NCBI RefSeq assembly: GCF_016801985.1 | Contig: NZ_JAEVLS010000003.1 | Span: 1-64,000, forward strand | From: Steroidobacter gossypii | GTDB taxonomy: Bacteria; Pseudomonadota; Gammaproteobacteria; Steroidobacterales; Steroidobacteraceae | Reading direction: 5' to 3' | DNA length: 64,000 bases | Shown: positions 1 to 64,000 of the stretch, in pieces | How positions within the stretch are numbered: position 1 is the first letter of the stretch | Layout: the number at the start of each line of letters is the position of its first letter | Notes under the pieces: model-generated | Told to the model about the DNA's origin: nothing | Seen by the model: the letters and a program-made list of their open reading frames with translations, nothing else | Database searches by the model: none | Program-made: the position numbers and the translations under genes

Positions 1-1724
1 TCGAGCGCAGCCTGGAGATGGTGATCGGATTGCTGGGGATACTGAAGGCCGGTGGCGCCTATGTGCCATTGGATCCGAACTATCCGGCCGAACGGCTGCA
101 GCACATGCTGGAGGATGCGGCGCCGCGCGTGGTGCTGACGCAGGAGGGGTTGCGCGCCATGCTGCCGGCCACCTCAGCGGAAGTGGTTGATATCGGCCCG
201 ACTCTGCAACACATATCAAATTACAGTGCACGCAATCCCATGAGCTCGGAGCTCGGATCGTCTGCATCGAACCTGGTGTACGTGATCTACACCTCCGGCT
301 CGACCGGGCGGCCCAAAGGTACGGCCATGGCGCATAGCTCGATGGTGAATCTCATCGAATGGCATCGCGCTTTCTTTGCGGACGAGCCACGTTGCAAAGT
401 CCTGCAGTTCGCGGCCCTCAGTTTTGATGTCGCTTTCCAGGAAATTTTCACGACGCTCTGTACAGGCGACGCCTTGATACTAGTCAATGAGCAGATCCGC
501 CGAAATGTACGGGCACTTACGGAGGTTCTATGTCAACAGCAGGTGCGTAAGCTATTCGTGCCGCCATTGATGCTTCAGGCCATCGCCGAGCTTTTCACTA
601 GCACGGGAATGGCGGCGCAGAGCCTTACGGATGTGATCACCGCAGGCGAGCAGCTTCGAATCACTGCGGAGATCGCGCGCCTGTTCGAGCATCTAGGGCA
701 TTGCCGATTGCACAATCATTATGGACCGACGGAATCGCACGTCGTAACAGCGCTGACCTTGAGCGGCGCACCAGGCCAATGGCCGGCCTTGCCGAGTATT
801 GGCCGGCCCATCTTCAATACTCAATTGCATATACTGAATCAGCAGCTACAGCCTGTCCCAATCGGTGTTGCTGGCGAGCTGTACATCGCCGGAGCCAATG
901 TAGCTCGCGGCTATCTTCGCCGTTCGGAATTGACGCATTCGCGTTTCATTGCGGATCCGTTCGGCTCGAACCCGTTTGCGCGCATGTATAGAACTGGGGA
1001 TATGGGAAAATGGAATGAAGACGGAACGATTGAATACCTGGGTCGAAATGACGATCAAGTCAAGATTCGTGGATTCCGGGTCGAGCTAGGAGAAGTCGAG
1101 ATCCAGCTGTCGCGACACGAGCAGGTTGCGCAGGCCGCAGCGATCGTACAAGAAGACGCTTCAGGAGGTAAGCGACTCGTGGCATACATTGTCCCAAAAC
1201 ATGCCATGGATGGTGTGAAAGACGAAGACATGCGCGCCCATTCAAAGTCCCTGCTCCCGGAGCACATGGTGCCCAGTGCATTCGTCATCATGGACGCGCT
1301 TCCCATGACCCCGAGTGGCAAGCTGAATCGTAGAGCTCTGCCGACGGCAGCGTTGAGCAGCTGTGATGTCGATCGTCATGAGCAGCCCCGAGGGCCCACA
1401 GAAGAGTTCATTGCCCGCATATGGCAGGATGTGCTGAAAGTCGAGCGACCAGGTCGGCATGAGAACTTCTTCCAGCTCGGCGGACACTCGCTGCTGGGAA
1501 TGAAATCGGTAATGATGATTGAGCAACAGTTCCGTCTGAAACTTCCCGTCATCGCTGCATTCGAGTATCCCACAATTGCAGAGATGGGACGGCTAGTGGA
1601 CGCCTTGCGTGGTGTAACTGACGAACCGCCGGAGGGCGATGACCTGGAGTTCGAACAAGGAACGATCTTTCCGCAGATCATTGATTCCGGTGCGCTAGCC
1701 GCGACTGCTATGGACAAGTCATGA
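1..1724 (+). CDS. Nonribosomal peptide synthetase, adenylation and carrier domains (5' end outside window)
   Basis: The open frame enters from the left edge, so only the C-terminal part is visible. It reads as an adenylation domain that activates an amino acid as its AMP ester: [12 protein letters not shown] (A2), [11 protein letters not shown] (A3), FDVAFQEIF (A4), NHYGPTESH (A5), YRTGD (A7), [12 protein letters not shown] (A8) and [11 protein letters not shown] (A10). A peptidyl-carrier domain follows, with [11 protein letters not shown] holding the phosphopantetheine serine near base 1490. There is no thioesterase; the protein ends in an acidic tail of about 40 residues. Pocket residues D, V and Q can be read around A4, but I do not assign a substrate. 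The stop overlaps the next start (ATGA, 1721-1724), so the downstream condensation protein is translationally coupled and probably receives the carrier-bound residue. Confidence 0.95.
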
Positions 1725-3262
1725 GTTTCAATGAGAGCCATGCAAAGGAAGGAATCCGCACCCTTGACTACATTCGGAGCAAGGGTGTCATCCTCTGGAC
1801 CAAGAACGGCCGGCTGCATTTCCGTGCGCCAAAAGGGGTGCTTACGCCGGACGATGTGGAGAGATTGCGGGATGCCAGCGGACAGATCATCGCTACACTC
1901 GAGCGCCTTTCCAAAGCCGCCGATGCCGATACGGAAATCCACCCGCGCGTTCGATTCGAGCGCGCACCGGTCAGCTTCTCGCAGCTGGCCTACTGGAACG
2001 TGGCGCAACTAGCGCGCCGGCCGAGCGTGCGGCACCTCGCTGCGGCAACCCGCTTGCAAGGCCAGCTCGATCTGGGCTTGTTGCATCAGAGCCTGGGCAG
2101 GATGATCCAGAGGCATGAAGCACTACGCACACGCGTGGTGGTGGTTGATGACATGCCGGTTCAGCACATTGATCGTGAGATCGAGTGCCAGATACGGATC
2201 ATCGACCTTAGCGCTGCGCCTCGGGCGGATCAGGATCATCTCATAAAGAGTCGGGTTCACCAGCTCATGCTCGAGCCGGTGGATGTAACAAAAGGTCCGC
2301 TGTTTATCGTGGGCCTGCTGAAGCTTGCACGCGACGAACACGTGCTCGTAGTTGCCATGGAGCACCTGATTTCAGACGCTAAGTCAGTGGGCATTCTCAT
2401 GCGGGACCTACTGGCGGCGTACGTCTGCCTCGCGAACCGAGAGGAGCCGGGGTTGCCGTCACTGCCGGTGCAGTTCGCTGATTACGCGACGTGGCTCCAG
2501 GATATTTACCGCCCTTGCATCGAGCGACGAGCAGAGGAGTGGACTCGACATCTGCATGGATGCCCGACTTTGGAGTTTCCGGAAGCCGATGCTGTCGATC
2601 CAAGTGCCGGTGGGTGGGGGGCCACACCAGTAGAGATTCCATTGCATATGAAGGAGCGATTACTGCAGTGGTCCCGGTCCAAGGGAACGACCGTGGTCAT
2701 GGCAGTGCTTGTGGTTTATGTCGCTACATTATTATGCTGGTGTCGAGCAGAGCAAACGGTCGTTCGGTATCAGACGGACGGTAGGTTCAACTCCAAGGTG
2801 CAACACGCCATTGGCTATTTCGCCACAGTACTGTACCTCCGAGTCTGCGTTACCGATTCCACCAGTTTCTCTGAGTTGCTGAGCCGCGTTACGCGTGAGT
2901 ATTGTGCGGCGCATGAGCATGCGGATTTCTCATACATCGACGCGCAACTACCTCGGCTCGAAAGTGCCAGCGCGCCAACGTTCAACTGGGTGCCGCAGAG
3001 CGCGAGCACCTTCAATGCAACGAGCCCGCTGATCTGCTCGCCCATTGAGTTTCCTGCGCCGGCGCTCGACGGTCCAAAAGACGAAAGAGACCCCGCTCTG
3101 CTTCTCTACGAAGGTCCGAGTGACATCTCCGGAAGTCTGCTATTTCCCAGGCACAGGTTCTCCGAGGCGTCGATGAGACAGTTCGTGCGCACCTTCATGC
3201 TCCTTCTTGGTGGGCTGCTCCGTGATGAAGATCGGCCGATCAGAGGTTTTCCGCTGCAATGA
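1721..3262 (+). CDS. Stand-alone NRPS condensation protein with TubC-type docking domain
   Basis: The 513-aa protein begins with about 55 residues typical of a TubC N-terminal docking domain ([18 protein letters not shown], then LTPDDVERL), which binds the tail of a partner synthetase. The rest is a condensation domain ([31 protein letters not shown]). The catalytic HHxxxDG motif reads EHLISDA: the second histidine and the aspartate remain, while the first histidine and the glycine are replaced. No adenylation, carrier or thioesterase domain follows. It may condense or release the product from the preceding carrier, as free-standing C proteins such as VibH do; that role is inferred. The last 123 bases overlap, antisense, the 3' end of the MATE exporter gene. 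Confidence 0.88.
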
Positions 3263-4660
3263 CTCGCAACCCGTGGAGGTCGTCGATGATGGTTCCAATT
3301 CAGGGCTCGGGCCAGAGGTCGAGTCAGCAAAGCTCAGTCGCTTGCGTAACTCCATCCTCAATAGCGAGCAACTGACCACCCCTTGAAGCAGGGTTGCAGC
3401 AATAACCACATACCACACGTGCTCGATTTCTGAGCGCGGCTGCTCCGATAGCCAGATAGCCGGACCCGCTAGTGCAACCAGCCGGGCAGCAGAGCTTGCC
3501 AGTGCGGGTTTGGTATTCCCCAATCCTTGGAATGTCACGGCGCAGGTGTAGACCAAGGCTTGTACTATGAATGTGGCTGACATCAATCGTAGGAACTGCG
3601 TTGCAACGGCGATTGCGTCAGCGTCCGCATCGAACCATATGAGCATCGCTTCAGGTTGCCAATGCACAAGAAGAGTCGCGGCAACCATCAATGCAGAACC
3701 GATGATCGCCGCTGTTCGAAATGCTTCCCTGACTCGCGCGCCGTTTCTGGCCCCGAAGTTTTGTCCTACGATCGGCCCTGCGGCGAAGGCTATGGCCATG
3801 GCAGGCAGTAAGATGACCTGAAGTACGCGAGCGGCGATCCCGAAGCCCGCCTGAGCGCTGATTCCAAAATCGCGGATGGCATAGTAGATGATGGTGGTCG
3901 ATAAGAACGTGAGCACAAGCTCAGTGCCAGCCGGTACGCCGATTCGCAGTATTCGCAGCCATTCACCGATACATGGGGTTAGATTCAAGCTGATGGCTGG
4001 GCCCTTTTTCCAATGGTGAGCGAATACGGCAAAGACCAGAACGCCGAGGGCAACGGAGATTGTGCTGGCCAGGCCGGCGCCCGCGACGCCCAGAGCCAGG
4101 CCTGTGATTCGACCGGCAATGAGTACCGGCGCCAGCGCAGCGTTTGCGACTACGCTGCAGGTGTAGATCAGCACTGCCGCGCTAACTTCGCCGGCGCCGC
4201 GAAGCGTCGAGCTGAACACGGTCATCGGGAACATCAGGGCAATACCGGGCGACAACCAGAGGATGAAGCTTTGCCCAGCCTCGATTGTCGCTGTGTCTTC
4301 CGTGATGGACTGTAAATACGGAGTAATGAGCACGTACAGCAGTGCGGCGGTGAGTGCTCCGAATATCAGCGACAGCAGGAGCGACTGATTGAAAATCTTG
4401 CTTGCGGCCTGCAGATCCTTTCGCCCTAGGGCCTGTGATATCAAGGCAAGCGTGCCAACACCAAGTGCTTGCGTCAGCGCCAATACGAGGAACATAACGT
4501 TGTTGGCGGCGCCTACCGCCGCGGTGGCTGCTACGCCGATCTGCGTGACGAAATATAAGTCGATGAGTTGATATGCGATCTGGGCGAGCATGCCTACTGC
4601 CGCTGGTGCGGCCATTACTAGAATCAGGCGGGTGATGCGGTCGCGTGTGAGATCCTTCAT
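3140..4660 (-). CDS. MATE family multidrug/metabolite efflux transporter
   Basis: A 506-aa integral membrane protein with about 12 hydrophobic segments. The N-terminus (LVMAAPAAVGMLAQIAYQL, then a DLYFVTQIG-type stretch) and the internal repeat of the fold (RILRIGVPAGTELVLTFLS; PIVGQNFGARNGARV) are typical of cation-coupled MatE antiporters of the inner membrane. Some 60 residues after the last membrane helix are hydrophilic and do not look like the family; this tail is encoded partly antisense to the condensation gene, so the original stop may have been lost. Start at 4660 has a GGAA-like ribosome site just upstream. The position suggests it exports the NRPS product (inference). Confidence 0.9.
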   Translation of the reverse strand: MKDLTRDRITRLILVMAAPAAVGMLAQIAYQLIDLYFVTQIGVAATAAVGAANNVMFLVLALTQALGVGTLALISQALGRKDLQAASKIFNQSLLLSLIFGALTAALLYVLITPYLQSITEDTATIEAGQSFILWLSPGIALMFPMTVFSSTLRGAGEVSAAVLIYTCSVVANAALAPVLIAGRITGLALGVAGAGLASTISVALGVLVFAVFAHHWKKGPAISLNLTPCIGEWLRILRIGVPAGTELVLTFLSTTIIYYAIRDFGISAQAGFGIAARVLQVILLPAMAIAFAAGPIVGQNFGARNGARVREAFRTAAIIGSALMVAATLLVHWQPEAMLIWFDADADAIAVATQFLRLMSATFIVQALVYTCAVTFQGLGNTKPALASSAARLVALAGPAIWLSEQPRSEIEHVWYVVIAATLLQGVVSCSLLRMELRKRLSFADSTSGPSPELEPSSTTSTGCESLQRKTSDRPIFITEQPTKKEHEGAHELSHRRLGEPVPGK

Positions 4661-5595
4661 GCGCGAGATTCCGTCCGAGCAATGCCAGTGTCGGACTATC
4701 CGAGTGTTCAGGGTTCTCGGGCAGCAATCTGGGCCCGCTTCAAGAGGGTCAGGCTTTGTGGCGCGGGGTCAGAGTTAGATAAGTGGATTCTCCAGCATCA
4801 TCCCTCAATGCTGAACAAGGCGAGGCAGAGGCCAAGCGCGCGTGCCGATTAGCGACCCCACTCGTGGCGAGCGGGTGCAAATGGCTCAAGCAAGCAGCGT
4901 GATCGCCGCAGCCCTTCGCCCCGTCACCGCGAGGCCATCACCGGGGCTCGAGGAACTGACGCAAATTCTCATGCTTGCTGGCGGGGACACGGCATCCGGC
5001 TCGCTTCCTTCGCTGCCATTGCACGGTCCATCACATATTAAAGTGATGGTCGATCTCTACGACCAAGAAGTGGCGATGGTTGAGCCCGTCCGCCCGGCGA
5101 AGCCGAGGAGATTCATTGGGGACTTCGTGGAGGCGAAATCTTCCTACTCGCGGCCGAAAAGCCAATTCACGGATTTCAAACGAGAGGGGTGGTGGGTCGT
5201 ATAAGGCCCGAACCTATAACCAAGCAATTAGGAGCAAAACGCAACGGGATCGAACCTTGGACACTACTGCGGCGATGCGCGTGCGCCAGTTTCTAGAGAG
5301 AACGTGTGGACAATGCCGAAGAATGCCGCTCGACGTGCAACTCCACATGATGCTGGCTGCACCAACGAGCCGGCTGGGCTGGTCAAACTGTTGAGGGAGT
5401 CTGGCTTGCGAAACCGGAGACCGGAATTCAGCCGCGATACCAGATGACATAGGCGTTCTTGCCCGAGCAACCCTCGCTCCCGCACGCCGCGTGCTATAAA
5501 GTCCGCTCTCGCCGAAACGACATACAAATGGACTCGCCGGTGGCGGCAGGTTCGCGGCGAAGGCATAACGGAATAGCTGAGCGGGAGCCTTGAAA
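4661..5595. other. Region without convincing gene
   Basis: A 120-codon frame at 4842-5204 (+) has no recognisable domain, an unconvincing composition and a 3' end that runs through a tRNA fragment, so it is not called. The only structured feature seen is the tRNA-Lys-like segment at 5190-5223. The sequence just upstream of 5596 carries the ribosome site of the next gene. Confidence 0.6.
5190..5223 (-). pseudogene. Fragment of tRNA-Lys 3' end (acceptor strand, T-arm)
   Basis: These 34 bases match the 3' end of the intact tRNA-Lys gene at 36731-36764 in the same orientation, 30 of 34 identical by direct comparison, including the CCA end and the T-loop core. The T-arm can still fold (with one G-T pair). 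The similarity fades after the variable-loop side, and no 5' half of a tRNA is present. Such 3' fragments are usual remnants of tRNA-targeted integration. Confidence 0.7.
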
Positions 5596-7701
5596 ATGCG
5601 GGGTCATGCGCGCTGGTCGTCTCTGGCTGTCGGCGTTCTTTACGTTCTGTTGAGTGCTTGTGGGGGAGGCGGCGGGGGAAGCGGAGCAGGCGGAGGAGGC
5701 GGAGGTGGAGTAACGCCGCCACCTTCCTCAGGGAACCCGAACACGCCACCGCCATCGGGCGATCCGAACACCCCTGGTCAATCCGCAGGTTCATTCAGCG
5801 TTTCGAGCGAGTCGCTGAACTTCGTGTCCATGGAGGACGACGAATGGGGGCCGCTGCCCAGTCAGACGATCGGGCTGAACGTGACGGGCAGGGAGCGGAA
5901 CGATGTTTATTATCAGGTGTTCGTCGATGGTCGCGTCGTCGACGCCTATCTGACTGTGGACGGATCGGTGGAGGTGAGGCCGATCTCGCCGTACCAGCTG
6001 GACCCCGGTCTGCATTCGGCGACCGTCACGATCCGGGCATGCGCGCAATCCGCGTGTATTCAGGAGCTCCAAGGCAGCCCGAAGACCGTCAACGTCACAT
6101 ATCAGCGGCGTGGCTTGAAAGTGTCGGTGTCGCCGCTGGAATTCACCGTGCGTAACGGTGCCACCCCGGTCGAGCGCACGCGCTCGTTCATCGTGACCGG
6201 TTATCCGGAGCAGACCTGGTTCCTCGATACGGCTCAGTCCTGGTTGACGCTGTCCCGTGCCAGCGGCAGCACGGCGGATCCAACGCCTGTCGACGTGTTG
6301 ATCGACGACTCAGGAGGCCTGCTGAAGAATGGGCTTTACCACCCCACGCTGAGACTGGTCGGCGCGACCCAGACCAAGTACATCGCGGTCAATGTCAACA
6401 TCGACCGAACCCAGGTCCACACCGTGGCGCCGTACCTGGGTGTGCTGTTCGAAGAGCGGGAGGTCATTGTCCGCGGCGCCAATTTCAATGCGGCCGACAT
6501 CACCGGCGTGCAGTTTGGCGGCGTCGATGCGACTTCCTTCAACATCGTCAGCACCACCGAGATCCGTGCCACCACGCCAGGCTCGCTCGGCACTGGAAGT
6601 CACGCGATCACGCTGACCGGTAACGCAGCGTCGGCCCTTTCGGATGCAAACTTCAAAGTGGTAGCGCCCGCGCCGTATGCCTCGACTCACCTGCCGTTAC
6701 CATCGGACGCAGCTACGAATGCGCAACCTATCGCGATTGCTTACGACGCGGTCGGTCAGCGCATTTTCGTCGCAGTAGATCAGCCAGAGGGCACGCCGGA
6801 TTTCGTGGCCCGTTACACGTATCAACCGATCGGGGCCGGCTCGTGGGCGCGAGCGAATGGCTATACGAGTTTCAACGAGCTCAAGGCGATGACGTTCGCC
6901 CTCGACGGCGAATCCCTGTTGCTGAGCGAAGCCGGCGTCACCTGGTCGGGCACCGCTGGCACCAACTCGGGGATGGCGTTGTCGAATTTGAAGCTGGCAG
7001 GCGGCCGCTACGCGACCCTACACAGCGGCTGGACGGACAACTTCATCAATTCCATCGCCACGGCCAACGACGGCCGCGCAGTGCTGGTGTCCGCGGCAAT
7101 CAGTGGCGGGCGGCGCCCCGTCTACCGCTACTCGAGCCTATCACCGATCACGGACGCGGCAGGGCATTGGAACTCGCCGTCACTCGAACAGGTCGTTCTC
7201 GGCACAGGATCGGAAGACGGTTGGTTCGACAACGGCGTGGCGGGCGCGGCTGGCGACGGCTCGCGTGTGCTCATCGCCAGCTCGGCGGCGGCTGCCGAGA
7301 TGTATGAATACGATTCGGCGACGAGCACGATGCGCCGGATCGATCGAGTCATGCGGGCTGCCGCCATTCAGCTCGATCGAACGGGCAGCCGTATTCTCCT
7401 GAACAATACGCACGTGTACGACCGCGACTTCCAGCTGCTGGGCCAGCTGCCCGCGAACACGATCGCCGCGGTGTTCTCGCCGAGTCTGCCCCGCATCTAT
7501 GCGTACGATACGACCGGACAGCTGTCGAGCTACGATCTCACCGGCACGTCCGTCACGCCGATACGAGCGTGGTCTCCCCTTGCCAGCGCCGGCGATCCTT
7601 CGCGACGGGTCGTCATGACCATCACTGCTGAAGGTTGGACGCTGCTCATCGCGGGCACCAACGGCGTGCTGGTCGAATACATTCCGGACAACGCGCGCTG
7701 A
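5596..7701 (+). CDS. Secreted lipoprotein with IPT/TIG domain and probable beta-propeller
   Basis: A 701-aa protein of unknown function. A lipoprotein signal ends at LLSAC, so the mature protein should be lipid-anchored at Cys; a glycine-rich then proline-rich linker follows (residues 22-60). Residues of about 170-260 resemble a BACON-like beta-sandwich, about 270-355 an IPT/TIG Ig-like fold (VIVRGANFNAADITGVQFGG), and the rest shows blade-like repeats suggestive of a propeller (inferred). ATG at 5596 is preferred over TTG at 5590 because GGGAG lies 9-10 bases upstream of the ATG. It ends 29 bases before a second lipoprotein gene, so the two are probably cotranscribed. Confidence 0.8.
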   Translation: MRGHARWSSLAVGVLYVLLSACGGGGGGSGAGGGGGGGVTPPPSSGNPNTPPPSGDPNTPGQSAGSFSVSSESLNFVSMEDDEWGPLPSQTIGLNVTGRERNDVYYQVFVDGRVVDAYLTVDGSVEVRPISPYQLDPGLHSATVTIRACAQSACIQELQGSPKTVNVTYQRRGLKVSVSPLEFTVRNGATPVERTRSFIVTGYPEQTWFLDTAQSWLTLSRASGSTADPTPVDVLIDDSGGLLKNGLYHPTLRLVGATQTKYIAVNVNIDRTQVHTVAPYLGVLFEEREVIVRGANFNAADITGVQFGGVDATSFNIVSTTEIRATTPGSLGTGSHAITLTGNAASALSDANFKVVAPAPYASTHLPLPSDAATNAQPIAIAYDAVGQRIFVAVDQPEGTPDFVARYTYQPIGAGSWARANGYTSFNELKAMTFALDGESLLLSEAGVTWSGTAGTNSGMALSNLKLAGGRYATLHSGWTDNFINSIATANDGRAVLVSAAISGGRRPVYRYSSLSPITDAAGHWNSPSLEQVVLGTGSEDGWFDNGVAGAAGDGSRVLIASSAAAAEMYEYDSATSTMRRIDRVMRAAAIQLDRTGSRILLNNTHVYDRDFQLLGQLPANTIAAVFSPSLPRIYAYDTTGQLSSYDLTGTSVTPIRAWSPLASAGDPSRRVVMTITAEGWTLLIAGTNGVLVEYIPDNAR

Positions 7702-7730
7702 GCTCTCCAGCGCGCAGGCGTGGCGGGTTC

Positions 7731-8558
7731 ATGAGCGAGAAGCTGCGGCATCGAACTGCGGCAGTTCCTCTGCTGCTGCTCGTAGCGACGCTGGGCGCAT
7801 GTACCCGAGATGAGCCAGAAGATCTTTCCGACCGTATCGCACGTCAGACGCAACGGGATGCGGAGCTCGGCCAGATCCATCTGGATCCTGCAAGCTGTCC
7901 CGGAGGTGGCGATGGAATGTTGTACGTCGCCTTGGGCGAGGAGGTCGTTCGCGTTCCCAACTTCAGCGCTCCGACCATGCGCTCTCCGGTCTACTCGGGC
8001 GCCGATAAGCTGCCGATTCCCCCGATGCCCGAGGCACCCGAGGGTTGCAAAGAGCACCCTGCGCGGGCACAGGCACTTCATCTCTCGTTCTTAGTGGCGC
8101 AAAGCCAGGATCATGTGGCAGCGCCTTTGCAGGCGATCAGCCTGTTCCGGTCCGACGGGCGCCCACACATGCAGGAAGTCAACGCGGCCTCCTTCGACCG
8201 ATGGCGCGGGCGACCTGAATGCACGAACTCGCCGTCCGGACTAACAATCTGCGGCGTGCGAGAAGAGGGCTTACCCGTAGCTACCGGCGCACAAGTTGCC
8301 GGTGGCGATGTTTCTGGTGGGCCGCGGTGGGTGGCCGCATGCGGCTACGGCACGGGATCCATCCTCGTCGATGACTGCCGGGTCTACTACCTGCTTCGCA
8401 AGGGCCTGCTAGTGAGGTATCTGTTCAACCAGCAGCGAGTGTCGCTGGAGCGCATGTACGAGCTGGACCCATCGATCCGCGAGTGGCTCAAGTCCATCGT
8501 GGTGGAAGATTATGCGTGGCCACGACCTGATCGAGATCGGCCGGTGTTTCATCCTTAA
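7731..8558 (+). CDS. Hypothetical lipoprotein
   Basis: A 275-aa protein beginning MSEKLRHRTAAVPLLLLVA, with a lipobox LGAC after the hydrophobic stretch, so it is probably lipidated and exported. No domain is recognised in the mature part; several Cys residues (SCPGG, GCKEH, ECTNS, ICGVR, ACGYG, DDCRV) suggest a disulfide-stabilised periplasmic fold. The frame stays open upstream to 7635, but that would overlap the preceding gene; ATG 7731 gives a proper signal sequence and follows GGCGGG. It probably forms a two-gene unit with the upstream lipoprotein. Function unknown. Confidence 0.7.
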   Translation: MSEKLRHRTAAVPLLLLVATLGACTRDEPEDLSDRIARQTQRDAELGQIHLDPASCPGGGDGMLYVALGEEVVRVPNFSAPTMRSPVYSGADKLPIPPMPEAPEGCKEHPARAQALHLSFLVAQSQDHVAAPLQAISLFRSDGRPHMQEVNAASFDRWRGRPECTNSPSGLTICGVREEGLPVATGAQVAGGDVSGGPRWVAACGYGTGSILVDDCRVYYLLRKGLLVRYLFNQQRVSLERMYELDPSIREWLKSIVVEDYAWPRPDRDRPVFHP

Positions 8559-8767
8559 ATGAATACCCATCGACTCGCTCTGGGCTTCAGCTCGCCGTGC
8601 CCGAACAGCGCCTACATCTCATGGGGCGAATCTTGCTTCCAGCAACTCTGGTGCGAACTGGCCCAACGTAGTACAGGCGTGCCGCCAACGTGCGATCATT
8701 GGGGCATGATCGAACTGCAAACTGACAGTGATCGAGCCGCTCGCGGAAGCGGGCGATGGGCGCGCAC

Positions 8768-10024
8768 ATGACTTTTGCTTCACTCCCGCTATCTCCGCAG
8801 CTCGTTCGCGCCGTGGAGGAGAGAAATTACACTGCTCCAACTGCCATTCAGAGTGCGGTGATCCCGGGCGTGCTCAACGGCCGGGACGTCTGGGCGTGCG
8901 CTCACACTGGCTCGGGCAAGACGGCTGCGTTTGCTCTGCCATTGCTGCATCGGCATCTGGCAACCCAGCGCGAAACGCCGAGGCGAATTCGTTCGCTGAT
9001 TCTCGTGCCCACGCGCGAGCTGGCCGCGCAGATCGGTGCATCGATCGAAAGCTACGCGCGTTATCTGCCCGATGCGGTCAAAGTGGCGGTGGTGTTCGGC
9101 GGCGTATCCATCAATCCGCAGATGATGGCGTTGCGAGGCGGTGCCGACATGGTCGTTGCGACACCGGGTCGGCTGCTGGATCTGGTGGAGCACAACGCGT
9201 TGAGCCTGCAATCCGTGACGACGTTGGTGCTCGACGAGGCCGATCGGTTGCTGGACCTGGGGTTCACGGTCGAGCTTGCGCAGGTGTTGAGCTTGCTGCC
9301 GGAGCGCCGTCAGAATCTGCTGTTCTCCGCGACGTTCCCGCCTGCAGTCAACGAGCTTGCAGAGAAGCTGCTGCACGACCCGCTGCGAGTCGATGTTGCG
9401 TCCACGGCCGAGTCGGTGCCGGATATTACTCAGCGCGTGATCCAGGTAGACCCACCTCGCCGCACTCAGTTATTACTTCGCTTGATTCGAGAACATGGCT
9501 GGGCTCGCGTGCTTGTCTTCGTGGCCACCAAGTACTCGACCGAGCACGTAGCTGAGAAGTTGCGCCGGGCTGGAATTAAAGCCGCGGCGCTTCATGGCGA
9601 GCTCAGTCAGGGCACGCGAGCTCAGGCGCTGGCGGATTTCAAAGCGCAACGATTGCAGGTTCTCGTCGCAACCGACCTCGCTGCTCGCGGTATTGACATC
9701 ACGCACTTGCCAGCGGTTGTGAACTACGACTTGCCACGTTCCACGGACGACTATGTTCACCGCATCGGCCGCACCGGCCGTGCCGGCCAATCGGGTGTTG
9801 CGGTGAGCTTCGTGAGCGCGAGCACGGAGCCGCATTTCAGATTGATCGAAAAGCGGCACCGAATGACTCTGGTGCGCGAGATCGTCCAGGGATTCGAGCC
9901 GATGGAAGCAGCGGCGCCCATCGCATCTTCGCCTGGCGCAGCAACCGGCGGGATCAAGGGCAAACGCAAGAGCAAGAAAGACAAGCAGCGAGAGCGTGGC
10001 GGTTCGAGCCAGGGTTCTCCATAG
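8768..10024 (+). CDS. rhlE: DEAD-box ATP-dependent RNA helicase, RhlE-like
   Basis: A 418-aa ATP-dependent RNA-unwinding enzyme of the cytoplasm, probably acting in ribosome assembly or RNA turnover. All conserved motifs are readable: Q motif (FASLPLSPQLVRAVEE; PTAIQ), motif I AHTGSGKT, Ia PTRELAAQ, II DEAD (VLDEADRLLDLGF), III SAT, V ATDLAARGID, VI HRIGRTGRAG. The C-terminus is a basic KGKRKSKKDK tail that could bind RNA. ATG 8768 gives the usual RhlE start (MTFASL); ATG 8756, in frame, is also possible. Its stop lies two bases from the stop of a second helicase on the opposite strand. The symbol rests on family resemblance only. Confidence 0.9.
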   Translation: MTFASLPLSPQLVRAVEERNYTAPTAIQSAVIPGVLNGRDVWACAHTGSGKTAAFALPLLHRHLATQRETPRRIRSLILVPTRELAAQIGASIESYARYLPDAVKVAVVFGGVSINPQMMALRGGADMVVATPGRLLDLVEHNALSLQSVTTLVLDEADRLLDLGFTVELAQVLSLLPERRQNLLFSATFPPAVNELAEKLLHDPLRVDVASTAESVPDITQRVIQVDPPRRTQLLLRLIREHGWARVLVFVATKYSTEHVAEKLRRAGIKAAALHGELSQGTRAQALADFKAQRLQVLVATDLAARGIDITHLPAVVNYDLPRSTDDYVHRIGRTGRAGQSGVAVSFVSASTEPHFRLIEKRHRMTLVREIVQGFEPMEAAAPIASSPGAATGGIKGKRKSKKDKQRERGGSSQGSP

Positions 10025-10026
10025 CG

Positions 10027-11181
10027 CTAGCGCCCGTCAGTCGCTGTACGTTCGCGACGCTGCATCTTGCCTTCGCGCATGCGTACCCACTGCAATTCAA
10101 TGCTCAGCTCTTCCTCGTAGCGGCGAACCAACCTCGCCTCGATCTCGGTCATCAGCGAGACCGCGATCCCCTTCGCGCCAGCACGGCCAGTGCGTCCCAC
10201 TCGGTGCAGATACGCCTGGCTCGAGGTGGGCACGTCGAAGTTGAAAATGTGCGTGACGCCTTTGATGTCCAGTCCGCGTGCCGCGATGTCGGAGGCGATC
10301 AACACCTGAATCTCCGCCTTGCGAAAACCATCCATCGCGCGCTTGCGATCCTCCTTGTCGAGCGCTGCGTTCAGGTCGGCGGCATGGATTTTATGGTGGG
10401 CCAGTTTGAGCGCGATCTTCTCGGCTACGTCGTTGCGGTGGACGAAAACGATGGCGCGCTCCGGTGCGAGCGCGTGCAATAGTTTGCGCAGCTCGTCCGG
10501 TTTATCACGCTCCTCACACACCAAGTAGAGATGCTCGATATCTTCGTTCACCGCGGCCGCGCCCGCCTGAAGCATCAACAACTCCGGCGCCCACTCCCTG
10601 GCGATCGCCGTGCTCTGCTGCTCGAGCGTCGCTGATGCAAATATCAGCTGCCGCGTGCGCGGCGCGGCCTGGATGATGGCGCGAACGGCAAGCAGGCTTT
10701 CTTCGCTCAGCAGCCGATCCGCCTCATTGATGACGATGCTGCGAACATGCTGGCCCTTGAGCTTGCCCCTGGCGAGCAACTCGGCGATGCGTCCCGGTGA
10801 ACCGACCACCAAATGCGGTTTCTTTTTCAATTTCTCGATCTGCCGCTCGGTCGAGGTGCCGCCGATCAGCAGTAGCGAACGCACCGGCCAGCCGGCGTTC
10901 TGCGCCAGCTCGCCGCATTGACGATGGATCTGAATGGCCAGCTCATGCGTCGGCGCGACGATCACCGATTGAGTGGCGAGCTGCTTGGTATCGAGGCTAC
11001 CGAAAATCGGCAGCAGATAGGCGAGCGTCTTGCCGGTGCCAGTTTCGGCGTGCAGGTACGCATCGCGTCCGGCCGACAACACCGGCAGCGCTGCGCTTTG
11101 AATGGGGGTGGGGCGGTCGATCTGCTGCTTGTCCAGCGCGGCGATCAGTTCGGGTGCTAGCTGCAGCTCGGCGAATGTCAT
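10027..11181 (-). CDS. DEAD-box-type RNA helicase with altered motif II (NEAD)
   Basis: A helicase of 384 aa from the chosen start (MTFAELQLAPELIAALDKQ); the frame is open to 11268, giving 413 aa, but the added 29 residues do not look like the family. Motifs: Q (PTPIQSAALP), I AETGTGKT, Ia PTHELAIQ, III SAT, V SDIAARGLDI, VI HRVGRTGRAG. Motif II reads NEAD in place of DEAD; the codon is AAT on the coding strand. The first Asp of this motif normally helps coordinate Mg-ATP, so activity may be altered. The C-terminus is short and basic. The gene is convergent with the RhlE-like gene with a two-base gap, leaving no room for a terminator between them. Confidence 0.88.
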   Translation of the reverse strand: MTFAELQLAPELIAALDKQQIDRPTPIQSAALPVLSAGRDAYLHAETGTGKTLAYLLPIFGSLDTKQLATQSVIVAPTHELAIQIHRQCGELAQNAGWPVRSLLLIGGTSTERQIEKLKKKPHLVVGSPGRIAELLARGKLKGQHVRSIVINEADRLLSEESLLAVRAIIQAAPRTRQLIFASATLEQQSTAIAREWAPELLMLQAGAAAVNEDIEHLYLVCEERDKPDELRKLLHALAPERAIVFVHRNDVAEKIALKLAHHKIHAADLNAALDKEDRKRAMDGFRKAEIQVLIASDIAARGLDIKGVTHIFNFDVPTSSQAYLHRVGRTGRAGAKGIAVSLMTEIEARLVRRYEEELSIELQWVRMREGKMQRRERTATDGR

Positions 11182-11571
11182 GGATGAGAAGAGCTCCGCT
11201 GCGTGCTCTGGTACGCCCAGCTGCGGCACAAATGACTCGTACGAGCCAGGCGAACAGGGCGAGGTCAAATGAAGGCCGCAATTCTTGCATGACTGACTCT
11301 ATGCGTCACGGCCTTTAGCGCTGGCGAAGCTGCGTGCAGGGCCTTGGCCTTCGCTGCCCGCAAGTCGACGGAAGTCGCGCAGGAAAGCGTCCTCCCTGAG
11401 CCGTCCTTGATCGTTCTCGACACGATGCCGACCATCATCCCCTAGAAGCGCAATCCGCGCTGCAGGCGATATTGGAAACGTCGGCGCTCTTGAATTTGCC
11501 GTACCCGAGTTGGCCGGGACACACTCTTATATAGGGACGGGCGTGACAGGACGGGCCCGCGGCGAGGACGC
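11182..11571. other. Intergenic region upstream of sigma factor gene
   Basis: It divides a leftward helicase gene from a rightward sigma-factor operon, so promoters in both directions are expected. An AT-rich TATATA lies at about 11529-11534 and could be part of the sigma operon promoter, but I see no convincing -35 partner. No RNA gene or repeat was noticed. Confidence 0.4.
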
Positions 11572-12096
11572 ATGTCGGACAGACGGAGCTACTGGAACCG
11601 CATCCTTGGTGAACATGGGCCGGGCGTGACTGCGTTCATCCGACGCAGAGTGCGGCGCGCGGCGGATGCCTCCGATCTCACGCAGGAGCTTTATTTGCGC
11701 TTGCTCCGAGCGGATCGTGCCGAGCTCATTCGCAATCCCGAAGCCTATCTGTACACGGTTGCGGTCAACCTTGTGCGCGAACAGGCAGTGCTCGATCGCC
11801 GCTGGAGGCACACTGTCGACGCCGTCGATCCGCCCGGCGATCCGGCGCTCGTCGACTTTCGCACTCCCGAGGAGCAGGTCGATCTGCAAGCCAGGCTGGC
11901 GCAGGCCGCCGAGTTGATCGACGAGTTGCCTGCGAAGTGCCAGGCAGTATTGATCCTGCAGTATCGCGACGGCCTGTCATACGAAGAGATCGCGTCGCGG
12001 CTCGGCGTCACGACTCATGCAGTCAAGAAGTATGTGGTGCAAGGGCTGGCGCAGTGTCGCGATCGCCTGCGCCGCTCTAAGGGTGGTGCGCGATGA
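11572..12096 (+). CDS. ECF RNA polymerase sigma factor, FecI-like (set 1)
   Basis: A 174-aa extracytoplasmic-function sigma factor. Region 2 includes ADASDLTQELYLRLLRAD, which binds core polymerase and the -10 element; region 4 is a helix-turn-helix (LSYEEIASRLGVTTHAVKK) for the -35 element. The NPEAYLYTVAVNLVRE stretch is characteristic of FecI-type factors. The gene is followed by fecR (ATGA overlap at 12093-12096) and an STN-bearing TonB receptor, the standard surface-signalling cascade in which the loaded receptor triggers FecR, which releases the sigma factor to transcribe the receptor gene. Start has a GAGGAC site upstream. Confidence 0.93.
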   Translation: MSDRRSYWNRILGEHGPGVTAFIRRRVRRAADASDLTQELYLRLLRADRAELIRNPEAYLYTVAVNLVREQAVLDRRWRHTVDAVDPPGDPALVDFRTPEEQVDLQARLAQAAELIDELPAKCQAVLILQYRDGLSYEEIASRLGVTTHAVKKYVVQGLAQCRDRLRRSKGGAR

Positions 12097-13232
12097 GCCC
12101 TCGCCAGGATCCAGTGCGTGCTTGGATCGCGACACAAGCCCAGACGTGGTTCGTGCTTCACCGCGAAGGTCAACTGACGGCTGCGCAACGCCAGCAATTC
12201 GTAGATTGGCTTTGCGAGTCACCCGCGCACGCGCAGGAGTATGTGGCGCTGATCGGCTTCATGCAGGATGTACAGCATGTCGCTGCACAGAACACCACTG
12301 ATGCTGACGTACTCATCGCACGCGCACGTGCCGAAGTCGACGTCGATAACGTGCAGCCCATGTTTGCAGCGGTGGGTAGTCATGCAGCGGACCGATCACC
12401 GCCGCGGCGGATAAGGACACCTGTATGGGTAGCTGTTGCAGCCACCGTGGCCTCGGTCATTGTGCTGCTTGCGGGAGGGTGGTGGTTTCATGAGCGCAAT
12501 CACTATCAAACTGCGCACGCCGAGCAACGATCCTGGCGCATGCCGGATGGATCGACGGTCCACCTGAACTCCAGTTCGGAGATTCGCGTGCGCTACGATG
12601 ACAAGCAGCGGCGCGTGGACCTGGTGCGTGGCCAGGCCCTGTTCCAGGTTGCGAAGGACGCCCAGCGACCGTTCTCGGTCTATGCGGGCGATGCGGTCGC
12701 CAGAGCCGTCGGCACGGAGTTCGATGTTTATCGGCGCGCCGACCGAACACTCATCTCCGTACTCGAAGGACGGGTGGCGGTGTGGCGTTTGCCTGATGTA
12801 TTCGAGCAAGCACGCCATGCGATGGATGCCGATGCAGGCAACAGCTCGCGTCAACCGATCGCACACCTCGACGCCGATCAGCAGGCCATGATCAGCGGCC
12901 ATTCCGCCGAGGTATCGCAGCGAGACGGCAAGGTGCGAAAAACGGTCGCGTGGCTGCAGCGTCAGGTCGTGTTCGATCACGACTCGCTGGGCTCCGCCAT
13001 CGAGGAATTCAATCGCTATGCCGAACGGCGCATCCGGGTCGAAGGTGCGGAGCTACGCAGCCTGCAGATCAGCGGCATCTTCAGCGCTTACGATGCCGAA
13101 GCGTTCCTGCGTTTTCTGGAGCGTCAACCCGACATCGACGTGCAGCGTGGCACCGAGGAGATCGTCGTCAGCGCGGCACCCCCAGAGAACTTGGAGAAGC
13201 GCGTAGAAAAGTCGTACCCGAATATCTGGTGA
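12093..13232 (+). CDS. FecR-family anti-sigma/transducer protein (set 1)
   Basis: A 379-aa inner-membrane signal transducer. A cytoplasmic N-terminal DUF4880-like part (FVLHREGQLTAAQRQQFVDW) contacts the sigma factor, one membrane helix spans about residues 111-132, and the periplasmic side has the FecR domain (WRMPDGSTVHLNSSSEIRV; AVGTEFDVYRRADRTLISVLEG) and a C-terminal STN-contacting part (about 290-370). It is translationally coupled to the sigma gene and lies 51 bases before the receptor gene. The receptor STN domain would signal to this periplasmic region. Confidence 0.92.
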   Translation: MSPRQDPVRAWIATQAQTWFVLHREGQLTAAQRQQFVDWLCESPAHAQEYVALIGFMQDVQHVAAQNTTDADVLIARARAEVDVDNVQPMFAAVGSHAADRSPPRRIRTPVWVAVAATVASVIVLLAGGWWFHERNHYQTAHAEQRSWRMPDGSTVHLNSSSEIRVRYDDKQRRVDLVRGQALFQVAKDAQRPFSVYAGDAVARAVGTEFDVYRRADRTLISVLEGRVAVWRLPDVFEQARHAMDADAGNSSRQPIAHLDADQQAMISGHSAEVSQRDGKVRKTVAWLQRQVVFDHDSLGSAIEEFNRYAERRIRVEGAELRSLQISGIFSAYDAEAFLRFLERQPDIDVQRGTEEIVVSAAPPENLEKRVEKSYPNIW

Positions 13233-13283
13233 ACGCCCCGTATTGTTCATTGGCGATGTATTGCACGACAGGGAGGGAGAAGA

Positions 13284-16259
13284 ATGTGCCGAGCAGTTCG
13301 CCGGGTAGTGGCGCATATACTTGCCGCAGCTACCGTGATGGCATGCAGTCACATCGTTCTGGCTGCTGATACGCTCGAGCAGGTCGGCTCGCTGGTTACC
13401 GAGCCGATTCCGGCACAATCCATCGACCGGGCGCTGACGGAGTTTTCGCGTCAGACCGGACTGCAGATCGTCTATGTGTCCGGAATCGCCGATCGCGTGA
13501 AGTCCGCGGCGGTGCCTGGCGGGTTGCGTTCGGACGAGGCGTTGCGTCGGCTGCTGGCTGATACCGGCCTCTATTTCGAGTTCCTCGACCATAGAACCAT
13601 TACGATTCTGTCGAGCAATAAAACCACTTTGCGGCCGTCGCGTTCCGCTACACAGGGAGCGCTCGGGCGAAGGGACGTTGGATATATCAGGCTTGCGCAG
13701 GCTGATCCAACCCCCGAGGCTCGCACGCCCAGTCAGCGCAGCTTGCAGCAAACCGAAACTACAGAAGGCGGCGGTTCCCTCGAAGAAGTGTTCGTTACCG
13801 GTATTCGCGGCAGTCTTCGTGAGTCATTGCAAACGAAGCGCGAAGCCACAGCCGTGCTCGACGTCATCACCTCCGAGGACATCGGCAAGTTCCCGGACAA
13901 GAACGTCGCGGACTCGTTGCAGCGTATTCCCGGCATTTCCGTCGACCGCATCTGGGGCGAGGGGCGCGATATCTTCGTACGTGGCACCGACAGCACCATG
14001 AATCGCACGGTGATGAACGGGCAAAGCGTCGCGTCCGCGTACTGGTGGGCGAACGACAATCCGAGTCGCGGTTTCAACTATGACATCCTGGCCTCGGAAT
14101 TGGTCGCAGGTTTGGAGGTGCACAAGAGTCCCGAAGCCGATCTGGATGAAGGCAGCATCGGCGGCCTCGTCAATGTTCGCACACGCCGCCCGATGGAGTT
14201 GGCGCCGTTCACCCTGCAACTCTCGGGTGAAGCGCAGTACAGCGAACTTCCCGACGAGATCGATCCGCAGTTCTCTGGCCTCGTGAGCTGGCGGAACGAG
14301 AGCGGCACGTTTGGAGCGCTGGCGTCCGTGAGCTATCAGGCACGCAATGTGAGACGAGACGGACTCGAAGCCTTCCCGGACAACACGCTGTTCGACATCA
14401 CCGATCAGAACGGCGCCGTGACCGAGGACGTTTACGTGGTATGGGGCGGCGGATCGGCCATCTTTCAGCAGGACCGCGAGCGCCTCACAGCTAACGCGAC
14501 GCTGCAGTTCCGGCCGACCGAGCGTTGGGACATCGCGCTCAACTTCGTCAACTCGGACATGGACATGGACAATCACAACCAGAACTATCTGTTCATGCCA
14601 GGCGGCTACAAGTTGCCGCAGGGGGCCACGGTGACCAATCCCCAGTTCGTGCCCACCAGCGATGGCAGGCACGCATTGATCGGCGGTACGTTGGAGGACA
14701 GCAGTACGCCGGGCGCGGCTATCGAGCCGATCTACCGCGAGGCATTCATCGAATCGCAAGTGATCGATCTGGACGCGACGTTCGCTGGAGAACGCTGGCG
14801 TGCCCACGGCCAGGTGGGCTACACGCAAGCTGAAGGCGGCAGCGATCGCGACCAGAACTACTGGTTCGAAGGCGATACGCGCGAGGTGATCAACCTGCGT
14901 CCGTCGGCCATCGAAGTATCCTATCCGGATCTGGACGCCACCGACGCGGCGGCATTGCACCTGGTCCCTGAAAACCTGCGCGACTGGGTGCGCAAGATGG
15001 AGGAGGAGGAGTTCTATGTGCAGGGCGATCTCAGCTTCGAGCTGGACGCAGGTTGGCTAAGAGCTCTGAAGACCGGAGTGAAGCTGCGTGACGACACCGT
15101 CGAGAACACTCGTCGCGTCGGGCGCGTGAGCTCCACCAATCCGAACCTCGCCCAGCTGTCTGCACTAACGATGGATGCGGTGTCGGGAGGCATTTCTCCC
15201 GAACTGCATGGTGAGGCCGGGACCGGCGGCTCGTTGCGTCGATATGCGTGGCTTGATGGTGCGGCGGCCATGCGCATCATCAACCCATTGCTCGATCTGC
15301 AGTACACCTTCGATCAGCTCGCGTACTACAAGATCAATGAGCAGATCGCGGCGGCCTATATCAAGGGCGATTTCGAAGCCGGCCGTTTGCGCGGCAATCT
15401 CGGCGTGCGAGCGGTTCGCACAGATCAGGACTCGACGGCATTCATCACCGGCACGCGCGGCACGGTGTCTCGTTCGTACACGGACTACTTGCCCAGCTTG
15501 AATGCGGTGTTCGAAGTCAACGATGATTTGTTGGTGCGAGGCGCTGTCTCTCGCGCCATGGCGCGCAATACTTTCCAAGATTTGAGCGCCAACATCACCA
15601 TCGACGCGACCACCGGCAGCGCCAGTGCGGGCAATCCGCTGCTCGATCCCATCTACGCCGATCAACTCGAAGTCGGCGCAGAGTGGTACTTCGCCGATGC
15701 TTCGCTGATTTCTGCCACCTACTTCTGGAAGAGCCTCGATACGTTCATCTACAGGCGAACCGCAAGCGAGGTTATCGACGGCCGACCCTTGAATGTGACC
15801 CGGCCATTCAACAGCGACGACGGCGCCGATATTCAGGGCGTCGAGTTGCAATGGCAGCAGTCGTTCGGCGCCGGCTTCGGCATGCTGCTGAACTACACGT
15901 TCACCGACGCTAAGGTCGATCCGGTGCCCGGCCAGCCGAAGCTGAAGCTGCAGGGCAACTCCGAAGATCAGCTCAACGCGTCGGTGTACTTCGAGAACGA
16001 CCGCTTCGGCGCCCGCCTGTCCTATAACTATCGCTCCGACGCGTACGGTGCACTGACCATGGGTTCGCAGATCGTTACCGATGCGTACAAGCAGCTCGAC
16101 GCTACGGCGAATTGGAACCTCACTCGCGACGTCTCGGTGTTCGTCTCCGCCGTCAATCTCACCAACGAGGTGATCTTCCAGCGCACCGACGACGGTATTC
16201 CCATCGGCTTCTACGAGAACGGTCCGCGCTACAGTGTGGGGGCTCGGGTGAAGTTCTGA
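13284..16259 (+). CDS. TonB-dependent receptor with N-terminal STN signalling domain (set 1)
   Basis: A 991-aa outer-membrane active transporter. A signal peptide (about 1-28) is followed by an STN domain (about 32-110; IPAQSIDRALTEFSRQTGL), a linker, a TonB-box-like LEEVFVTG near 166-173, a plug (ITSEDIGKFPDKNVADSLQ; LDEGSIGGLVNVRTRRP) and a 22-strand barrel ending in an aromatic residue (GARVKF). The plug signature matches the TIGR01782 group of Xanthomonas/Caulobacter receptors, often used for carbohydrates or complex organics instead of iron. Substrate is unknown. A strong GGGAGGGAGAAG ribosome site precedes the ATG. Confidence 0.93.
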   Translation: MCRAVRRVVAHILAAATVMACSHIVLAADTLEQVGSLVTEPIPAQSIDRALTEFSRQTGLQIVYVSGIADRVKSAAVPGGLRSDEALRRLLADTGLYFEFLDHRTITILSSNKTTLRPSRSATQGALGRRDVGYIRLAQADPTPEARTPSQRSLQQTETTEGGGSLEEVFVTGIRGSLRESLQTKREATAVLDVITSEDIGKFPDKNVADSLQRIPGISVDRIWGEGRDIFVRGTDSTMNRTVMNGQSVASAYWWANDNPSRGFNYDILASELVAGLEVHKSPEADLDEGSIGGLVNVRTRRPMELAPFTLQLSGEAQYSELPDEIDPQFSGLVSWRNESGTFGALASVSYQARNVRRDGLEAFPDNTLFDITDQNGAVTEDVYVVWGGGSAIFQQDRERLTANATLQFRPTERWDIALNFVNSDMDMDNHNQNYLFMPGGYKLPQGATVTNPQFVPTSDGRHALIGGTLEDSSTPGAAIEPIYREAFIESQVIDLDATFAGERWRAHGQVGYTQAEGGSDRDQNYWFEGDTREVINLRPSAIEVSYPDLDATDAAALHLVPENLRDWVRKMEEEEFYVQGDLSFELDAGWLRALKTGVKLRDDTVENTRRVGRVSSTNPNLAQLSALTMDAVSGGISPELHGEAGTGGSLRRYAWLDGAAAMRIINPLLDLQYTFDQLAYYKINEQIAAAYIKGDFEAGRLRGNLGVRAVRTDQDSTAFITGTRGTVSRSYTDYLPSLNAVFEVNDDLLVRGAVSRAMARNTFQDLSANITIDATTGSASAGNPLLDPIYADQLEVGAEWYFADASLISATYFWKSLDTFIYRRTASEVIDGRPLNVTRPFNSDDGADIQGVELQWQQSFGAGFGMLLNYTFTDAKVDPVPGQPKLKLQGNSEDQLNASVYFENDRFGARLSYNYRSDAYGALTMGSQIVTDAYKQLDATANWNLTRDVSVFVSAVNLTNEVIFQRTDDGIPIGFYENGPRYSVGARVKF

Positions 16260-16287
16260 CCGTACCGCCGAGGTCAATGCGAACAGT

Positions 16288-16326
16288 CGCCTCGAATGGA
16301 TCGCGGCGCTCGATAAGCTCGAGGCG
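16288..16326 (+). terminator. Weak hairpin after receptor gene 1
   Basis: Inverted repeat CGCCTCGA (16288-16295) and TCGAGGCG (16319-16326) separated by 23 bases, 28 bases after the receptor stop and followed by TGTTTC. The loop is long and there is no real T-run, so it is only a possible terminator. Confidence 0.3.
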
Positions 16327-16450
16327 CTGTTTCAAGACTGCGTTGCTTGCGGCCGCGTGATGTTCAATTCGAAACCCAACCGCTTGCACCGTCACCATAG
16401 CGTCATAGATTGAGCTTACCCTGCCGCGCTCCTCACGGCGGGGCGGCATA

Positions 16451-16975
16451 TTGGTCGAACGGACAAAACGAAGACTGCTTCGGGTGCTCGCGGAACACGG
16501 GACAGTGCTGCACGGTTTCTTCGTGCGTCGTGGAGCGAACCATGAGGCCGAGGATCTGGTGCAGGAAACCTACTTGCGCCTGCTACGCGCACACCAACGC
16601 CAGGCCGGCGCGATCGCCAATCCCGAGGCGTATCTCTTCACGGTCGCACTGAATCTCGCGCGCGAACAGGCAGTACGTCGGCGTCGGTCGCCGCTTCCAA
16701 TCGAGGAGCTCGAGAACCTCACGGCGCTGCTCGCCACAGAGGAAAGCGTCGAGGACGTTGCGGAGCGCGCACAGCGGCGGCAACACTTGCAGGCGCTGCT
16801 GGGCAGTCTGCCGGAGCGCACCCGCGCGGTGCTGGTCATGCAGTACCGCGACGGGCTGAGTTACAAACAGATCGCTGAACGACTGAACATATCGCCGCAC
16901 ATGGTCAAGAAGCACGTCGTGCGTGGACTGTCCGTTTGCCGGCGAGCGCTGGTCGATGCCGCGGAGGGGGAATGA
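16451..16975 (+). CDS. ECF RNA polymerase sigma factor, FecI-like (set 2)
   Basis: A 174-aa sigma factor paralogous to the one at 11572, with region 2 (NHEAEDLVQETYLRLLRAH), the NPEAYLFTVALNLARE signature and region 4 helix-turn-helix (LSYKQIAERLNISPHMVKKH). The predicted start is TTG at 16451, preceded by GGCGGGG; no ATG in this frame would preserve the N-terminus. It overlaps the next fecR by ATGA (16972-16975) and heads the second sigma/FecR/receptor set. Confidence 0.9.
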   Translation: MVERTKRRLLRVLAEHGTVLHGFFVRRGANHEAEDLVQETYLRLLRAHQRQAGAIANPEAYLFTVALNLAREQAVRRRRSPLPIEELENLTALLATEESVEDVAERAQRRQHLQALLGSLPERTRAVLVMQYRDGLSYKQIAERLNISPHMVKKHVVRGLSVCRRALVDAAEGE

Positions 16976-18030
16976 GCGAGGCCAAGCGAAAGTCAGCGTG
17001 CATCACGCAAGAAGCAGCGAATTGGCACGCCCTGCAGCGCCAAGAAGATTGGAGCCGGACACAGCAGGCGCGGTTCATGGATTGGCTGGTGGCTTCGCCG
17101 GAGCATCTGCGCGAATACCTAGCCATTAGCAGAATAGCGGGAGAACTGGGCGAGACCATGCGCGGGATGGCGATCGACCTTGACGCACTGATTGGCGGTG
17201 ATTTGACACGCTCGGCACCTGACAACGTAGTCGCATTGCCCTTCGCGCGGTCTCTTGCCCGATCGAAAGAGCCGCCTCGCCACCGAACACGCCTCCTGCG
17301 AATCGCGGCCGCAGCGGCCATCCTTCTGAGCTTGAGTGTCGGGATGTATCTATCGTGGCCGCAGTCCGGTCACTATGTCGCCGAACACGGCGCGCCACGC
17401 ACTTTCGAGTTACCAGACGGCACCGTCGTGCATCTGAATGCCGAGAGCGCGTTGTCCATGCGCTTTACTTTGCTCGGCCGCCGGATCGAATTGGCGCGTG
17501 GCCAAGCCAGTTTCATCGTGGCCCACGACCGTCGCCCCCTTGCGGTTCATGCGGCCGGCCTGCAGATACGAGACATCGGAACGACGTTCGATGTTTCTCT
17601 CCAACGCGAGCAGGCGCGAATCAGCGTGAGCGAAGGTCGCGTGCGGATCGTCAGTGACTCCGGCGAAGGTCGGCGCGTGGCCGACGTTCGCGCGGGGCAG
17701 AGTGCCCAAGTCGACTATCTCGATCATTCCATCAGTGTGAGCCATGACGATGTCGAGACGATGACGGCTTGGTGGCAGGGACGCATCGTGTTCCGCGACG
17801 AGCCGCTGCGCGACGTGGCCGACCGGTTCAACCGCATGAACGCCGTTCGCTTGTACGTGCAAGATGCGGCGGCGGGGGCACTGCGCCTGACGGGCAACCT
17901 GAGCGCGCACGATCTGGATTCGTTGCGCGCCTTCCTCGAGGCGCAACCCACGCTGGAGACGTTCGTGACGGAACATGCGATCCAGGTCAGGACCCGCACC
18001 GTTCAGCCCGCTAGCACGCGGCGCCAGTAA
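16972..18030 (+). CDS. FecR-family anti-sigma/transducer protein (set 2)
   Basis: A 352-aa single-span inner-membrane transducer: N-terminal sigma-binding segment (WSRTQQARFMDWLVASPEHL), membrane helix about 110-129, then a periplasmic FecR domain (FELPDGTVVHLNAESALSM; IRDIGTTFDVSLQREQARISVSEG, read in two parts) and C-terminal STN-like part. ATG 16972 is chosen over 16936 because it forms the ATGA overlap with the sigma gene, as in set 1, and follows GAGGGGGA. It stops 124 bases before the receptor start. Confidence 0.9.
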   Translation: MSEAKRKSACITQEAANWHALQRQEDWSRTQQARFMDWLVASPEHLREYLAISRIAGELGETMRGMAIDLDALIGGDLTRSAPDNVVALPFARSLARSKEPPRHRTRLLRIAAAAAILLSLSVGMYLSWPQSGHYVAEHGAPRTFELPDGTVVHLNAESALSMRFTLLGRRIELARGQASFIVAHDRRPLAVHAAGLQIRDIGTTFDVSLQREQARISVSEGRVRIVSDSGEGRRVADVRAGQSAQVDYLDHSISVSHDDVETMTAWWQGRIVFRDEPLRDVADRFNRMNAVRLYVQDAAAGALRLTGNLSAHDLDSLRAFLEAQPTLETFVTEHAIQVRTRTVQPASTRRQ

Positions 18031-18154
18031 GCTGTCAAAAAAAATTCATCGAAACAGGGGTGCCCGATTTCCACTCGGCGCCGTCGTAGTCGAGTCGCGT
18101 GCGAACGAAACGTTCCGCAACGCCCATAACTGGCCAACTCAACTGGATCCTACG

Positions 18155-21100
18155 ATGCGTCGACTTCTGTTTCTTTCGATAGCCCTTACCTTGCAGGCCG
18201 CCGCTGCTACTGCCACCGCGCAGGAGGCCAGCATCGCCACCGAGGCGATCCCTTCGCAGCCGCTCGACCGGGCGCTCAATTCGTTGTCGCGACAGACCGG
18301 ACTGCAGTTCGTCTACACCACACAGGTCACTGGGAATCCGCAAACACAGGCCATTCCCGCGGGCCTGCCGCCCGAAGAAGGATTGAGGCAAATGCTCAGC
18401 GGCACCGGGCTGCGCTATCGCTATCTCAACAGCACCACCGTGACCATCGAGGCCGAGACGGCGTCGAGCGCTCCGGCCAAAGCGCCGGCGGCAAGCCAGG
18501 CACTGGCGCAAACCGCAGCAGCTTCCCCGCGCGCGGAAGTCACCTCCGAAGAGATCGAGACCATAGAGGTGGTCGGAACCTACAGCCGCAGCCTCGAACA
18601 GGCGGTGGACATCAAGCGAGCGAAGATTGAATTCTCCGACTCGATCGTCGCAACCGACGTGGCCGACTTTCCGGAACAGAACCTCGCCGAGGCGTTGCAA
18701 CGCATGCCCGGCGTGGCCATCGAACGCAACAAGGGCCTGGGCAGCAAAGTCAACGTGCGTGGTCTGCCGTCCGAGTACACCTATGTCTCCATCAACGACC
18801 TGGCGACCGCCTCCGGCAGCAGCGGCCGCGAAGTTGAGTTCGACATCTTCGCGTCGGAGATCATTCAGCGTGTGACAGTGCAGAAGTCGCCGAGCGCGGC
18901 CGATGAGGAAGGCGGCATCGCTGGCTCGGTGCAGATTTCCACTGCCCGCCCGTTCGACTACGACCGCGGCAGGCTGGTTGTTTCCGCTGAAGGCGCATAC
19001 AACTCCATCTCCGAGGAAACCGATCCCAAGTTCTCGTTCCTCGCCAGCGACACCTGGGGCGACTTCGGCGCGCTGGTCTCCTTCTCCAGGGCGGAGCGCA
19101 CCAACCGAACCGACTCGACCTCCGGCATCAACTTCCGCCCGATGTCGCGCTTCCTCGGTGCGTCGGGGTCGAGGGGAACCCAGGCGGCCGATGTCCTGGC
19201 GCGCGATGCCGGTGTGATCATCCGTGACCGCACCGATACGGACGAGACCAACCTGATTGTGTTTCAGGATAAGGTCGGCGACCGCGTCTATCTCAACGAC
19301 CAGGAAAAGTGGGGCGCCACCGCATCGCTGCAGTACAAGCCCGGCGACCGCTTCAGCCTGACGTTCGACGCCATGCTCGCGGGCTTCGATACCACCGAAG
19401 ACGAGTACGATGCAGCCGCGTACTCCGCCTCGAGCCGCAGCACGCTGGAGACCATCCACGAGTACGACGCCACCACGCTGTCCGAATATGGCATGGTCGT
19501 GCTGCGTGATGTTTCCTATACCGCCACCCAGCACGAGTTCCTGAGCAAGGAGCGTATTAACGAGACCGACTACGGTCAGTACAGCATGGCGCTCGACTGG
19601 AGCGGAGACACCTGGGCCGCCCATGCAATGCTCGGTTACTCCGGCGCGGAGAAAACGCTGGATTATTCCAACCTGAAGCACGTGGCCTATGCGCCGTCGC
19701 GCACACGCTGGGCGGGCAATAGCGGCGAAACGGTGCCCAGCGCCAGCCCGAACACAATCGACATGTATAACGCACCGGAGCGGTACCTGTTCGAAGCTTA
19801 TGAGACCACGCTGGAGCAGGTGACCGACGACAAGTACGCCGCGCAACTCGACTTCGAAAAAGCGCTCGACCTGGCGTTCATGCCCGCGCTGCGCACGGTG
19901 CAGGTCGGTGCGCGCTACACCGATAAGTCAAAGGAGCGCAATTACGGCGAGCTCAAGATCACTGGGCCGAGCGCCGGCGATACCTCGTGGGTAAACACCC
20001 GCACTCTGGCCGACAGCCCGCTACAGTGGATCAGTGACATTGCGCCCGGCGGCGACTACCGCATGAAGGATCTGAATTGGATGCAGGTCTCCAACGAGTA
20101 CGCCCGGGGTGCGTTCCGCTATCCCGGCTTCGCCACGCCGTTCGAGGACGGCCAGTACTATCGCGTCGACGAGGAAGTGAGCAGCCTGTACGCAATGGCC
20201 GATATGGCCTTCGATCTCGGCAGCGTGCCGGTTACGGTGAATGCAGGTGCGCGCTACGTCGACACGGCCGTGCTGTCTTTTGGTTACCACCAGGTGCAGA
20301 ACGCGGATGGCAGCACCGGGTATACCGATTCGCCGGTTTCCAGGAAAGGCCGCTACGATGACATCCTGCCAAGCATGAACTTGAGCGCCGAACTGCTCGA
20401 TGGGCTACTGCTGCGCGCAGCCGCATCGGAGACGCTGATCCGCCCGGCGCTGACCGACATCGCGTACCGACGCACCGCGAGCTGGAATTCGTTTCGCTTC
20501 ACCGACGGCAATCCCGACCTGCAGCCCACCTACGCCAAGCAATGGGAAATCGGCCTCGAGAAATATCTCGATCACGGCGGCTTGCTGGCGGTGTCGTATT
20601 TCCACAAGAAGATCGACGGCGTGGTGGTGAACTCCCTCACCGGGGTGGTCGAGAACGTGCCGGTGTATAACGCGAACGGTACGCTCAACGGCAACTACGA
20701 CTTCGACGTCTACCAGCCGGTGAATGCCGACGGTTCCTATGAAGTCGACGGCATCGAATTGATTGCGCAGGTGCCGCTGGAGTTGTTGCACAGCTCGCTA
20801 CAAGGCTTCGGCATCAATGCCAACTACACCATGCTCGACAGTTCGCTGGCCGGCGAATCGGATCTCGGCATCAGCACGCCCATGCCCGGCCTCGCCGAAA
20901 AGACTTACAACCTCACCGTGTACTACGACAATGACCGATTCGACGCGCGCGTGGCCTATAACCACAAGGACGAGTACGTCGAGTCGATCGGCTACAACAT
21001 GTATCCGATCTGGCGTGAGGCCTATGGTCAGCTGGACGTCTCCATCGGCTACCGCGTGATCGAGAACGTCAAGGTCAGCCTGAGGGGCATCAACATGACG

Positions 21101-21199
21101 GACGAGGTCACCAGCGGCTACACCATGGACCCGTCGTTCCCGACGATGTACGAGCGCTCCGGTCGTCGCATCAGCCTGGACGTGCGCTCCACTTTCTGA
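18155..21199 (+). CDS. TonB-dependent receptor with STN domain (set 2)
   Basis: A 1014-aa outer-membrane transporter with signal peptide (MRRLLFLSIALTLQAAAATA), STN domain (about 28-100; IPSQPLDRALNSLSRQTGL), TonB-box-like ETIEVVGTY near 135-143, plug (ATDVADFPEQNLAEALQRMP; ADEEGGIAGSVQI) and barrel ending in RSTF. The frame is open from 17975, but ATG 18155 starts a proper signal sequence and removes the overlap with fecR. Substrate unknown; the next gene, a PHP-type hydrolase 71 bases downstream, is a plausible functional partner. A 10-bp perfect hairpin sits between them. Confidence 0.92.
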   Translation: MRRLLFLSIALTLQAAAATATAQEASIATEAIPSQPLDRALNSLSRQTGLQFVYTTQVTGNPQTQAIPAGLPPEEGLRQMLSGTGLRYRYLNSTTVTIEAETASSAPAKAPAASQALAQTAAASPRAEVTSEEIETIEVVGTYSRSLEQAVDIKRAKIEFSDSIVATDVADFPEQNLAEALQRMPGVAIERNKGLGSKVNVRGLPSEYTYVSINDLATASGSSGREVEFDIFASEIIQRVTVQKSPSAADEEGGIAGSVQISTARPFDYDRGRLVVSAEGAYNSISEETDPKFSFLASDTWGDFGALVSFSRAERTNRTDSTSGINFRPMSRFLGASGSRGTQAADVLARDAGVIIRDRTDTDETNLIVFQDKVGDRVYLNDQEKWGATASLQYKPGDRFSLTFDAMLAGFDTTEDEYDAAAYSASSRSTLETIHEYDATTLSEYGMVVLRDVSYTATQHEFLSKERINETDYGQYSMALDWSGDTWAAHAMLGYSGAEKTLDYSNLKHVAYAPSRTRWAGNSGETVPSASPNTIDMYNAPERYLFEAYETTLEQVTDDKYAAQLDFEKALDLAFMPALRTVQVGARYTDKSKERNYGELKITGPSAGDTSWVNTRTLADSPLQWISDIAPGGDYRMKDLNWMQVSNEYARGAFRYPGFATPFEDGQYYRVDEEVSSLYAMADMAFDLGSVPVTVNAGARYVDTAVLSFGYHQVQNADGSTGYTDSPVSRKGRYDDILPSMNLSAELLDGLLLRAAASETLIRPALTDIAYRRTASWNSFRFTDGNPDLQPTYAKQWEIGLEKYLDHGGLLAVSYFHKKIDGVVVNSLTGVVENVPVYNANGTLNGNYDFDVYQPVNADGSYEVDGIELIAQVPLELLHSSLQGFGINANYTMLDSSLAGESDLGISTPMPGLAEKTYNLTVYYDNDRFDARVAYNHKDEYVESIGYNMYPIWREAYGQLDVSIGYRVIENVKVSLRGINMTDEVTSGYTMDPSFPTMYERSGRRISLDVRSTF

Positions 21200-21217
21200 T
21201 CCCGTGCCTTGCTTTGG

Positions 21218-21241
21218 CGTGGCGGTCCCTCGACCGCCACG
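21218..21241 (+). promoter_or_regulatory. Intergenic hairpin between receptor 2 and PHP gene
   Basis: CGTGGCGGTC (21218-21227) and GACCGCCACG (21232-21241) form a perfect 10-bp stem with a CCTC loop. It lies 18 bases after the receptor stop and 29 before the next start. With no T-run it is more likely an RNA-stability or partial-attenuation structure than a full terminator. Confidence 0.5.
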
Positions 21242-21270
21242 GCCACTGCGTTCGAAGACGAAGGAAGATC

Positions 21271-22665
21271 ATGTTTCGTTTGCTGCTGCTCCTGCCTATC
21301 GTGGTTCTCTTGACATTGCCGGGCACGACTTGCGCCGCCGGCCGCGACGACGCTCGCCGCTGGCTCGCGGGCGACCATCATGTGCACAGCGAATGGAGCG
21401 TTGGCTGGGACAAGGGAACATCACCGCCCACGCCGATTCGTGGCGGCGACTCGCCCTACACACGTTCACACAATGCGCGGCAGGCATTGGCCAATGGCTT
21501 GAGCTGGATCGTGCACACTGACCACGGCGGCCCGGGTCATTCCTTGGTGACACGAGACCATGCCTGGCCCGCTTTGTTGCAGGCGAGGCGAGAGGTGCCG
21601 GACTTGATCCAGTTCAACGGCATGGAGTTCGACGTGCCCGGCGGTGAGCACGCCTCGCTGATCATCGCTCCGGGACCGCATGAGCGCGACGAGTTGGTCA
21701 CGATCGAACGCGAGTACAACCGCCGCGAGCCGCTGGAACCGGACAGCCGCGAAGATGGGCAACTGATGCTCGCCGCCTTGGCGCACATGCGGGCGCTGCC
21801 AGCGCCGCCGGTGGTGTTCATCAATCATCCCTCCCGAACCGCCACAGGCGTCAACCGCTGGGGTGAGGTAGATCCGGCGGAACTGCGCGCTTGGCATGGA
21901 GCCGCGCCACGTGTGCTGGTGGGCATGGAAGGCGCTCCCGGGCACCAGGCCGCTGCAGACCATCGCGGACTTTATCGACACGTCGACGCACCCACGTTCG
22001 GCGGCTTCGATCAAATGACCGCCCGCGTCGGCGGCGTGTGGGACACGATGTTGGCGGAGGGCCGGCGGTTCTGGATCACGGCCACCTCGGACTCGCATAT
22101 GAACCTCCGCCAAGGCGGGCGTGACTTCGATCCCGGACAGTACAGCAAGACCTACGTGTGGGCTCGGCACGAGGCCGAGGACATCCTCGATGGAATGCGC
22201 GAAGGAAGAATGTTTGCAGTGACGGGCGACCTGATCGATGCGCTGGAGCTCACGATACGTGCGACCGACGATGCGGAAAAAGCTGTCACCATGGGCGGTA
22301 CGCTGGTGCTTCCGGCGAAAGCCAGGATGCGCGTGGAGCTGAGAGTTCGCCAGAGCGCGCAGCCAAACGCCAATGGCGAACGACCGGTGTTGGATCACAT
22401 CGACCTGATCGTTGGCCAAACGCCTGGCGACGATCAAGGCGGACCGCAGATGGAAGTTAAGCGCTTCGGCCCGGACGAATGGAAAAGCGAGGGACAATGG
22501 CGAGTCGTGTCGTGGGAGCTCGCGATACCGCAGCATGGCGGGTTCGTGCGCGCTCGTGGTACGAACACATCGGAAACAGAGCCCTTGGCGGATGCACGCG
22601 GCGAGGATCCCTGGCGGGACCTGTGGTTCTACTCAAACCCGGTGTTCATCGAGGTGGCGCACTGA
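21271..22665 (+). CDS. Secreted PHP/CehA-McbA-type metallohydrolase
   Basis: A 464-aa enzyme with a cleavable signal peptide (LLLLLPIVVLLTLPGTTCAA) placing it in the periplasm. Metal-binding PHP-like motifs are in order: HVH (H37 and H39, in GDHHVHSEWS), HTDHGG, GMEFDVPGGEH, INHPSRT, and TATSDSH. This family hydrolyses phosphoesters or, in CehA/McbA, carbamates; the actual substrate is unknown. The start follows an AAGGAAG site. Its place behind a TonB receptor and its export signal suggest it processes whatever that receptor imports (inference). Confidence 0.82.
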   Translation: MFRLLLLLPIVVLLTLPGTTCAAGRDDARRWLAGDHHVHSEWSVGWDKGTSPPTPIRGGDSPYTRSHNARQALANGLSWIVHTDHGGPGHSLVTRDHAWPALLQARREVPDLIQFNGMEFDVPGGEHASLIIAPGPHERDELVTIEREYNRREPLEPDSREDGQLMLAALAHMRALPAPPVVFINHPSRTATGVNRWGEVDPAELRAWHGAAPRVLVGMEGAPGHQAAADHRGLYRHVDAPTFGGFDQMTARVGGVWDTMLAEGRRFWITATSDSHMNLRQGGRDFDPGQYSKTYVWARHEAEDILDGMREGRMFAVTGDLIDALELTIRATDDAEKAVTMGGTLVLPAKARMRVELRVRQSAQPNANGERPVLDHIDLIVGQTPGDDQGGPQMEVKRFGPDEWKSEGQWRVVSWELAIPQHGGFVRARGTNTSETEPLADARGEDPWRDLWFYSNPVFIEVAH

Positions 22666-22675
22666 GTGAGCGCGA

Positions 22676-22705
22676 TTCGCTGGCTGCACCGCTGCAGCCA
22701 GCGAA
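22676..22705. terminator. Bidirectional terminator-like hairpin
   Basis: TTCGCTGGCTGCA (22676-22688) and TGCAGCCAGCGAA (22693-22705) make a perfect 13-bp stem with a CCGC loop. It sits between the converging stops of the PHP gene (22665) and receptor 3 (22726), so it could stop transcription from both sides. U-tracts are short. Confidence 0.65.
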
Positions 22706-22725
22706 ACATCGCCTGTCGAAGTCGC

Positions 22726-25683
22726 TCAGTACTTCGCGCGCATGCCGAGCATCAGCGTGCGGCCATAACGGGTGTACCCGGAGAACCAGTCGTCGCGAAC
22801 GAACTGCAGCTGTGCTTCGTCGGTGACGTTGATGCCCTGGGCGAACACCGTGATCTGCTCGTTCAACCGATACGACAAGTCGACATCGAGAGAACCGAAC
22901 GCTTTGTCGTTCGCGGAGCCGAGCCCGTTGGTGCCGACTTCCTGCAGCACATCGTCTTGCCAGCTGTAACTGAGCCGGGCGGCGAACGCTGCATGCTCGT
23001 AGAACGCAGTGATGTTGAAGCTGTTTTTTGCCACGTTCTCCAGGTCGTCCTTGATCACCCTGGCGCCGTCGTAGTAAGTCGCTTCGGTATCCGTGTGCGT
23101 GTAGTTGGCTAGCACGCCCAGGCCATCGAAAGGCGCGGGGAGGAACTTCAGCATCTGCTGATATGCGATCTCGACGCCGGTGACACTTGCATCTCCGCCA
23201 TTGACGGGCGCGGTCAGCACGTACGTCGTGCCATCGATCACGAGGTTCGAGCGCTGACGCGTCATGAAAGTGGTGATGTCCTTGTAGAACACGCCGCCGA
23301 GCAGCGCGCTGCCGGGTGCGAAGTACCATTCCACGGTGGCGTCGTATTGCCAGGCCTCGAACGGCTTCAATTGCGGATTGCCGCCCACGGCTTCGAAGAT
23401 GGTGCCGGACGAATTCAACGTCAGGCGCGGCGCCAGGTCGGCCAGCGAGGGGCGTGTGATGACCTTGGCCGCGGCGAAATGCGTCTGTACGTCATCGGAC
23501 CAATCCCACGCCAGATTCAACGACGGCAGGATATCGGTGTACTCGCGATCGAAGCTCACCGGCAACGCACGAGTGCCATCGTCGGCATGGCCGGCCGATG
23601 TTTGCTCGGTGCGCGCCACACGGACACCGAAGTTGCCGCGCAGGGGCTTGCCGAGCAAATTCGATTCCAGGTTGCTCATCGCGTAAGCGGACGCGATGTC
23701 TTCGTCCACGCGATACGAATTGCGCAAATCGCCACGTGACAACGGCGCATTCAGCTCCGCCAGATTGATCTGAGTAGCGAAGGCGCTCGGATTGGGCATG
23801 ACCCAGCTGCGGGGCAGCGAGCCGGCGGCATCGCGGAGAAAATTCCCCTCGGGGAACGGTTCGAAGAACGAGGCATCGAAGGACCTGCCCTGCACACCTC
23901 GGGTGAAGTTGTAGTCCCGGCGATCGTAGTCCCGGAAGCGCGTGCGGTACTTAGCCCCGAACTGCAGCTCGCTCAGCGCGGCGAAGTCGATCGGGCGCCG
24001 GGCGTCGAGCTGGAAGGCGAGTTCTTCGTCGGTGGACTCGACGTCGCGCCACTCGACACGACGCCCCGGCAGCAAACCCGGATTGTTCAGATCGGCGTCC
24101 AGAAAGCTCACGCTGGGAACGACATCGCCGCCCTGGTCGTCGAGCTGGGGAAAATCGAACGTGACTCGACCCACTGGCCCGAGCAGGCGCGTGCGCGTGA
24201 TCGGGGTGGGGGTGTCGCTTTCAGCGTGTGCATAAACCGCGTCGGCGTCGAGTGTCCAATCTCCGAGCCGATATTCCGCGTTCAGGCCGACCATGATGTT
24301 GTCGTGTCTCAGGTCGGACACTTCGCGGCCGATCTGGCTGGTACCCTCTGCCGTGGCTGCGCGCAGCACGCCATCGGTGATCACGGCGGACCCCGGCACG
24401 ATGGTGGACAGATCGAAACCCGCCGAATACGTCAGCTCGTCGTAGTGATCCTTGAGCTGGGTGTAGAACAGGTCGAGGTTCACGTCCAGGTCCTCGCTCG
24501 GTTGCCATTGGAGCGCGCCGTTCACGCCGATGCGCTCGCGATCCTCACGTTCCAGCGTCGGGCGCGTCGCGGTTGGTACGAGGACGGAACCCGTGTCGGC
24601 GGCGCCGTCGCCGTCCGTATCCACTCCGGCCGACTCATCGGTCCACGTCACGCCCGTGATGCGGTCCTGACGCAACGTGCGCTCGTCGTACACCGCGGAC
24701 ACGAGCAGGCCGAAGTTCGCATCGTCATTGATCCAGCTGGCGAGACCCGATACACGCGGGTCGATGGTATCGGCCAGTTCGGGAGAGCTTGCCACCGCCG
24801 AGCCTGCAACCGTGGAGCGTTCGAGGCTCAATGGACGGAATGTGCGCACGTTGACAATACCTCCGATCGCGCCTTCATCGAGCGCCGCGGTGGGACTCTT
24901 GGCCACCTCGACGCTCGCCACCAGCTCGGAGGGCAGCGTGTCGAAACGGAATTGACGGCCGCTTTGGCCGCTATCCCGGACGTTCTCGTTCACCGCGGCG
25001 CCCCGGCCGTTGACATTCACGATCTGGAAGCTGGGCCCGAGGCCCCGAACGCGCACGAACAAGCCTTCGCCGCGATCCCGAGTGATCGAGACACCCGGCA
25101 CTCGCTGCAGAGCTTCGGCGAGATTCTGCGTGGGGAACTTGCCAATGTCCTCGGCCGAAATCACGTCGATGACGTTGCTGGCCTGACGCTTCTCATCGAG
25201 CGCGCGCGCGAGGCTGTCAGCGAAGCCGGCGCTGACGACGATTTCTTCGATCGGCTCCGATTGTTCAACGGCAGGTTGTCGATAGACCTGCACAGGCGCC
25301 GCGGCGCTGGTACGGATGTTGGGACGCGTGGCGGCGGGATTCTCGCGGGCTTGCTGCACCAAAGCCGTGTCGCCGGCCAACGTGAAGCTCAGGCCGGAGC
25401 CGTCCAGCAGCCGCGTCAGCGCTTCGTCAGCCGTGAAGGATCCGGACAAAGCCGCGGAGCGCTTGCCAGTGATCAACGCCGGATCCACCACGACCTGAAT
25501 GTCCGTAGCGCGCGAGAACGCCGACAAGGCCGCGCCGAGATCGCTCGCCGGAATAGACAATCGCAGTTCGACGGTGGCGTGCGACGATTGCGCATGCGCC
25601 GGCGCTATGGCAACGGCCGCGGCGGCGATGGGAGCCAGTAAAGCCGTTTGAGTCGTCCCCAGGGAAATTCCAAATCGGGTCAT
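22726..25683 (-). CDS. TonB-dependent receptor with STN domain (set 3)
   Basis: A 985-aa outer-membrane transporter: signal peptide (about 1-31, ending AHAQ), STN domain (about 38-110; IPASDLGAALSAFSRATDI), TonB-box-like IEEIVVSAG near 145-153, plug (ISAEDIGKFPTQNLAEALQR; LDEGAIGGIVNVRTFRP) and barrel. ATG 25683 is preferred to 25746 as it starts directly before the signal peptide and follows GAGTGGA. The upstream genes are fecR and a sigma factor on the same strand, so the operon order matches sets 1 and 2 but runs leftward. Its long barrel and plug type again suggest a non-siderophore substrate. Confidence 0.92.
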   Translation of the reverse strand: MTRFGISLGTTQTALLAPIAAAAVAIAPAHAQSSHATVELRLSIPASDLGAALSAFSRATDIQVVVDPALITGKRSAALSGSFTADEALTRLLDGSGLSFTLAGDTALVQQARENPAATRPNIRTSAAAPVQVYRQPAVEQSEPIEEIVVSAGFADSLARALDEKRQASNVIDVISAEDIGKFPTQNLAEALQRVPGVSITRDRGEGLFVRVRGLGPSFQIVNVNGRGAAVNENVRDSGQSGRQFRFDTLPSELVASVEVAKSPTAALDEGAIGGIVNVRTFRPLSLERSTVAGSAVASSPELADTIDPRVSGLASWINDDANFGLLVSAVYDERTLRQDRITGVTWTDESAGVDTDGDGAADTGSVLVPTATRPTLEREDRERIGVNGALQWQPSEDLDVNLDLFYTQLKDHYDELTYSAGFDLSTIVPGSAVITDGVLRAATAEGTSQIGREVSDLRHDNIMVGLNAEYRLGDWTLDADAVYAHAESDTPTPITRTRLLGPVGRVTFDFPQLDDQGGDVVPSVSFLDADLNNPGLLPGRRVEWRDVESTDEELAFQLDARRPIDFAALSELQFGAKYRTRFRDYDRRDYNFTRGVQGRSFDASFFEPFPEGNFLRDAAGSLPRSWVMPNPSAFATQINLAELNAPLSRGDLRNSYRVDEDIASAYAMSNLESNLLGKPLRGNFGVRVARTEQTSAGHADDGTRALPVSFDREYTDILPSLNLAWDWSDDVQTHFAAAKVITRPSLADLAPRLTLNSSGTIFEAVGGNPQLKPFEAWQYDATVEWYFAPGSALLGGVFYKDITTFMTRQRSNLVIDGTTYVLTAPVNGGDASVTGVEIAYQQMLKFLPAPFDGLGVLANYTHTDTEATYYDGARVIKDDLENVAKNSFNITAFYEHAAFAARLSYSWQDDVLQEVGTNGLGSANDKAFGSLDVDLSYRLNEQITVFAQGINVTDEAQLQFVRDDWFSGYTRYGRTLMLGMRAKY

Positions 25684-25770
25684 TGCGAAGTCCACTCTCA
25701 GGCGCGTGCGCGCGTTGTGGGAAGCAAGACGGCGCAGCCGCTGCATTCCGGACAGGGACTTTTGTGAACT

Positions 25771-26769
25771 TTATGTTGCGGCGGGATGCCGGCTGACGTG
25801 CAGGCCGGCCTCCGAGCGCGTCACGCTGAATCCATGAATGATGGCAAGTTTGCGCAGGAGCGCTTCGGGATCGTTCAGGCGAAAACGACCGGCAATGCGC
25901 TTGTTGGTCAGTGCGGGCTCGACGCTCACCGTCACGTTGTGACGACGGCCGAGTCGTTCCGCCAGACCACCGAGTGTCACGCCGTCGGTTTGCAACCAAC
26001 CGCTGCGCCAGTCACCTCCGTTCACATCGAAAGGTTTGACCGGGGACAGGACACTGTCGTTGAGATCGGCTTTCTCGCCGGCCACCAGATCGATCGCGCT
26101 CGCGAACCAGCCATTGGGACCGAAAGCGACGCGGCCATGATGAACCGCAATCTCCAGTCCATCGCGTGTCTGACTGAGATCGAACGCCGTGCCGCGAACC
26201 TGCACGCGCCCGTCCTCGGTTTCCACAATGAACGGTCGGTCGGCATCACGAGCCACGGTGAAGAACACTTCGCCCTGCTGCATGCGAACGGCGCGGCGAG
26301 CGGCACCCAGGCGCACCAGCAAAGACGTGCCACCACTCAGTTCGAGTCTCGATCCGTCGGCTAGCACGACTGTGCGTGTCTCTCCGGAACGCGTGACCAC
26401 GAGGGTTTGCGGCGTCAAGGCCAGGTTGAGCCAAGGCCACGCCAGGCAGACGAGTAACGACAGCAGTCCGATGGCAGCAGCCAGGCCAGGTAGCCGCACG
26501 ACGCTGGGTAGTCTGCGCGTGACTGATGTCTCTGCAGTCGGGTTGCTGGCGCTTTCCTGCAGGGCCGCCACGAGCGCCGGATCCATGATCATCCGGGACA
26601 TCGCATCGAAAGCCGCCCGACGGCGTGGATCGTCGGCGAGCCAACCCTCAAGAGCCAGCTTCTCCTCGGCTGACACATTGTCGCTGTTCATGCGAGCGCA
26701 CCAAGTCGCGGCTTCGGTGACGAGCTCGGGCGGCATGCCATTGGTATCGTGCTTGTAGGTGCCGCTCAT
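25771..26769 (-). CDS. FecR-family anti-sigma/transducer protein (set 3)
   Basis: A 332-aa transducer, with DUF4880-like N-terminus (NVSAEEKLALEGWLADDPRR), one membrane helix (about 94-116), a FecR domain (VVLADGSRLELSGGTSLLV; VQVRGTAFDLSQTRDGLEI) and a C-terminal periplasmic part (GLAERLGRRHNVTVSV). Its start overlaps the sigma-factor stop (ATGA, 26766-26769) and its stop is 87 bases before receptor 3. Confidence 0.92.
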   Translation of the reverse strand: MSGTYKHDTNGMPPELVTEAATWCARMNSDNVSAEEKLALEGWLADDPRRRAAFDAMSRMIMDPALVAALQESASNPTAETSVTRRLPSVVRLPGLAAAIGLLSLLVCLAWPWLNLALTPQTLVVTRSGETRTVVLADGSRLELSGGTSLLVRLGAARRAVRMQQGEVFFTVARDADRPFIVETEDGRVQVRGTAFDLSQTRDGLEIAVHHGRVAFGPNGWFASAIDLVAGEKADLNDSVLSPVKPFDVNGGDWRSGWLQTDGVTLGGLAERLGRRHNVTVSVEPALTNKRIAGRFRLNDPEALLRKLAIIHGFSVTRSEAGLHVSRHPAAT

Positions 26770-27293
26770 TCGTGCGCGCTTCCCGTGGCGTGGGAGTTTG
26801 CAGACGGCTCGTGACCAGCATCATGCTTCGATATTTCTTGGTGCAGCCACTCCAGCGCACGCACCACATGCTTCTCCACGGCTGCATGGCTCAGTCCGAG
26901 GCTGGCCGCTATTTCGGAATAGCTTTCACCGCGCAGACGACGCCGAATGAAAACTTCACGGCGTAGCGGGGGCATGGCCGCCAGCGCCTGGCCGAAAGCA
27001 TCGATGCGCTGGCGATGAATGCTGACTTGTTCCTGGGGAGGCCGATCGCACACTAGGTCCTCCGTCAACGGCTGAACGTCACTGCGATTCAATGAGCGAA
27101 AATGATCTCGCACCAGGTTAGTGGCGATACGGAACCCCAGCGCTTTGGTGTCCAGCACGGTCTGAACGCGCGCGTAGGCCAGCAATCGCGTGAGCGTCTC
27201 CTGCACGAGATCTTCACTGATCCACGGATCACGGACCCGCTTGAGGATGAAGTGATAGAGGCTGCTGCGGTGAACGGCTAGATCGGCCGGCAT
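26766..27293 (-). CDS. ECF RNA polymerase sigma factor, FecI-like (set 3)
   Basis: A 175-aa sigma factor with region 2 (DPWISEDLVQETLTRLLAYA) and region 4 (ESYSEIAASLGLSHAAVEKH). It is more divergent from the other two in the window and lacks their NPEAYL signature (TKALGFRIATNLVRDHF instead). It leads the leftward sigma/FecR/receptor operon. The C-terminal 20 residues are His/Glu-rich and carry no known motif. Confidence 0.9.
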   Translation of the reverse strand: MPADLAVHRSSLYHFILKRVRDPWISEDLVQETLTRLLAYARVQTVLDTKALGFRIATNLVRDHFRSLNRSDVQPLTEDLVCDRPPQEQVSIHRQRIDAFGQALAAMPPLRREVFIRRRLRGESYSEIAASLGLSHAAVEKHVVRALEWLHQEISKHDAGHEPSANSHATGSAHE

Positions 27294-27462
27294 GACGAGG
27301 CGGTTTGTCTGGAGATCCGCAGCGTTCTCTATGATTGGTGTGACCGTTTGATGACAAAGCGCGAGATTCTGGTGACGGAGGAGCAGCTGATGGGCGTCCG
27401 GAAGAGTAGGGGCGACACCATGCGGCAGCAGGAGAGCATCTGACAGTTATTGCTCTCTCGAT

Positions 27463-28077
27463 TCAGCCTGCCGGTCGCATGATCCGTACGAATCGAGGGG
27501 AGTTCACGATCATCGCCAGCCAGCGCGCTGTGTTGGGCAGCGGCAGATTGGCGAACCAGTCCAGATCGACTGCGGAGAACTGACGGACGAATGGGACGAT
27601 CGCCATGTCCGCCAGTGCCGCTCGATTCCCGAACAGGTACCTTGAGGACTGAAGTCGCGACTCCAGCCGGTGCAGGCTGATCACGGCTTCGCGTCGGCTG
27701 AGCTCTCGATCCGCGTCAACGAATCGATTCGGATACTTGTATCGATCGAGATGGCCCTTGAAGTGTTCATCGAAATGGCGGATCAGCGAGCTCATAGCTG
27801 CGAAATCGTCCAGCTCCGGAGCCAACCATTGCTCGGGGTCGTTACGGCTCAGAGCCCAGAGCATGATGTCGAGGCTTTCGTCGATCACCGTTCCGTTGGT
27901 GTCGATCAGGACTGGCACAGTGCCTTTCGGCGACGCACGTAACATGGCGGCTGGCTTGTTGCGTAACGCGACTTCTACTACTTCAAAGGCTTGGGCACTT
28001 ACGTCAAGTGCCAGCCGCGCCCGCATGGCATAGGGGCAGCGCCGAAATGAGTACAGGATGGGGAGCTGCGCCTGCAT
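27463..28077 (-). CDS. Glutathione S-transferase family protein
   Basis: A 204-aa cytosolic GST-like protein. The N-terminal thioredoxin-like domain has LYSFRRCPYAMRARLAL, with a CPYA active-site motif, the cis-Pro segment PKGTVPVL and the ES dyad (VIDESLDIM) that binds the glutathione gamma-glutamyl group. The C-terminal part is helical. ATG 28077 is chosen over 28125 because the sequence from it aligns with family starts. It is a single gene with no obvious partners. Confidence 0.85.
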   Translation of the reverse strand: MQAQLPILYSFRRCPYAMRARLALDVSAQAFEVVEVALRNKPAAMLRASPKGTVPVLIDTNGTVIDESLDIMLWALSRNDPEQWLAPELDDFAAMSSLIRHFDEHFKGHLDRYKYPNRFVDADRELSRREAVISLHRLESRLQSSRYLFGNRAALADMAIVPFVRQFSAVDLDWFANLPLPNTARWLAMIVNSPRFVRIMRPAG

Positions 28078-28297
28078 GGGGCGCGAGTATACCCGGCGGC
28101 TCGGTAGCTGATGCAGTGCCAACAAACGACATCAGGGGTTTAGCTAAGCCCGTTGAGCGAGTCTGTCTTCCCAGATGCCCTCAATCACCAGTCACTATCT
28201 TTGTTACCGGCAAGTTCCGCGCCGGCCGCAAGTTTCGCGACAGACTCGATTGCTAGCTTGGCTTCCGATGAACTTCAAGTGTCCGAGGAAACCCGCC

Positions 28298-30712
28298 ATG
28301 CCGCAGAGATTCTTGCCGCTAGTCGCTCTTACTTTCTGTGCTTCAGTCTCGCTTGCGGCGCAGGCCCAACAGGCCGCGGCGGGCGGCGTTCGCGGACGCG
28401 TCGTGGATTCGGTGACTGGACGGGCGGTGCCCATGGCCACTGTACACCTCATGCGCAATCAGCGGGTTCAGGGCACGGTTGAAGCCGATAGCGCCGGAGA
28501 GTTTTCGTTCGATCAGGTGCCGGAAGGCGTGTACTCGGTCGAGGTGGAAGAGCAGGGCTACGTGAAAGCCGTGCAGGCGGACGTACGAGTCGTGCTTCGC
28601 AGAGTGGCTGCCGTCGAATTCGCGCTGGTGCGCGGGAGCGATGAGATGCTTGCCGAAGTGGTTGTCTCGGCGCGCGCGACAGCTGGGGATCCGCGGGCGA
28701 CGCCGAACACCGTGCAGCTGGAGCGTGAAGAGATACGACGCAATCCCGGCAGCGCGGGCGACGTGTTCCGAGCGCTCGACGTTCTGCCGGGCGTCGTCTC
28801 TACGGGTGAGTTCTCGAGCTTCACCGTGCGCGGCAACGGGCCGCGGGACAACCTGATCCTGATCGATGGCATTCCTTTCGATAAGGTTGCGCATTTCGAT
28901 GAGTCGTTCGGGGAGCAGGAAGCCGTGGATGGCGGCGGACGATATTCCATCTTCGCGCCGAACATCATCGGCAGCGCCAGGTTTTCTCCGGGCGGCTGGC
29001 GGGCGGCCGAGGGCGGCAGGAATGGTTCGTTGCTGGAGTTGCAGATCGCGGACGGCAATCCCGTGAGCTCCACGGCGGGCGCACGCGTCGACATTATTGG
29101 AGTGGAGGCGGACTACGACGGGCCGAGCTACGTGGCCGATAACACGAGCTTGCTGCTTTCGGCGCGTCAGTTCGATTTCAGCAACTTGTTCGAAGCGATA
29201 GATGAGAAGGACATCGGCACGCAGCGCCTGACCGATTTCATCGTTAAGTCCGTCACCGACCTGAACGACGATCATCGCCTCGAACTGCTGGCCATTCACG
29301 CAGGCGAGGATTCCAAGCGAACGGTCGAGAATGCGCTCGAGTCCGAAAACTTCGAGGACGTGGGGCTCGAGGACTCGAAGCAGGACAGCACATTGTTTGG
29401 CGTGACGTGGCGGTGGTCTCCCGGCGAGGTCGCACAGTTTCGCAATACGTTCTATTACCGCAACAGCGATACGACAGGCACGGAGGGCGAGGCATATCCG
29501 GATCTCGCGGGTCCCGACCCGACACCTGCGACGACGCCGGTGCGCGAGAATATTCTGCGCATCAAGGAGCGTGAAACAGAGATCGGCTGGCGCAGCGATT
29601 TCAGTACGTTGCTCGGCTCGGATGGACTCTTTTCGGCCGGCGCGCGGGTCGCTCGCGTGGATCTCGACTTCGACCGTCGTCTCTCCGGCGACTGGACACG
29701 GTATGTGTACGAACAGTCGGACTTTCGCCCCGACCCGGCACAACATTACATCGTGCTCACGCCCGAGGAATACGACTCGACGTTGAGCGCAGCGGAGACG
29801 CAGATCGCCGCGTATGCCGACTACGCCTGGACGCTCGGCGATTTCACATGGACGCCCGGAATGCGCTACGAGCGCGATGGGTTTTCCGGAAAGTCCGTCG
29901 TCGCCCCGCGCCTGCTGTTGAGCTGGCAACCCGATGCGGTCACCCGAGTGTGGACCGGAGGTGGCGTGTACTATCAAGCGCCGCGTTATCTTGATATCGC
30001 GGCCGATCCATCCAATCTCGATCTGAAGAGCGAGCGCTCCACGCAGTGGGTGCTGGGCTATTCCCGGCACCTGCGCGATGATCTGCGTTTTTCGGCCGAA
30101 GGGTACTATCAGAAGCTCGACGATCTGATCGTGTTCGACGATCGGACCACGAACGCCGCAGCCAACATCGGCGAGGGGTCCGCGACGGGTGTGGATCTGA
30201 TGCTTGCCAAGCGCATGAGCCGAGGCTGGAGCGCTTCGGCGACCTATTCCTACTCGCGCGCCCGCCGCGATGACAAGCTCGGCGAAGGCGAATATGCGTC
30301 GGATTGGGATCGGCCGCATGCGTTCGGTATCGTCGGCGTCTGGCAGGCGAGCGATCGATGGACATTCTCGGCGAAATGGAAATATGCTTCGGGCCGGCCC
30401 ACCGATGCGTTCGTCGTACACAGCGACGTCTTGGGTGGCGCAGGCCCCGTGCGGTACTCGAAGGAGCTGACGCGCACCAACGCCGAGCGTCTGCCTGCCT
30501 ATCATTCGCTGAGTCTGCGCGCCGACTACCAGCGCCGCTTCGGCCCGCTGAGCCTGGTTGCTTACCTGGACATCCTGAACGTCTACGGTCGCGAGAACGC
30601 CAACGGTTATGAATGGGACGAACGTCGCGGCGTCAACATCATCGAAGGACTCGATGAGGCGCTGCCCACCATCGGACTCAGGTTCGAATACTCCTGGACG
30701 CCCGGCGAATGA
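28298..30712 (+). CDS. TonB-dependent receptor with carboxypeptidase-regulatory-like N-domain
   Basis: An 804-aa outer-membrane protein: signal peptide (about 1-24), a CarboxypepD_reg-like beta-sandwich (about 30-110; GVRGRVVDSVTGRAVPMATV), a TonB-box-like LAEVVVSA near 118-125, plug (GDVFRALDVLPGVVSTGEFS; NLILIDGIP) and barrel. Unlike receptors 1-3 it has no STN domain and no sigma/FecR pair; instead a response regulator and sensor kinase start 34 bases downstream. ATG 28298 follows AGGAAA; upstream in-frame ATGs (28268, 28175) lack a good site. Confidence 0.9.
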   Translation: MPQRFLPLVALTFCASVSLAAQAQQAAAGGVRGRVVDSVTGRAVPMATVHLMRNQRVQGTVEADSAGEFSFDQVPEGVYSVEVEEQGYVKAVQADVRVVLRRVAAVEFALVRGSDEMLAEVVVSARATAGDPRATPNTVQLEREEIRRNPGSAGDVFRALDVLPGVVSTGEFSSFTVRGNGPRDNLILIDGIPFDKVAHFDESFGEQEAVDGGGRYSIFAPNIIGSARFSPGGWRAAEGGRNGSLLELQIADGNPVSSTAGARVDIIGVEADYDGPSYVADNTSLLLSARQFDFSNLFEAIDEKDIGTQRLTDFIVKSVTDLNDDHRLELLAIHAGEDSKRTVENALESENFEDVGLEDSKQDSTLFGVTWRWSPGEVAQFRNTFYYRNSDTTGTEGEAYPDLAGPDPTPATTPVRENILRIKERETEIGWRSDFSTLLGSDGLFSAGARVARVDLDFDRRLSGDWTRYVYEQSDFRPDPAQHYIVLTPEEYDSTLSAAETQIAAYADYAWTLGDFTWTPGMRYERDGFSGKSVVAPRLLLSWQPDAVTRVWTGGGVYYQAPRYLDIAADPSNLDLKSERSTQWVLGYSRHLRDDLRFSAEGYYQKLDDLIVFDDRTTNAAANIGEGSATGVDLMLAKRMSRGWSASATYSYSRARRDDKLGEGEYASDWDRPHAFGIVGVWQASDRWTFSAKWKYASGRPTDAFVVHSDVLGGAGPVRYSKELTRTNAERLPAYHSLSLRADYQRRFGPLSLVAYLDILNVYGRENANGYEWDERRGVNIIEGLDEALPTIGLRFEYSWTPGE

Positions 30713-30746
30713 GCCGAGCGCCGAGTCTGTCCATTGAGATCGGCCA

Positions 30747-31412
30747 GTGCGATTGCTCATCATCGAAGATAACCAACGTCTCTGTCAGGCCGTCGCGGAG
30801 AGCATGCGGGCGCAAGGATTCGCAGTTGATACAGCGGCCTCGGCGACCGAGGGACTGCGGATCTGGCGAGCGGCCGACTACGATGCCGCCGTGCTCGATC
30901 TCATGCTCCCGGACGGCACCGGCCTCGGCGCGCTGAAAGAGATGCGCGACCGAGGAAACATGACACCCGTGCTGATTCTCACCGCGTTAGGTTCGATCGA
31001 GGATCGCGTGCGCGGTCTGGATTGTGGCGCGGACGACTATCTCGTCAAACCCTTCGCGATGCAGGAGCTCATCGCTCGGCTGCGCGCGCTGTTGCGGCGT
31101 CCGGGCGCGGCATTGGGTCGCATGCTGACGCTCGGTAGCGTGAAGCTCGATACGTCCGCACGCATCGCCACTGTCGCCGAGACGCAGCTCGATCTAACAC
31201 GCTCGGAGCTGATTGTGCTCGAAGCGCTGCTGCGCAATCAGGGACGCGTCATCTCGAAGGAGCGGCTTGCCGAATGCCTGTACGATTTCGAGCAGGAGCG
31301 CAGCGCGAATTCGGTGGAGACGCACGTGCACAGGTTGCGCAAGAAGCTCGCAGCCGCGGGCGCTGATGTGTCGCTCCGGACTTTGCGCGGTCTGGGCTAT
31401 CTTGCCTCCTGA
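30747..31412 (+). CDS. OmpR-family two-component response regulator
   Basis: A 221-aa regulator with receiver domain (LLIIEDN, phospho-acceptor D51 in VLDLMLPDG, K101 in YLVKPF) and a winged-helix DNA-binding domain (LTRSELIVLEALLRNQGRVI; VETHVHRLRKKL). The start is GTG, 34 bases after the receptor stop. It resembles the QseB/PmrA group. Together with the kinase downstream it probably controls the receptor gene or a nearby envelope function. Confidence 0.92.
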   Translation: MRLLIIEDNQRLCQAVAESMRAQGFAVDTAASATEGLRIWRAADYDAAVLDLMLPDGTGLGALKEMRDRGNMTPVLILTALGSIEDRVRGLDCGADDYLVKPFAMQELIARLRALLRRPGAALGRMLTLGSVKLDTSARIATVAETQLDLTRSELIVLEALLRNQGRVISKERLAECLYDFEQERSANSVETHVHRLRKKLAAAGADVSLRTLRGLGYLAS

Positions 31413-31422
31413 TCGCGGCTCG

Positions 31423-32778
31423 ATGCGTGCCCCGTCTCTACTTCGAGCACTCGTCGTTCGACTGACCATCGTGGTCGGGCTGGCGCTGGCCGGTAGCTAT
31501 GTGTTGTTGTATTCCGAATTTCGCGACGGGCTGATGGGTCTGGAAGGCCAGAGCATTGCCATCCAGGTGCAGGACCTGCGAGCGTCGATCGTGTCGGGAA
31601 CGTGCCCACCGCGTCTCGAGTTGCCACCGTCCCTGCAAGAGTTCTACGCACAACCGGATACATTAAACGGTTATCAATTGCTGAGCGCGGATGGCACGGT
31701 GCTGCAGTCGGGCGGTTTCTCTGCTCCTTTTTTGCCACTGCCAGCCGCTAAAAGCGCTGGGCAGGTCATCATGCAGCGGGAATCGGATGCGTCGTCGGGC
31801 AACAGCATCATGGCTGCCGCGCTCGAACTCGATGATCCTCACGGCCGATATTGGGTGCGTGTGGTGCGGAATCTCGAGGATGCGGAGAGCCTGGTCGCCC
31901 AGCTCATGCTCGGCGCGTTGGACGAGCTGTATTGGCCGATTGCCCTGCTGCTGATCGCCGTGGTCAGCGTTGTGGTCGTGACGGTGCTGTCATCGCTTCG
32001 CTCCTTGCGTGCCGTCTCGCATCAGGCCTCGATGTTGTCGCTACATCGTTTGGACGAGCGGTTGCATGCCAAAAACCTTCCTCGGGAGCTCGTTCCGCTG
32101 GTTCAGGCAGTCAACGCCTCGCTCGATCGGCTCGAAGCGGACTATCGCGTGCAGAGGGAATTTACCGCCAACGCGGCGCATGAGCTGCGTACCCCGCTTG
32201 CGACGTTGCGAGCACGGCTCGAATCCCGCTTTTCGGCGCAGCAGCTGGGCGATGTTGCGTTCGAGATCGACCAGCTCGCGCGGCTCGTCGAGCAGCTGCT
32301 CTGCCTTGCGCGCCTCGATTCGCAGGAACAGTTTCAGTTTGCCGCGTTCGACGCTCATGCCGTTGCGCTGGACGTGGCTCGGGAGCTGGCGCCTGTTGCT
32401 CTCGAATCGGAGCACTACGTGACCGCCACGACGCCCGACGCTTCCGTGCCCGCGCACGGGAATGCAACACTGACGCGCCTGGTCTTTCGCAATCTGATCG
32501 AGAACGCGATTCAGTACACCCCGGCCGGCACGTCGATCACGCTGTCCGCTGATTCTGGGGCTGTGATCATTGCCGATGATGGGCCCGGAATCGCTGCGCA
32601 TGCCGCTGCGTCCCTGTTTGAGCGGTTCCGCCGCGGTCCCAATGCCTCAGGCCCCGGCGCGGGCTTGGGGCTCGCAATCGCGAAGTGCATCATGGAGCGG
32701 CAAGGCGGACGCCTGTCGCTCGACGCGAATGCGGCCCGCGGGGCGCGTTTCGTGATGGAGTTTCCCGAGCCTATGTAA
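31423..32778 (+). CDS. Sensor histidine kinase
   Basis: A 451-aa inner-membrane kinase. Two membrane helices (about 8-30 and 169-192) flank a periplasmic sensor of about 140 residues; HAMP-like linker, HisKA (FTANAAHELRTPLATLRA, H253) and HATPase (NLIENAIQYTP; DDGPGIA; GAGLGLAIAK) follow. It begins 10 bases after the regulator stop; the frame is open from 31213, but ATG 31423 gives the first membrane helix directly. The sensor region has no recognised domain, so the signal is unknown. Confidence 0.92.
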   Translation: MRAPSLLRALVVRLTIVVGLALAGSYVLLYSEFRDGLMGLEGQSIAIQVQDLRASIVSGTCPPRLELPPSLQEFYAQPDTLNGYQLLSADGTVLQSGGFSAPFLPLPAAKSAGQVIMQRESDASSGNSIMAAALELDDPHGRYWVRVVRNLEDAESLVAQLMLGALDELYWPIALLLIAVVSVVVVTVLSSLRSLRAVSHQASMLSLHRLDERLHAKNLPRELVPLVQAVNASLDRLEADYRVQREFTANAAHELRTPLATLRARLESRFSAQQLGDVAFEIDQLARLVEQLLCLARLDSQEQFQFAAFDAHAVALDVARELAPVALESEHYVTATTPDASVPAHGNATLTRLVFRNLIENAIQYTPAGTSITLSADSGAVIIADDGPGIAAHAAASLFERFRRGPNASGPGAGLGLAIAKCIMERQGGRLSLDANAARGARFVMEFPEPM

Positions 32779-33155
32779 GTCACGCGTTGCTCGGCGCGCA
32801 CGGGTCAGTCGATCGATGCTCAGGCGGAGGTTGGATTGGTACACTTTCCCGGCGCAGAGGCCATTCGACGGAGCCTCGACGAATTACGGCTGCGTGGCGA
32901 TCGAGCCGTCGCATACACAGGCATCATAAAAAGCAAAAGTCACAGATATCACGTACGAGCCGGATTCCGTACGACGATTCGATCGAGTAATCAAATGGTT
33001 GGCGAGTGATCTCTTTGTTCGCCCTTCACGAGCGCAGAGGTAGAGCATCTGATGCGTCGTTACTTGGTTGAATCCACAAATCTTCGGGTTGAGGAGCGTG
33101 ATCCTCTTATGGGATTTATAGTGAGATCTATAAAGCGCCTGCATTTCGCATCAGC
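32779..33155. other. Region without recognised gene
   Basis: It is more AT-rich than its neighbours and holds only short unsupported frames. It may include the 5' flank of the degraded transposase that starts around 33156. I see no clear terminal inverted repeat. Confidence 0.4.
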
Positions 33156-33423
33156 GCCGCGCGTAAGTCGCAACGAATGGCAGAAGAGAATCCTGTGTGG
33201 GGTCGGGAGCGGATTCCGAACGAGCTGCTACTGAAGATCGGTCATCGAGTGTCGCCGCGCACGGTGGCGAAGTACATGCCACGACCGGTGGCTCGGGCGA
33301 GGCCAGCGCTGGTCGACCTTCCTTCGTAACCACGCGCGGGGTGTTATCGCCTGCGATTTCCTTGTAGCGGTGACGAGCACGTTCCGAGTGCTGTACGTGC
33401 TCGTTGTCATCGAACACGCATGA
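33156..33423 (+). pseudogene. Degraded rve (DDE integrase-core) transposase
   Basis: Two out-of-frame blocks read as part of an rve-family transposase: ENPVWGRERIPNELLLKIGH and SPRTVAKYMPRP in one frame (33156 to about 33285), then GQRWSTFLRNHARG, IACDFL and LYVLVVIEHA in a frame shifted by one (33301-33423), ended by TGA. These correspond to the WG.ERI helix-turn-helix and the first catalytic Asp (ACDF) region of the family. The second and third acidic residues and the rest of the core are missing. It is clearly non-functional and marks an old insertion. Confidence 0.75.
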
Positions 33424-33652
33424 ACGCAATGTTCAATGAACGGCTGGACCTGATCGACCCCTAGTTGGCTCACGCAAGTGGCGACTGTGTCGGAACGCAC
33501 GTACGTCCCATCGTCGCGTGCGTTTCAAGCCGACGCCGCCGTTCATCGGGATGATCTTTGTCGTCTCGCAATACTCAGACAAATATTTGACAACGGCGGC
33601 GCCAAGGTGGAGAGTCACTCCAGCTACGGAGCCTAAGGACGGGGATTCCGCT

Positions 33653-35089
33653 ATGAAATGGCAAGCTCTCATCTGCAGCATGGTGCTCAGTGTGGGCACG
33701 TTCTTCGCCAACGCCGCTGCTGCCATCACGTTGACCGGCAACATCAATTCGCACGACCCGGCCGGCCTGATCAAGGAGGGCGGCACTTACTATCATTTCA
33801 CCACGGGCGCCGGCATCTGGTACTCGTATTCGACAAACCTGACGCACTGGACAGCTGGCCCTGCCACCGTGTTCCCCAGCGGCCAATGGCCCAGTTGGAT
33901 CAACTCCGCGGTCCCCGGTTTCGCCGGCCAGTTCTGGGCACCCGATGTGATCTATATGAACGGGTACTACTATTTGTACTACTCGGCCTCCACCTTCGGT
34001 TCTTCGCGCTCCGCCATCGGCGTGACCCGCACCGCTTCGCTGACGAGCCCAAATTGGCAGGATCAGGGTGTGGTGGTGCAGTCCAATGGCTCCAGCAACG
34101 CCATCAACGCCATCGATCCGGCGCTGTTCACCGATACGAATGGCAACGTGTACCTGTCGTATGGCTCTTGGTTTGGCGGCATCGCCGTCGTGCAGATCAA
34201 CAAGTCCACCGGCAAAATCGTCAGTGGAGCCACGCCGACGAAGATTGCCGGCGGAAACGGCGCCGACTGGGAAGCGCCTTACATCGTCAAAGCAGGCAAT
34301 TACTATTATCTGTTCGTGAACCGCGGCAGCTGCTGCCAAGGCATGAATAGCACCTATCGCATTGTCGTTGGCCGCGCGACCAGCATTACCGGCCCGTACC
34401 TCAACCAGAGCGGCGGCAATTTAAACAGCACCGACGGCACCACTGTGCTCGCCACTTCCGGCAAGTACATCGGTCCCGGCCACTTCGGCCTGCTGCGGGA
34501 AGGAAGCTGCAACTACGTCTCTACGCACTACTACGATGGCAGCAATAACGGCAACCCCAAGCTCGACATCCTCAGTCTCACTTTTTCCAACGGCTGGCCG
34601 ACGCTGACCCGTAACTTCACGGTGGGCGCGTGCGCGACTGGCACGGGTCCGATCGCCGACGGTACCTACAGGTTGACCAACAAGAACTCGAACCTTTCCT
34701 GGGATTCCTGGGGCTGCAGCGGTAACGCGGGCGAGGCGGTAGCCCAGGGCGCCTACAACAGCTACAACTGCCAGAAGTGGCATCTCAGCAGTGACAGCAG
34801 CGGCACGTATCGGATCAAGAGCCACATCAATAATAACAGCGCGGAGACTACCGGCTGCGCCCAGTATGCGGGAGCGCTACTCCAGCTCGGGGCCTACTCG
34901 GGAGCGGCATGCGAGCGATTCATTCTCATGCCGACAGGAGACGGGGACGGTAGCTACTACATCGCGCTTGCTGGCGGTGGCAGGCGTGTCGGCGTACCGC
35001 AGTTCTCGGGCAGCGGGCAGCAGCTGCAGTTGCAGGATCCGGCCAGTGACCTCTGGCAGAAGTGGTTCATCGTCGCGGTCTCTCCCTGA
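33653..35089 (+). CDS. Secreted GH43 endo-arabinanase with ricin-type (CBM13) lectin domain
   Basis: A 478-aa secreted glycosidase. Signal peptide (about 1-24) is followed by a GH43 five-bladed propeller (about 30-325) with the expected acidic residues: D35 (SHDPAG, base), D155 (AIDPAL) and E208 (DWEAPY, acid). The whole is closest to arabinan endo-1,5-alpha-arabinosidases. Residues of about 335-478 form a ricin-B-like lectin domain (GTYRLTNKNSNLSWDSWGCSG; QKWHLS; QKWFIV). ATG 33653 follows GACGGGGA. Several CxxC-like Cys pairs (SCCQG) suit periplasmic or extracellular folding. It lies alone, after a transposase relic. Confidence 0.88.
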   Translation: MKWQALICSMVLSVGTFFANAAAAITLTGNINSHDPAGLIKEGGTYYHFTTGAGIWYSYSTNLTHWTAGPATVFPSGQWPSWINSAVPGFAGQFWAPDVIYMNGYYYLYYSASTFGSSRSAIGVTRTASLTSPNWQDQGVVVQSNGSSNAINAIDPALFTDTNGNVYLSYGSWFGGIAVVQINKSTGKIVSGATPTKIAGGNGADWEAPYIVKAGNYYYLFVNRGSCCQGMNSTYRIVVGRATSITGPYLNQSGGNLNSTDGTTVLATSGKYIGPGHFGLLREGSCNYVSTHYYDGSNNGNPKLDILSLTFSNGWPTLTRNFTVGACATGTGPIADGTYRLTNKNSNLSWDSWGCSGNAGEAVAQGAYNSYNCQKWHLSSDSSGTYRIKSHINNNSAETTGCAQYAGALLQLGAYSGAACERFILMPTGDGDGSYYIALAGGGRRVGVPQFSGSGQQLQLQDPASDLWQKWFIVAVSP

Positions 35090-35553
35090 TGAGCGGGAAT
35101 CAATTGCCGGGAACATGAGCTGGTTGTCGTTGGACCGGCTTCGCCCCGAGGGTCGTTTCGCTCGTTGAAGCACCGATTCGCTAGCAATCGAGCAGGTTAT
35201 TCGGACCGTACGCGCACCTGCTGCGCGGATTGCGACGCAATCTTCGGCCGGTTTGGACGAGTCCACCCGCGGCTCCGGGTGTCGCGTTAACGCGCGTCGG
35301 ACAGGGGCTGCAGTGCCGCGGCAATCTTCGATGTGGATGCGACGCCTCGCGTTCGAATTTTCCGCTCACGCCCGTGCGCCTGGGATGGAGGGATCGGATG
35401 CATGGATCTCGGCGCGCTCCGGCGCTTCGATCCGGACCGCTGGCGACCCTAGGCGCCGACCTGCATCGTGGTCGACTACGCCATCCAGGCGCCCGCAGGC
35501 CCGAGCCCGAGAACCCGCAAGCGATGGTGGGTTGAGCAACGTGTCCGTGAGAT
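35090..35553. other. Region without recognised gene
   Basis: Several frames are open here on both strands because of the high GC, but none has a domain, a ribosome site or a plausible composition. No RNA gene or clear repeat was noticed. Confidence 0.45.
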
Positions 35554-35796
35554 TTAGGCTGGTTGCGAGCTCTGCGAGCCGCGAGAGAGATACACCACGC
35601 GCTCAACGGCGGTGATGCGCTTGACCAAAAAGGAGTTCAGCTTGTAGCGCTGGTAGCCGGCCGTCAGCGCATCTTGATAGGAGTCGAAAGTTCCCCCGAG
35701 ATCGTCGCCCTTGATGAGCACGAACTTCCCTTGTTGCGCGAGCAATTCCGGCAAGCGTCGGTTGTAAGTGGCGATCTCTTGTTCGAGGTCACACAT
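35554..35796 (-). CDS. Small conserved hypothetical protein, intact copy
   Basis: An 80-aa protein of unknown function, MCDLEQEIATYNRRLPELL at the start and KFVLIKGDDLGGTFDSYQDA in the middle. A short two-strand/helix fold resembling DUF5678-like small proteins is possible (low confidence). ATG 35796 follows AGGAG by 9 bases; the frame runs to 35826. It has a closely similar but C-terminally changed paralogue at 36452-36171. The aspartic-protease gene lies between them. Confidence 0.7.
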   Translation of the reverse strand: MCDLEQEIATYNRRLPELLAQQGKFVLIKGDDLGGTFDSYQDALTAGYQRYKLNSFLVKRITAVERVVYLSRGSQSSQPA

Positions 35797-35880
35797 GGCA
35801 GCGCTCCTATCCATGGTAGACCCCACGGCATGACCTCTGTGCCGACAATATTCGCAATTCAGGGTTGGGCCCTGAGCCTG

Positions 35881-36243
35881 TCAGTAGGCGAGACTGAACA
35901 GGTTGATCGGGCCGTTGTAAACGAAGATTGCCTTATCCAGCACGTCCCGACCGATGAGCCCGTGGATTCCCTGGCTGGTTAGATGCGATTCGAGAACCGG
36001 GATGGCAGGGATGATCCACGCCGGACTGTCCGCGGACGGGCCGGGGATGATCAACATCACGTCGTATTGTTTGCAATCCACCGGCGCTCCCGCTGTCGAT
36101 GACGTGTGGCATGGCACCGTTCCGGTGGTCGCCAGGCCGAGTGGGGCAAGCAAGGTGGGATCGATGACAGTTACAGAGGCGCCGGTATCGACGAGAAAAT
36201 TCCCAATGGCGGGCGGGGGTACTTCGGCGCCTTCATCTTGCAA
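35881..36243 (-). CDS. Retropepsin-like aspartic protease, probably N-terminally truncated
   Basis: A 120-aa frame with the retropepsin active-site motif FLVDTGASVTVID near residues 15-27 and the conserved IHGLIGRDVL at the C-terminus, forming one aspartic-protease half that would dimerise. Family members usually have a further 20-40 residues before the motif; here the frame starts at TTG 36243, but the preceding bases still read GRPRQQT in frame, as in the family, and then run into the neighbouring gene's sequence in a different frame. This suggests a deletion that fused the two genes, so expression is uncertain. Confidence 0.65.
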   Translation of the reverse strand: MQDEGAEVPPPAIGNFLVDTGASVTVIDPTLLAPLGLATTGTVPCHTSSTAGAPVDCKQYDVMLIIPGPSADSPAWIIPAIPVLESHLTSQGIHGLIGRDVLDKAIFVYNGPINLFSLAY

Positions 36244-36452
36244 TGTTTGCTGACGCGGCCGACCGCGGTGATCTGCTTGACCAGAAAGGAGTTCAGTTTA
36301 AAGCGCTGGTAGCCAGCCGTCGGCGCATCTTGATACGATTCGAACGTTCCCGCGACCTCGTCTCCCTTGATGAGCACGAACTTTCCTTGCTGCCCGAGCA
36401 AATCCGGTAACTGTCGCTTGTAAGTTGCGATCTCTTGTTTGAGGTCGTTCAT
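36171..36452 (-). pseudogene. Small conserved hypothetical protein, copy with foreign C-terminus
   Basis: The first about 65 residues (MNDLKQEIATYKRQLPDLL; KFVLIKGDEVAGTFESYQDA) match the gene at 35554-35796. After SFLVKQITAVGRVS the match stops, and the frame runs on through the protease sequence in a wrong frame to give a meaningless tail. A strong AGGAGGG site precedes ATG 36452, so it may still be translated. Likely a decayed copy from a deletion. Confidence 0.6.
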
Positions 36453-36730
36453 GGTGGCCCTCCTGGGTGTGACCATGCGAATTCGTGGTATCAGGTTACA
36501 CCACGAAGTGGCGACAACGTAACGAGATCCACGTAAAACCGCGATCCATGGTCTCAGCGCCCACAGAATTCACGGTTCAGGGGGCGGGCCCCCGAGAGGG
36601 ATTCAAGGCGAGGGTCGTCGATCAGGTCCGCAGCTGAAAATGTCGGACGCTTCAGTCGAGCGATAGGGATCGAAATAGTTAATTCGTAGTCGCCGCGAAG
36701 CTTATGTCGCGGAACTCGACAGGCGAGAAG

Positions 36731-36806
<76 letters not shown>

Positions 36807-36864
36807 ACGATCTTTCAAATCGTGCGCGGCGTCCAAGGCCGTTGCGGCCAGCGCCGTCTGAATT

Positions 36865-36941
36865 TGGGGTGGACGATGGGACTCGAACCCACGACGGCCG
36901 GAATCACAATCCGGGGCTCTACCAACTGAGCTACGTCCACC
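36865..36941 (-). tRNA. tRNA-His(GTG)
   Basis: The 77-base minus-strand gene has anticodon loop TTGTGAT (GTG) closed by CCGGA/TCCGG-type pairing, the extra G-1 facing C73 that marks histidine tRNAs, T-loop GGTTCGAGTCC and encoded CCA. It lies 58 bases from tRNA-Lys. Confidence 0.96.
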
Positions 36942-37070
36942 ATTGTCCACCACTCGACGTGGTTTTCCGCCTTGCCGAGCCCTGCGAGGGGCCCCGTGCT
37001 TGGCGGGGCGCAGAGTATATACGAACTCTCCGCGAACGCTAGAAGTTCGAGCACATCGAGCCGCGGAGAT

Positions 37071-37147
37071 TGGCGCGCCCGGAGGGACTCGAACCCCCGA
37101 CCACCGGCTTAGAAGGCCGATGCTCTATCCAGCTGAGCTACGGGCGC
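37071..37147 (-). tRNA. tRNA-Arg(TCT)
   Basis: Acceptor GCGCCCG with CGGGCGC, anticodon loop CTTCTAA (TCT) in stem TCGGC/GCCGG, T-loop GGTTCGAGTCC and encoded CCA. It sits between tRNA-His and tRNA-Pro on the same strand. Confidence 0.96.
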
Positions 37148-37216
37148 GTCGCGTCAGGCCGATTCCCACAGCCAGCTGGCCGGTGAGGCCGATCCGCGAA
37201 GCCAGCGGGAAGGTGA

Positions 37217-37293
37217 TGGTCGGGGCAGCAGGATTCGAACCTGCGACCCTCTGCTCCCAAAGCAGATGCGCTACCAGACTGCGCCATGCCCCG
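37217..37293 (-). tRNA. tRNA-Pro(TGG)
   Basis: Acceptor CGGGGCA with TGCCCCG, anticodon loop TTTGGGA (TGG) in perfect stem TCTGC/GCAGA, T-loop GGTTCGAATCC and encoded CCA. It is the first of the four leftward tRNA genes. Confidence 0.96.
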
Positions 37294-37465
37294 ACGGGAC
37301 GCGCATGTTACCAGCTTGCTGTCCGGGTGCTACTGAAAACGCTGGCAACCGCCCTAAATGACTGAATGAGAACGAAAATAGATCGGTGCCGGGCGTGGCG
37401 TGATGGCCCGGTCGCAGGGCAAGGGGGCACATTTATAGGTGTTGGGGCACGAATGTCAGGCGGGT

Positions 37466-38215
37466 TCAGCTCGCAGCCTTGTAGAGCAACTGCACGCCGA
37501 CGACGATCATGAGCACGTAGATGATCGTGATAAAGCGCTCCGCGTTGACGCGCCGAACGAGCCACACACCGAGCAAGGTGGATGCGATCGCAAGCGGTGT
37601 CAGTACCGCCGCAGCCAGCAGATTCTCGTGGGTGAATTGGCCGAGCGCGAGATACGCGGGGATCTTGAAGATGTTGATGGCGGCGAAAAAGATCGCAGTC
37701 GTGCCGACCAGCACTTGCGGCGACAGGTTCTTCGGCAGCACCCACATCTGAAACGGCGGCTGACCGGCGTGGGCGACCTGCGATGTGAATCCTGAAGCAA
37801 TGCCGAGAGCGACGCCCAACGCGCGGGGCGCATCGCGAGACACCGGAACGCGGCCGCCGCGCGAGATCCAAAGTCGATAGCACGCAAACACAATCGAGAT
37901 CGCGCCGAGCGTCGCGAGTACAGCGGTTGCAGAGACTTCGGCGGCGAGCAGGTACGCGGCGACGATGCCGATCACGGCGGAAGGAATCATCAGCGTCAGG
38001 ATCTCGCGATCCCAATTCTTTCGAAACGCCCACACGCCTACGGCGTCCTGCACGACCAGCACGGGTAACAGGATGGCCGCGGCTTGCACGGGAGAAATCC
38101 GCAGCGCGAGCAAGGGCATGGCGATGGCGCCGACGCCAGCAAATCCGCCTTTAGCCAGGCCGAGCAGGATCACGGCGGGTATCGCGAGCAAATAAAACGT
38201 GGGGTCGGTCAGCAT
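37466..38215 (-). CDS. TauE/SafE-family membrane transporter
   Basis: A 249-aa inner-membrane protein with about eight hydrophobic segments, starting AIPAVILLGLAKGGFAGVG, the GxGxGGGxxxxP-like repeat of sulfite/sulfonate exporter (TauE/SafE) proteins (KGGFAGVGAIAMPLL). The second half repeats the pattern (GFTSQVAHAGQPPFQMW). These transporters move sulfite or organosulfonates; the substrate here is unknown. It has no operon partner and lies between tRNA and regulator genes. Confidence 0.85.
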   Translation of the reverse strand: MLTDPTFYLLAIPAVILLGLAKGGFAGVGAIAMPLLALRISPVQAAAILLPVLVVQDAVGVWAFRKNWDREILTLMIPSAVIGIVAAYLLAAEVSATAVLATLGAISIVFACYRLWISRGGRVPVSRDAPRALGVALGIASGFTSQVAHAGQPPFQMWVLPKNLSPQVLVGTTAIFFAAINIFKIPAYLALGQFTHENLLAAAVLTPLAIASTLLGVWLVRRVNAERFITIIYVLMIVVGVQLLYKAAS

Positions 38216-38573
38216 TCAGCAGTCGCGTGCGAGCGCGTGCGGCTCGGCGAGTGTTGGTTCAGTAGCAGGGAAGACAACGGTGCCCGATTCGGAGTGACCG
38301 GCAGCGCGATATTGCCACAAGCGGCCCGAAGCGCAGCGCCCCGACGGCGGCCGATGACGCGAGGACAGATAGCAATCCCGTCAGTCGCAGCCCGGATCCA
38401 ACGACGCCCACGTCTCGCTCGCTCTCGACCAAGTGCCGCCCGGCAAACGCGAACAAAATGGGCTCATCGACGACGGGTGCGAGTCCATTCAGCGCCGGCG
38501 CCAGCGCCAGGGCCCAGCACCCAGGGCCCAGGGGCCGAGGGCCTACGCCCTGGTCGTGTGTTGAAAGATGTAT
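38216..38573. other. Region without recognised gene
   Basis: It separates the leftward TauE-like gene from the rightward padR operon, so both promoters should lie here. It contains GC-rich imperfect repeats around 38505-38550. A 122-codon frame on the minus strand has no recognisable features and is not called. Confidence 0.4.
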
Positions 38574-38592
38574 CGAACCGATATATCGTTCG
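38574..38592. promoter_or_regulatory. Palindromic candidate operator for the PadR regulator
   Basis: The sequence CGAA-C-CGATATATCG-TTCG has a perfect 10-bp palindromic core (38579-38588) with symmetric CGAA/TTCG arms and one odd base. It lies 34 bases before the padR start, where a self-regulating YqjI-type protein would bind. The AT-rich centre may overlap a -10 region. Confidence 0.5.
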
Positions 38593-38625
38593 TAGCGCAC
38601 TAAAGAGTACTCAAAGGCTAAGCAC

Positions 38626-39243
38626 ATGTTCCACAGGATGTTTCGGGGCCACTTGAGCCACGGGCTCGGGAGGCATCACCACTGCGGCGGACGCGGAGGC
38701 GGCCATTCGTTTCGGGGGATGTTCGGTGGCGGCCCCATGGGCCGCGGTGGTTTCGGTCGGGGCGGCGGGGGCGGCGGACGCAGGTTCGGGCCCGGCGATC
38801 TGCGGCTGATCTTGCTGTCGATGATAGAAGAGAAGCAGCGCCACGGTTACGAGCTGATCAAGGATCTGGAACAGAAGTTCGGCGGCGCTTATGCGCCCAG
38901 CCCGGGTTCGGTGTACCCGACGCTGACCCTGCTGGAAGAGCTCGGGCACATCCGTTCATCCACGAGCGAAGGCAACAAGCGCCTGTTCGAGATCACCGAG
39001 GAAGGTCGGCGCTATCTGCGCGAGAACGAAGCGATGCTGACCAGCGTGCGCAAGCGTATGGAAATGGCAGCACGCGCGGCGACCGGCGACATGCCGCCGG
39101 ATGATGTGCTGCATGCGATGCACACGCTCAAAGCGTCGCTGCTGTTTCATCGCGGCGGTTGGAGCGATGAAGAGATCGAGCGCGTACGCAGGATCATCGA
39201 GACGGCCGCCGAAGAAATATCACAGGGTTCGAGCAATGACTGA
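38626..39243 (+). CDS. yqjI: PadR-family metal-responsive regulator, YqjI-like
   Basis: A 205-aa regulator. The N-terminal 50 residues are His/Gly/Arg-rich (HLSHGLGRHHHCGGRGGGHS), like the metal-binding arm of E. coli YqjI. A PadR winged-helix follows (LRLILLSMIEEKQRHGYELI; SPGSVYPTLTLLEELGHI), then a helical dimer region. Known YqjI represses yqjH and itself and responds to nickel or iron; the next gene here is the matching reductase, overlapping by 8 bases. The arm holds several His but only one Cys, fewer than in E. coli. An alternative start is ATG 38638. Confidence 0.88.
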   Translation: MFHRMFRGHLSHGLGRHHHCGGRGGGHSFRGMFGGGPMGRGGFGRGGGGGGRRFGPGDLRLILLSMIEEKQRHGYELIKDLEQKFGGAYAPSPGSVYPTLTLLEELGHIRSSTSEGNKRLFEITEEGRRYLRENEAMLTSVRKRMEMAARAATGDMPPDDVLHAMHTLKASLLFHRGGWSDEEIERVRRIIETAAEEISQGSSND

Positions 39244-40030
39244 CGTTCCAAACATCACTCGCGTGCGCCACGAACTGCGCTTGAGGCGAGCCACCGTTGC
39301 GAAGGTCGAGACAATCGCGCCGCAGATAAAGCGCATCACGCTTCAGAGCGAGGAATTGCGCGGGTTCACGTCACTCGGGTTCGACGATCACGTGAAACTG
39401 TTCTTTCCCACGGCGGACGGCCGGTTGAATCTTTCCTTGCCGGGCACCGAGGGCGCAGGCGAAAAGATCATGCGCGATTTCACACCGCGCCGATTCGATG
39501 CCGAGAAGGGCGAGCTCGTGATCGACTTCTTCATTCATGAAGACGGGCCGGCGACGACTTGGGCGGTCAACGCCGGGCCGGGCAGTGTGCTCGGTGTGGG
39601 CGGGCCACGTGGTTCCTCGATCATCTCGACCGACGGAATCGGACTGCATCTGCTCATTGGTGACGAGACCGCATTGCCTGCGATCGCTCGTCGGTTGGAG
39701 GAATTGCCCGCAAACACTTGTGCGATGGTCGTCGCCGAAGTCGCGCCAGGGTTTGAGTTGCACATGTCGAGCCGCGCCAATCTGCAGATCGTGTGGGTGC
39801 CGCGAAATCAATCCGCTCAGGCGGGGGCAGGGGAGGGATTGATCGGAGCGCTCAACGATCTGCCCATCGTGAAGGAAGGCTGTTTTGCCTGGGCCGCCAC
39901 CGAGACGCAGGCAGCGCGCGCGATTCGGCGCTACCTGATGGAGAAGCGTGGGTTCGACAAGCGCTGGGTGAAGGCCGCAGGCTACTGGCAACGGGGCGCG
40001 GTGGGATCCCACGTCGTTGTCGAGGACTGA
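39236..40030 (+). CDS. yqjH: Siderophore-interacting FAD/NAD(P)H ferric reductase, YqjH-like
   Basis: A 264-aa cytosolic flavoprotein that reduces ferric chelates. It has the SIP-family FAD-binding domain (IKRITLQSEELRGF; MRDFTPRRFD, where R-x-F-T/Y-x-R is the FAD motif) and an NAD(P)H domain (HLLIGDETALPAIARRLEEL; CFAWAATETQAARAIRRYL). ATG 39236 overlaps the padR stop by 8 bases, so the pair is cotranscribed and coupled. The frame is open upstream to 39101, inside padR. It probably releases iron from imported siderophores and is repressed by the adjacent YqjI-like protein. Confidence 0.9.
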   Translation: MTDVPNITRVRHELRLRRATVAKVETIAPQIKRITLQSEELRGFTSLGFDDHVKLFFPTADGRLNLSLPGTEGAGEKIMRDFTPRRFDAEKGELVIDFFIHEDGPATTWAVNAGPGSVLGVGGPRGSSIISTDGIGLHLLIGDETALPAIARRLEELPANTCAMVVAEVAPGFELHMSSRANLQIVWVPRNQSAQAGAGEGLIGALNDLPIVKEGCFAWAATETQAARAIRRYLMEKRGFDKRWVKAAGYWQRGAVGSHVVVED

Positions 40031-40141
40031 CCCCTGTCGGTGAATGCAAGGGCTGTGACCGGAATGAAACCGCCACGCGACTGATCGGATAACCTCGCGG
40101 CGGGTAAACTCCGAGGGACTTCTTCGCCGAAGGCCACCCGT

Positions 40142-40372
40142 ATGCAGCTGCTTTCTCAAACGACTGCACCCCGCGAGTCTCGCAGCGTCGTACCCATGGA
40201 CGGGTATGTACATAAATTCCGGCTGGAAGCCTGCGAGGAAGCCGCCGCCGAACGCCGTCCGCAATTGGAGGCGACACCCACCGTGAGCGTCGGCTCGCTG
40301 CTCGGCAAGTTGGCCCTCTCGGCGCTTGCCTTGCTGGGAATTGCGGCCGCAGGGGCGCGTGCGTTGATCTGA
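40142..40372 (+). CDS. Small hypothetical protein with C-terminal membrane segment
   Basis: A 76-aa frame of unknown function, polar at the N-terminus and ending in one hydrophobic helix (LLGKLALSALALLGIAAAGA), as expected for a tail-anchored small membrane protein. GAAGG stands about 11 bases before ATG 40142. Nothing in it matches a family that I recognise, and an overlapping frame exists on the other strand, so the call is tentative. Confidence 0.4.
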   Translation: MQLLSQTTAPRESRSVVPMDGYVHKFRLEACEEAAAERRPQLEATPTVSVGSLLGKLALSALALLGIAAAGARALI

Positions 40373-40575
40373 TCGGGCAACCCGCCGGTCGTCGGGCAGT
40401 TCTGCCAATCGTCATCAGGAACTGATCATCTTTTCGCTCGGCGTCGTCGTTCGCTGCGAGAAAAATGCGCGGGCGGCAGCCCGAGCTGGAACTGTGCTAT
40501 AGATCGTCGCCCGCGCCCCTCGCGGATGGAACGTCGGCGTTCTCGAGTTCGCATCACAGGCACCCAGAAGGCAAT

Positions 40576-41466
40576 ATGAGCAACAACGAAGCACAACGAT
40601 TCCCTCCGGAAGTATTCAAGCTCTTCGACAAGTACGTGCATGGCGCGATCTCGCGTCGCGAATTCATCGATCGCGCTTCAGCGTATGCCGTTGTGGGCAT
40701 GAGTGGCGCGGCCATTCTCGATGCGCTCAATCCCAAGTTCGCCGAAGCCCAGCAGGTTGCGCCAACGGATGCGCGAATCAAAGGCGAGTACGTGGAGATT
40801 CCTGCGCCGGGGTATGGAAAGTTGCGTGGCTATCTCGTGAAGCCTGCGACGGCGAAGGGCAAGTTGCCGACCGTTCTGGTGGTGCACGAGAACCGCGGAC
40901 TGAATCCTCACATTGAGGACGTGGCTCGACGTGTGGCATTAGAGAACTTCATTGCCTTCGCGCCGGATGCGTTGTTTCCTCTCGGTGGCTATCCTGGCGA
41001 TGAAGATAAGGCGCGCGAGCTGTTCCAGAAATTGGATCAGGCTAAGACGCGCGAAGATTTCATCGCGGCGGTTTCATATCTGAAGGAACTGCCCGAGGGC
41101 ACTGGGAAGGTCGGCGTCGTGGGCTTCTGCTATGGCGGCGGCGTGGCCAACTTTCTCGCCGCTCGCGTGCCGGATCTCGCGGCAGCGGTACCCTTCTACG
41201 GGAGTCCACCGGCGGTGGAGGAGGCTGGCAAGATCAAGGCGCCGCTGCTTCTGCAGTTTGCCGAAACGGATGAGCGGATCAATGCAGCGTGGCCGGCGTC
41301 GGAAGCTGCGTTGAAGGAGGCGGGTGTGAAGTATCAAGCGTACATCTATCCCGGCACTCAGCACGGCTTCAACAACGACACGACGCCGAGATATAACAAA
41401 GAGGCGGCTGCGCTGGCGTGGAAGCGAACGATCGATTTCTTCAAGGAGAACTTGCGAGCGTCGTAG
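40576..41466 (+). CDS. Dienelactone hydrolase family protein, YghX-like
   Basis: A 296-aa alpha/beta hydrolase. An N-terminal SRREFIDRA followed by a hydrophobic stretch (residues 27-50) looks like a Tat-type export signal, as in the YghX group. The catalytic triad is C185 (GFCYGGG), D232 (AETDER) and H263 (TQHGF). VVHENRGLNPHIEDVARR is the oxyanion-side signature. ATG 40576 is preceded by AGAAGG; the frame is open from 40465. The natural substrate is unknown in this subfamily. It stands alone. Confidence 0.87.
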   Translation: MSNNEAQRFPPEVFKLFDKYVHGAISRREFIDRASAYAVVGMSGAAILDALNPKFAEAQQVAPTDARIKGEYVEIPAPGYGKLRGYLVKPATAKGKLPTVLVVHENRGLNPHIEDVARRVALENFIAFAPDALFPLGGYPGDEDKARELFQKLDQAKTREDFIAAVSYLKELPEGTGKVGVVGFCYGGGVANFLAARVPDLAAAVPFYGSPPAVEEAGKIKAPLLLQFAETDERINAAWPASEAALKEAGVKYQAYIYPGTQHGFNNDTTPRYNKEAAALAWKRTIDFFKENLRAS

Positions 41467-41911
41467 CTCATCTCATAACGCCTCCGTTGTTTGATGATGA
41501 TCGCGACGCCTGCTAGGAGTGCGGGTATCGCGGCGATGGCCGACGCCTCGCCAGACAGCTACGATCGGCGACGACCGGGGCGGACTATGCCCTCCCGGCG
41601 AAGCGGATCAACATGGACGTTGACCCATAGCGCTACACGGACGTAGAAGCAGCCCGCGAGCGACGGCGACGCGCCGCGAGTGCAGCGGCGCCGGGGGACA
41701 TAGTCCGCCCCGGGCGCCGCGAGCACCGACGCCAATGCCACATAGGCTCCAATCCCACCCGAAACCTCCCAAAAAGGTCACGGAACCGCCGTTTATCGTC
41801 GTTCTCGAATGCCCAGGGCTGCTCGGGTATACTCCGCGGCCCCGCGAGGGAGGCCGGCAATTCCAGTCCCTAAACTCATATATATGTGTGGGGGGCAGGG
41901 CTGGGGGACCC
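41467..41911. other. Intergenic region with long inverted repeat
   Basis: No coding frame is supported. The notable feature is a 25-26-bp inverted repeat at 41575-41600 and 41689-41713 (listed separately). The stretch after it leads into the tRNA-Leu promoter. Confidence 0.5.
41575..41713. repeat. Long inverted repeat flanking about 90 bp (MITE-like)
   Basis: The left arm (41575-41600) and the reverse complement of the right arm (41689-41713) agree over CCGGGGCGGACTATG and CCGGCG, differing only in the short middle. The enclosed 88 bases have no coding capacity. The arms could form a stem in RNA or be the ends of a small non-autonomous element. No target duplication was recognised. Confidence 0.6.
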
Positions 41912-41996
41912 GCGAAAGTGGCGGAACTGGTAGACGCGCTGGATTTAGGTTCCAGTGGGTAACCCCGTGAGGGTTCGAGTCCCTCCTTTCGCACCA
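41912..41996 (+). tRNA. tRNA-Leu(TAG)
   Basis: An 85-base type II tRNA: acceptor GCGAAAG with CTTTCGC, anticodon loop TTTAGGT (TAG) in stem CTGGA/TCCAG, a long variable arm (GGGTAACCCCGTGAG region), T-loop GGTTCGAGTCC and encoded CCA. It precedes tig, as is common in Gammaproteobacteria. Confidence 0.96.
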
Positions 41997-42045
41997 TCGC
42001 GCAGGGCAGACATTACTCATTCGTGACTTGAGGCAGGTTTCGACC

Positions 42046-43338
42046 ATGCAGGTTTCAGTTGAATCGACCGGGGCCCTGGAGCGCCGGATGGAAGTGCAGG
42101 TTCCGGCCGAGCGCGTCGAAAAGGCCGTCGACGAGCGGCTGCAGCGCATGAGCCGCACCGTGCGTCTGAAGGGCTTCCGCCCCGGCAAAGTGCCGGTCAA
42201 GGTGGTGCGCCAGCAGTTCGGCCAGCAGGTCCGCCAGGAAGTGCTGGGCGACGTCATGCAGAGCACGTTCAACGAAGCCGTCGTGCAGGAAAAACTGACA
42301 CCAGCCGGCGGCCCGCGCATCGAGCCGATCAACCTGGAGCAGGGCTCGGACCTCAAATACCGCGCCATTTTCGAGGTGCTGCCGCAGATCGAGGTGAAGG
42401 GCGTGGAGAGCCTGAGCGTCGAGCGTCCTGCCGCCACCGTCAGTACCGGCGATGTGGACGCGATGATTCAGAACCTGCGCGAACAGCGGCCGACCTATCA
42501 GGTCGTGGAGCGCGAAGCGCGCGACACGGACCGAGTCACCATCGATTTCGAAGGCACCATCGACGGCACGCCGTTCGAAGGTGGTAAGGCGGAAAACTAC
42601 GCGATCGATCTCGGCGCCGGGCGCATGCTGGCCGATTTCGAAGCCGGGCTGCGCGGCGCGAAGGCCGGCGACAAGAAGGACATCGAACTGACCTTCCCCG
42701 AGAACTACGCCGCCAACCTGGCCGGCAAACAGGCCAAATTCGCCATCACCGTGCACAAGGTCGAAGAGCGCCAGCTGCCCGAGCTGGATGACGAGTTCGC
42801 CAAGGTGTACGGCGTGGAAGAGGGCGGCATCGAGCGCCTGCGCAGCGAAGTGCAAGAAAACATGGAGCGCGAGCTGGGCGAGGCCATCAAGGCGCGCGTC
42901 AAGAAGCAGATCCTCGACGGCCTGCTGGCCGCCAATCCGATCGAGCTGCCCAAGTCCATGGTGGACGCCCAGGTGCGCGAACTGCAGCTCGACGCAGCCC
43001 GTCGTATGGGTGCTCGCGACGCCTCGCAGGTGCCGCCGCCGGAAGGGTTCCAGGACACCGCCCGCCGTCGAGTGGCGCTGTCGCTGTTGATCGGCGAGAT
43101 CATTCGCACGGCTAACATCCAGGTCGATCAGGCCCAGGTGCAGACGCGCTTCGAAGAGCTGGCCGCGCAGTATCCGGACCAGGCTCAGGCCATGCAGCAG
43201 TTCCGCGCCAACCCGCAATTCCGTCGACAGATGGAAGCGGCGGTGCTGGAAGATCAAGTGATCGACTGGCTCACGCAGCGCGCCCAGGTCAGCGACAAGC
43301 CGTCGACTTTCAAGGAAATCATGAATTTCGGCGCCTGA
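42046..43338 (+). CDS. tig: Trigger factor (ribosome-associated chaperone/PPIase)
   Basis: A 430-aa chaperone that binds at the ribosomal exit tunnel. The ribosome-docking signature GFRPGKVPVKVVRQQFG is near residues 43-59. The FKBP-type prolyl isomerase domain (VTIDFEGTIDGTPFEGG; LTFPENYAANLAGKQAKF) lies at about 165-250, and the C-terminal helical arms follow. ATG 42046 has GAGGCAG upstream; a TTG at 42028 is also in frame. It heads the conserved tig-clpP-clpX-lon-hupB order. Confidence 0.97.
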   Translation: MQVSVESTGALERRMEVQVPAERVEKAVDERLQRMSRTVRLKGFRPGKVPVKVVRQQFGQQVRQEVLGDVMQSTFNEAVVQEKLTPAGGPRIEPINLEQGSDLKYRAIFEVLPQIEVKGVESLSVERPAATVSTGDVDAMIQNLREQRPTYQVVEREARDTDRVTIDFEGTIDGTPFEGGKAENYAIDLGAGRMLADFEAGLRGAKAGDKKDIELTFPENYAANLAGKQAKFAITVHKVEERQLPELDDEFAKVYGVEEGGIERLRSEVQENMERELGEAIKARVKKQILDGLLAANPIELPKSMVDAQVRELQLDAARRMGARDASQVPPPEGFQDTARRRVALSLLIGEIIRTANIQVDQAQVQTRFEELAAQYPDQAQAMQQFRANPQFRRQMEAAVLEDQVIDWLTQRAQVSDKPSTFKEIMNFGA

Positions 43339-43392
43339 CACCGGTAATCGGGCGAGCGGGCGCGGGTGTCGGGGTTTGCTAGTGCGAGAGCA

Positions 43393-43420
43393 CTTGCCTC
43401 TTCTAAACTAGCCCCCACAC
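43393..43420 (+). promoter_or_regulatory. Candidate heat-shock (sigma-32) promoter of clpP
   Basis: CTTGCCT (43393-43399), a 13-base spacer, and CCCCACAC (43413-43420) resemble the sigma-32 consensus CTTGAAA and CCCCATNT with the usual spacing. It lies 41 bases before the clpP start, and clpP is a heat-shock gene in related bacteria. The -35 match is only partial. Confidence 0.4.
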
Positions 43421-43461
43421 ACATCGCCCACTCCTGAAATCTTCGAGATCAGCACTCACAG

Positions 43462-44088
43462 ATGGCCACCATGAATCTAGTCCCGATGGTCGTCGAGCAG
43501 ACCGCTCGCGGCGAACGCGCATACGACATCTACTCGCGGCTGCTGAAAGAACGCGTGATCTTCATCGTGGGCCCGATCGAGGACCACATGGCCAACCTGG
43601 TGGTGGCGCAGCTGCTGTTCCTGGAATCGGAGAATCCGGACAAAGACATTTCGTTGTATATCAATTCGCCGGGCGGCTCGGTGTCCGCCGGCCTGTCGAT
43701 CTACGACACCATGCAGTTCATCAAGCCGGACGTGAGCACCATGTGCGTGGGCCAGGCGGCCAGCATGGGCGCGGTGCTGCTGGCGGGCGGCGCCAAGGGC
43801 AAGCGCTACGCTCTGCCGCACTCCCGGATGATGATTCACCAGCCGCTGGCGGGCTTTCAGGGCCAGGCCTCGGACATCGACATCCACGCCCGCGAAGTGT
43901 TGGAAACTCGCGAGCGTCTGAACCGTATCTTGTCCAAGCACACCGGCCAGACGGTCGAGCGCATCAGCAAGGACACCGATCGCGACAACTTCATGGGCGG
44001 CGAGGCGGCGGTGGAATACGGTTTGATCGACCGCGTGATGGAAAAGCGGGGCGAGCCGGCGCTGGCGGCGGCAGCCAACAGCCGCTGA
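43462..44088 (+). CDS. clpP: ATP-dependent Clp protease proteolytic subunit
   Basis: A 208-aa serine protease that forms the double-heptamer chamber with ClpX. Catalytic triad S101 (GQAASMGA), H126 (MMIHQP) and D175 are correctly spaced relative to E. coli ClpP. The IG-loop region ([14 protein letters not shown]) is intact. Start ATG 43462 gives [13 protein letters not shown]; a second in-frame ATG at 43471 could be used, and N-terminal processing is expected. It lies between tig and clpX. Confidence 0.97.
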
Positions 44089-44419
44089 ACTCAAGCCTGC
44101 TGGCGAGGCCCATTGAAGGACCTCGCGCACGACCTCATGAAGGTCTGCGTATCCGGGCTCGAGCCACTGTCTCAAGCCCTTGGGGCGAGTAGGGTTTTCC
44201 CTGCCGCTGCGACCAGGGGCCGAGCCTGCAAAAACGCCCAAAAGGGCGTCTTTGCAGGCGGACGGCGGTGCGTGCTATATAGCCCGGACGCAATAGTGTC
44301 GCGACCGTGACGCGATTTCGTAACACGCCGGGGCGGCCCCAAAGGATCCACAAGGTTCGGCGGGGACTTGATGAGCAACTGTGAAGTGGTTGATTCGCCT
44401 TGGCTTTCGAGGGTAATGC
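44089..44419. other. Intergenic region between clpP and clpX
   Basis: About 330 bases, longer than usual within this cluster. It contains a strong hairpin (44224-44259) and, just after it, a possible promoter with TTGCAG (44252-44257) and TATATA (44276-44281) at 18-base spacing. It may therefore both end clpP transcription and start clpX. Confidence 0.5.
44224..44259 (+). terminator. 16-bp hairpin between clpP and clpX
   Basis: GCCTGCAAAAACGCCC (44224-44239), loop AAAA, and GGGCGTCTTTGCAGGC (44244-44259) pair at 15 of 16 positions. There is no T-run behind it, so termination would be factor-aided or partial. The right arm overlaps the -35 of a possible clpX promoter. Confidence 0.55.
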
Positions 44420-45736
44420 ATGTCCGACGATTCCCGCGGCAAACACGACGACGGCAAGCTCCTGTATTGCTCCTTCTGCGGCAAGAGCCAACACGAAGTG
44501 CGCAAGCTCATCGCCGGCCCGTCCGTGTTCGTCTGCGACGAGTGCGTGGAGCTCTGTAACGACATCATTCGTGAAGAGCTCGAAGAACGCGCCGAGCGCA
44601 CGCGCGACAAACTGCCGCGCCCCCATGAGATCAAAAAGGTCCTGGACGAGTATGTGATCGGTCAGCCGCGCGCCAAGAAGGTGCTGTCGGTCGCCGTCTA
44701 CAATCACTACAAACGTCTGCAGACCAAGACTTCCGAGGCCCGCGCCAAGGACGAAGTCGAGCTCGCCAAGAGCAACATCCTGCTGATCGGCCCGACCGGC
44801 TGCGGCAAGACGTTGCTGGCCGAGACCCTGGCGCGGCTGCTGAATGTTCCGTTCACCATCGCGGACGCCACCACGCTGACCGAAGCGGGTTACGTCGGCG
44901 AGGACGTCGAGAACATCATCCAGAAGCTGCTGCAAAAGTGCGACTACGACGTCGAGAAGGCGCAGACCGGTATCGTCTACATCGACGAAATCGACAAGAT
45001 CTCGCGCAAGTCCGACAACCCGTCGATCACGCGCGATGTGTCCGGCGAGGGCGTGCAGCAGGCGCTGCTGAAGCTCATCGAAGGCACGATCGCCTCGGTG
45101 CCGCCGCAGGGCGGCCGCAAACATCCGCAGCAGGAATTCCTGCAGGTGGACACCAGCAACATTCTGTTCATTTGCGGTGGCGCGTTCGCGGGTCTGGAAA
45201 AGATCATCATGAACCGCACGCAAAAGACCGGCATCGGCTTCACCGCCGATGTGCGTCAGACCAGCGAGCGTCCGCACGGCTCGGACGTGTTCCACGATGT
45301 GGAGCCCGAGGATCTGATCAAGTTCGGCCTGATCCCGGAATTCGTCGGCCGCCTGCCGGTGGTCGCGACCCTGGACGAGCTGGACGAAGCGGCGCTGGTG
45401 TCGATCCTGCTCGAGCCCAAGAACGCGCTCAGCAAGCAGTATCGCAAGCTGTTCGACATGGAAGGCGTGGAGCTGGAGTTCCGTACCGACGCGCTCAAGG
45501 CAGTGGCGAAAAAGGCCATGCAGCGTAAGACCGGCGCGCGCGGCCTGCGCACCATTCTCGAGAATGTGTTGCTCGAAACCATGTATGAATTGCCGTCGCT
45601 GCGGAACGTTCAGAAAGTGGTGGTCGACGAGCAGGTCATCCTCGGAGAGAGCAAGCCGTATGTGCTGTACGGCAACGCCGACGATGGTCGTCTCGCGGCG
45701 GTCGAAGAACGCCGTCCCACCGGCAGCGATCACTGA
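44420..45736 (+). CDS. clpX: ATP-dependent Clp protease ATP-binding subunit ClpX
   Basis: A 438-aa AAA+ unfoldase that feeds substrates to ClpP. The N-terminal zinc-binding domain has C17, C20, C39 and C42. Walker A is GPTGCGKT (124-131), Walker [10 protein letters not shown], and the ClpP-binding IGF loop reads IGF in [10 protein letters not shown]; the [13 protein letters not shown] sensor-2 region is present. Start follows GAGGGTAA. It belongs to the clpP-clpX-lon block and is closed by a clear terminator. Confidence 0.97.
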
Positions 45737-45752
45737 ACGAGTTCAAGCTTGC

Positions 45753-45787
45753 GACTCACCCGTTCGTCGAGGAGCGGGTGAGTCTTT
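45753..45787 (+). terminator. Rho-independent terminator after clpX
   Basis: GACTCACCCG (45753-45762) and CGGGTGAGTC (45775-45784) form a perfect 10-bp stem with a 12-base loop, followed by TTTCC, 16 bases after the clpX stop. Confidence 0.75.
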
Positions 45788-46013
45788 CCGTCCCCGGGCG
45801 CTCGTTTTTCCGAGCAATCAGACCTTCCCTGCAATTCGCGTTCGACGCGACACGCATCCGCTCACAGATTTTTGCGACATCGGAAAACCCGAGCGCATTT
45901 GCGTGGCACAGAACTAGCAGGGCTGCGTTGCTTCCGGTATTTTCGAACGCGACCTCAATTTCGTTTTCTCGGCGTCGGCGCAGCCTGCCGGCGCATCACA
46001 CAAGGTACTGCGC

Positions 46014-48461
46014 GTGAGCACCGACATTCCAGAAGCTCCCGAATCCGACAAGACGCCGCCGGCAGCGTTGCCTGTGCTGCCGTTGCGCGATGTCGTCGTC
46101 TATCCGCACATGGTCATTCCGCTGTTCGTGGGCCGCGAGAAATCCATTCTCGCGCTCGATCAGGCGATGCGTTCCGGCAAGCAAATCCTGCTGGTCGCGC
46201 AGAAGCAGGCGGACGTCGACGATCCGAGCGCGCAGGATCTGTATCGGCTCGGCACGGTCGCGACCATCCTGCAGCTGTTGAAACTGCCCGACGGCACGGT
46301 GAAGGTGCTGGTCGAAGGCGCCGAGCGCGCCAAGATCGAGAAGCTGGTCACAGGCGCGTATTTCTCGGCCGACATCAGCGCGTTCAAAGACGTCGAGAAC
46401 TACGACGAGCGCGAGATGGACGTGCTCGCCCGCTCGGTCACCTCGCAGTTCGAACAGTATGTGAAGTTGAACCGCAAGGTGCCGCCTGAAGTGCTGACCG
46501 CGCTTGCAGGGATCGAACAGCCGGGCCGCCTCGCGGACAACGTCGCCGCGCACATGTCGCTCAAGCTCGACGCCAAGCAGAAAGTTCTCGAGATCCAGGA
46601 CGTGCGCAAGCGTCTCGAGCACATCCTGGCGCTGATCGAAGGCGAGATGGATGTGCTGCAGATCGAGAAGCGCATCCGCGGCCGCGTCAAGCAGCAGATG
46701 GAGAAGAGCCAGCGCGAGTACTACCTGAATGAGCAGATGAAGGCCATTCAGAAAGAACTCGGCGAGATCGAGGATGCGCCGAACGAGCTTGCCGAGCTCG
46801 AGCAGCGCATCCAGAAGGCGGGCATGCCGAAGGAAGCGCGCGACAAGGCGATGAGCGAGCTCAACAAGTTGAAGCTCATGTCGCCAATGTCCGCCGAAGC
46901 CACGGTGGTGCGCAACTACGTCGACTGGCTGGTGAAGGCGCCTTGGAAAAAGAAGACCAAGGTCCACAACGACATCAATCTCGCCGAGAAGGTGCTCGAC
47001 GAAGATCACTACGGCCTGGAGAAGGTGAAGGAGCGCATCGTCGAATACCTCGCCGTCCAGCAGCGCGTGAAAACCCTCAAGGGTCCGATCCTGTGCCTGG
47101 TCGGTCCGCCGGGCGTGGGTAAGACGTCGCTCGGTCAGTCGATCGCGCGTTCCACCAATCGCAAGTTCGTGCGCATGTCACTCGGTGGCGTGCGCGATGA
47201 AGCCGAGATTCGCGGCCACCGCCGTACGTACATCGGCTCCATGCCCGGCAAGATCATCCAGAACATGGTCAAGACCGGCGTGCACAATCCGCTGTTCCTG
47301 CTGGACGAGATCGACAAGATGGCCATGGACTTCCGTGGCGATCCGTCGTCCGCGCTGCTCGAAGTGCTGGATCCGGAGCAGAACTCGACGTTCAACGATC
47401 ACTATCTGGAAGTGGACTTCGACCTGTCGGAAGTGATGTTCGTGTGTACCGCGAACAGCCTGAACATTCCGGCGCCGCTGCTGGATCGCATGGAAGTGAT
47501 TCGTCTGCCCGGTTACACCGAGGATGAGAAGAGCGCCATCGCGCAGCGCTATCTGATTCCGAAGCAGATGAAGCAGAACGGCCTGAAGGACAACGAGCTG
47601 AAGGTGTCCGAAAGCACCGTGCTCGACGTGATTCGTTACTACACGCGCGAGGCCGGCGTTCGTAACCTCGAGCGTGAAGTCTCCAAGATGTGTCGCAAGG
47701 CGGTGAAGCAGCTTCTCACCAAGGGCGAACCCGACCACATCACGATCACGCCGAAGAACCTGTCGAAGTATCTGGGCGTGCGCCGCTTCCGTTACGGCCG
47801 CGCCGAAGAGCAGGATCACATCGGGCAGGTCACGGGCCTGGCGTGGACCGAAGTCGGCGGCGAGCTGCTGACCATCGAGTCGGCGGTCGTGGCGGGCAAG
47901 GGCAAGCTCACGCACACCGGCCAGCTCGGCGAAGTGATGCAGGAATCCATCCAGGCCGCGATGACCGTCGTGCGCAGCCGGGCCGCCGTGCTTGGTCTCG
48001 ATCCAGACTTCTACCAGAAGGTGGACGTGCACATTCACGTGCCCGAAGGCGCGACGCCGAAGGACGGCCCGAGCGCGGGTATCGGCATGTGCACGGCGCT
48101 GGTGTCGGCGCTGACCAAGGTGCCGGTGCGCTCCGATGTCGCCATGACGGGCGAAATCACCCTGCGCGGCCAGGTGCTGCCGATCGGCGGCTTAAAGGAA
48201 AAATTACTCGCCGCGCATCGCGGCGGCATCCGCACGGTGCTGATCCCGGACGACAACACAAAGGACCTGGCGGAGATCCCCCAGAACATCAAGGACAGCC
48301 TGGAGATCAAACCGGTCAAATGGATCGACGAAGTGTTGCAGGTAGCACTCAAGCACATGCCGGCGCCTACGCCAGTCGCTGCCGAGCCGTCGCGCGGCAA
48401 TGACAAACCGCGGGCGAGGCGCGTCGCCAAGCGCGCCAACAAACAGGTCCGAGCCCACTGA
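46014..48461 (+). CDS. lon: ATP-dependent Lon protease
   Basis: An 815-aa cytosolic protease of the LonA type: N-terminal substrate domain ([19 protein letters not shown]), AAA+ domain with Walker A GPPGVGKT (about 363-370) and LLDEIDKM, and a protease domain with catalytic Ser at about 687 ([11 protein letters not shown]) and Lys in [10 protein letters not shown]. Length is close to that of E. coli Lon. The start is GTG 46014, with AAGG about 10 bases upstream. The C-terminus is lysine/arginine-rich ([14 protein letters not shown]). Confidence 0.97.
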
Positions 48462-48503
48462 TTGGGTGCGGAATCGGTCCGGAGCTGCTGCGAAAAGGGC
48501 GGT

Positions 48504-48523
48504 TCCGGGCTGGATCGCCCGGA
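48504..48523 (+). terminator. Short hairpin between lon and hupB
   Basis: TCCGGGC (48504-48510) and GCCCGGA (48517-48523) form a 7-bp stem with a 6-base loop, 43 bases after the lon stop. No T-run follows, so its role as terminator is uncertain. Confidence 0.35.
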
Positions 48524-48653
48524 CAGCGCGCTTGATTCAACTGACACATCCGCGGCGGTGCGCTTTCTTTCTCCGCCGCTCACTGCTATAACGCCGCCCC
48601 GTTCCTGACGCACTGGTCCGGAGCGAGGCTGTTTACAAGAAGGAAACCCGGAT

Positions 48654-48926
48654 ATGAACAAAGCGGAACTGATCGACGCCGTGAGCACCAAGACGGGCCT
48701 GCAGAAGGCCGAGGCCACGCGTGCCGTCGATGCGGTTTTCGACGCGGTCACTGAGGCCCTGAAGGGTGGCGACTCCGTATCGCTGCTGGGCTTCGGCACG
48801 TTCGTGGTGAAGGCTCGCGCCGCCCGTGCCGGTCGCAATCCGCGCACCGGTGAGACGATTGAGATCGCCGCCACAAAAGTTCCTGGTTTCAAAGCTGGCA
48901 AGGCGCTGAAGGATGCTGTAAATTAG
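48654..48926 (+). CDS. hupB: Nucleoid protein HU-beta
   Basis: A 90-aa DNA-bending protein: [20 protein letters not shown], the helical dimer part, then the beta-arm with [13 protein letters not shown] (including the conserved RNP tip) and final helix [14 protein letters not shown]. An AAGAAGGA ribosome site precedes the ATG. It ends the conserved tig-clpP-clpX-lon-hupB cluster and precedes two tRNA genes. Confidence 0.97.
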
Positions 48927-49025
48927 CGCGCCTTCGAAACGGGGGGCGTAAAACCCCTCGCTCGTTAGGGTACTGCCAAGGTACTGTTTGAGCGTAGGTT
49001 CACGAATACTTCCCAAGTAATCGTC

Positions 49026-49100
49026 GGGTGCTTAGCTCAGCGGTAGAGCGTCGCCCTTACAAGGCGAATGTCGTGGGTTCGATCCCCTCAGCACCCACCA
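49026..49100 (+). tRNA. tRNA-Val(TAC)
   Basis: Acceptor GGGTGCT with AGCACCC, D-arm GCTCAGCGGTAGAGC, anticodon loop CTTACAA (TAC) in stem TCGCC/GGCGA, T-loop GGTTCGATCCC and encoded CCA. Confidence 0.96.
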
Positions 49101-49153
49101 CTCTGTTGTGACATCAGAGTGCCTGCAGTTCGAAGTCACAAAGGTTCCAGCGC

Positions 49154-49230
49154 GGAGCGGTAGTTCAGCTGGTTAGAATACCGGCCTGTCACGCCGGGGG
49201 TCGCGGGTTCGAGTCCCGTCCGCTCCGCCA
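49154..49230 (+). tRNA. tRNA-Asp(GTC), integration site of the mobile element
   Basis: Acceptor GGAGCGG with CCGCTCC, anticodon loop CTGTCAC (GTC) in stem CCGGC/GCCGG, T-loop GGTTCGAGTCC and encoded CCA. The 3' 28 bases belong to the attL repeat of the element that starts here; the tRNA remains complete and should be functional. Confidence 0.96.
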
Positions 49231-50546
49231 GTCCTTTGTGAGTACTTACGCCAACTTAGGCGTCCCCAGCCATCTTCTGGTGGCAAATCAGTGGCAAATT
49301 CTGGGGACGCGAGGGAACGAAGCCCGTCGTGGCTCGCCGCCGGGTAGACCGGCTCCGGTGATCGTTCCATCGCTTGCTTGATCCGTTCGACGTCGGCGTC
49401 TGTTGCGCCCTTCGTCCATGCGGCGTACGTGCTCAGCATCGTCTGTACGCTGTGACCATCCTCCTGCGCCACGAGCAGCACATTCGCGCCGATCATCAAG
49501 CGCCAGCTGATGTATGAGTGGCGCGCGTTATAGGGCTCGCGGTAGCGAAGCTTTCTTGACTCCAGCACATAGCGCCAACGGTCGTAGGGATAGGAGAGGT
49601 TCACGATCGGCGCGCCGTCCTCCTGGAAGAAAACGCGCTCGTGCTGAATCTTGCCCGCCTGCGCGAGCGCGGTTCGCAGTTCCAGTTGCCGCTTCAAAAC
49701 CTGCAGCGCGCGTCCACACAGTGCGATGTCCCGATCCTCGCGGGTCTTGGTGCGGTCCTTCTCCTTGCCGAGCACGATGGCCTTGTTGATCGCGATAGTC
49801 CCCTTGGTGGTGTCGCAGTCGTGAACGGTCAAGGCGATCTGCTCTGACTGCCGTAGGCCGGTGAAGAAACGAAACTCCTCGTAGTTGCCGTGCGCCGCGC
49901 CGAACTCCGCGTGAGACGCCGCGATGATTTTCTCTCCCTCTTCGATCGTGAAGGGGTCGATCGGCGGGCGATCCTTCTTCGTGATCCGAAGCGTATCGAG
50001 CCCCGTGGCCGGGTTGTGGTTGCGCGGGTGGTCTTTGTATCCAAACTCGAAGGCGCATCGCAGGGCGCTGACGATGTTGTTGTATGTCTTCTTCTTGCGT
50101 GTGTGAGCGGCCGCGATGGCGGAGAGGCGGGAGTAGGTGACCTCCTCGAAGACATCCTCTCCAATGGCGGGGCTCCACACCGAGTTCAGAATCCTTCGGT
50201 ATCCGTTGACCGTCGAGAACGCGAGACTGTTCATCTCGACCAGCATGTCGCAGTGAGCGAGGAATCCATCAAACACTTCTCTACAGGTCCGGCCTGAGCT
50301 GTTCGGGGCAATCGCCTTGAGTTCGTCACGGAGCTTGTAGTCTGGAAATTCGTCGACGAAGCGGAAGGTGCCCGCGTCGATTCGCGCCTTGATGCCCTTG
50401 AGCCGTTCGCGCGCCCGTCGCAAGTTCGTTTCGGTCGGCGCTATTGGCAATGTCGGGCGATATCGCTTGCCGTCGAAGACAAAGGTGAACTCGATGCGAT
50501 CGCTCCCTTTGGCTCGAACGCCTCCACTCAAAGATCTTCTACCCAT
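49173..50546 (-). CDS. Tyrosine recombinase (integrase) of the element
   Basis: A 457-aa site-specific recombinase with an N-terminal arm-binding part (IEFTFVFDGKRYRPTLPI), core-binding SAM-like part (about 85-170) and catalytic domain: R232 (FTGLRQSEQI), K267, R342 (YNARHSY, Tyr in place of the usual first His), H365 (EDGHSVQ) and the nucleophile Y374 (MLSTYAAW). The last 19 or so codons are antisense tRNA-Asp sequence, so its stop codon is supplied by the attachment site. It points into the tRNA gene. The start has AGAGG close upstream. Confidence 0.92.
   Translation of the reverse strand: MGRRSLSGGVRAKGSDRIEFTFVFDGKRYRPTLPIAPTETNLRRARERLKGIKARIDAGTFRFVDEFPDYKLRDELKAIAPNSSGRTCREVFDGFLAHCDMLVEMNSLAFSTVNGYRRILNSVWSPAIGEDVFEEVTYSRLSAIAAAHTRKKKTYNNIVSALRCAFEFGYKDHPRNHNPATGLDTLRITKKDRPPIDPFTIEEGEKIIAASHAEFGAAHGNYEEFRFFTGLRQSEQIALTVHDCDTTKGTIAINKAIVLGKEKDRTKTREDRDIALCGRALQVLKRQLELRTALAQAGKIQHERVFFQEDGAPIVNLSYPYDRWRYVLESRKLRYREPYNARHSYISWRLMIGANVLLVAQEDGHSVQTMLSTYAAWTKGATDADVERIKQAMERSPEPVYPAASHDGLRSLASPEFATDLPPEDGWGRLSWRKYSQRTGGADGTRTRDPRRDRPVF
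49203..49242. repeat. attL: 40-bp direct repeat at tRNA-Asp 3' end
   Basis: Identical over 40 bases to 60807-60846; the flanking bases differ on both sides. It contains the last 28 bases of tRNA-Asp plus 12 bases beyond. This is the classic duplicated core of tyrosine-recombinase integration in a tRNA gene. Confidence 0.93.
49279..49300. repeat. Integrase arm-type repeats, left end
   Basis: Two tandem copies of the core GTGGCAAAT (GGTGGCAAAT at 49279-49288 and AGTGGCAAAT just after). The same pair recurs at the right end at 60710-60731. TACTTACGCC is also shared, at 49243-49252 and 60793-60802. Such paired sites at both ends suit integrase or excisionase arm binding. Confidence 0.6.
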
Positions 50547-50619
50547 CCTCTGTAACCTCGCTGCTCACTGATTCCGGGATCGCGGAAAGCGCCTCCAATA
50601 AACAAATGACGCATGCGGC

Positions 50620-50844
50620 TCATCGGCCTTCAATCCATTTCTCATAGCCCTGAACATCGATACAAATGCGTCCGTCGGGGGCTCGCCTCCAAACCTTTCC
50701 TTCCGGCCAATCACCTCGTTCGATCTTTCGCTCCATGGCCTTGACTGTATAGCCTGTCAGGGATTGCGCGAGCGAAAGCAAAACGTAACGAGCTGGCGCG
50801 ATGGCCACTGATCTCTTCTGGCTGTCGATGTTTGTGCTGTCCAT
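50620..50844 (-). CDS. Excisionase (Xis)-like protein
   Basis: A 74-aa basic protein with the layout of small excisionases: LLSLAQSLTGYTVKAMERKI as winged-helix recognition part, then GDWPEGKVWRRAPDGRICID, matching the xWxxGxxxRRxPDG feature of this family. ATG 50844 follows GAGGGTGAC; the frame is open to 51081. It lies 73 bases upstream of the integrase on the same strand, and would steer excision of the element. Confidence 0.78.
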   Translation of the reverse strand: MDSTNIDSQKRSVAIAPARYVLLSLAQSLTGYTVKAMERKIERGDWPEGKVWRRAPDGRICIDVQGYEKWIEGR

Positions 50845-51004
50845 GTCACCCTCGAAGATTCCATTCGGGTTACGCGCGAGTCGAGTCGATCCCAGCTGCG
50901 GCATATGTCGCTGCTGAGACGTGGCTGTGACTCGTGTCAATTTCAGGCGCGTTGTCACGAATACGATTGTTGCTCGCCTCGGTGCAAATGTGAGGGGGGC
51001 GTTT

Positions 51005-51020
51005 CGCCGAATATTCGGCG
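51005..51020. promoter_or_regulatory. Perfect 16-bp palindrome upstream of xis-int
   Basis: CGCCGAATATTCGGCG is a perfect inverted repeat in the intergenic region between the NYN stop and the excisionase start. Part of it (TTCGGCGAA) recurs at about 54496-54504 in front of mobC. It is a likely operator for the element's XRE or MarR-like regulator. Confidence 0.5.
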
Positions 51021-51087
51021 AATTGAGCACTTGACAGTGCGGCCGAGATCTTGCCCAAGAAAAAAGCCGGCGAGATCGCACGAGGGG

Positions 51088-51603
51088 CTACGGCTCCGTG
51101 AAACGGCCGGTGTGGATGAACACTGAGCATGCTTTCACGAACGGTTCCGGGGGATTGTTCTCGCCGAAGCCGATGACCACCTTGCCCTTGGACAACAGCT
51201 TATGAACCAGCGGCGTGAAGTCACAATCGCTCGTGACCAAGGCAAAGCAATCGACGCGCTCCGTATACAGTAGATCCATGGCATCGATTGTCATGCACAT
51301 ATCGAGAGCGTTCTTGCCCTTCGTATAGGCGAACTGCTGGATCGGCTGAATGGCGAACGGATGCAGCTTGGGCTCCCAACCCATAGGCTTCTTCCAGTTC
51401 CCGTACGCCCGTCGGATATTGATCGTGCCCTGGCCCGCGAGTTCGTCGAGGATGCCACCGATGGCGTCGGGCCTTGCGTTCTCGCAGTCGATCAACAGGG
51501 CGATGTGCATATCGAGCGACCGGCGTTCTCGGTACGCGTCGAACCACACATCTACGTTTCGCCGGAACGAGGATGAGACTCGCATATCGCGCCTCGCATT
51601 CAC
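51088..51603 (-). CDS. NYN-domain (PIN-like) putative ribonuclease
   Basis: A 171-aa protein with a NYN/LabA-type PIN-like fold: HIALLIDCENARPDAIGGIL holds the first catalytic Asp, KGKNALDMCMTIDAMDLLY the second acidic cluster and FALVTSDCDFTPLV the third, as in metal-dependent RNases of this family. GTG 51603 forms a GTGA overlap with the XRE gene stop, suggesting translational coupling; ATG 51510 would begin immediately at the domain. The pairing with an antitoxin-like regulator hints at a regulated nuclease, or stabilisation module (inference). Confidence 0.82.
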   Translation of the reverse strand: MNARRDMRVSSSFRRNVDVWFDAYRERRSLDMHIALLIDCENARPDAIGGILDELAGQGTINIRRAYGNWKKPMGWEPKLHPFAIQPIQQFAYTKGKNALDMCMTIDAMDLLYTERVDCFALVTSDCDFTPLVHKLLSKGKVVIGFGENNPPEPFVKACSVFIHTGRFTEP

Positions 51604-51896
51604 GGCGGTGGATCGAGGGGAGGGGGTGCGGACGCCCTGATGCGCCTGAGGTTCTCCATGGTTTTTCCCAGCAGTTGCTCAGGGCGCATGCCGAGACCTT
51701 CGGCAAGCGAGATCAGCGTGCCGATCGTCGCGTGCCGTTCAGCGGCCAGGAGAAGCTGGAGGTACGAGCGGCTGAGGTGGCCTGACTTCGCGGCCTCCTT
51801 CCGTCCCACGCGGGATCGATGGATCTCCGCCACCAATGCGTCCGCGAATGCGCGCTTCACCGCGCGCACAAATGGCGATTCCGCTGACCGGGCCAC
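51600..51896 (-). CDS. XRE-like helix-turn-helix regulator
   Basis: A 98-aa DNA-binding protein. The helix-turn-helix reads RKEAAKSGHLSRSYLQLLLA followed by ATIGTLISLAEGLGMRPEQL, a cro/C1-type arrangement without the common terminal membrane or sensor part. The start is GTG 51896, after GCGGAG. It overlaps the NYN gene by GTGA. It may repress its own operon or the nearby xis-int genes through the 51005 palindrome. Confidence 0.8.
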   Translation of the reverse strand: MARSAESPFVRAVKRAFADALVAEIHRSRVGRKEAAKSGHLSRSYLQLLLAAERHATIGTLISLAEGLGMRPEQLLGKTMENLRRIRASAPPPLDPPP

Positions 51897-51952
51897 GGTG
51901 CGGCTCCGCGTGGGATGAGGGCGGCCCGGAGGCCGCCCTCATCGACACGTGA

Positions 51953-52318
51953 CTAGGCAGCGGAAACGCCGCCGGCAGAGCCACCGGCGCTGGGCGCGTC
52001 CTGCATGGACGCGTGAACCCGGATGAGGCCCTCGCGTGGGTGACTCGCCAGTTGGTCGTAGAATCCCCGCAAGTAGACCAAATCGAGTTGGTCCGTCGTC
52101 TCGTCGATCATCTGCCGAGCCAACTCGATCATGTCGCCGTACATGAACTGGTGCCCATCGGCGCACTGATCATTGTTGATCGACACCTTAGTGCACCCAA
52201 GGACGGTCAGGGCTGTTTGGAGGCGGGTCCGCTCTTGCTCGATGATGTCCCTCAACGAGGAAGGCGGATCAGAATTTAGATGTTTAGCCTCATCGGTCGT
52301 AGAATCGCGCTTAGCCAT
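51953..52318 (-). CDS. Hypothetical protein of the mobile element
   Basis: A 121-aa acidic protein without recognised domain (SLRDIIEQERTRLQTALTVL; YGDMIELARQMIDETTDQL). It looks largely helical, with a disordered Gly/Ser/Ala tail. A CTGGAGG ribosome site precedes ATG 52318. It lies between the XRE/NYN pair and a divergent regulator; function unknown. Confidence 0.65.
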   Translation of the reverse strand: MAKRDSTTDEAKHLNSDPPSSLRDIIEQERTRLQTALTVLGCTKVSINNDQCADGHQFMYGDMIELARQMIDETTDQLDLVYLRGFYDQLASHPREGLIRVHASMQDAPSAGGSAGGVSAA

Positions 52319-52483
52319 TGTCGGCCTCCAGTTAGGCTGATCGTGGTTAGGCGCTCGGTGGTGTTACCGCACTGCCGAGCGCCGCTTCTCGCTTCAAATA
52401 CTCATAACGCTGTGATCTCTACTCTGCCCTTCGATGCGCTGGTCTCGACTTTGCCTCGCCTGGGTCAGTAAACTCCGCCGCTG

Positions 52484-52837
52484 ATGCGCAGACGTCTCAC
52501 AGACGACGCCGACACGCGCCTTTATCTTTCGAGGTTTCTGCAAGCTGCTGCTCAATCGGATCTGACCGTGTACGGCGTGCCGCTGCTGCTTTACATCTCG
52601 GCACACCCTGGTGGACGGGTTCCGTACAGCGAAGCCCTGGCTGAGTTGGGACTCAATCGAGGGCAGATGGAGCGTGCCATCGCGGCACTGATCGATGCGA
52701 AGTTGATTGTCCGTGCGGACAGTCATGACGACGCTCGTCGAGTGGACCTACAGATAACCAGAACGGGCGAGGGCGTGATCGACAACCTAAACGACCGCGC
52801 AGAGCGCAAGAAAAATATGTTCGACAAACGAACATAA
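52484..52837 (+). CDS. MarR-like winged-helix protein
   Basis: A 117-aa protein with a winged-helix layout: YGVPLLLYISAHPGGRVPYS, ELGLNRGQMERAIAALIDAK as recognition helix region and a wing at LIVRADSHDDARRVDLQI. It resembles small MarR-type regulators but lacks their N-terminal dimer helix. It is the only rightward gene in the left half of the element and faces the relaxase gene. The start has no strong ribosome site. Confidence 0.65.
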   Translation: MRRRLTDDADTRLYLSRFLQAAAQSDLTVYGVPLLLYISAHPGGRVPYSEALAELGLNRGQMERAIAALIDAKLIVRADSHDDARRVDLQITRTGEGVIDNLNDRAERKKNMFDKRT

Positions 52838-52915
52838 AAAGCGCTTGACAATTTTGTCCGGAATTCAGACATAAATTGACTATAGTCCTCCGATGGGTGG
52901 AGCGCAAGACGGGCA

Positions 52916-53914
52916 TCAGCGAACTAACGGCTTATCTCTCCCTGACGGCTCACGGACTTGCTCTATCAGATCAGCCGCCAACCATTGCTTGTCCGTGCGC
53001 GGCGGGGGCATCTGATCCACGAATCTCGACACTCGATCGGCAAGCTGATGCCTTCCCTCGGCCGCGAGAAGATCGCGCACCGCATGCCACCCTCGCACGA
53101 TCTCCCGCCTGGTTCGCTGTAGCCTCGCGGTGCCGGACTGATCGAGAGCGCCAGACCTTAGCTCGCGCACTACGTCGCGTACCCGCGTCGCCATGTGCGA
53201 TGACTCGCCTCTCTGCGCGGCCCTGAAAATGGAATCCAGCTTTGACGTACGGCTTTGCCCGCGAACGCTGCGCGTCGTGGCGTTCGCCGCGACGCCTCGC
53301 CCTCGAAGTTGACGTGCGAACTCCGAGCGCCAATGCCGTAGCGTCTCCTTACTTATATTGAGCCGCACGCCCGCTTCACTGACCGCCTTCACGACGACAT
53401 GCACGTGAGGATGGGGCTCGTCCGTGTGCAATACCATCGCGTACCGATGCTTGCGGCCGAACTCCTCGCGAGCGAAGTCGTGGACGGCCGCGAGGACCTT
53501 CTTGGGTGGCGTGCCCGCCGGCATGGAAAAGATGATCTTATGGACCAGCTTCGGCGGCTTCCGCCGATTGAAGGCGAACAAGTCCCGGTGCTTGCGATCC
53601 TCGTCCATATCCAAGTCCCAATCCCGGATGATCTGCTGACCTGCGTCCTTGCCAACCAACCGCTCGCCGTCGTCGGTCTCAATTTCCAGGTCGCCACGCC
53701 GGCCGATGTAATCGAAGTGCGCAGCCACGCCGCGGCTTGAGCTTGAGCCGCGGCCGCTGGTTACCTTGACCATCACTTCAGGGGTGCGCGAGACCGTCCG
53801 GCCGATCAGAGCGATCTGAGCGGGCGACAGATACATCCGCTTGCCCGACCCTGCACGGCCATGACTGCCGATGTCCAACCAGGGCTCGCCGCCATCAAGT
53901 CGAAACGTCTTCAT
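52916..53914 (-). CDS. Relaxase/mobilization nuclease (MobA-like)
   Basis: A 332-aa DNA-nicking transfer enzyme. A candidate nucleophile is Y69 (AAHFDYIGRRG), and the metal-binding motif III is LHTDEPHPHVHVVVKA (H163, H170, H172), as in MOBP-type relaxases of the Pfam Relaxase family. ATG 53914 has GGAGG 9 bases upstream; 53938 is an in-frame alternative. It overlaps the mobC end by 20 bases. Its length is short (no helicase or primase part), fitting a small mobilizable element. Confidence 0.87.
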   Translation of the reverse strand: MKTFRLDGGEPWLDIGSHGRAGSGKRMYLSPAQIALIGRTVSRTPEVMVKVTSGRGSSSSRGVAAHFDYIGRRGDLEIETDDGERLVGKDAGQQIIRDWDLDMDEDRKHRDLFAFNRRKPPKLVHKIIFSMPAGTPPKKVLAAVHDFAREEFGRKHRYAMVLHTDEPHPHVHVVVKAVSEAGVRLNISKETLRHWRSEFARQLRGRGVAANATTRSVRGQSRTSKLDSIFRAAQRGESSHMATRVRDVVRELRSGALDQSGTARLQRTRREIVRGWHAVRDLLAAEGRHQLADRVSRFVDQMPPPRTDKQWLAADLIEQVREPSGRDKPLVR

Positions 53915-54440
53915 CCCCAGTCCTCCATGAACGCGCATTGGCCTTGACCAAGTCCTTGGTGTGTTCGCGCAGCGCTTCGCACGCCTTCAGGATCGCGAGC
54001 AGATCCCTTCGGGTGGGTCCGCCTGCGCCTTGATGAGACAATCGCGTCAGCTGGTTGAGGTTGCGGCCGATGGCGCCGATCTCGGCGACCGACTGCTTGA
54101 GCGCCATCAGTTCGGCTTTGGGCAGCGGAGAGAGGTTTCGCAGGTGAGCGCGTACAAGAACAGATATATACGTCGCCACCGCCATCTGCCGAGACGCCGC
54201 CCGCTCAGCGAGCAGCAGCTTGTCGTCTGGATGCAGCCGGACACTCGTGCGCGATCCTCGCAACCGTCGCCCTGGCACATTCAGAACGTCGGCGTCGATC
54301 TCACCAGCGTCACGCATCGCCGAATCAACGAGCCACTTCAGCAACGCGGACTCGGTCATCTGCCGCCGTTCCGCGAGACTGCGGAAGCGAGTTTTCATCT
54401 CTGGCGAGACGCTCGCGGCGATGAGGTGCGCGGTACCCAT
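53895..54440 (-). CDS. MobC-like relaxosome accessory protein
   Basis: A 181-aa protein with a ribbon-helix-helix-like N-terminus (VSPEMKTRFRSLAERRQMTE), a second such segment (TSVRLHPDDKLLLAERAASR) and the family's helical C-terminal LNQLTRLSHQGAGG region (bacterial mobilization protein MobC). It helps the relaxase to melt oriT. ATG 54440 is chosen since upstream codons to 54563 are unlike the family. The relaxase gene overlaps its end. Confidence 0.82.
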   Translation of the reverse strand: MGTAHLIAASVSPEMKTRFRSLAERRQMTESALLKWLVDSAMRDAGEIDADVLNVPGRRLRGSRTSVRLHPDDKLLLAERAASRQMAVATYISVLVRAHLRNLSPLPKAELMALKQSVAEIGAIGRNLNQLTRLSHQGAGGPTRRDLLAILKACEALREHTKDLVKANARSWRTGDEDVST

Positions 54441-54893
54441 GGGCCACAGTCTTAAAGAAAAGCGGCCGCAGTAATATCCTGCCTTTCGCTCAAAATTCGG
54501 CGAAAGTGGGCCTTGCTTTGGCCGAGAGTCAGGCGGTGGCCGATTTCCGACTCGGGATTTCATCCCCAGGCGGATGCTGGGGGAGCGAGCGCGGAATTCC
54601 AGCTTGGACGGGTCTTCGGCCAGCGAGCGCCAGGTCGATGTGCCCCCTCAGGGTAGGCCCGGACCGATACCCGTGCCGGCGCAGCCCTTTCCGATCGAAA
54701 GCCTCCCGGACCGGGACGTGGTGCAGTAGCGTGGGGATAGGCACGGCGTGGAGACGGACTTCTCATGTAGCCATGTCGCCGCGCTCGTAAATAGGGGGTG
54801 AGGCCGAAGCGTGACGGAGACCGTTGCATGTAGAATAGGGACAGGAGATCCTAGAGCATAAGTTCAATAGAATAACGATCATGGAGTCCGTCC
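54441..54893. other. Intergenic region with the likely oriT
   Basis: About 450 bases with no supported gene, between divergent mobC and the cargo operon. It contains an IncP-type nick sequence at 54475-54482 and an inverted repeat CTTTCGC/GCGAAAG next to it, both listed separately. The right part should hold the cargo operon promoter. Confidence 0.5.
54475..54507. other. Candidate origin of transfer (oriT) with nick site
   Basis: TATCCTGC at 54475-54482 matches the IncP/RP4-type nic consensus YATCCTG^Y, which would be cut between 54481 and 54482. An inverted repeat (CTTTCGC at 54484-54490, GCGAAAG at 54501-54507) stands directly beside it. It lies 35 bases upstream of the mobC start, the usual place. 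In RP4 the repeat is on the other side of the nick, so the assignment is tentative. Confidence 0.6.
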
Positions 54894-55298
54894 ATGGACA
54901 GCTGGGTTGAACTCTTCGGGGCCGTCACCGCGCTGCTGACGGCGCTGTCTCAGAAGAAGCAAGCGGACGAAGCGCACGTTGAGCAGACGCTCCAGGCTTT
55001 GAATTCGGCCTATTACGCCACAGAGGGCTACTTCGCTGCGCTCCAGGAGGGTGGCTTGCCGTCACAGGAACGGCAATTTCAAGTGGCGCAGAGCTGGGAC
55101 AACGCGTCCCATATGGTTCGCCGCTATGATCAAAACCTCGCCAGCCGTCTGAGTCTGAAGAGTCGTTTTTGGCGGGAGGGAGCTGCATGGACGGAGGAAC
55201 AGAGAGAGCAGGCCAATATCGGGCTTGCAGCGGTTCGGCGCGATGGTCGATTGCTTTTGATGCCAAAATTTCGCCGCAGTAAGAAGAAGTCTCGCTAA
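54894..55298 (+). CDS. Hypothetical protein, first gene of cargo operon
   Basis: A 134-aa protein with no recognised domain. The N-terminus is hydrophobic and then polar helical (ELFGAVTALLTALSQKKQAD; EQTLQALNSAYYATEGYFAA), and the C-terminus is strongly basic (KFRRSKKKSR), which could bind nucleic acid. GGAG lies about 10 bases before ATG 54894. It precedes the methylase gene by 46 bases and is more AT-rich than core genes, so it probably belongs to the cargo module. Confidence 0.65.
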   Translation: MDSWVELFGAVTALLTALSQKKQADEAHVEQTLQALNSAYYATEGYFAALQEGGLPSQERQFQVAQSWDNASHMVRRYDQNLASRLSLKSRFWREGAAWTEEQREQANIGLAAVRRDGRLLLMPKFRRSKKKSR

Positions 55299-55344
55299 TG
55301 CGGCTAGTCTATCTGCCACTAGCTGGTTGAGATCCCGTTCGACG

Positions 55345-56184
55345 ATGACCGTTAGGCTAGTAGACCAGCGCAACCGCCATGCGGGTTGCGACGGAGCAAA
55401 GCCCATATTGAGGTGGGCGGGAAGCAAGCGCCTATTGCTTCCCAAGCTTCTTAGCCTCGCGCCGCGAGAGTACCGTAGGTATATCGAGCCGTTCTGCGGT
55501 TCGGCCTGCTTGTTCCTGGCTCTCAACCCGCCGAAATCCATTCTCGCGGACCTAAATCCGCATTTGATATCCACGTACAAGCAGGTGAAGTCGCGGCCTA
55601 CCGATGTGGCGGAGGTAATGGCGTCGTGGAGCGCCACTCAGAAGGAGTATCTCCGGGTGCGCGGCGCATCCATGACGACCGCAGTCGAGAGGGCCGGCCG
55701 GTTCCTCTACCTTAATCGCTACTCGTTCAATGGTGTCTATCGCGAGAACCTCAAAGGTCAGTTCAATGTTCCGTTCGGCGGGGCACGCAAGAACGGTCAA
55801 CTTGCGACTGTTAGCGAACTGATCGCCTTCTCGCGCGCCCTGGCTCACACGCGCCTAGTTTGTTCAGATTTTGAGGACGTTATTGCGGAGGCGAAAGCCG
55901 GCGATTTCCTCTACCTTGACCCGCCGTACCATTATGGAACAGCACGAAACAGGGGCGAGTACGGCTACGGCGCATTCTCGTCCGCTGACGTAGACAGGTT
56001 TGTGAGTTCAGTAGCAGCGGCCAGCAAGCGGGGCGCGCAAATACTGATCTCTTACAATCGCGCACACCAACTGAAGAAGGCTCTGAAGGGATGGGCGCTT
56101 GCCCATTGCTCGACAAGGCGAAGCATCGCTGGTTTTACACAATCAAGACGCGTAGTCCGCGAGTACTTGCTGCGAAATTACTAG
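55345..56184 (+). CDS. Dam-type DNA adenine-N6 methyltransferase (D12 class)
   Basis: A 279-aa enzyme: ILRWAGSKRLLLPKL (residues 21-35, SAM and substrate motif of D12 methylases), YIEPFCGSACLFLAL (about 46-60) and catalytic DPPYHYG (192-198). It should methylate adenine, probably in a short palindrome such as GATC, though the target cannot be read from sequence. No restriction endonuclease is adjacent, so it is an orphan or the self-marking part of the module. ATG 55345 is used; TTG 55327 is in frame. The gene ends just before the phosphoesterase start. Confidence 0.88.
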   Translation: MTVRLVDQRNRHAGCDGAKPILRWAGSKRLLLPKLLSLAPREYRRYIEPFCGSACLFLALNPPKSILADLNPHLISTYKQVKSRPTDVAEVMASWSATQKEYLRVRGASMTTAVERAGRFLYLNRYSFNGVYRENLKGQFNVPFGGARKNGQLATVSELIAFSRALAHTRLVCSDFEDVIAEAKAGDFLYLDPPYHYGTARNRGEYGYGAFSSADVDRFVSSVAAASKRGAQILISYNRAHQLKKALKGWALAHCSTRRSIAGFTQSRRVVREYLLRNY

Positions 56185-56186
56185 GC

Positions 56187-57368
56187 ATGACCTCTACCTT
56201 TCGATTGGCCGTACTTAGTGACCTCCATGCAGCGCCAAAGAGTGCCAACGCTGCTGCGACAGACGTTAAGCTGTTTACGGATCAAGAGCACATTGCTGCT
56301 ACCGAACATCCGATCGGCGGATTGAAGGCACTGATTCAGAGGCTCGGGCTATCTGCAGATGCGGTCGTGTGCCCCGGAGACATGACAAACAAGGCGAACG
56401 CTCAAGCCCTGGTGTATGTTTGGAAAGAGCTTCACGAGATCAGTTCGCAGTTGGGCGCGAGCGGAATAGTGGCAACTGTCGGGAATCACGATGTCGATTC
56501 ACGAGGCCACTCCCCTGATGGCTTTCCACGTGAGTCACTGATGAGGCTAGTGCCTCCCTTCCCCGCAACCGATCAGAGCTTGTCAGATCGATACTGGGCG
56601 CATGGGTTCTGCTTTCAGCAAGTGGGGTCGGCCCGCTTTCTTGTGATAAACACTTGTTGGTTGCATGAAGCTCGTGACGAACTTGAGCGCGGCGTCATAA
56701 CAGACTATTCGTTAGAGCGGATCGAGAAGCACCTCACAACCTCGCCGAAATCATCCTTGAACATTGCGGTGTGCCACCATCATCCGCATGTCCATTCTGA
56801 CCTAAAGCTAGGTGTGGACGATGTAATTCGTAATGGCCAGCGCTTCCTCAATATGCTGGCGGACAATGGGCAATGGATGGTCATCCACGGGCACAAGCAC
56901 CATCCAAAGATTGAGTATGCGCAAGGTGAGTTTCGGCAGCCGATCGTTCTCGCTTCTGGAAGCTTTTCTGGAAGGCTCGAAGGTGACAACGCGTTAGTTT
57001 CAAAGAATTACTTTCACATTATCGACATTCAGCGCACAAGTCCAAGATTGGCCGGGCAAGTGCGCTCTTGGAACTGGATTCCGGGCTTAGGATGGGCGGA
57101 ATATGCAAGCACTCCTCCGGGCTTTCCTTCCCGAGCTGGGTTCGGCAGTTCAACTGCTGTTGACAAGCTTGCTCAGGAAGTAGCGAGCATCATCGGATCG
57201 CGGGCAGCGATTCGATGGGAGGAGCTAACACAACAGCAGCCGGAGCTTGCGTTCCTGATGCCCAAACAACTCCGCGCTCTAATCTCCGACCTCAGGGATA
57301 CTCATAACATTCATACAGTGTATGACGACCTTAATTATCCAAAGCAAATGGGGCCAGAGCTTTCATGA
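56187..57368 (+). CDS. Calcineurin-like metallophosphoesterase
   Basis: A 393-aa two-metal phosphoesterase with all signature motifs: SDLHAAP (DxH), CPGDMTNKAN (GD), VGNHDVD (GNHD), AVCHHHPHVHSDL and VIHGHKHH (GHxH). The C-terminal 130 residues are specific to this protein and have no recognised domain. ATG 56187 is chosen; the frame is open upstream within the methylase gene. It overlaps the ATPase start by ATGA (57365-57368). Substrate could be nucleic acid or a nucleotide; unknown. Confidence 0.88.
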   Translation: MTSTFRLAVLSDLHAAPKSANAAATDVKLFTDQEHIAATEHPIGGLKALIQRLGLSADAVVCPGDMTNKANAQALVYVWKELHEISSQLGASGIVATVGNHDVDSRGHSPDGFPRESLMRLVPPFPATDQSLSDRYWAHGFCFQQVGSARFLVINTCWLHEARDELERGVITDYSLERIEKHLTTSPKSSLNIAVCHHHPHVHSDLKLGVDDVIRNGQRFLNMLADNGQWMVIHGHKHHPKIEYAQGEFRQPIVLASGSFSGRLEGDNALVSKNYFHIIDIQRTSPRLAGQVRSWNWIPGLGWAEYASTPPGFPSRAGFGSSTAVDKLAQEVASIIGSRAAIRWEELTQQQPELAFLMPKQLRALISDLRDTHNIHTVYDDLNYPKQMGPELS

Positions 57369-59224
57369 GCAGCGTTGAGCCCGAAGCCTTCTTTGATCAG
57401 TTTAATGCGAAATATCTCGAACCTGAGCAGGTGGCTGCGGGATACGTCTACTCCAAACATCTTGAAGACCTATGTGGTCACTACAACGCAGTACTTATCG
57501 GCCCCAGAGGAAGCGGAAAGACGACCCTCCTGAAAATGCTGCAACCGGCGGCCCTGGATGCATGGAAGGGACCGCGCGCCGACAAGTTTCGAAGCCGGAT
57601 AAACTATAGCGGGGTTTTCATTGCTTCGGACATTAGCTGGTCGCGGCAGCTTCGAGCGCTCGGATACGGGAAGCTAAACGAGGATAATCACCGCACCCTG
57701 GTCCTAGCCTGCTTCACAACCCATGTGCTGCATGCAGTCCTAGAGACCATGGTTTCACGGACCAGCCAGTCAGCGAGTTTCAAGGCTGTTCGGATCTCTG
57801 GTCCTGAAGAAGAAGTCTTAGCCAAGCAGTTGCTGAGCGAACTTCAGCTTGCGGCGCCTCTTCCGACTTTGATCGCAGTCAAGCAGGCATTGCGCTCTCG
57901 CTTGTCCACGATACGGCAACTCGGGAACAGAGGCAGCCTGAAGAATCAAGTCGACTTTCAATCTGAACTGGCCGACCTGAGATTTCTTCATCTCGACTTC
58001 CTTGATCTTTGCTCCAACATATCGTCGCTATTCAACGATGCAGTCGGCGAGAAGGACGCTCGCTGGGCGCTTCTCTTCGACGAACTAGAAACCGCCCCAG
58101 ATTGGATAGTTGATCAGCTGTTTACAGCGCTGCGAGTGTCGAACCCAAGAGTCTATTTAAAGCTTGCAATCAGCCCAGTCTCGGCAACCGCCTACCGCTC
58201 ACTCATGTCCGTAGACGGCGCTGCCGATCGACATGACTACAAAAACATCCCTCTCTGGTACACTGACAAAGTTGATGCAAAGGGCTTCTGCGAAGACGTA
58301 TGGCGGTCTTTGACATCCAAAGCGGGGCTGTCTGTCAGTGCTCGCGAAGCGCTCGGCCCTTCGGCGTTCGAGCCAGTATCTCCAGAGCAAGTAAGGCTGC
58401 GAAATCCGTATGCCGCTGGTGGGTATTGGCATCGCATTTTTCAATCACTTAGATCGAAGGACAGAACATTCGCAGCTTTCTTGCGTGCACGTAACATCGA
58501 TCTCGATCGATTGGCTAACGCGGACCAACAAACTAAGGACGCGGTTCTGCGAAGAGCGGCGCCTATTGCGGCCGTTCGAAATTTCTATCTTCACGAGGAT
58601 CGCCTGGGTAATGTCACAGCCAGGCAGCGCAAGACCACCGCTCTATACGCTGGGGCGGAATCCATATTCGCGGTTAGCGAAGGAAATCCGAGGTGGCTGA
58701 TTGGTCTACTAACGCCGATGATCTCCTTCATGGTTGAGAATCGGACTAAGCGAGTTCCTCCTGCGGTGCAGGCAGAGCAGATCGATAATGCGGCCGATCG
58801 CTTACTCGCTCTTCTACGCACGATTCCAGTCCCCTCTGAGTTCGAGACCGATTCCGCGCTCGGCCTCAATAGAATCGTCGGAATGATCGGCGTGCAACTT
58901 CATAACGATCTGATGGACAAGAATTTTTCTCTTGATCCTCGACTTTCATTTGTTGTCGATAAGGCGGTGAAGAGTTCTACAGTTCAGCTACTCTCGTCGG
59001 GCATAAACAGAGGTGCGGTGATCCTCGTTGCGGGCACGCCGGCTCAATCTGTAGTTGGAGATATGCAAGGAGTGGTGCTAAGGCTCAGCTACTTGCTTGC
59101 AGCCAAATACGGCCTTCCCTTGCGCAAGGGAAAGGCTACTAACTTGTCTCTGTTGGTGGAAGGCCCGCCACCTCCCGCGCCTCCGCCGCCTCCGGAGCCG
59201 CAGCTTAAGCTCTCAGGTCTTTAA
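57365..59224 (+). CDS. P-loop ATPase of ORC/AAA-like type
   Basis: A 619-aa protein. Walker A GPRGSGKT is at residues 46-53 (NAVLIGPRGSGKTTLLKML), Walker B in WALLFDELETAPDWI near 235-249 and a GNPRWLIGLL stretch near 440 resembles the sensor-2/winged region of ORC- or STAND-type ATPases. The end is proline-rich (GPPPPAPPPPPEP), likely a flexible protein-binding tail. It is translationally coupled with the phosphoesterase and followed by the next gene within 2 bases, so they probably form one complex. The exact family is not recognised. Confidence 0.8.
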   Translation: MSSVEPEAFFDQFNAKYLEPEQVAAGYVYSKHLEDLCGHYNAVLIGPRGSGKTTLLKMLQPAALDAWKGPRADKFRSRINYSGVFIASDISWSRQLRALGYGKLNEDNHRTLVLACFTTHVLHAVLETMVSRTSQSASFKAVRISGPEEEVLAKQLLSELQLAAPLPTLIAVKQALRSRLSTIRQLGNRGSLKNQVDFQSELADLRFLHLDFLDLCSNISSLFNDAVGEKDARWALLFDELETAPDWIVDQLFTALRVSNPRVYLKLAISPVSATAYRSLMSVDGAADRHDYKNIPLWYTDKVDAKGFCEDVWRSLTSKAGLSVSAREALGPSAFEPVSPEQVRLRNPYAAGGYWHRIFQSLRSKDRTFAAFLRARNIDLDRLANADQQTKDAVLRRAAPIAAVRNFYLHEDRLGNVTARQRKTTALYAGAESIFAVSEGNPRWLIGLLTPMISFMVENRTKRVPPAVQAEQIDNAADRLLALLRTIPVPSEFETDSALGLNRIVGMIGVQLHNDLMDKNFSLDPRLSFVVDKAVKSSTVQLLSSGINRGAVILVAGTPAQSVVGDMQGVVLRLSYLLAAKYGLPLRKGKATNLSLLVEGPPPPAPPPPPEPQLKLSGL

Positions 59225-59226
59225 TC

Positions 59227-60177
59227 ATGCCGCTCAAAACTGCCAGCACTCAGCAGTTCGAGAACATCCCCGCAAGCGTCGATTTGTTGCTTTGTGCTTG
59301 CGGCTACGAGAGTCGAGCGATTCACGTCGCAAGCAGGGCTTCCACTCTCGCGAGGCGGAAGTTGGCATTTGGGTTCGACTCGCAGCACGAACTGTACTAC
59401 GAACAGAACAAGGCATGGTTTCAGAGTCAAGGATTTGTTGTTCGGGACGTATCGGATACTGAGTTTGATTTACACATTCAACAAGCAATATCCGACGCGT
59501 GCGTGGCGACAGCAACACCGATGGTTGTCGTGGATGTCTCCTGCATGAACCGAGTCAGGCTCGCACACTTAGTGAACGCGTTGAATAGCTCGACGGCTAA
59601 CGTCATCGACGTCATGTTTGCATATAACCTGGCTGAATACTCGGCGCCGTCACTCGATGAAGCGCCGACAAGCGTCGCCGAGCCAGTGATTCCAGAGTTT
59701 GCTGGATGGACTACTTATCCAGAGAGGCCGCCGGCGGCATTAATCGGGCTAGGTTACGAACAGAGCCGTGCCATTGGGATTGTCGATCACTTGGAGATAA
59801 ACAATGCCGCTTGGGCCTTTATTCCGCGTGGCCCGATTGATGAGTATTCGACCAGCGTTGATACGGCGAACCAATCACTCTTCGATATGATTCACGTGGA
59901 TGGCCGGAAGATTCTTTACGACGTCATGAATCCGGCATCGCTCTTTCGCGAGGTGAACTCGCTCGTGGAACTGCTCAAGCAAATCTACAATCCGATACTC
60001 ATTCCGTTTGGCCCAAAGATCTTCGCGCTGGTCTCCCTACTCGTCGCCTCGCTGCACGGGGAGGTAGGGGTCTGGCGCGTAAGCAGCGGCACCATGGGAA
60101 AGGCTACAGAGCGAGCTGCATCTTCGTACACCACCGTGCTTCGGACAACATTTCAGAGGGATGCGGAAAGAACATAA
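59227..60177 (+). CDS. Unrecognised protein of the cargo operon
   Basis: A 316-aa protein that I do not recognise. The N-terminal half has alternating strands and helices: VDLLLCACGYESRA, KLAFGFDSQHELYY and MVVVDVSCMNRVRLAHLV, a Rossmann-like pattern that recalls nucleotide-sensing domains (inference only). The C-terminal half includes NPILIPFGPKIFALVSLLVA and EVGVWRVSSG. It starts 2 bases after the ATPase stop and is the last gene of the operon. Nothing indicates truncation. Confidence 0.7.
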   Translation: MPLKTASTQQFENIPASVDLLLCACGYESRAIHVASRASTLARRKLAFGFDSQHELYYEQNKAWFQSQGFVVRDVSDTEFDLHIQQAISDACVATATPMVVVDVSCMNRVRLAHLVNALNSSTANVIDVMFAYNLAEYSAPSLDEAPTSVAEPVIPEFAGWTTYPERPPAALIGLGYEQSRAIGIVDHLEINNAAWAFIPRGPIDEYSTSVDTANQSLFDMIHVDGRKILYDVMNPASLFREVNSLVELLKQIYNPILIPFGPKIFALVSLLVASLHGEVGVWRVSSGTMGKATERAASSYTTVLRTTFQRDAERT

Positions 60178-60690
60178 CCACACGGTCGAGGTTTCCCGAT
60201 GCGAAGCTCCACACACGAGTCAACATTGCTCCCGAAATGGAGTCGACGTAACTCGCTTTACGTCTACGACCAACAGGCCGGTGGCAAAATGCTGCTCCTC
60301 CTTTCCAACCCGCTCAGGGAAATTCACTAGATTCGAAGTGGGGCCGACAAAATGGGGACAAGCGTTTTTTATTCGTTGCAAGTCTCTGAGAGAAACGGTG
60401 CTTTAGTTTCCCAGATCCAATCCATCGTTATCGGGCATGTTAGCCGTGCATCGAGCGCCTATTGAGCCAACCGGGAACGGCCCAGGACATCGGCCCGTCA
60501 CGCTGTTGGCTCGACGGGTCCACAGCTTGGCATACTCCATCTTCGGCCGTTCTGAAAAGAACGCGCCTAGCAGAACGTGCAGGCTGCGGAGGACGAAGCG
60601 GGTGTATGCACACGACTCGTTCGGCATACCCCCGTCAAACTGCCATTCAAGAACAAGCCGCGGCGAGTCGCATTTGAAGCTGAGTCGAGT

Positions 60691-60715
60691 GCCACCAAGG
60701 AGCAACCTTGGTGGC
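60691..60715. repeat. Perfect hairpin near the element right end
   Basis: GCCACCAAGG (60691-60700), AGCAA loop, CCTTGGTGGC (60706-60715): a perfect 10-bp stem, whose right arm runs into the GGTGGCAAAT repeat. It could end transcription of the cargo operon or act as a protein-binding site. Confidence 0.55.
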
Positions 60716-60731
60716 AAATCTGGTGGCAAAT
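60710..60731. repeat. Integrase arm-type repeats, right end
   Basis: GGTGGCAAAT occurs twice, at 60710-60719 and 60722-60731, in the same orientation as the pair at the left end (49279-49300). Confidence 0.6.
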
Positions 60732-60806
60732 CGGGGGAGAGTGGGGTGTCTGAGGGGATTTCGATCAGCGACGGATCAACAACTTATTGATCTACTTACG
60801 CCTCCG

Positions 60807-60846
60807 GCGGGTTCGAGTCCCGTCCGCTCCGCCAGTCCTTTGTGAG
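60807..60846. repeat. attR: 40-bp direct repeat
   Basis: Perfect copy of 49203-49242, containing the 28-base 3' end of tRNA-Asp, without the 5' tRNA part. It marks the right boundary of the element. Confidence 0.93.
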
Positions 60847-61165
60847 ATTCTCAAGCCACTCGCGCGTCCTGCGCGGTGGCTCTGCTGGCAAACCCGCCAG
60901 CCAGTGCTCAGCTTGGCTTTCATCATTCCCCCCGATGATGCTCGACTGCATCGCTGCCGATCCGCCTGCAGGTCCGTTGGCAGCACTTCCTTCAACCACA
61001 GCGGACTGCTGCTGATATCGCTCGATGCTGAGCGTTCGACGCTCGGGTCGATCTTTGCTTCGCACGCGCAGACATAAGCGCACGCCGCTGGCCCATAACT
61101 TCCGCCGCAACCATTCAACTGCGATGTGCCTGCGTTGACGGCGGAGAACGCCTGGGATATTCTTA
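60847..61165. other. Region upstream of arsR without supported gene
   Basis: This is chromosomal sequence that adjoined tRNA-Asp before the element was inserted. Long minus-strand frames run through it but have no recognised features. The arsR promoter should lie at its right end, next to the operator at 61166. Confidence 0.4.
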
Positions 61166-61183
61166 ATTCGTCGAATTACGAAT
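61166..61183. promoter_or_regulatory. ArsR operator 1, upstream of arsR
   Basis: ATTCGT-CGAATT-ACGAAT: perfect 6-bp inverted arms around a palindrome-like centre, 12 bases before the predicted arsR start. The reverse complement recurs at 61534-61551 with one mismatch, a strong hint of a shared regulator site. Confidence 0.7.
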
Positions 61184-61194
61184 GAGTTGCTCGC

Positions 61195-61518
61195 TTGAGT
61201 TCCAATGCCGCGCAATGCAGGGCCCCGAAGCGATCCCCGTCCCGCCGCAAGCTGGATGAGGAGACGCTCGCGAGCTTGTGCAAGGCATTGGCGCATCCGG
61301 CACGCGTGAAATTGCTGAACTATCTTGCCGACTATGGCACCTGCTACTTCGGCAAGCTCACTGACATCTTGCCGCTGGCGCCCTCGACGATTTCTCAGCA
61401 CGTGTCCGTGTTGAAGGAGGCTGGCCTGATCCTTGGATCTGACGACAACACGCGCACCTGCTATTGCGTCAATGCCGAGCGGTTAGATGAGTTGAAGGAA
61501 TTGATCGCCGCGCTCTGA
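61195..61518 (+). CDS. arsR: ArsR-family metalloregulator
   Basis: A 107-aa winged-helix repressor. It has the DNA-recognition helix LPLAPSTISQHVSVLKEAGLI and three cysteines, C50 (GTCYF), C89 and C91 (RTCYCVN), placed as in a group of ArsR proteins that bind arsenite with one N-side and two C-side Cys. The start is TTG 61195. It is followed by a second copy of the operator and then arsH, so arsR and the arsH-soxC operon should be derepressed together. Confidence 0.88.
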   Translation: MSSNAAQCRAPKRSPSRRKLDEETLASLCKALAHPARVKLLNYLADYGTCYFGKLTDILPLAPSTISQHVSVLKEAGLILGSDDNTRTCYCVNAERLDELKELIAAL

Positions 61519-61533
61519 TCCTTTGTTGCCGAT

Positions 61534-61551
61534 ATTCGTAATTCGACGAAC
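61534..61551. promoter_or_regulatory. ArsR operator 2, upstream of arsH
   Basis: ATTCGTAATTCGACGAAC is the reverse complement of operator 1 except for one base. It lies 14 bases before the arsH start and 15 after the arsR stop. Confidence 0.7.
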
Positions 61552-61565
61552 TACGATGGAGTGGG

Positions 61566-62507
61566 ATGATGACTCTCAACGGCTCTGATGTGCCCTTGCC
61601 CGCCAAGCGGGACAGCTCCTCGCCGGCTGCAGCTGCTCCATGTTGCGGCGGACCTGCCACCGCCAACAGTGGCGCATGCTGTGCAAAGGACGAGGAAGCG
61701 AAAGCTTCGGGAAGTCAGGGTTGCGGGTGTTCGTCGAGCGAAGCCAGCCCGGTAGCAACGGCAGGTTGCTGTACTGGCGTGGCCACTAAGCTTCCAAACA
61801 TCGTGCGAGAGCACTTTCAAGTTCCAGATCTCTCGCGGTTGCAGCCACGACAAATGCAGCACGCTCCGCGACTCCTGGTGCTGTACGGGTCCACGCGCCA
61901 GCGCTCGTTCAGTCGCTTTCTTGCGGAGGAGGCGGGCCGATTGCTGGTGGCCTATGGAGCGGAGGTGCGCTTCTTCAACCCTTCCGGCTTGCCACTGCCC
62001 GACGACGCTCCCGACACTCATCCGAAGGTTCAGGAACTACGGCAGCTGGCAGACTGGTGCGAGGGCATGGTCTGGAGTTCTCCCGAGCGACATGGAGCGA
62101 TGTCGGGAATCATGAAAGCACAGATCGATTGGATCCCTCTGAACTCCGGAGCCGTGCGTCCGACGCAAGGCAAGACGCTCGCTGTCATGCAGGTGTCAGG
62201 TGGATCTCAGTCCTTCAACGCGGTGAACCAGATGCGCGTGCTTGGTCGATGGATGCGCATGCTCACCATTCCAAATCAATCGTCGGTGCCGAAAGCATTC
62301 CAAGAATTCGATGAGCACGGCCGCATGAAGCCGTCCGCGCTGTACGAACGAGTTGTGGACGTTACCGAGGAGCTGATGAAGTTCACCTTGTTGACGAGGG
62401 GCGTTTCCAGTTATCTGGTCGACCGGTATAGCGAGCGCAAGGAGAGCGCTGCGGAGTTGGCAAAGCGTGTGCAGCTAAACCAGGCAGTCACGGGATTGGG
62501 GCGATGA
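61566..62507 (+). CDS. arsH: ArsH-family NADPH-dependent FMN reductase with Cys-rich N-terminus
   Basis: A 313-aa flavoprotein. The core from about residue 75 ([20 protein letters not shown]) is ArsH, with FMN-binding [15 protein letters not shown] and the [20 protein letters not shown] signature; ArsH oxidises or reduces organoarsenicals. The first 70 residues are an unusual extension with four cysteine pairs (C26-C27, C38-C39, C53/C55, C68-C69) that could bind arsenite or another thiophilic metal. ATG 61566 and 61569 are adjacent. It is 47 bases after arsR and overlaps soxC by ATGA. Confidence 0.9.
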
Positions 62508-63733
62508 AAACAGCAGTGGACAATATGCACGCCAAGCAACTCACAAGGCGCTCCTTCGTTGGAGCCGGTTCGATGGCAATCGCGGCGATCCCTGCGGCAG
62601 TCAGTGCAGAAGAAATGCGCACGCTGGGGGCAGCGAGGCGAGAGTACGGCGAAAGATCGCAGTTCGAGCGCTCCGCTCGCCTGTTTCCGCCTGCATCTTC
62701 TACGCCCATGACCGGAGCGAGTCGTTCGCCCCTTCAGGATCAGTTTGGAATCATTACGCCGTCAGCCCTGCATTTCGAGCGGCACCATTCCGGCGTACCC
62801 ACCATCGATCCGGCAACCCACGAGCTTGCAATCCATGGGCTCGTGGAGCGACCTCAGCGATTCACGATGAGCTTGTTGAAACGGCTGCCATCGGTGTCCC
62901 GCATACATTTCATCGAGTGCGGCGGTAATGCGGGGCGCGAGCATCGGGGCAACTCTGGCGCCACGGTCCAGCAAAGTCATGGACTCGTCAGTTGCAGCGA
63001 ATGGACCGGTGTTCGGCTGAGTACATTGCTTAGGGAGGTGGGCCTCAAACCCGCCGCTCGATGGGTCCTCGCCGAAGGAGCGGACGCGTCCCGACACGCT
63101 CGAAGCATTCCGCTGGCGAAAGCGCTGGAGGACGTTCTAGTCGCCTACGGACAGAATGGCGAAGCGCTTCGACCCGAGCAGGGCTATCCATTGCGGCTGC
63201 TGGTGCCGGGATGGGAAGGCAACGTCAGTGTCAAATGGCTGCATCGGCTGCACGTCATCGATCAACCCATGATGACGCGCGACGAAGCTGCGAGCTACAC
63301 GGATCTGATGCCTGACGGCAAGGCTCGCGCTTTCAGCTTCGAAATGGAGTCCAACTCAGTGATCACGTCGCCGTCCGGCGGCCAGCAGGTCGAAGGCCGC
63401 GGTTGGCTGGAAATATCGGGTCTAGCGTGGTCTGGTCGCGGGCGCATCGAGCAAGTCGATGTCTCGACTGATGGCGGGCGCACGTGGCGACAAGCGGAGC
63501 TACAGGCACCAGTACTGAGCAAAGCCTTTACGCGGTTCCGCTTGCCGTGGCGCTGGGATGGGCAAGAAGCAGTGCTGGTCTCTCGATCCAGAGACGAGAC
63601 CGGCTACGTCCAACCAACGCGGGAAGCAATCGTAGCTGCGCGCGGCATGAAGGAAGGGCCTGATGGCTTCAACCACTACAATGGAATGAAGCCTTGGAAG
63701 ATCACCCGTGAAGGCATGGTGACCCATGTTTAG
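62504..63733 (+). CDS. soxC: SoxC-like sulfite dehydrogenase, molybdopterin subunit
   Basis: A 409-aa periplasmic molybdoenzyme of the sulfite oxidase family. A Tat signal ([10 protein letters not shown] at about 14-23) is followed by the Moco-binding domain with the ligand C139 ([12 protein letters not shown]) and the dimer domain ([17 protein letters not shown]). Such SoxC proteins oxidise sulfur at the SoxY carrier or free sulfite and pass electrons to a SoxD-like cytochrome, encoded next (8-base overlap). Overlap with arsH (ATGA) shows joint expression. No other sox genes are seen in the window. Confidence 0.88.
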
Positions 63734-64000
63734 GGGACGCACGTTCCTGTTGTTCCTTGTGGCGACAGTGGCCGCCGCCGATCCAGCACCGCAATCGTCG
63801 ATCGACGGTGCAATCCGATACGGCCTGGGCGAACCGTTGACCACCGATCAGATCGCGGCACTGAACATTTCCGTGCTGCCGAACGGCGAAGGACTGCCCG
63901 AGGGCAAAGGCTCAGCGCGGGAGGGTGCAACAGTTTATGCAACGCACTGCGCGGCCTGTCACGGGGATGAGGGTGAAGGGCGAGGTGATTTCGTCGCTCT
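63726..64000 (+). CDS. soxD: SoxD-like cytochrome c (3' end outside window)
   Basis: The first 91 residues of a secreted c-type cytochrome: signal peptide (RTFLLFLVATVAAA) and one haem motif CAACH (HCAACHGDEGEG) at about residues 74-78. It overlaps the soxC stop by 8 bases. Position directly behind soxC suggests it is the electron-accepting subunit. The rest is not visible, so domain number is unknown. Confidence 0.8.
   Translation, partial: MFRGRTFLLFLVATVAAADPAPQSSIDGAIRYGLGEPLTTDQIAALNISVLPNGEGLPEGKGSAREGATVYATHCAACHGDEGEGRGDFVA

Follow-up and report, generated by a model that had tools for sequence, protein, structure and literature searches.

The 64,000-nt stretch of Steroidobacter gossypii DNA that was analysed (the window) carries five consecutive open reading frames on the forward strand. 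They are separated by 46 bases, 2 bases, an ATGA overlap (57365-57368) and 2 bases, in agreement with the coordinates given by the first reading, which had been made from the sequence alone (the sequence-only reading). An alternative TTG start at 55327, upstream of the ATG of the Dam gene, would give a protein of 285 aa, and the phosphoesterase start is an ATG at 56187, internal to the open reading frame as listed. The operon lies on an integrated element of 11.6 kb, the ends of which are a 40-nt direct repeat (100% identical). The tRNA-Asp gene, the repeats, a recombinase and a relaxase (both below the cut-offs of their models) bear out the earlier claim of a mobilizable element. The claim of an AT-rich composition was likewise upheld: the G+C content is 0.53-0.56 in 2-kb windows over 55001-61000 and 0.58-0.64 elsewhere in the window, with 0.57 in its first 4 kb. 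The element also encodes an NYN-domain-like protein (51088-51603; phrog_37744, E 3e-37), and just beyond it (61195-62507) lie genes that we take, by eye, to encode an ArsR-like regulator and an ArsH-like protein.

Table 1. Features of the operon and of the element that carries it (positions in the window).
Feature	Position	Strand	Evidence or remark
tRNA-Asp	49154-49230		3' end overlapped by left repeat
Tyrosine recombinase (integrase) of element	49173-50546	-	XerD/XerC models E 3e-11, below cut-offs
Left end repeat of element	49203-49242		
MobP1-like relaxase of element	52916-53938	-	NF041450 109.6 bits, below cut-off 200
ORF, 134 aa, accessory, outside conserved module	54894-55298	+	phrog_12412 E 9e-9
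Dam-family N6-adenine DNA methyltransferase, 279 aa from ATG	55345-56184	+	TIGR00571, PF02086
Metallophosphoesterase (calcineurin-like) with C-terminal winged helix, 393 aa	56187-57368	+	PF24408, Metallophos_2
ORC/CDC6-like P-loop ATPase, 619 aa	57365-59224	+	PF24389
Tandem CARF protein, CARF6 family, no effector domain, 316 aa	59227-60177	+	CARF6 profile, predicted fold
Right end repeat of element	60807-60846		

The distribution of these genes was determined by homology searches. When 72,556 plasmid records were searched by tblastn, the ATPase and CARF queries hit the identical five records; the order phosphoesterase-ATPase-CARF was found in 4/4 plasmid records examined, with Dam upstream in 3/4. 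When the ATPase alignment was used to scan genome contigs, at least 74 loci were obtained. Our own profile search gave 77 module loci among the matches listed (the window, four plasmids and 72 contigs), after removal of L081 (a partial, chance P-loop match), L023 (the same record as L004) and L001-L003 (duplicates of the window, whose locus is also present as L068). Phosphoesterase, ATPase and CARF genes were found in the same order and on the same strand in 75 of these 77 listed loci, and contig ends truncate both exceptions (L036 and L077). Dam lies directly upstream in 57 of the 77 and directly downstream in L039 and L061. With starts assigned mechanically, each of the three junctions had a median gap of -4 (an ATGA-type overlap). 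Pairwise distances between the components were correlated (ATPase-phosphoesterase, 0.88; ATPase-CARF, 0.86; Dam-ATPase, 0.80; uncorrected for relatedness), and no other gene cluster was present in more than six listed loci, that of an ABC-type protein being the commonest. Computation thereby established a four-gene operon and its spread, and the neighbourhood survey proposed in the sequence-only reading showed that the operon recurs, is mobile and includes a methylase.

The five-gene module originally proposed was confirmed for four of its genes and failed for the first. The 134-aa protein gave no phmmer match at E 10 among the other loci (best blastp match, E 0.38), and its gene was rejected as a module component given that homologues are absent there. 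Since no convincing homologue was found elsewhere, the conserved unit comprises four genes, not five. The 134-aa protein resembles a phage family of unknown function, and its gene precedes the operon in the window locus only.

The hosts belong to the Pseudomonadota, Bacteroidota, Actinomycetota, Acidobacteriota, Verrucomicrobiota, Planctomycetota, Gemmatimonadota and SAR324, the last presumably an eighth phylum under recent taxonomy (the label of L018 is contradictory). The module is nevertheless rare and patchy. With the centre genome included, the CARF gene was present in 2/296 genomes of the window's order, and the counts for the module in other genome sets were 1/369, 2/397, 2/381 and, near full length, 6 of 345; 16 of these 345 genomes matched at E 0.001, and among the six (one split in two) three were new. 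The module is also borne on plasmids but is not confined to them, since the contigs that carry many of its loci measure between several hundred kb and megabases. At L072:4813-9774 and L060:3052-4227 the module adjoins TniQ, and in L072 it also adjoins Cas6; these proteins match structures of CRISPR-associated transposons, which we take to be of type I-F3, and the two modules are probably cargo of such transposons. Next to the L100 module are a TniB-like protein and a sequence that matches rve weakly. At blastn sensitivity, E. coli genomes gave no DNA match to the Vibrio copy. A tblastn search of phage records with the CARF protein was likewise negative, and none of 61 pattern matches to the ATPase in viral contigs was confirmed.

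The methyltransferase exceeded the cut-off of TIGR00571 (194.7 versus 114.85 bits) and also matched PF02086. By sequence, its nearest solved structure is DpnM (2dpm, E 5.8e-42), the DpnII methylase, which methylates GATC, and the module enzyme is predicted to make GmATC. The motif DPPY was present in 60/60 Dam proteins encoded at the loci, a set that includes the one from the flank of L070, and the pattern [YF]N[GS]x[YWFC]RxN in 56/60. The ATPase matched PF24389 (ORC-CDC6-like) over nearly its full length (E 5e-104); R48 and K52 of its Walker A motif, GPRGSGKT, and D239-E240 of Walker B were found in 76/76 proteins. The phosphoesterase matched PF24408 (wHTH-Calcineurin_assc) with 40.7 bits (cut-off 27) and Metallophos_2 with 23.1 bits, below the cut-off of 27, and the residues of its metal site (D12, H14, D65, N100, H101, H197, H236 and H238) were invariant in 70/70. 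The Pfam names ORC-CDC6-like and wHTH-Calcineurin_assc show that these domains had been noticed before. The active-site motifs are computed to be intact and, given the invariant motifs of phosphoesterase, ATPase and Dam, all four look like working proteins as far as sequence can tell; the ATPase probably serves as a sensor or switch that loads onto DNA. Two loci (L101:5029-9009 and L102:5175-9187) represent a diverged branch, with ATPases of 97-128 bits to the profile and the Walker A motif GSRGSGKT.

The phosphoesterase had been called nuclease-like, a view that profile comparisons changed. Its profile was nearest to Lmo2642 (2xmo, 9.6e-18) and Rv0805, presumably cyclic-nucleotide phosphodiesterases, a GpdQ-like phosphohydrolase and SMPDL3A, and SbcD was weaker. 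According to family models (E up to 0.001), cAMP phosphodiesterase was matched by 37/70 proteins, SpdA by 26/70, SbcD by 10/70 and PdeM by 8/70. The anti-phage model DS9_1 (NCBIfam) was matched by 69/70, below cut-off; the window protein reached 42.1 bits, against a curated cut-off of 420 bits, and that of L101, from the diverged branch, E 8e-32, also below cut-off. As the protein is thus nearer to cyclic-nucleotide phosphodiesterases and DS-9 than to the SbcD/Mre11 nucleases, nucleotide cleavage is as possible as DNA cleavage. SMPDL3A is reported to cleave cGAMP, and DS-9 with mutated catalytic residues to lose defence (PMC13092281). From its sequence, the phosphoesterase is the probable effector.

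The 316-aa protein had been thought to have no recognisable family. It has no match in Pfam; it matched CARF6 in PADLOC (E 2e-79), as did 71/71 homologues, none with an E above 1e-3 and the best with 6e-140. The structure prediction that had been suggested as a check gave, by computation, a model with a tandem CARF fold of two Rossmann-like halves, in which the invariant residues D103, G176, G262 and K264 are placed at strand ends. In the fold comparison, the best 43 rows by Z were all CARF/SAVED proteins of type III CRISPR, CBASS or their viral inhibitors. An internal duplication was not significant when the profile halves were compared (probability 18-21%). Based on the model, the CARF protein is a probable nucleotide sensor. 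Neither the operon nor the clusters common to at least three listed loci contained a nucleotide cyclase that we recognised. A link to type III CRISPR found no support: Csm1-type Cas10 (TIGR02578) exceeded its cut-off in 0/45 genomes (the module's own genome and 44 hosts), with matches in three of at most 27.9 bits versus a cut-off of 170. With PF22335, short matches appeared in 20 of the 45 (11 over cut-off), but this model was set aside as uninformative because the E. coli control also matched.

Dam was not found directly upstream in 20 of the 77 listed loci. The host genomes were therefore compared by a search with the Dam model at its cut-off of 114.85 bits. Among 57 hosts with an adjacent Dam (55 upstream, 2 downstream), 53 had no second Dam over the cut-off; the other four (L021, borderline with 115.3 bits, L057, L065 and L077) are all metagenome assemblies. 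Adjacency was assigned by coordinates, the listed Dam place being matched in 55/56; in L080 this place overlaps a shortened open reading frame but starts outside it, and the locus was counted as adjacent. By contrast, all nine hosts in which the module lacks an adjacent methylase although its upstream flank is complete (L013, L020, L052, L060, L063, L066, L070, L073 and L075) carry Dam elsewhere, with 277-314 bits; L070 has one at a distance of 4 kb on the opposite strand and another on a separate contig. The association was significant by Fisher's test (p 1.9e-8, or 2e-10 with the three later loci described below; within the Gammaproteobacteria, 7/7 versus 0/9, p 8.7e-5), with relatedness ignored throughout. 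Three further loci (L014, L015 and L017), the hosts of which lack Dam, have another D12 methylase of one related group directly upstream, that of L014 matching PF02086 over cut-off. Five loci with upstream flanks cut by contig ends stand outside the 9/9: Dam was found elsewhere for L010, L035 and L072 and was absent from the assemblies of L036 and L037. L005, L006 and L007 are plasmid records, with chromosomes outside the Dam search. Thus, complete loci without a methylase of their own were seen only in hosts with Dam elsewhere. No convincing Dam remnant was found in 14 methylase-less or edge loci (best match outside L070, E 0.011). In L070 (1644-3801), a Dam gene lies beside a gene for a 428-aa protein of DUF6996/DUF6997/DUF7226, and the two may form a restriction-modification pair whose methylase is of the Dam family.

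The methylase-less rows of the ATPase tree (L007 in addition to the nine) require six changes, at least five of them forced by well-supported branches. The label is clustered (1/500 shuffles was as low), and 6/9 losses fall in two gammaproteobacterial clades, a clade-linked pattern. Members of the order of Vibrio usually have Dam, and the rule was used to predict that module copies there would have no Dam beside them. Three new loci (L100, L101 and L102) were found to carry the core; adjacent Dam was absent in 3/3, and the hosts had Dam in 3/3 (293-319 bits). This test is informative only for the missing adjacent Dam, because the order was picked for its usual Dam. A new locus in the order of Mesorhizobium (L105) has an adjacent Dam and no other Dam in the genome. 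As judged from sequence comparison, the operonic Dam is probably a self-marking component that can be exchanged with host Dam; no GATC-recognising subunit was identified in the module.

The genomic neighbourhoods were compared with PADLOC at E 1e-15, using open reading frames of at least 250 aa from the flanks of 20 isolate loci (118 found, 92 scanned) and from control regions of the same 20 genomes (92/174 scanned). The flanks gave nine family rows with one member each, namely AbiEi, AbiEii (two), dGTPase, PD-T4-7 (two), ThsA (two) and CARF_m8, the last of which may be a permease, versus eight matches in the controls (mad3 in six, QatD and mad8). For enrichment in defence islands, the co-occurrence that the sequence-only reading had looked to, there was no clear excess over the matched regions. 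Ten proteins from single flanks were chosen by eye, with no control; among the defence-like ones are a type IV restriction enzyme in L007, CHAT and another phosphoesterase in L006, a Schlafen AlbA_2 protein in L004, HipA in L066 and a KAP NTPase in L070. In four alphaproteobacterial loci (L005, L014, L015 and L034), dCTP-deaminase-like and FMN-oxidoreductase-like genes lie nearby, with a MazG-like gene in three of the four; one member of each cluster was scanned, and these genes are possibly a separate nucleotide-depletion defence. Of the "typical defence layout" asserted earlier, the recurrence and mobility of the operon and the presence of a methylase are upheld; defence itself is an interpretation, and the enrichment of neighbourhoods is not clear.

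The remark in the sequence-only reading that it knew no named system with this gene order was supported, the unit being absent as a system from the libraries and literature searched. We recognised no description of the module there; the CARF census (gkaa635) and a 2020 immune-systems paper in JB were outside this scope and may mention it. The component families are known; that literature yielded neither their combination nor the host-Dam rule. Like type II restriction-modification of the DpnII/GATC kind, the module has a Dam-family methylase nearest to DpnM and, putatively, the logic of a self mark, although here the host Dam can supply the mark. A Dam over the cut-off accompanies the module in 57/57 adjacent hosts and lies elsewhere in 9/9, and three loci have the other D12 enzymes, the GATC specificity being putative. 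Type II systems have a restriction endonuclease, whereas no match of the five proteins to endonuclease models was found at E up to 1, and the module has a three-gene ATP-dependent core with a tandem CARF protein. The BREX locus combines a methyltransferase with the phosphoesterase-type PglZ. The likeness lies in the joining of such proteins in one locus with an ATPase of the ORC/Cdc6 clade, to which the BREX ATPases are assigned (PMC12839542); the five proteins gave no PADLOC match to BREX models (PglZ, BrxC homologues) at E up to 1. Recognition in Type I BREX requires the methyltransferase itself (PMC11842806), whereas that of the module is dispensable where the host has Dam. The module would be a variant of methylation-guided defence in which the defining parts of type II restriction-modification and BREX were not found by sequence.

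Other resemblances concern single components. A metallophosphatase is required for DS-8/DS-9 anti-phage defence (PMC13092281), and the module phosphoesterase matches DS9_1 below cut-off, a model that by its name would be DS-9A. However, DS-9 pairs its phosphatase with a HAD phosphatase, DS-8 fuses it to NACHT, and both are without methylase and CARF. Unlike Can1, which in type III CRISPR is a DNA nuclease with tandem CARF, and unlike SAVED receptors such as Cap5, the CARF protein has no nuclease domain. The 2014 CARF paper describes CARF fused to an AAA+ domain with an arginine inside the P-loop (PMC4012209), which probably corresponds to the PADLOC model CARF_STK_AAA. Such CARF6 kinase-AAA+-CARF-wHTH fusions share the CARF6 profile and the P-loop arginine (R48, 76/76) with the module, in which, however, ATPase and CARF are separate genes that are accompanied by phosphoesterase and Dam. 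SspABCD and other ORC/CDC6 conflict systems couple an ORC/CDC6 ATPase to DNA modification (PMC10853773); SspABCD uses phosphorothioate and other partners, and the module adenine methylation.

Taken together, these sequence comparisons make it reasonably probable that the operon is a methylation-licensed defence module, in which the Dam mark denotes self and the ATPase-phosphoesterase-CARF unit acts on unmarked DNA. More tentatively, and with somewhat less than even confidence, it may be an immune system of a stand-alone tandem CARF nucleotide sensor, a phosphodiesterase and an ORC/CDC6 ATPase that is licensed by genome-wide Dam, with the methylase accompanying it only into mark-less hosts. An old housekeeping mark would then serve as the self password, and restriction-modification logic would be joined to CARF signalling outside CRISPR. 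We infer the defence output, methylation as the self signal and every step of activation. Dam would methylate GATC and mark the entire resident genome as self, and the three core proteins, jointly a surveillance and effector unit, would be held in check on such a genome. DNA without the mark (an incoming phage or plasmid) would switch the unit on; the substrate then cut by the phosphoesterase would be either DNA or a nucleotide, and the CARF protein would sense or tune a nucleotide signal. The core would tolerate only a Dam-methylated genome, and operonic Dam would be needed in mark-less hosts and superfluous in others.

An unlikely alternative is a nucleotide-signalling abortive system, with CARF and phosphoesterase controlling the signal and Dam regulating promoters or the loading of the ATPase at replication rather than distinguishing self from non-self. 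The tandem CARF fold resembles Can1, Csm6 and the SAVED domain of Cap5, all activated by nucleotides, and the phosphoesterase, with its profile neighbours Lmo2642, Rv0805, GpdQ-like and SMPDL3A, favours cAMP phosphodiesterase over SbcD (37/70 versus 10/70). Yet neither a cyclase among the clusters shared by at least three listed loci nor a Csm1-type Cas10 over cut-off in the 45 genomes was recognised, and a genome-wide mark accounts for the exchange of operonic for host Dam better than local control of promoters does.

This exchange could also reflect counter-selection only, with hosts that use Dam in mismatch repair rejecting a second Dam, the gene being lost there and the core having no connection to methylation. 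Excess Dam is mutagenic in E. coli, and gammaproteobacterial hosts account for 7/9 methylase-less loci. We nonetheless regard this as improbable, since methylase-less loci with complete flanks in Dam-free hosts numbered 0/9 and later 0/3, three loci in Dam-free hosts hold a different D12 methylase at the same place, and the losses of L013 and L070 lie outside the Gammaproteobacteria. A maintenance or addiction module, in which ORC/CDC6 and phosphoesterase target plasmid or element DNA and not phage, would suit the occurrence on plasmids and on one integrative element; it appears very improbable, as no antitoxin-like partner was recognised among the clusters common to at least three listed loci and many loci lie on the large contigs mentioned above.

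Host Dam is usually regarded as a mark for repair and replication. If the methylation-licensed reading is true, it would double as the password of a widespread mobile defence, and the hosts able to receive Dam-less copies would become predictable. CARF proteins would act outside type III CRISPR and in connection with DNA modification, and a metallophosphoesterase of the DS-9 kind would be placed in a system with a possible trigger.
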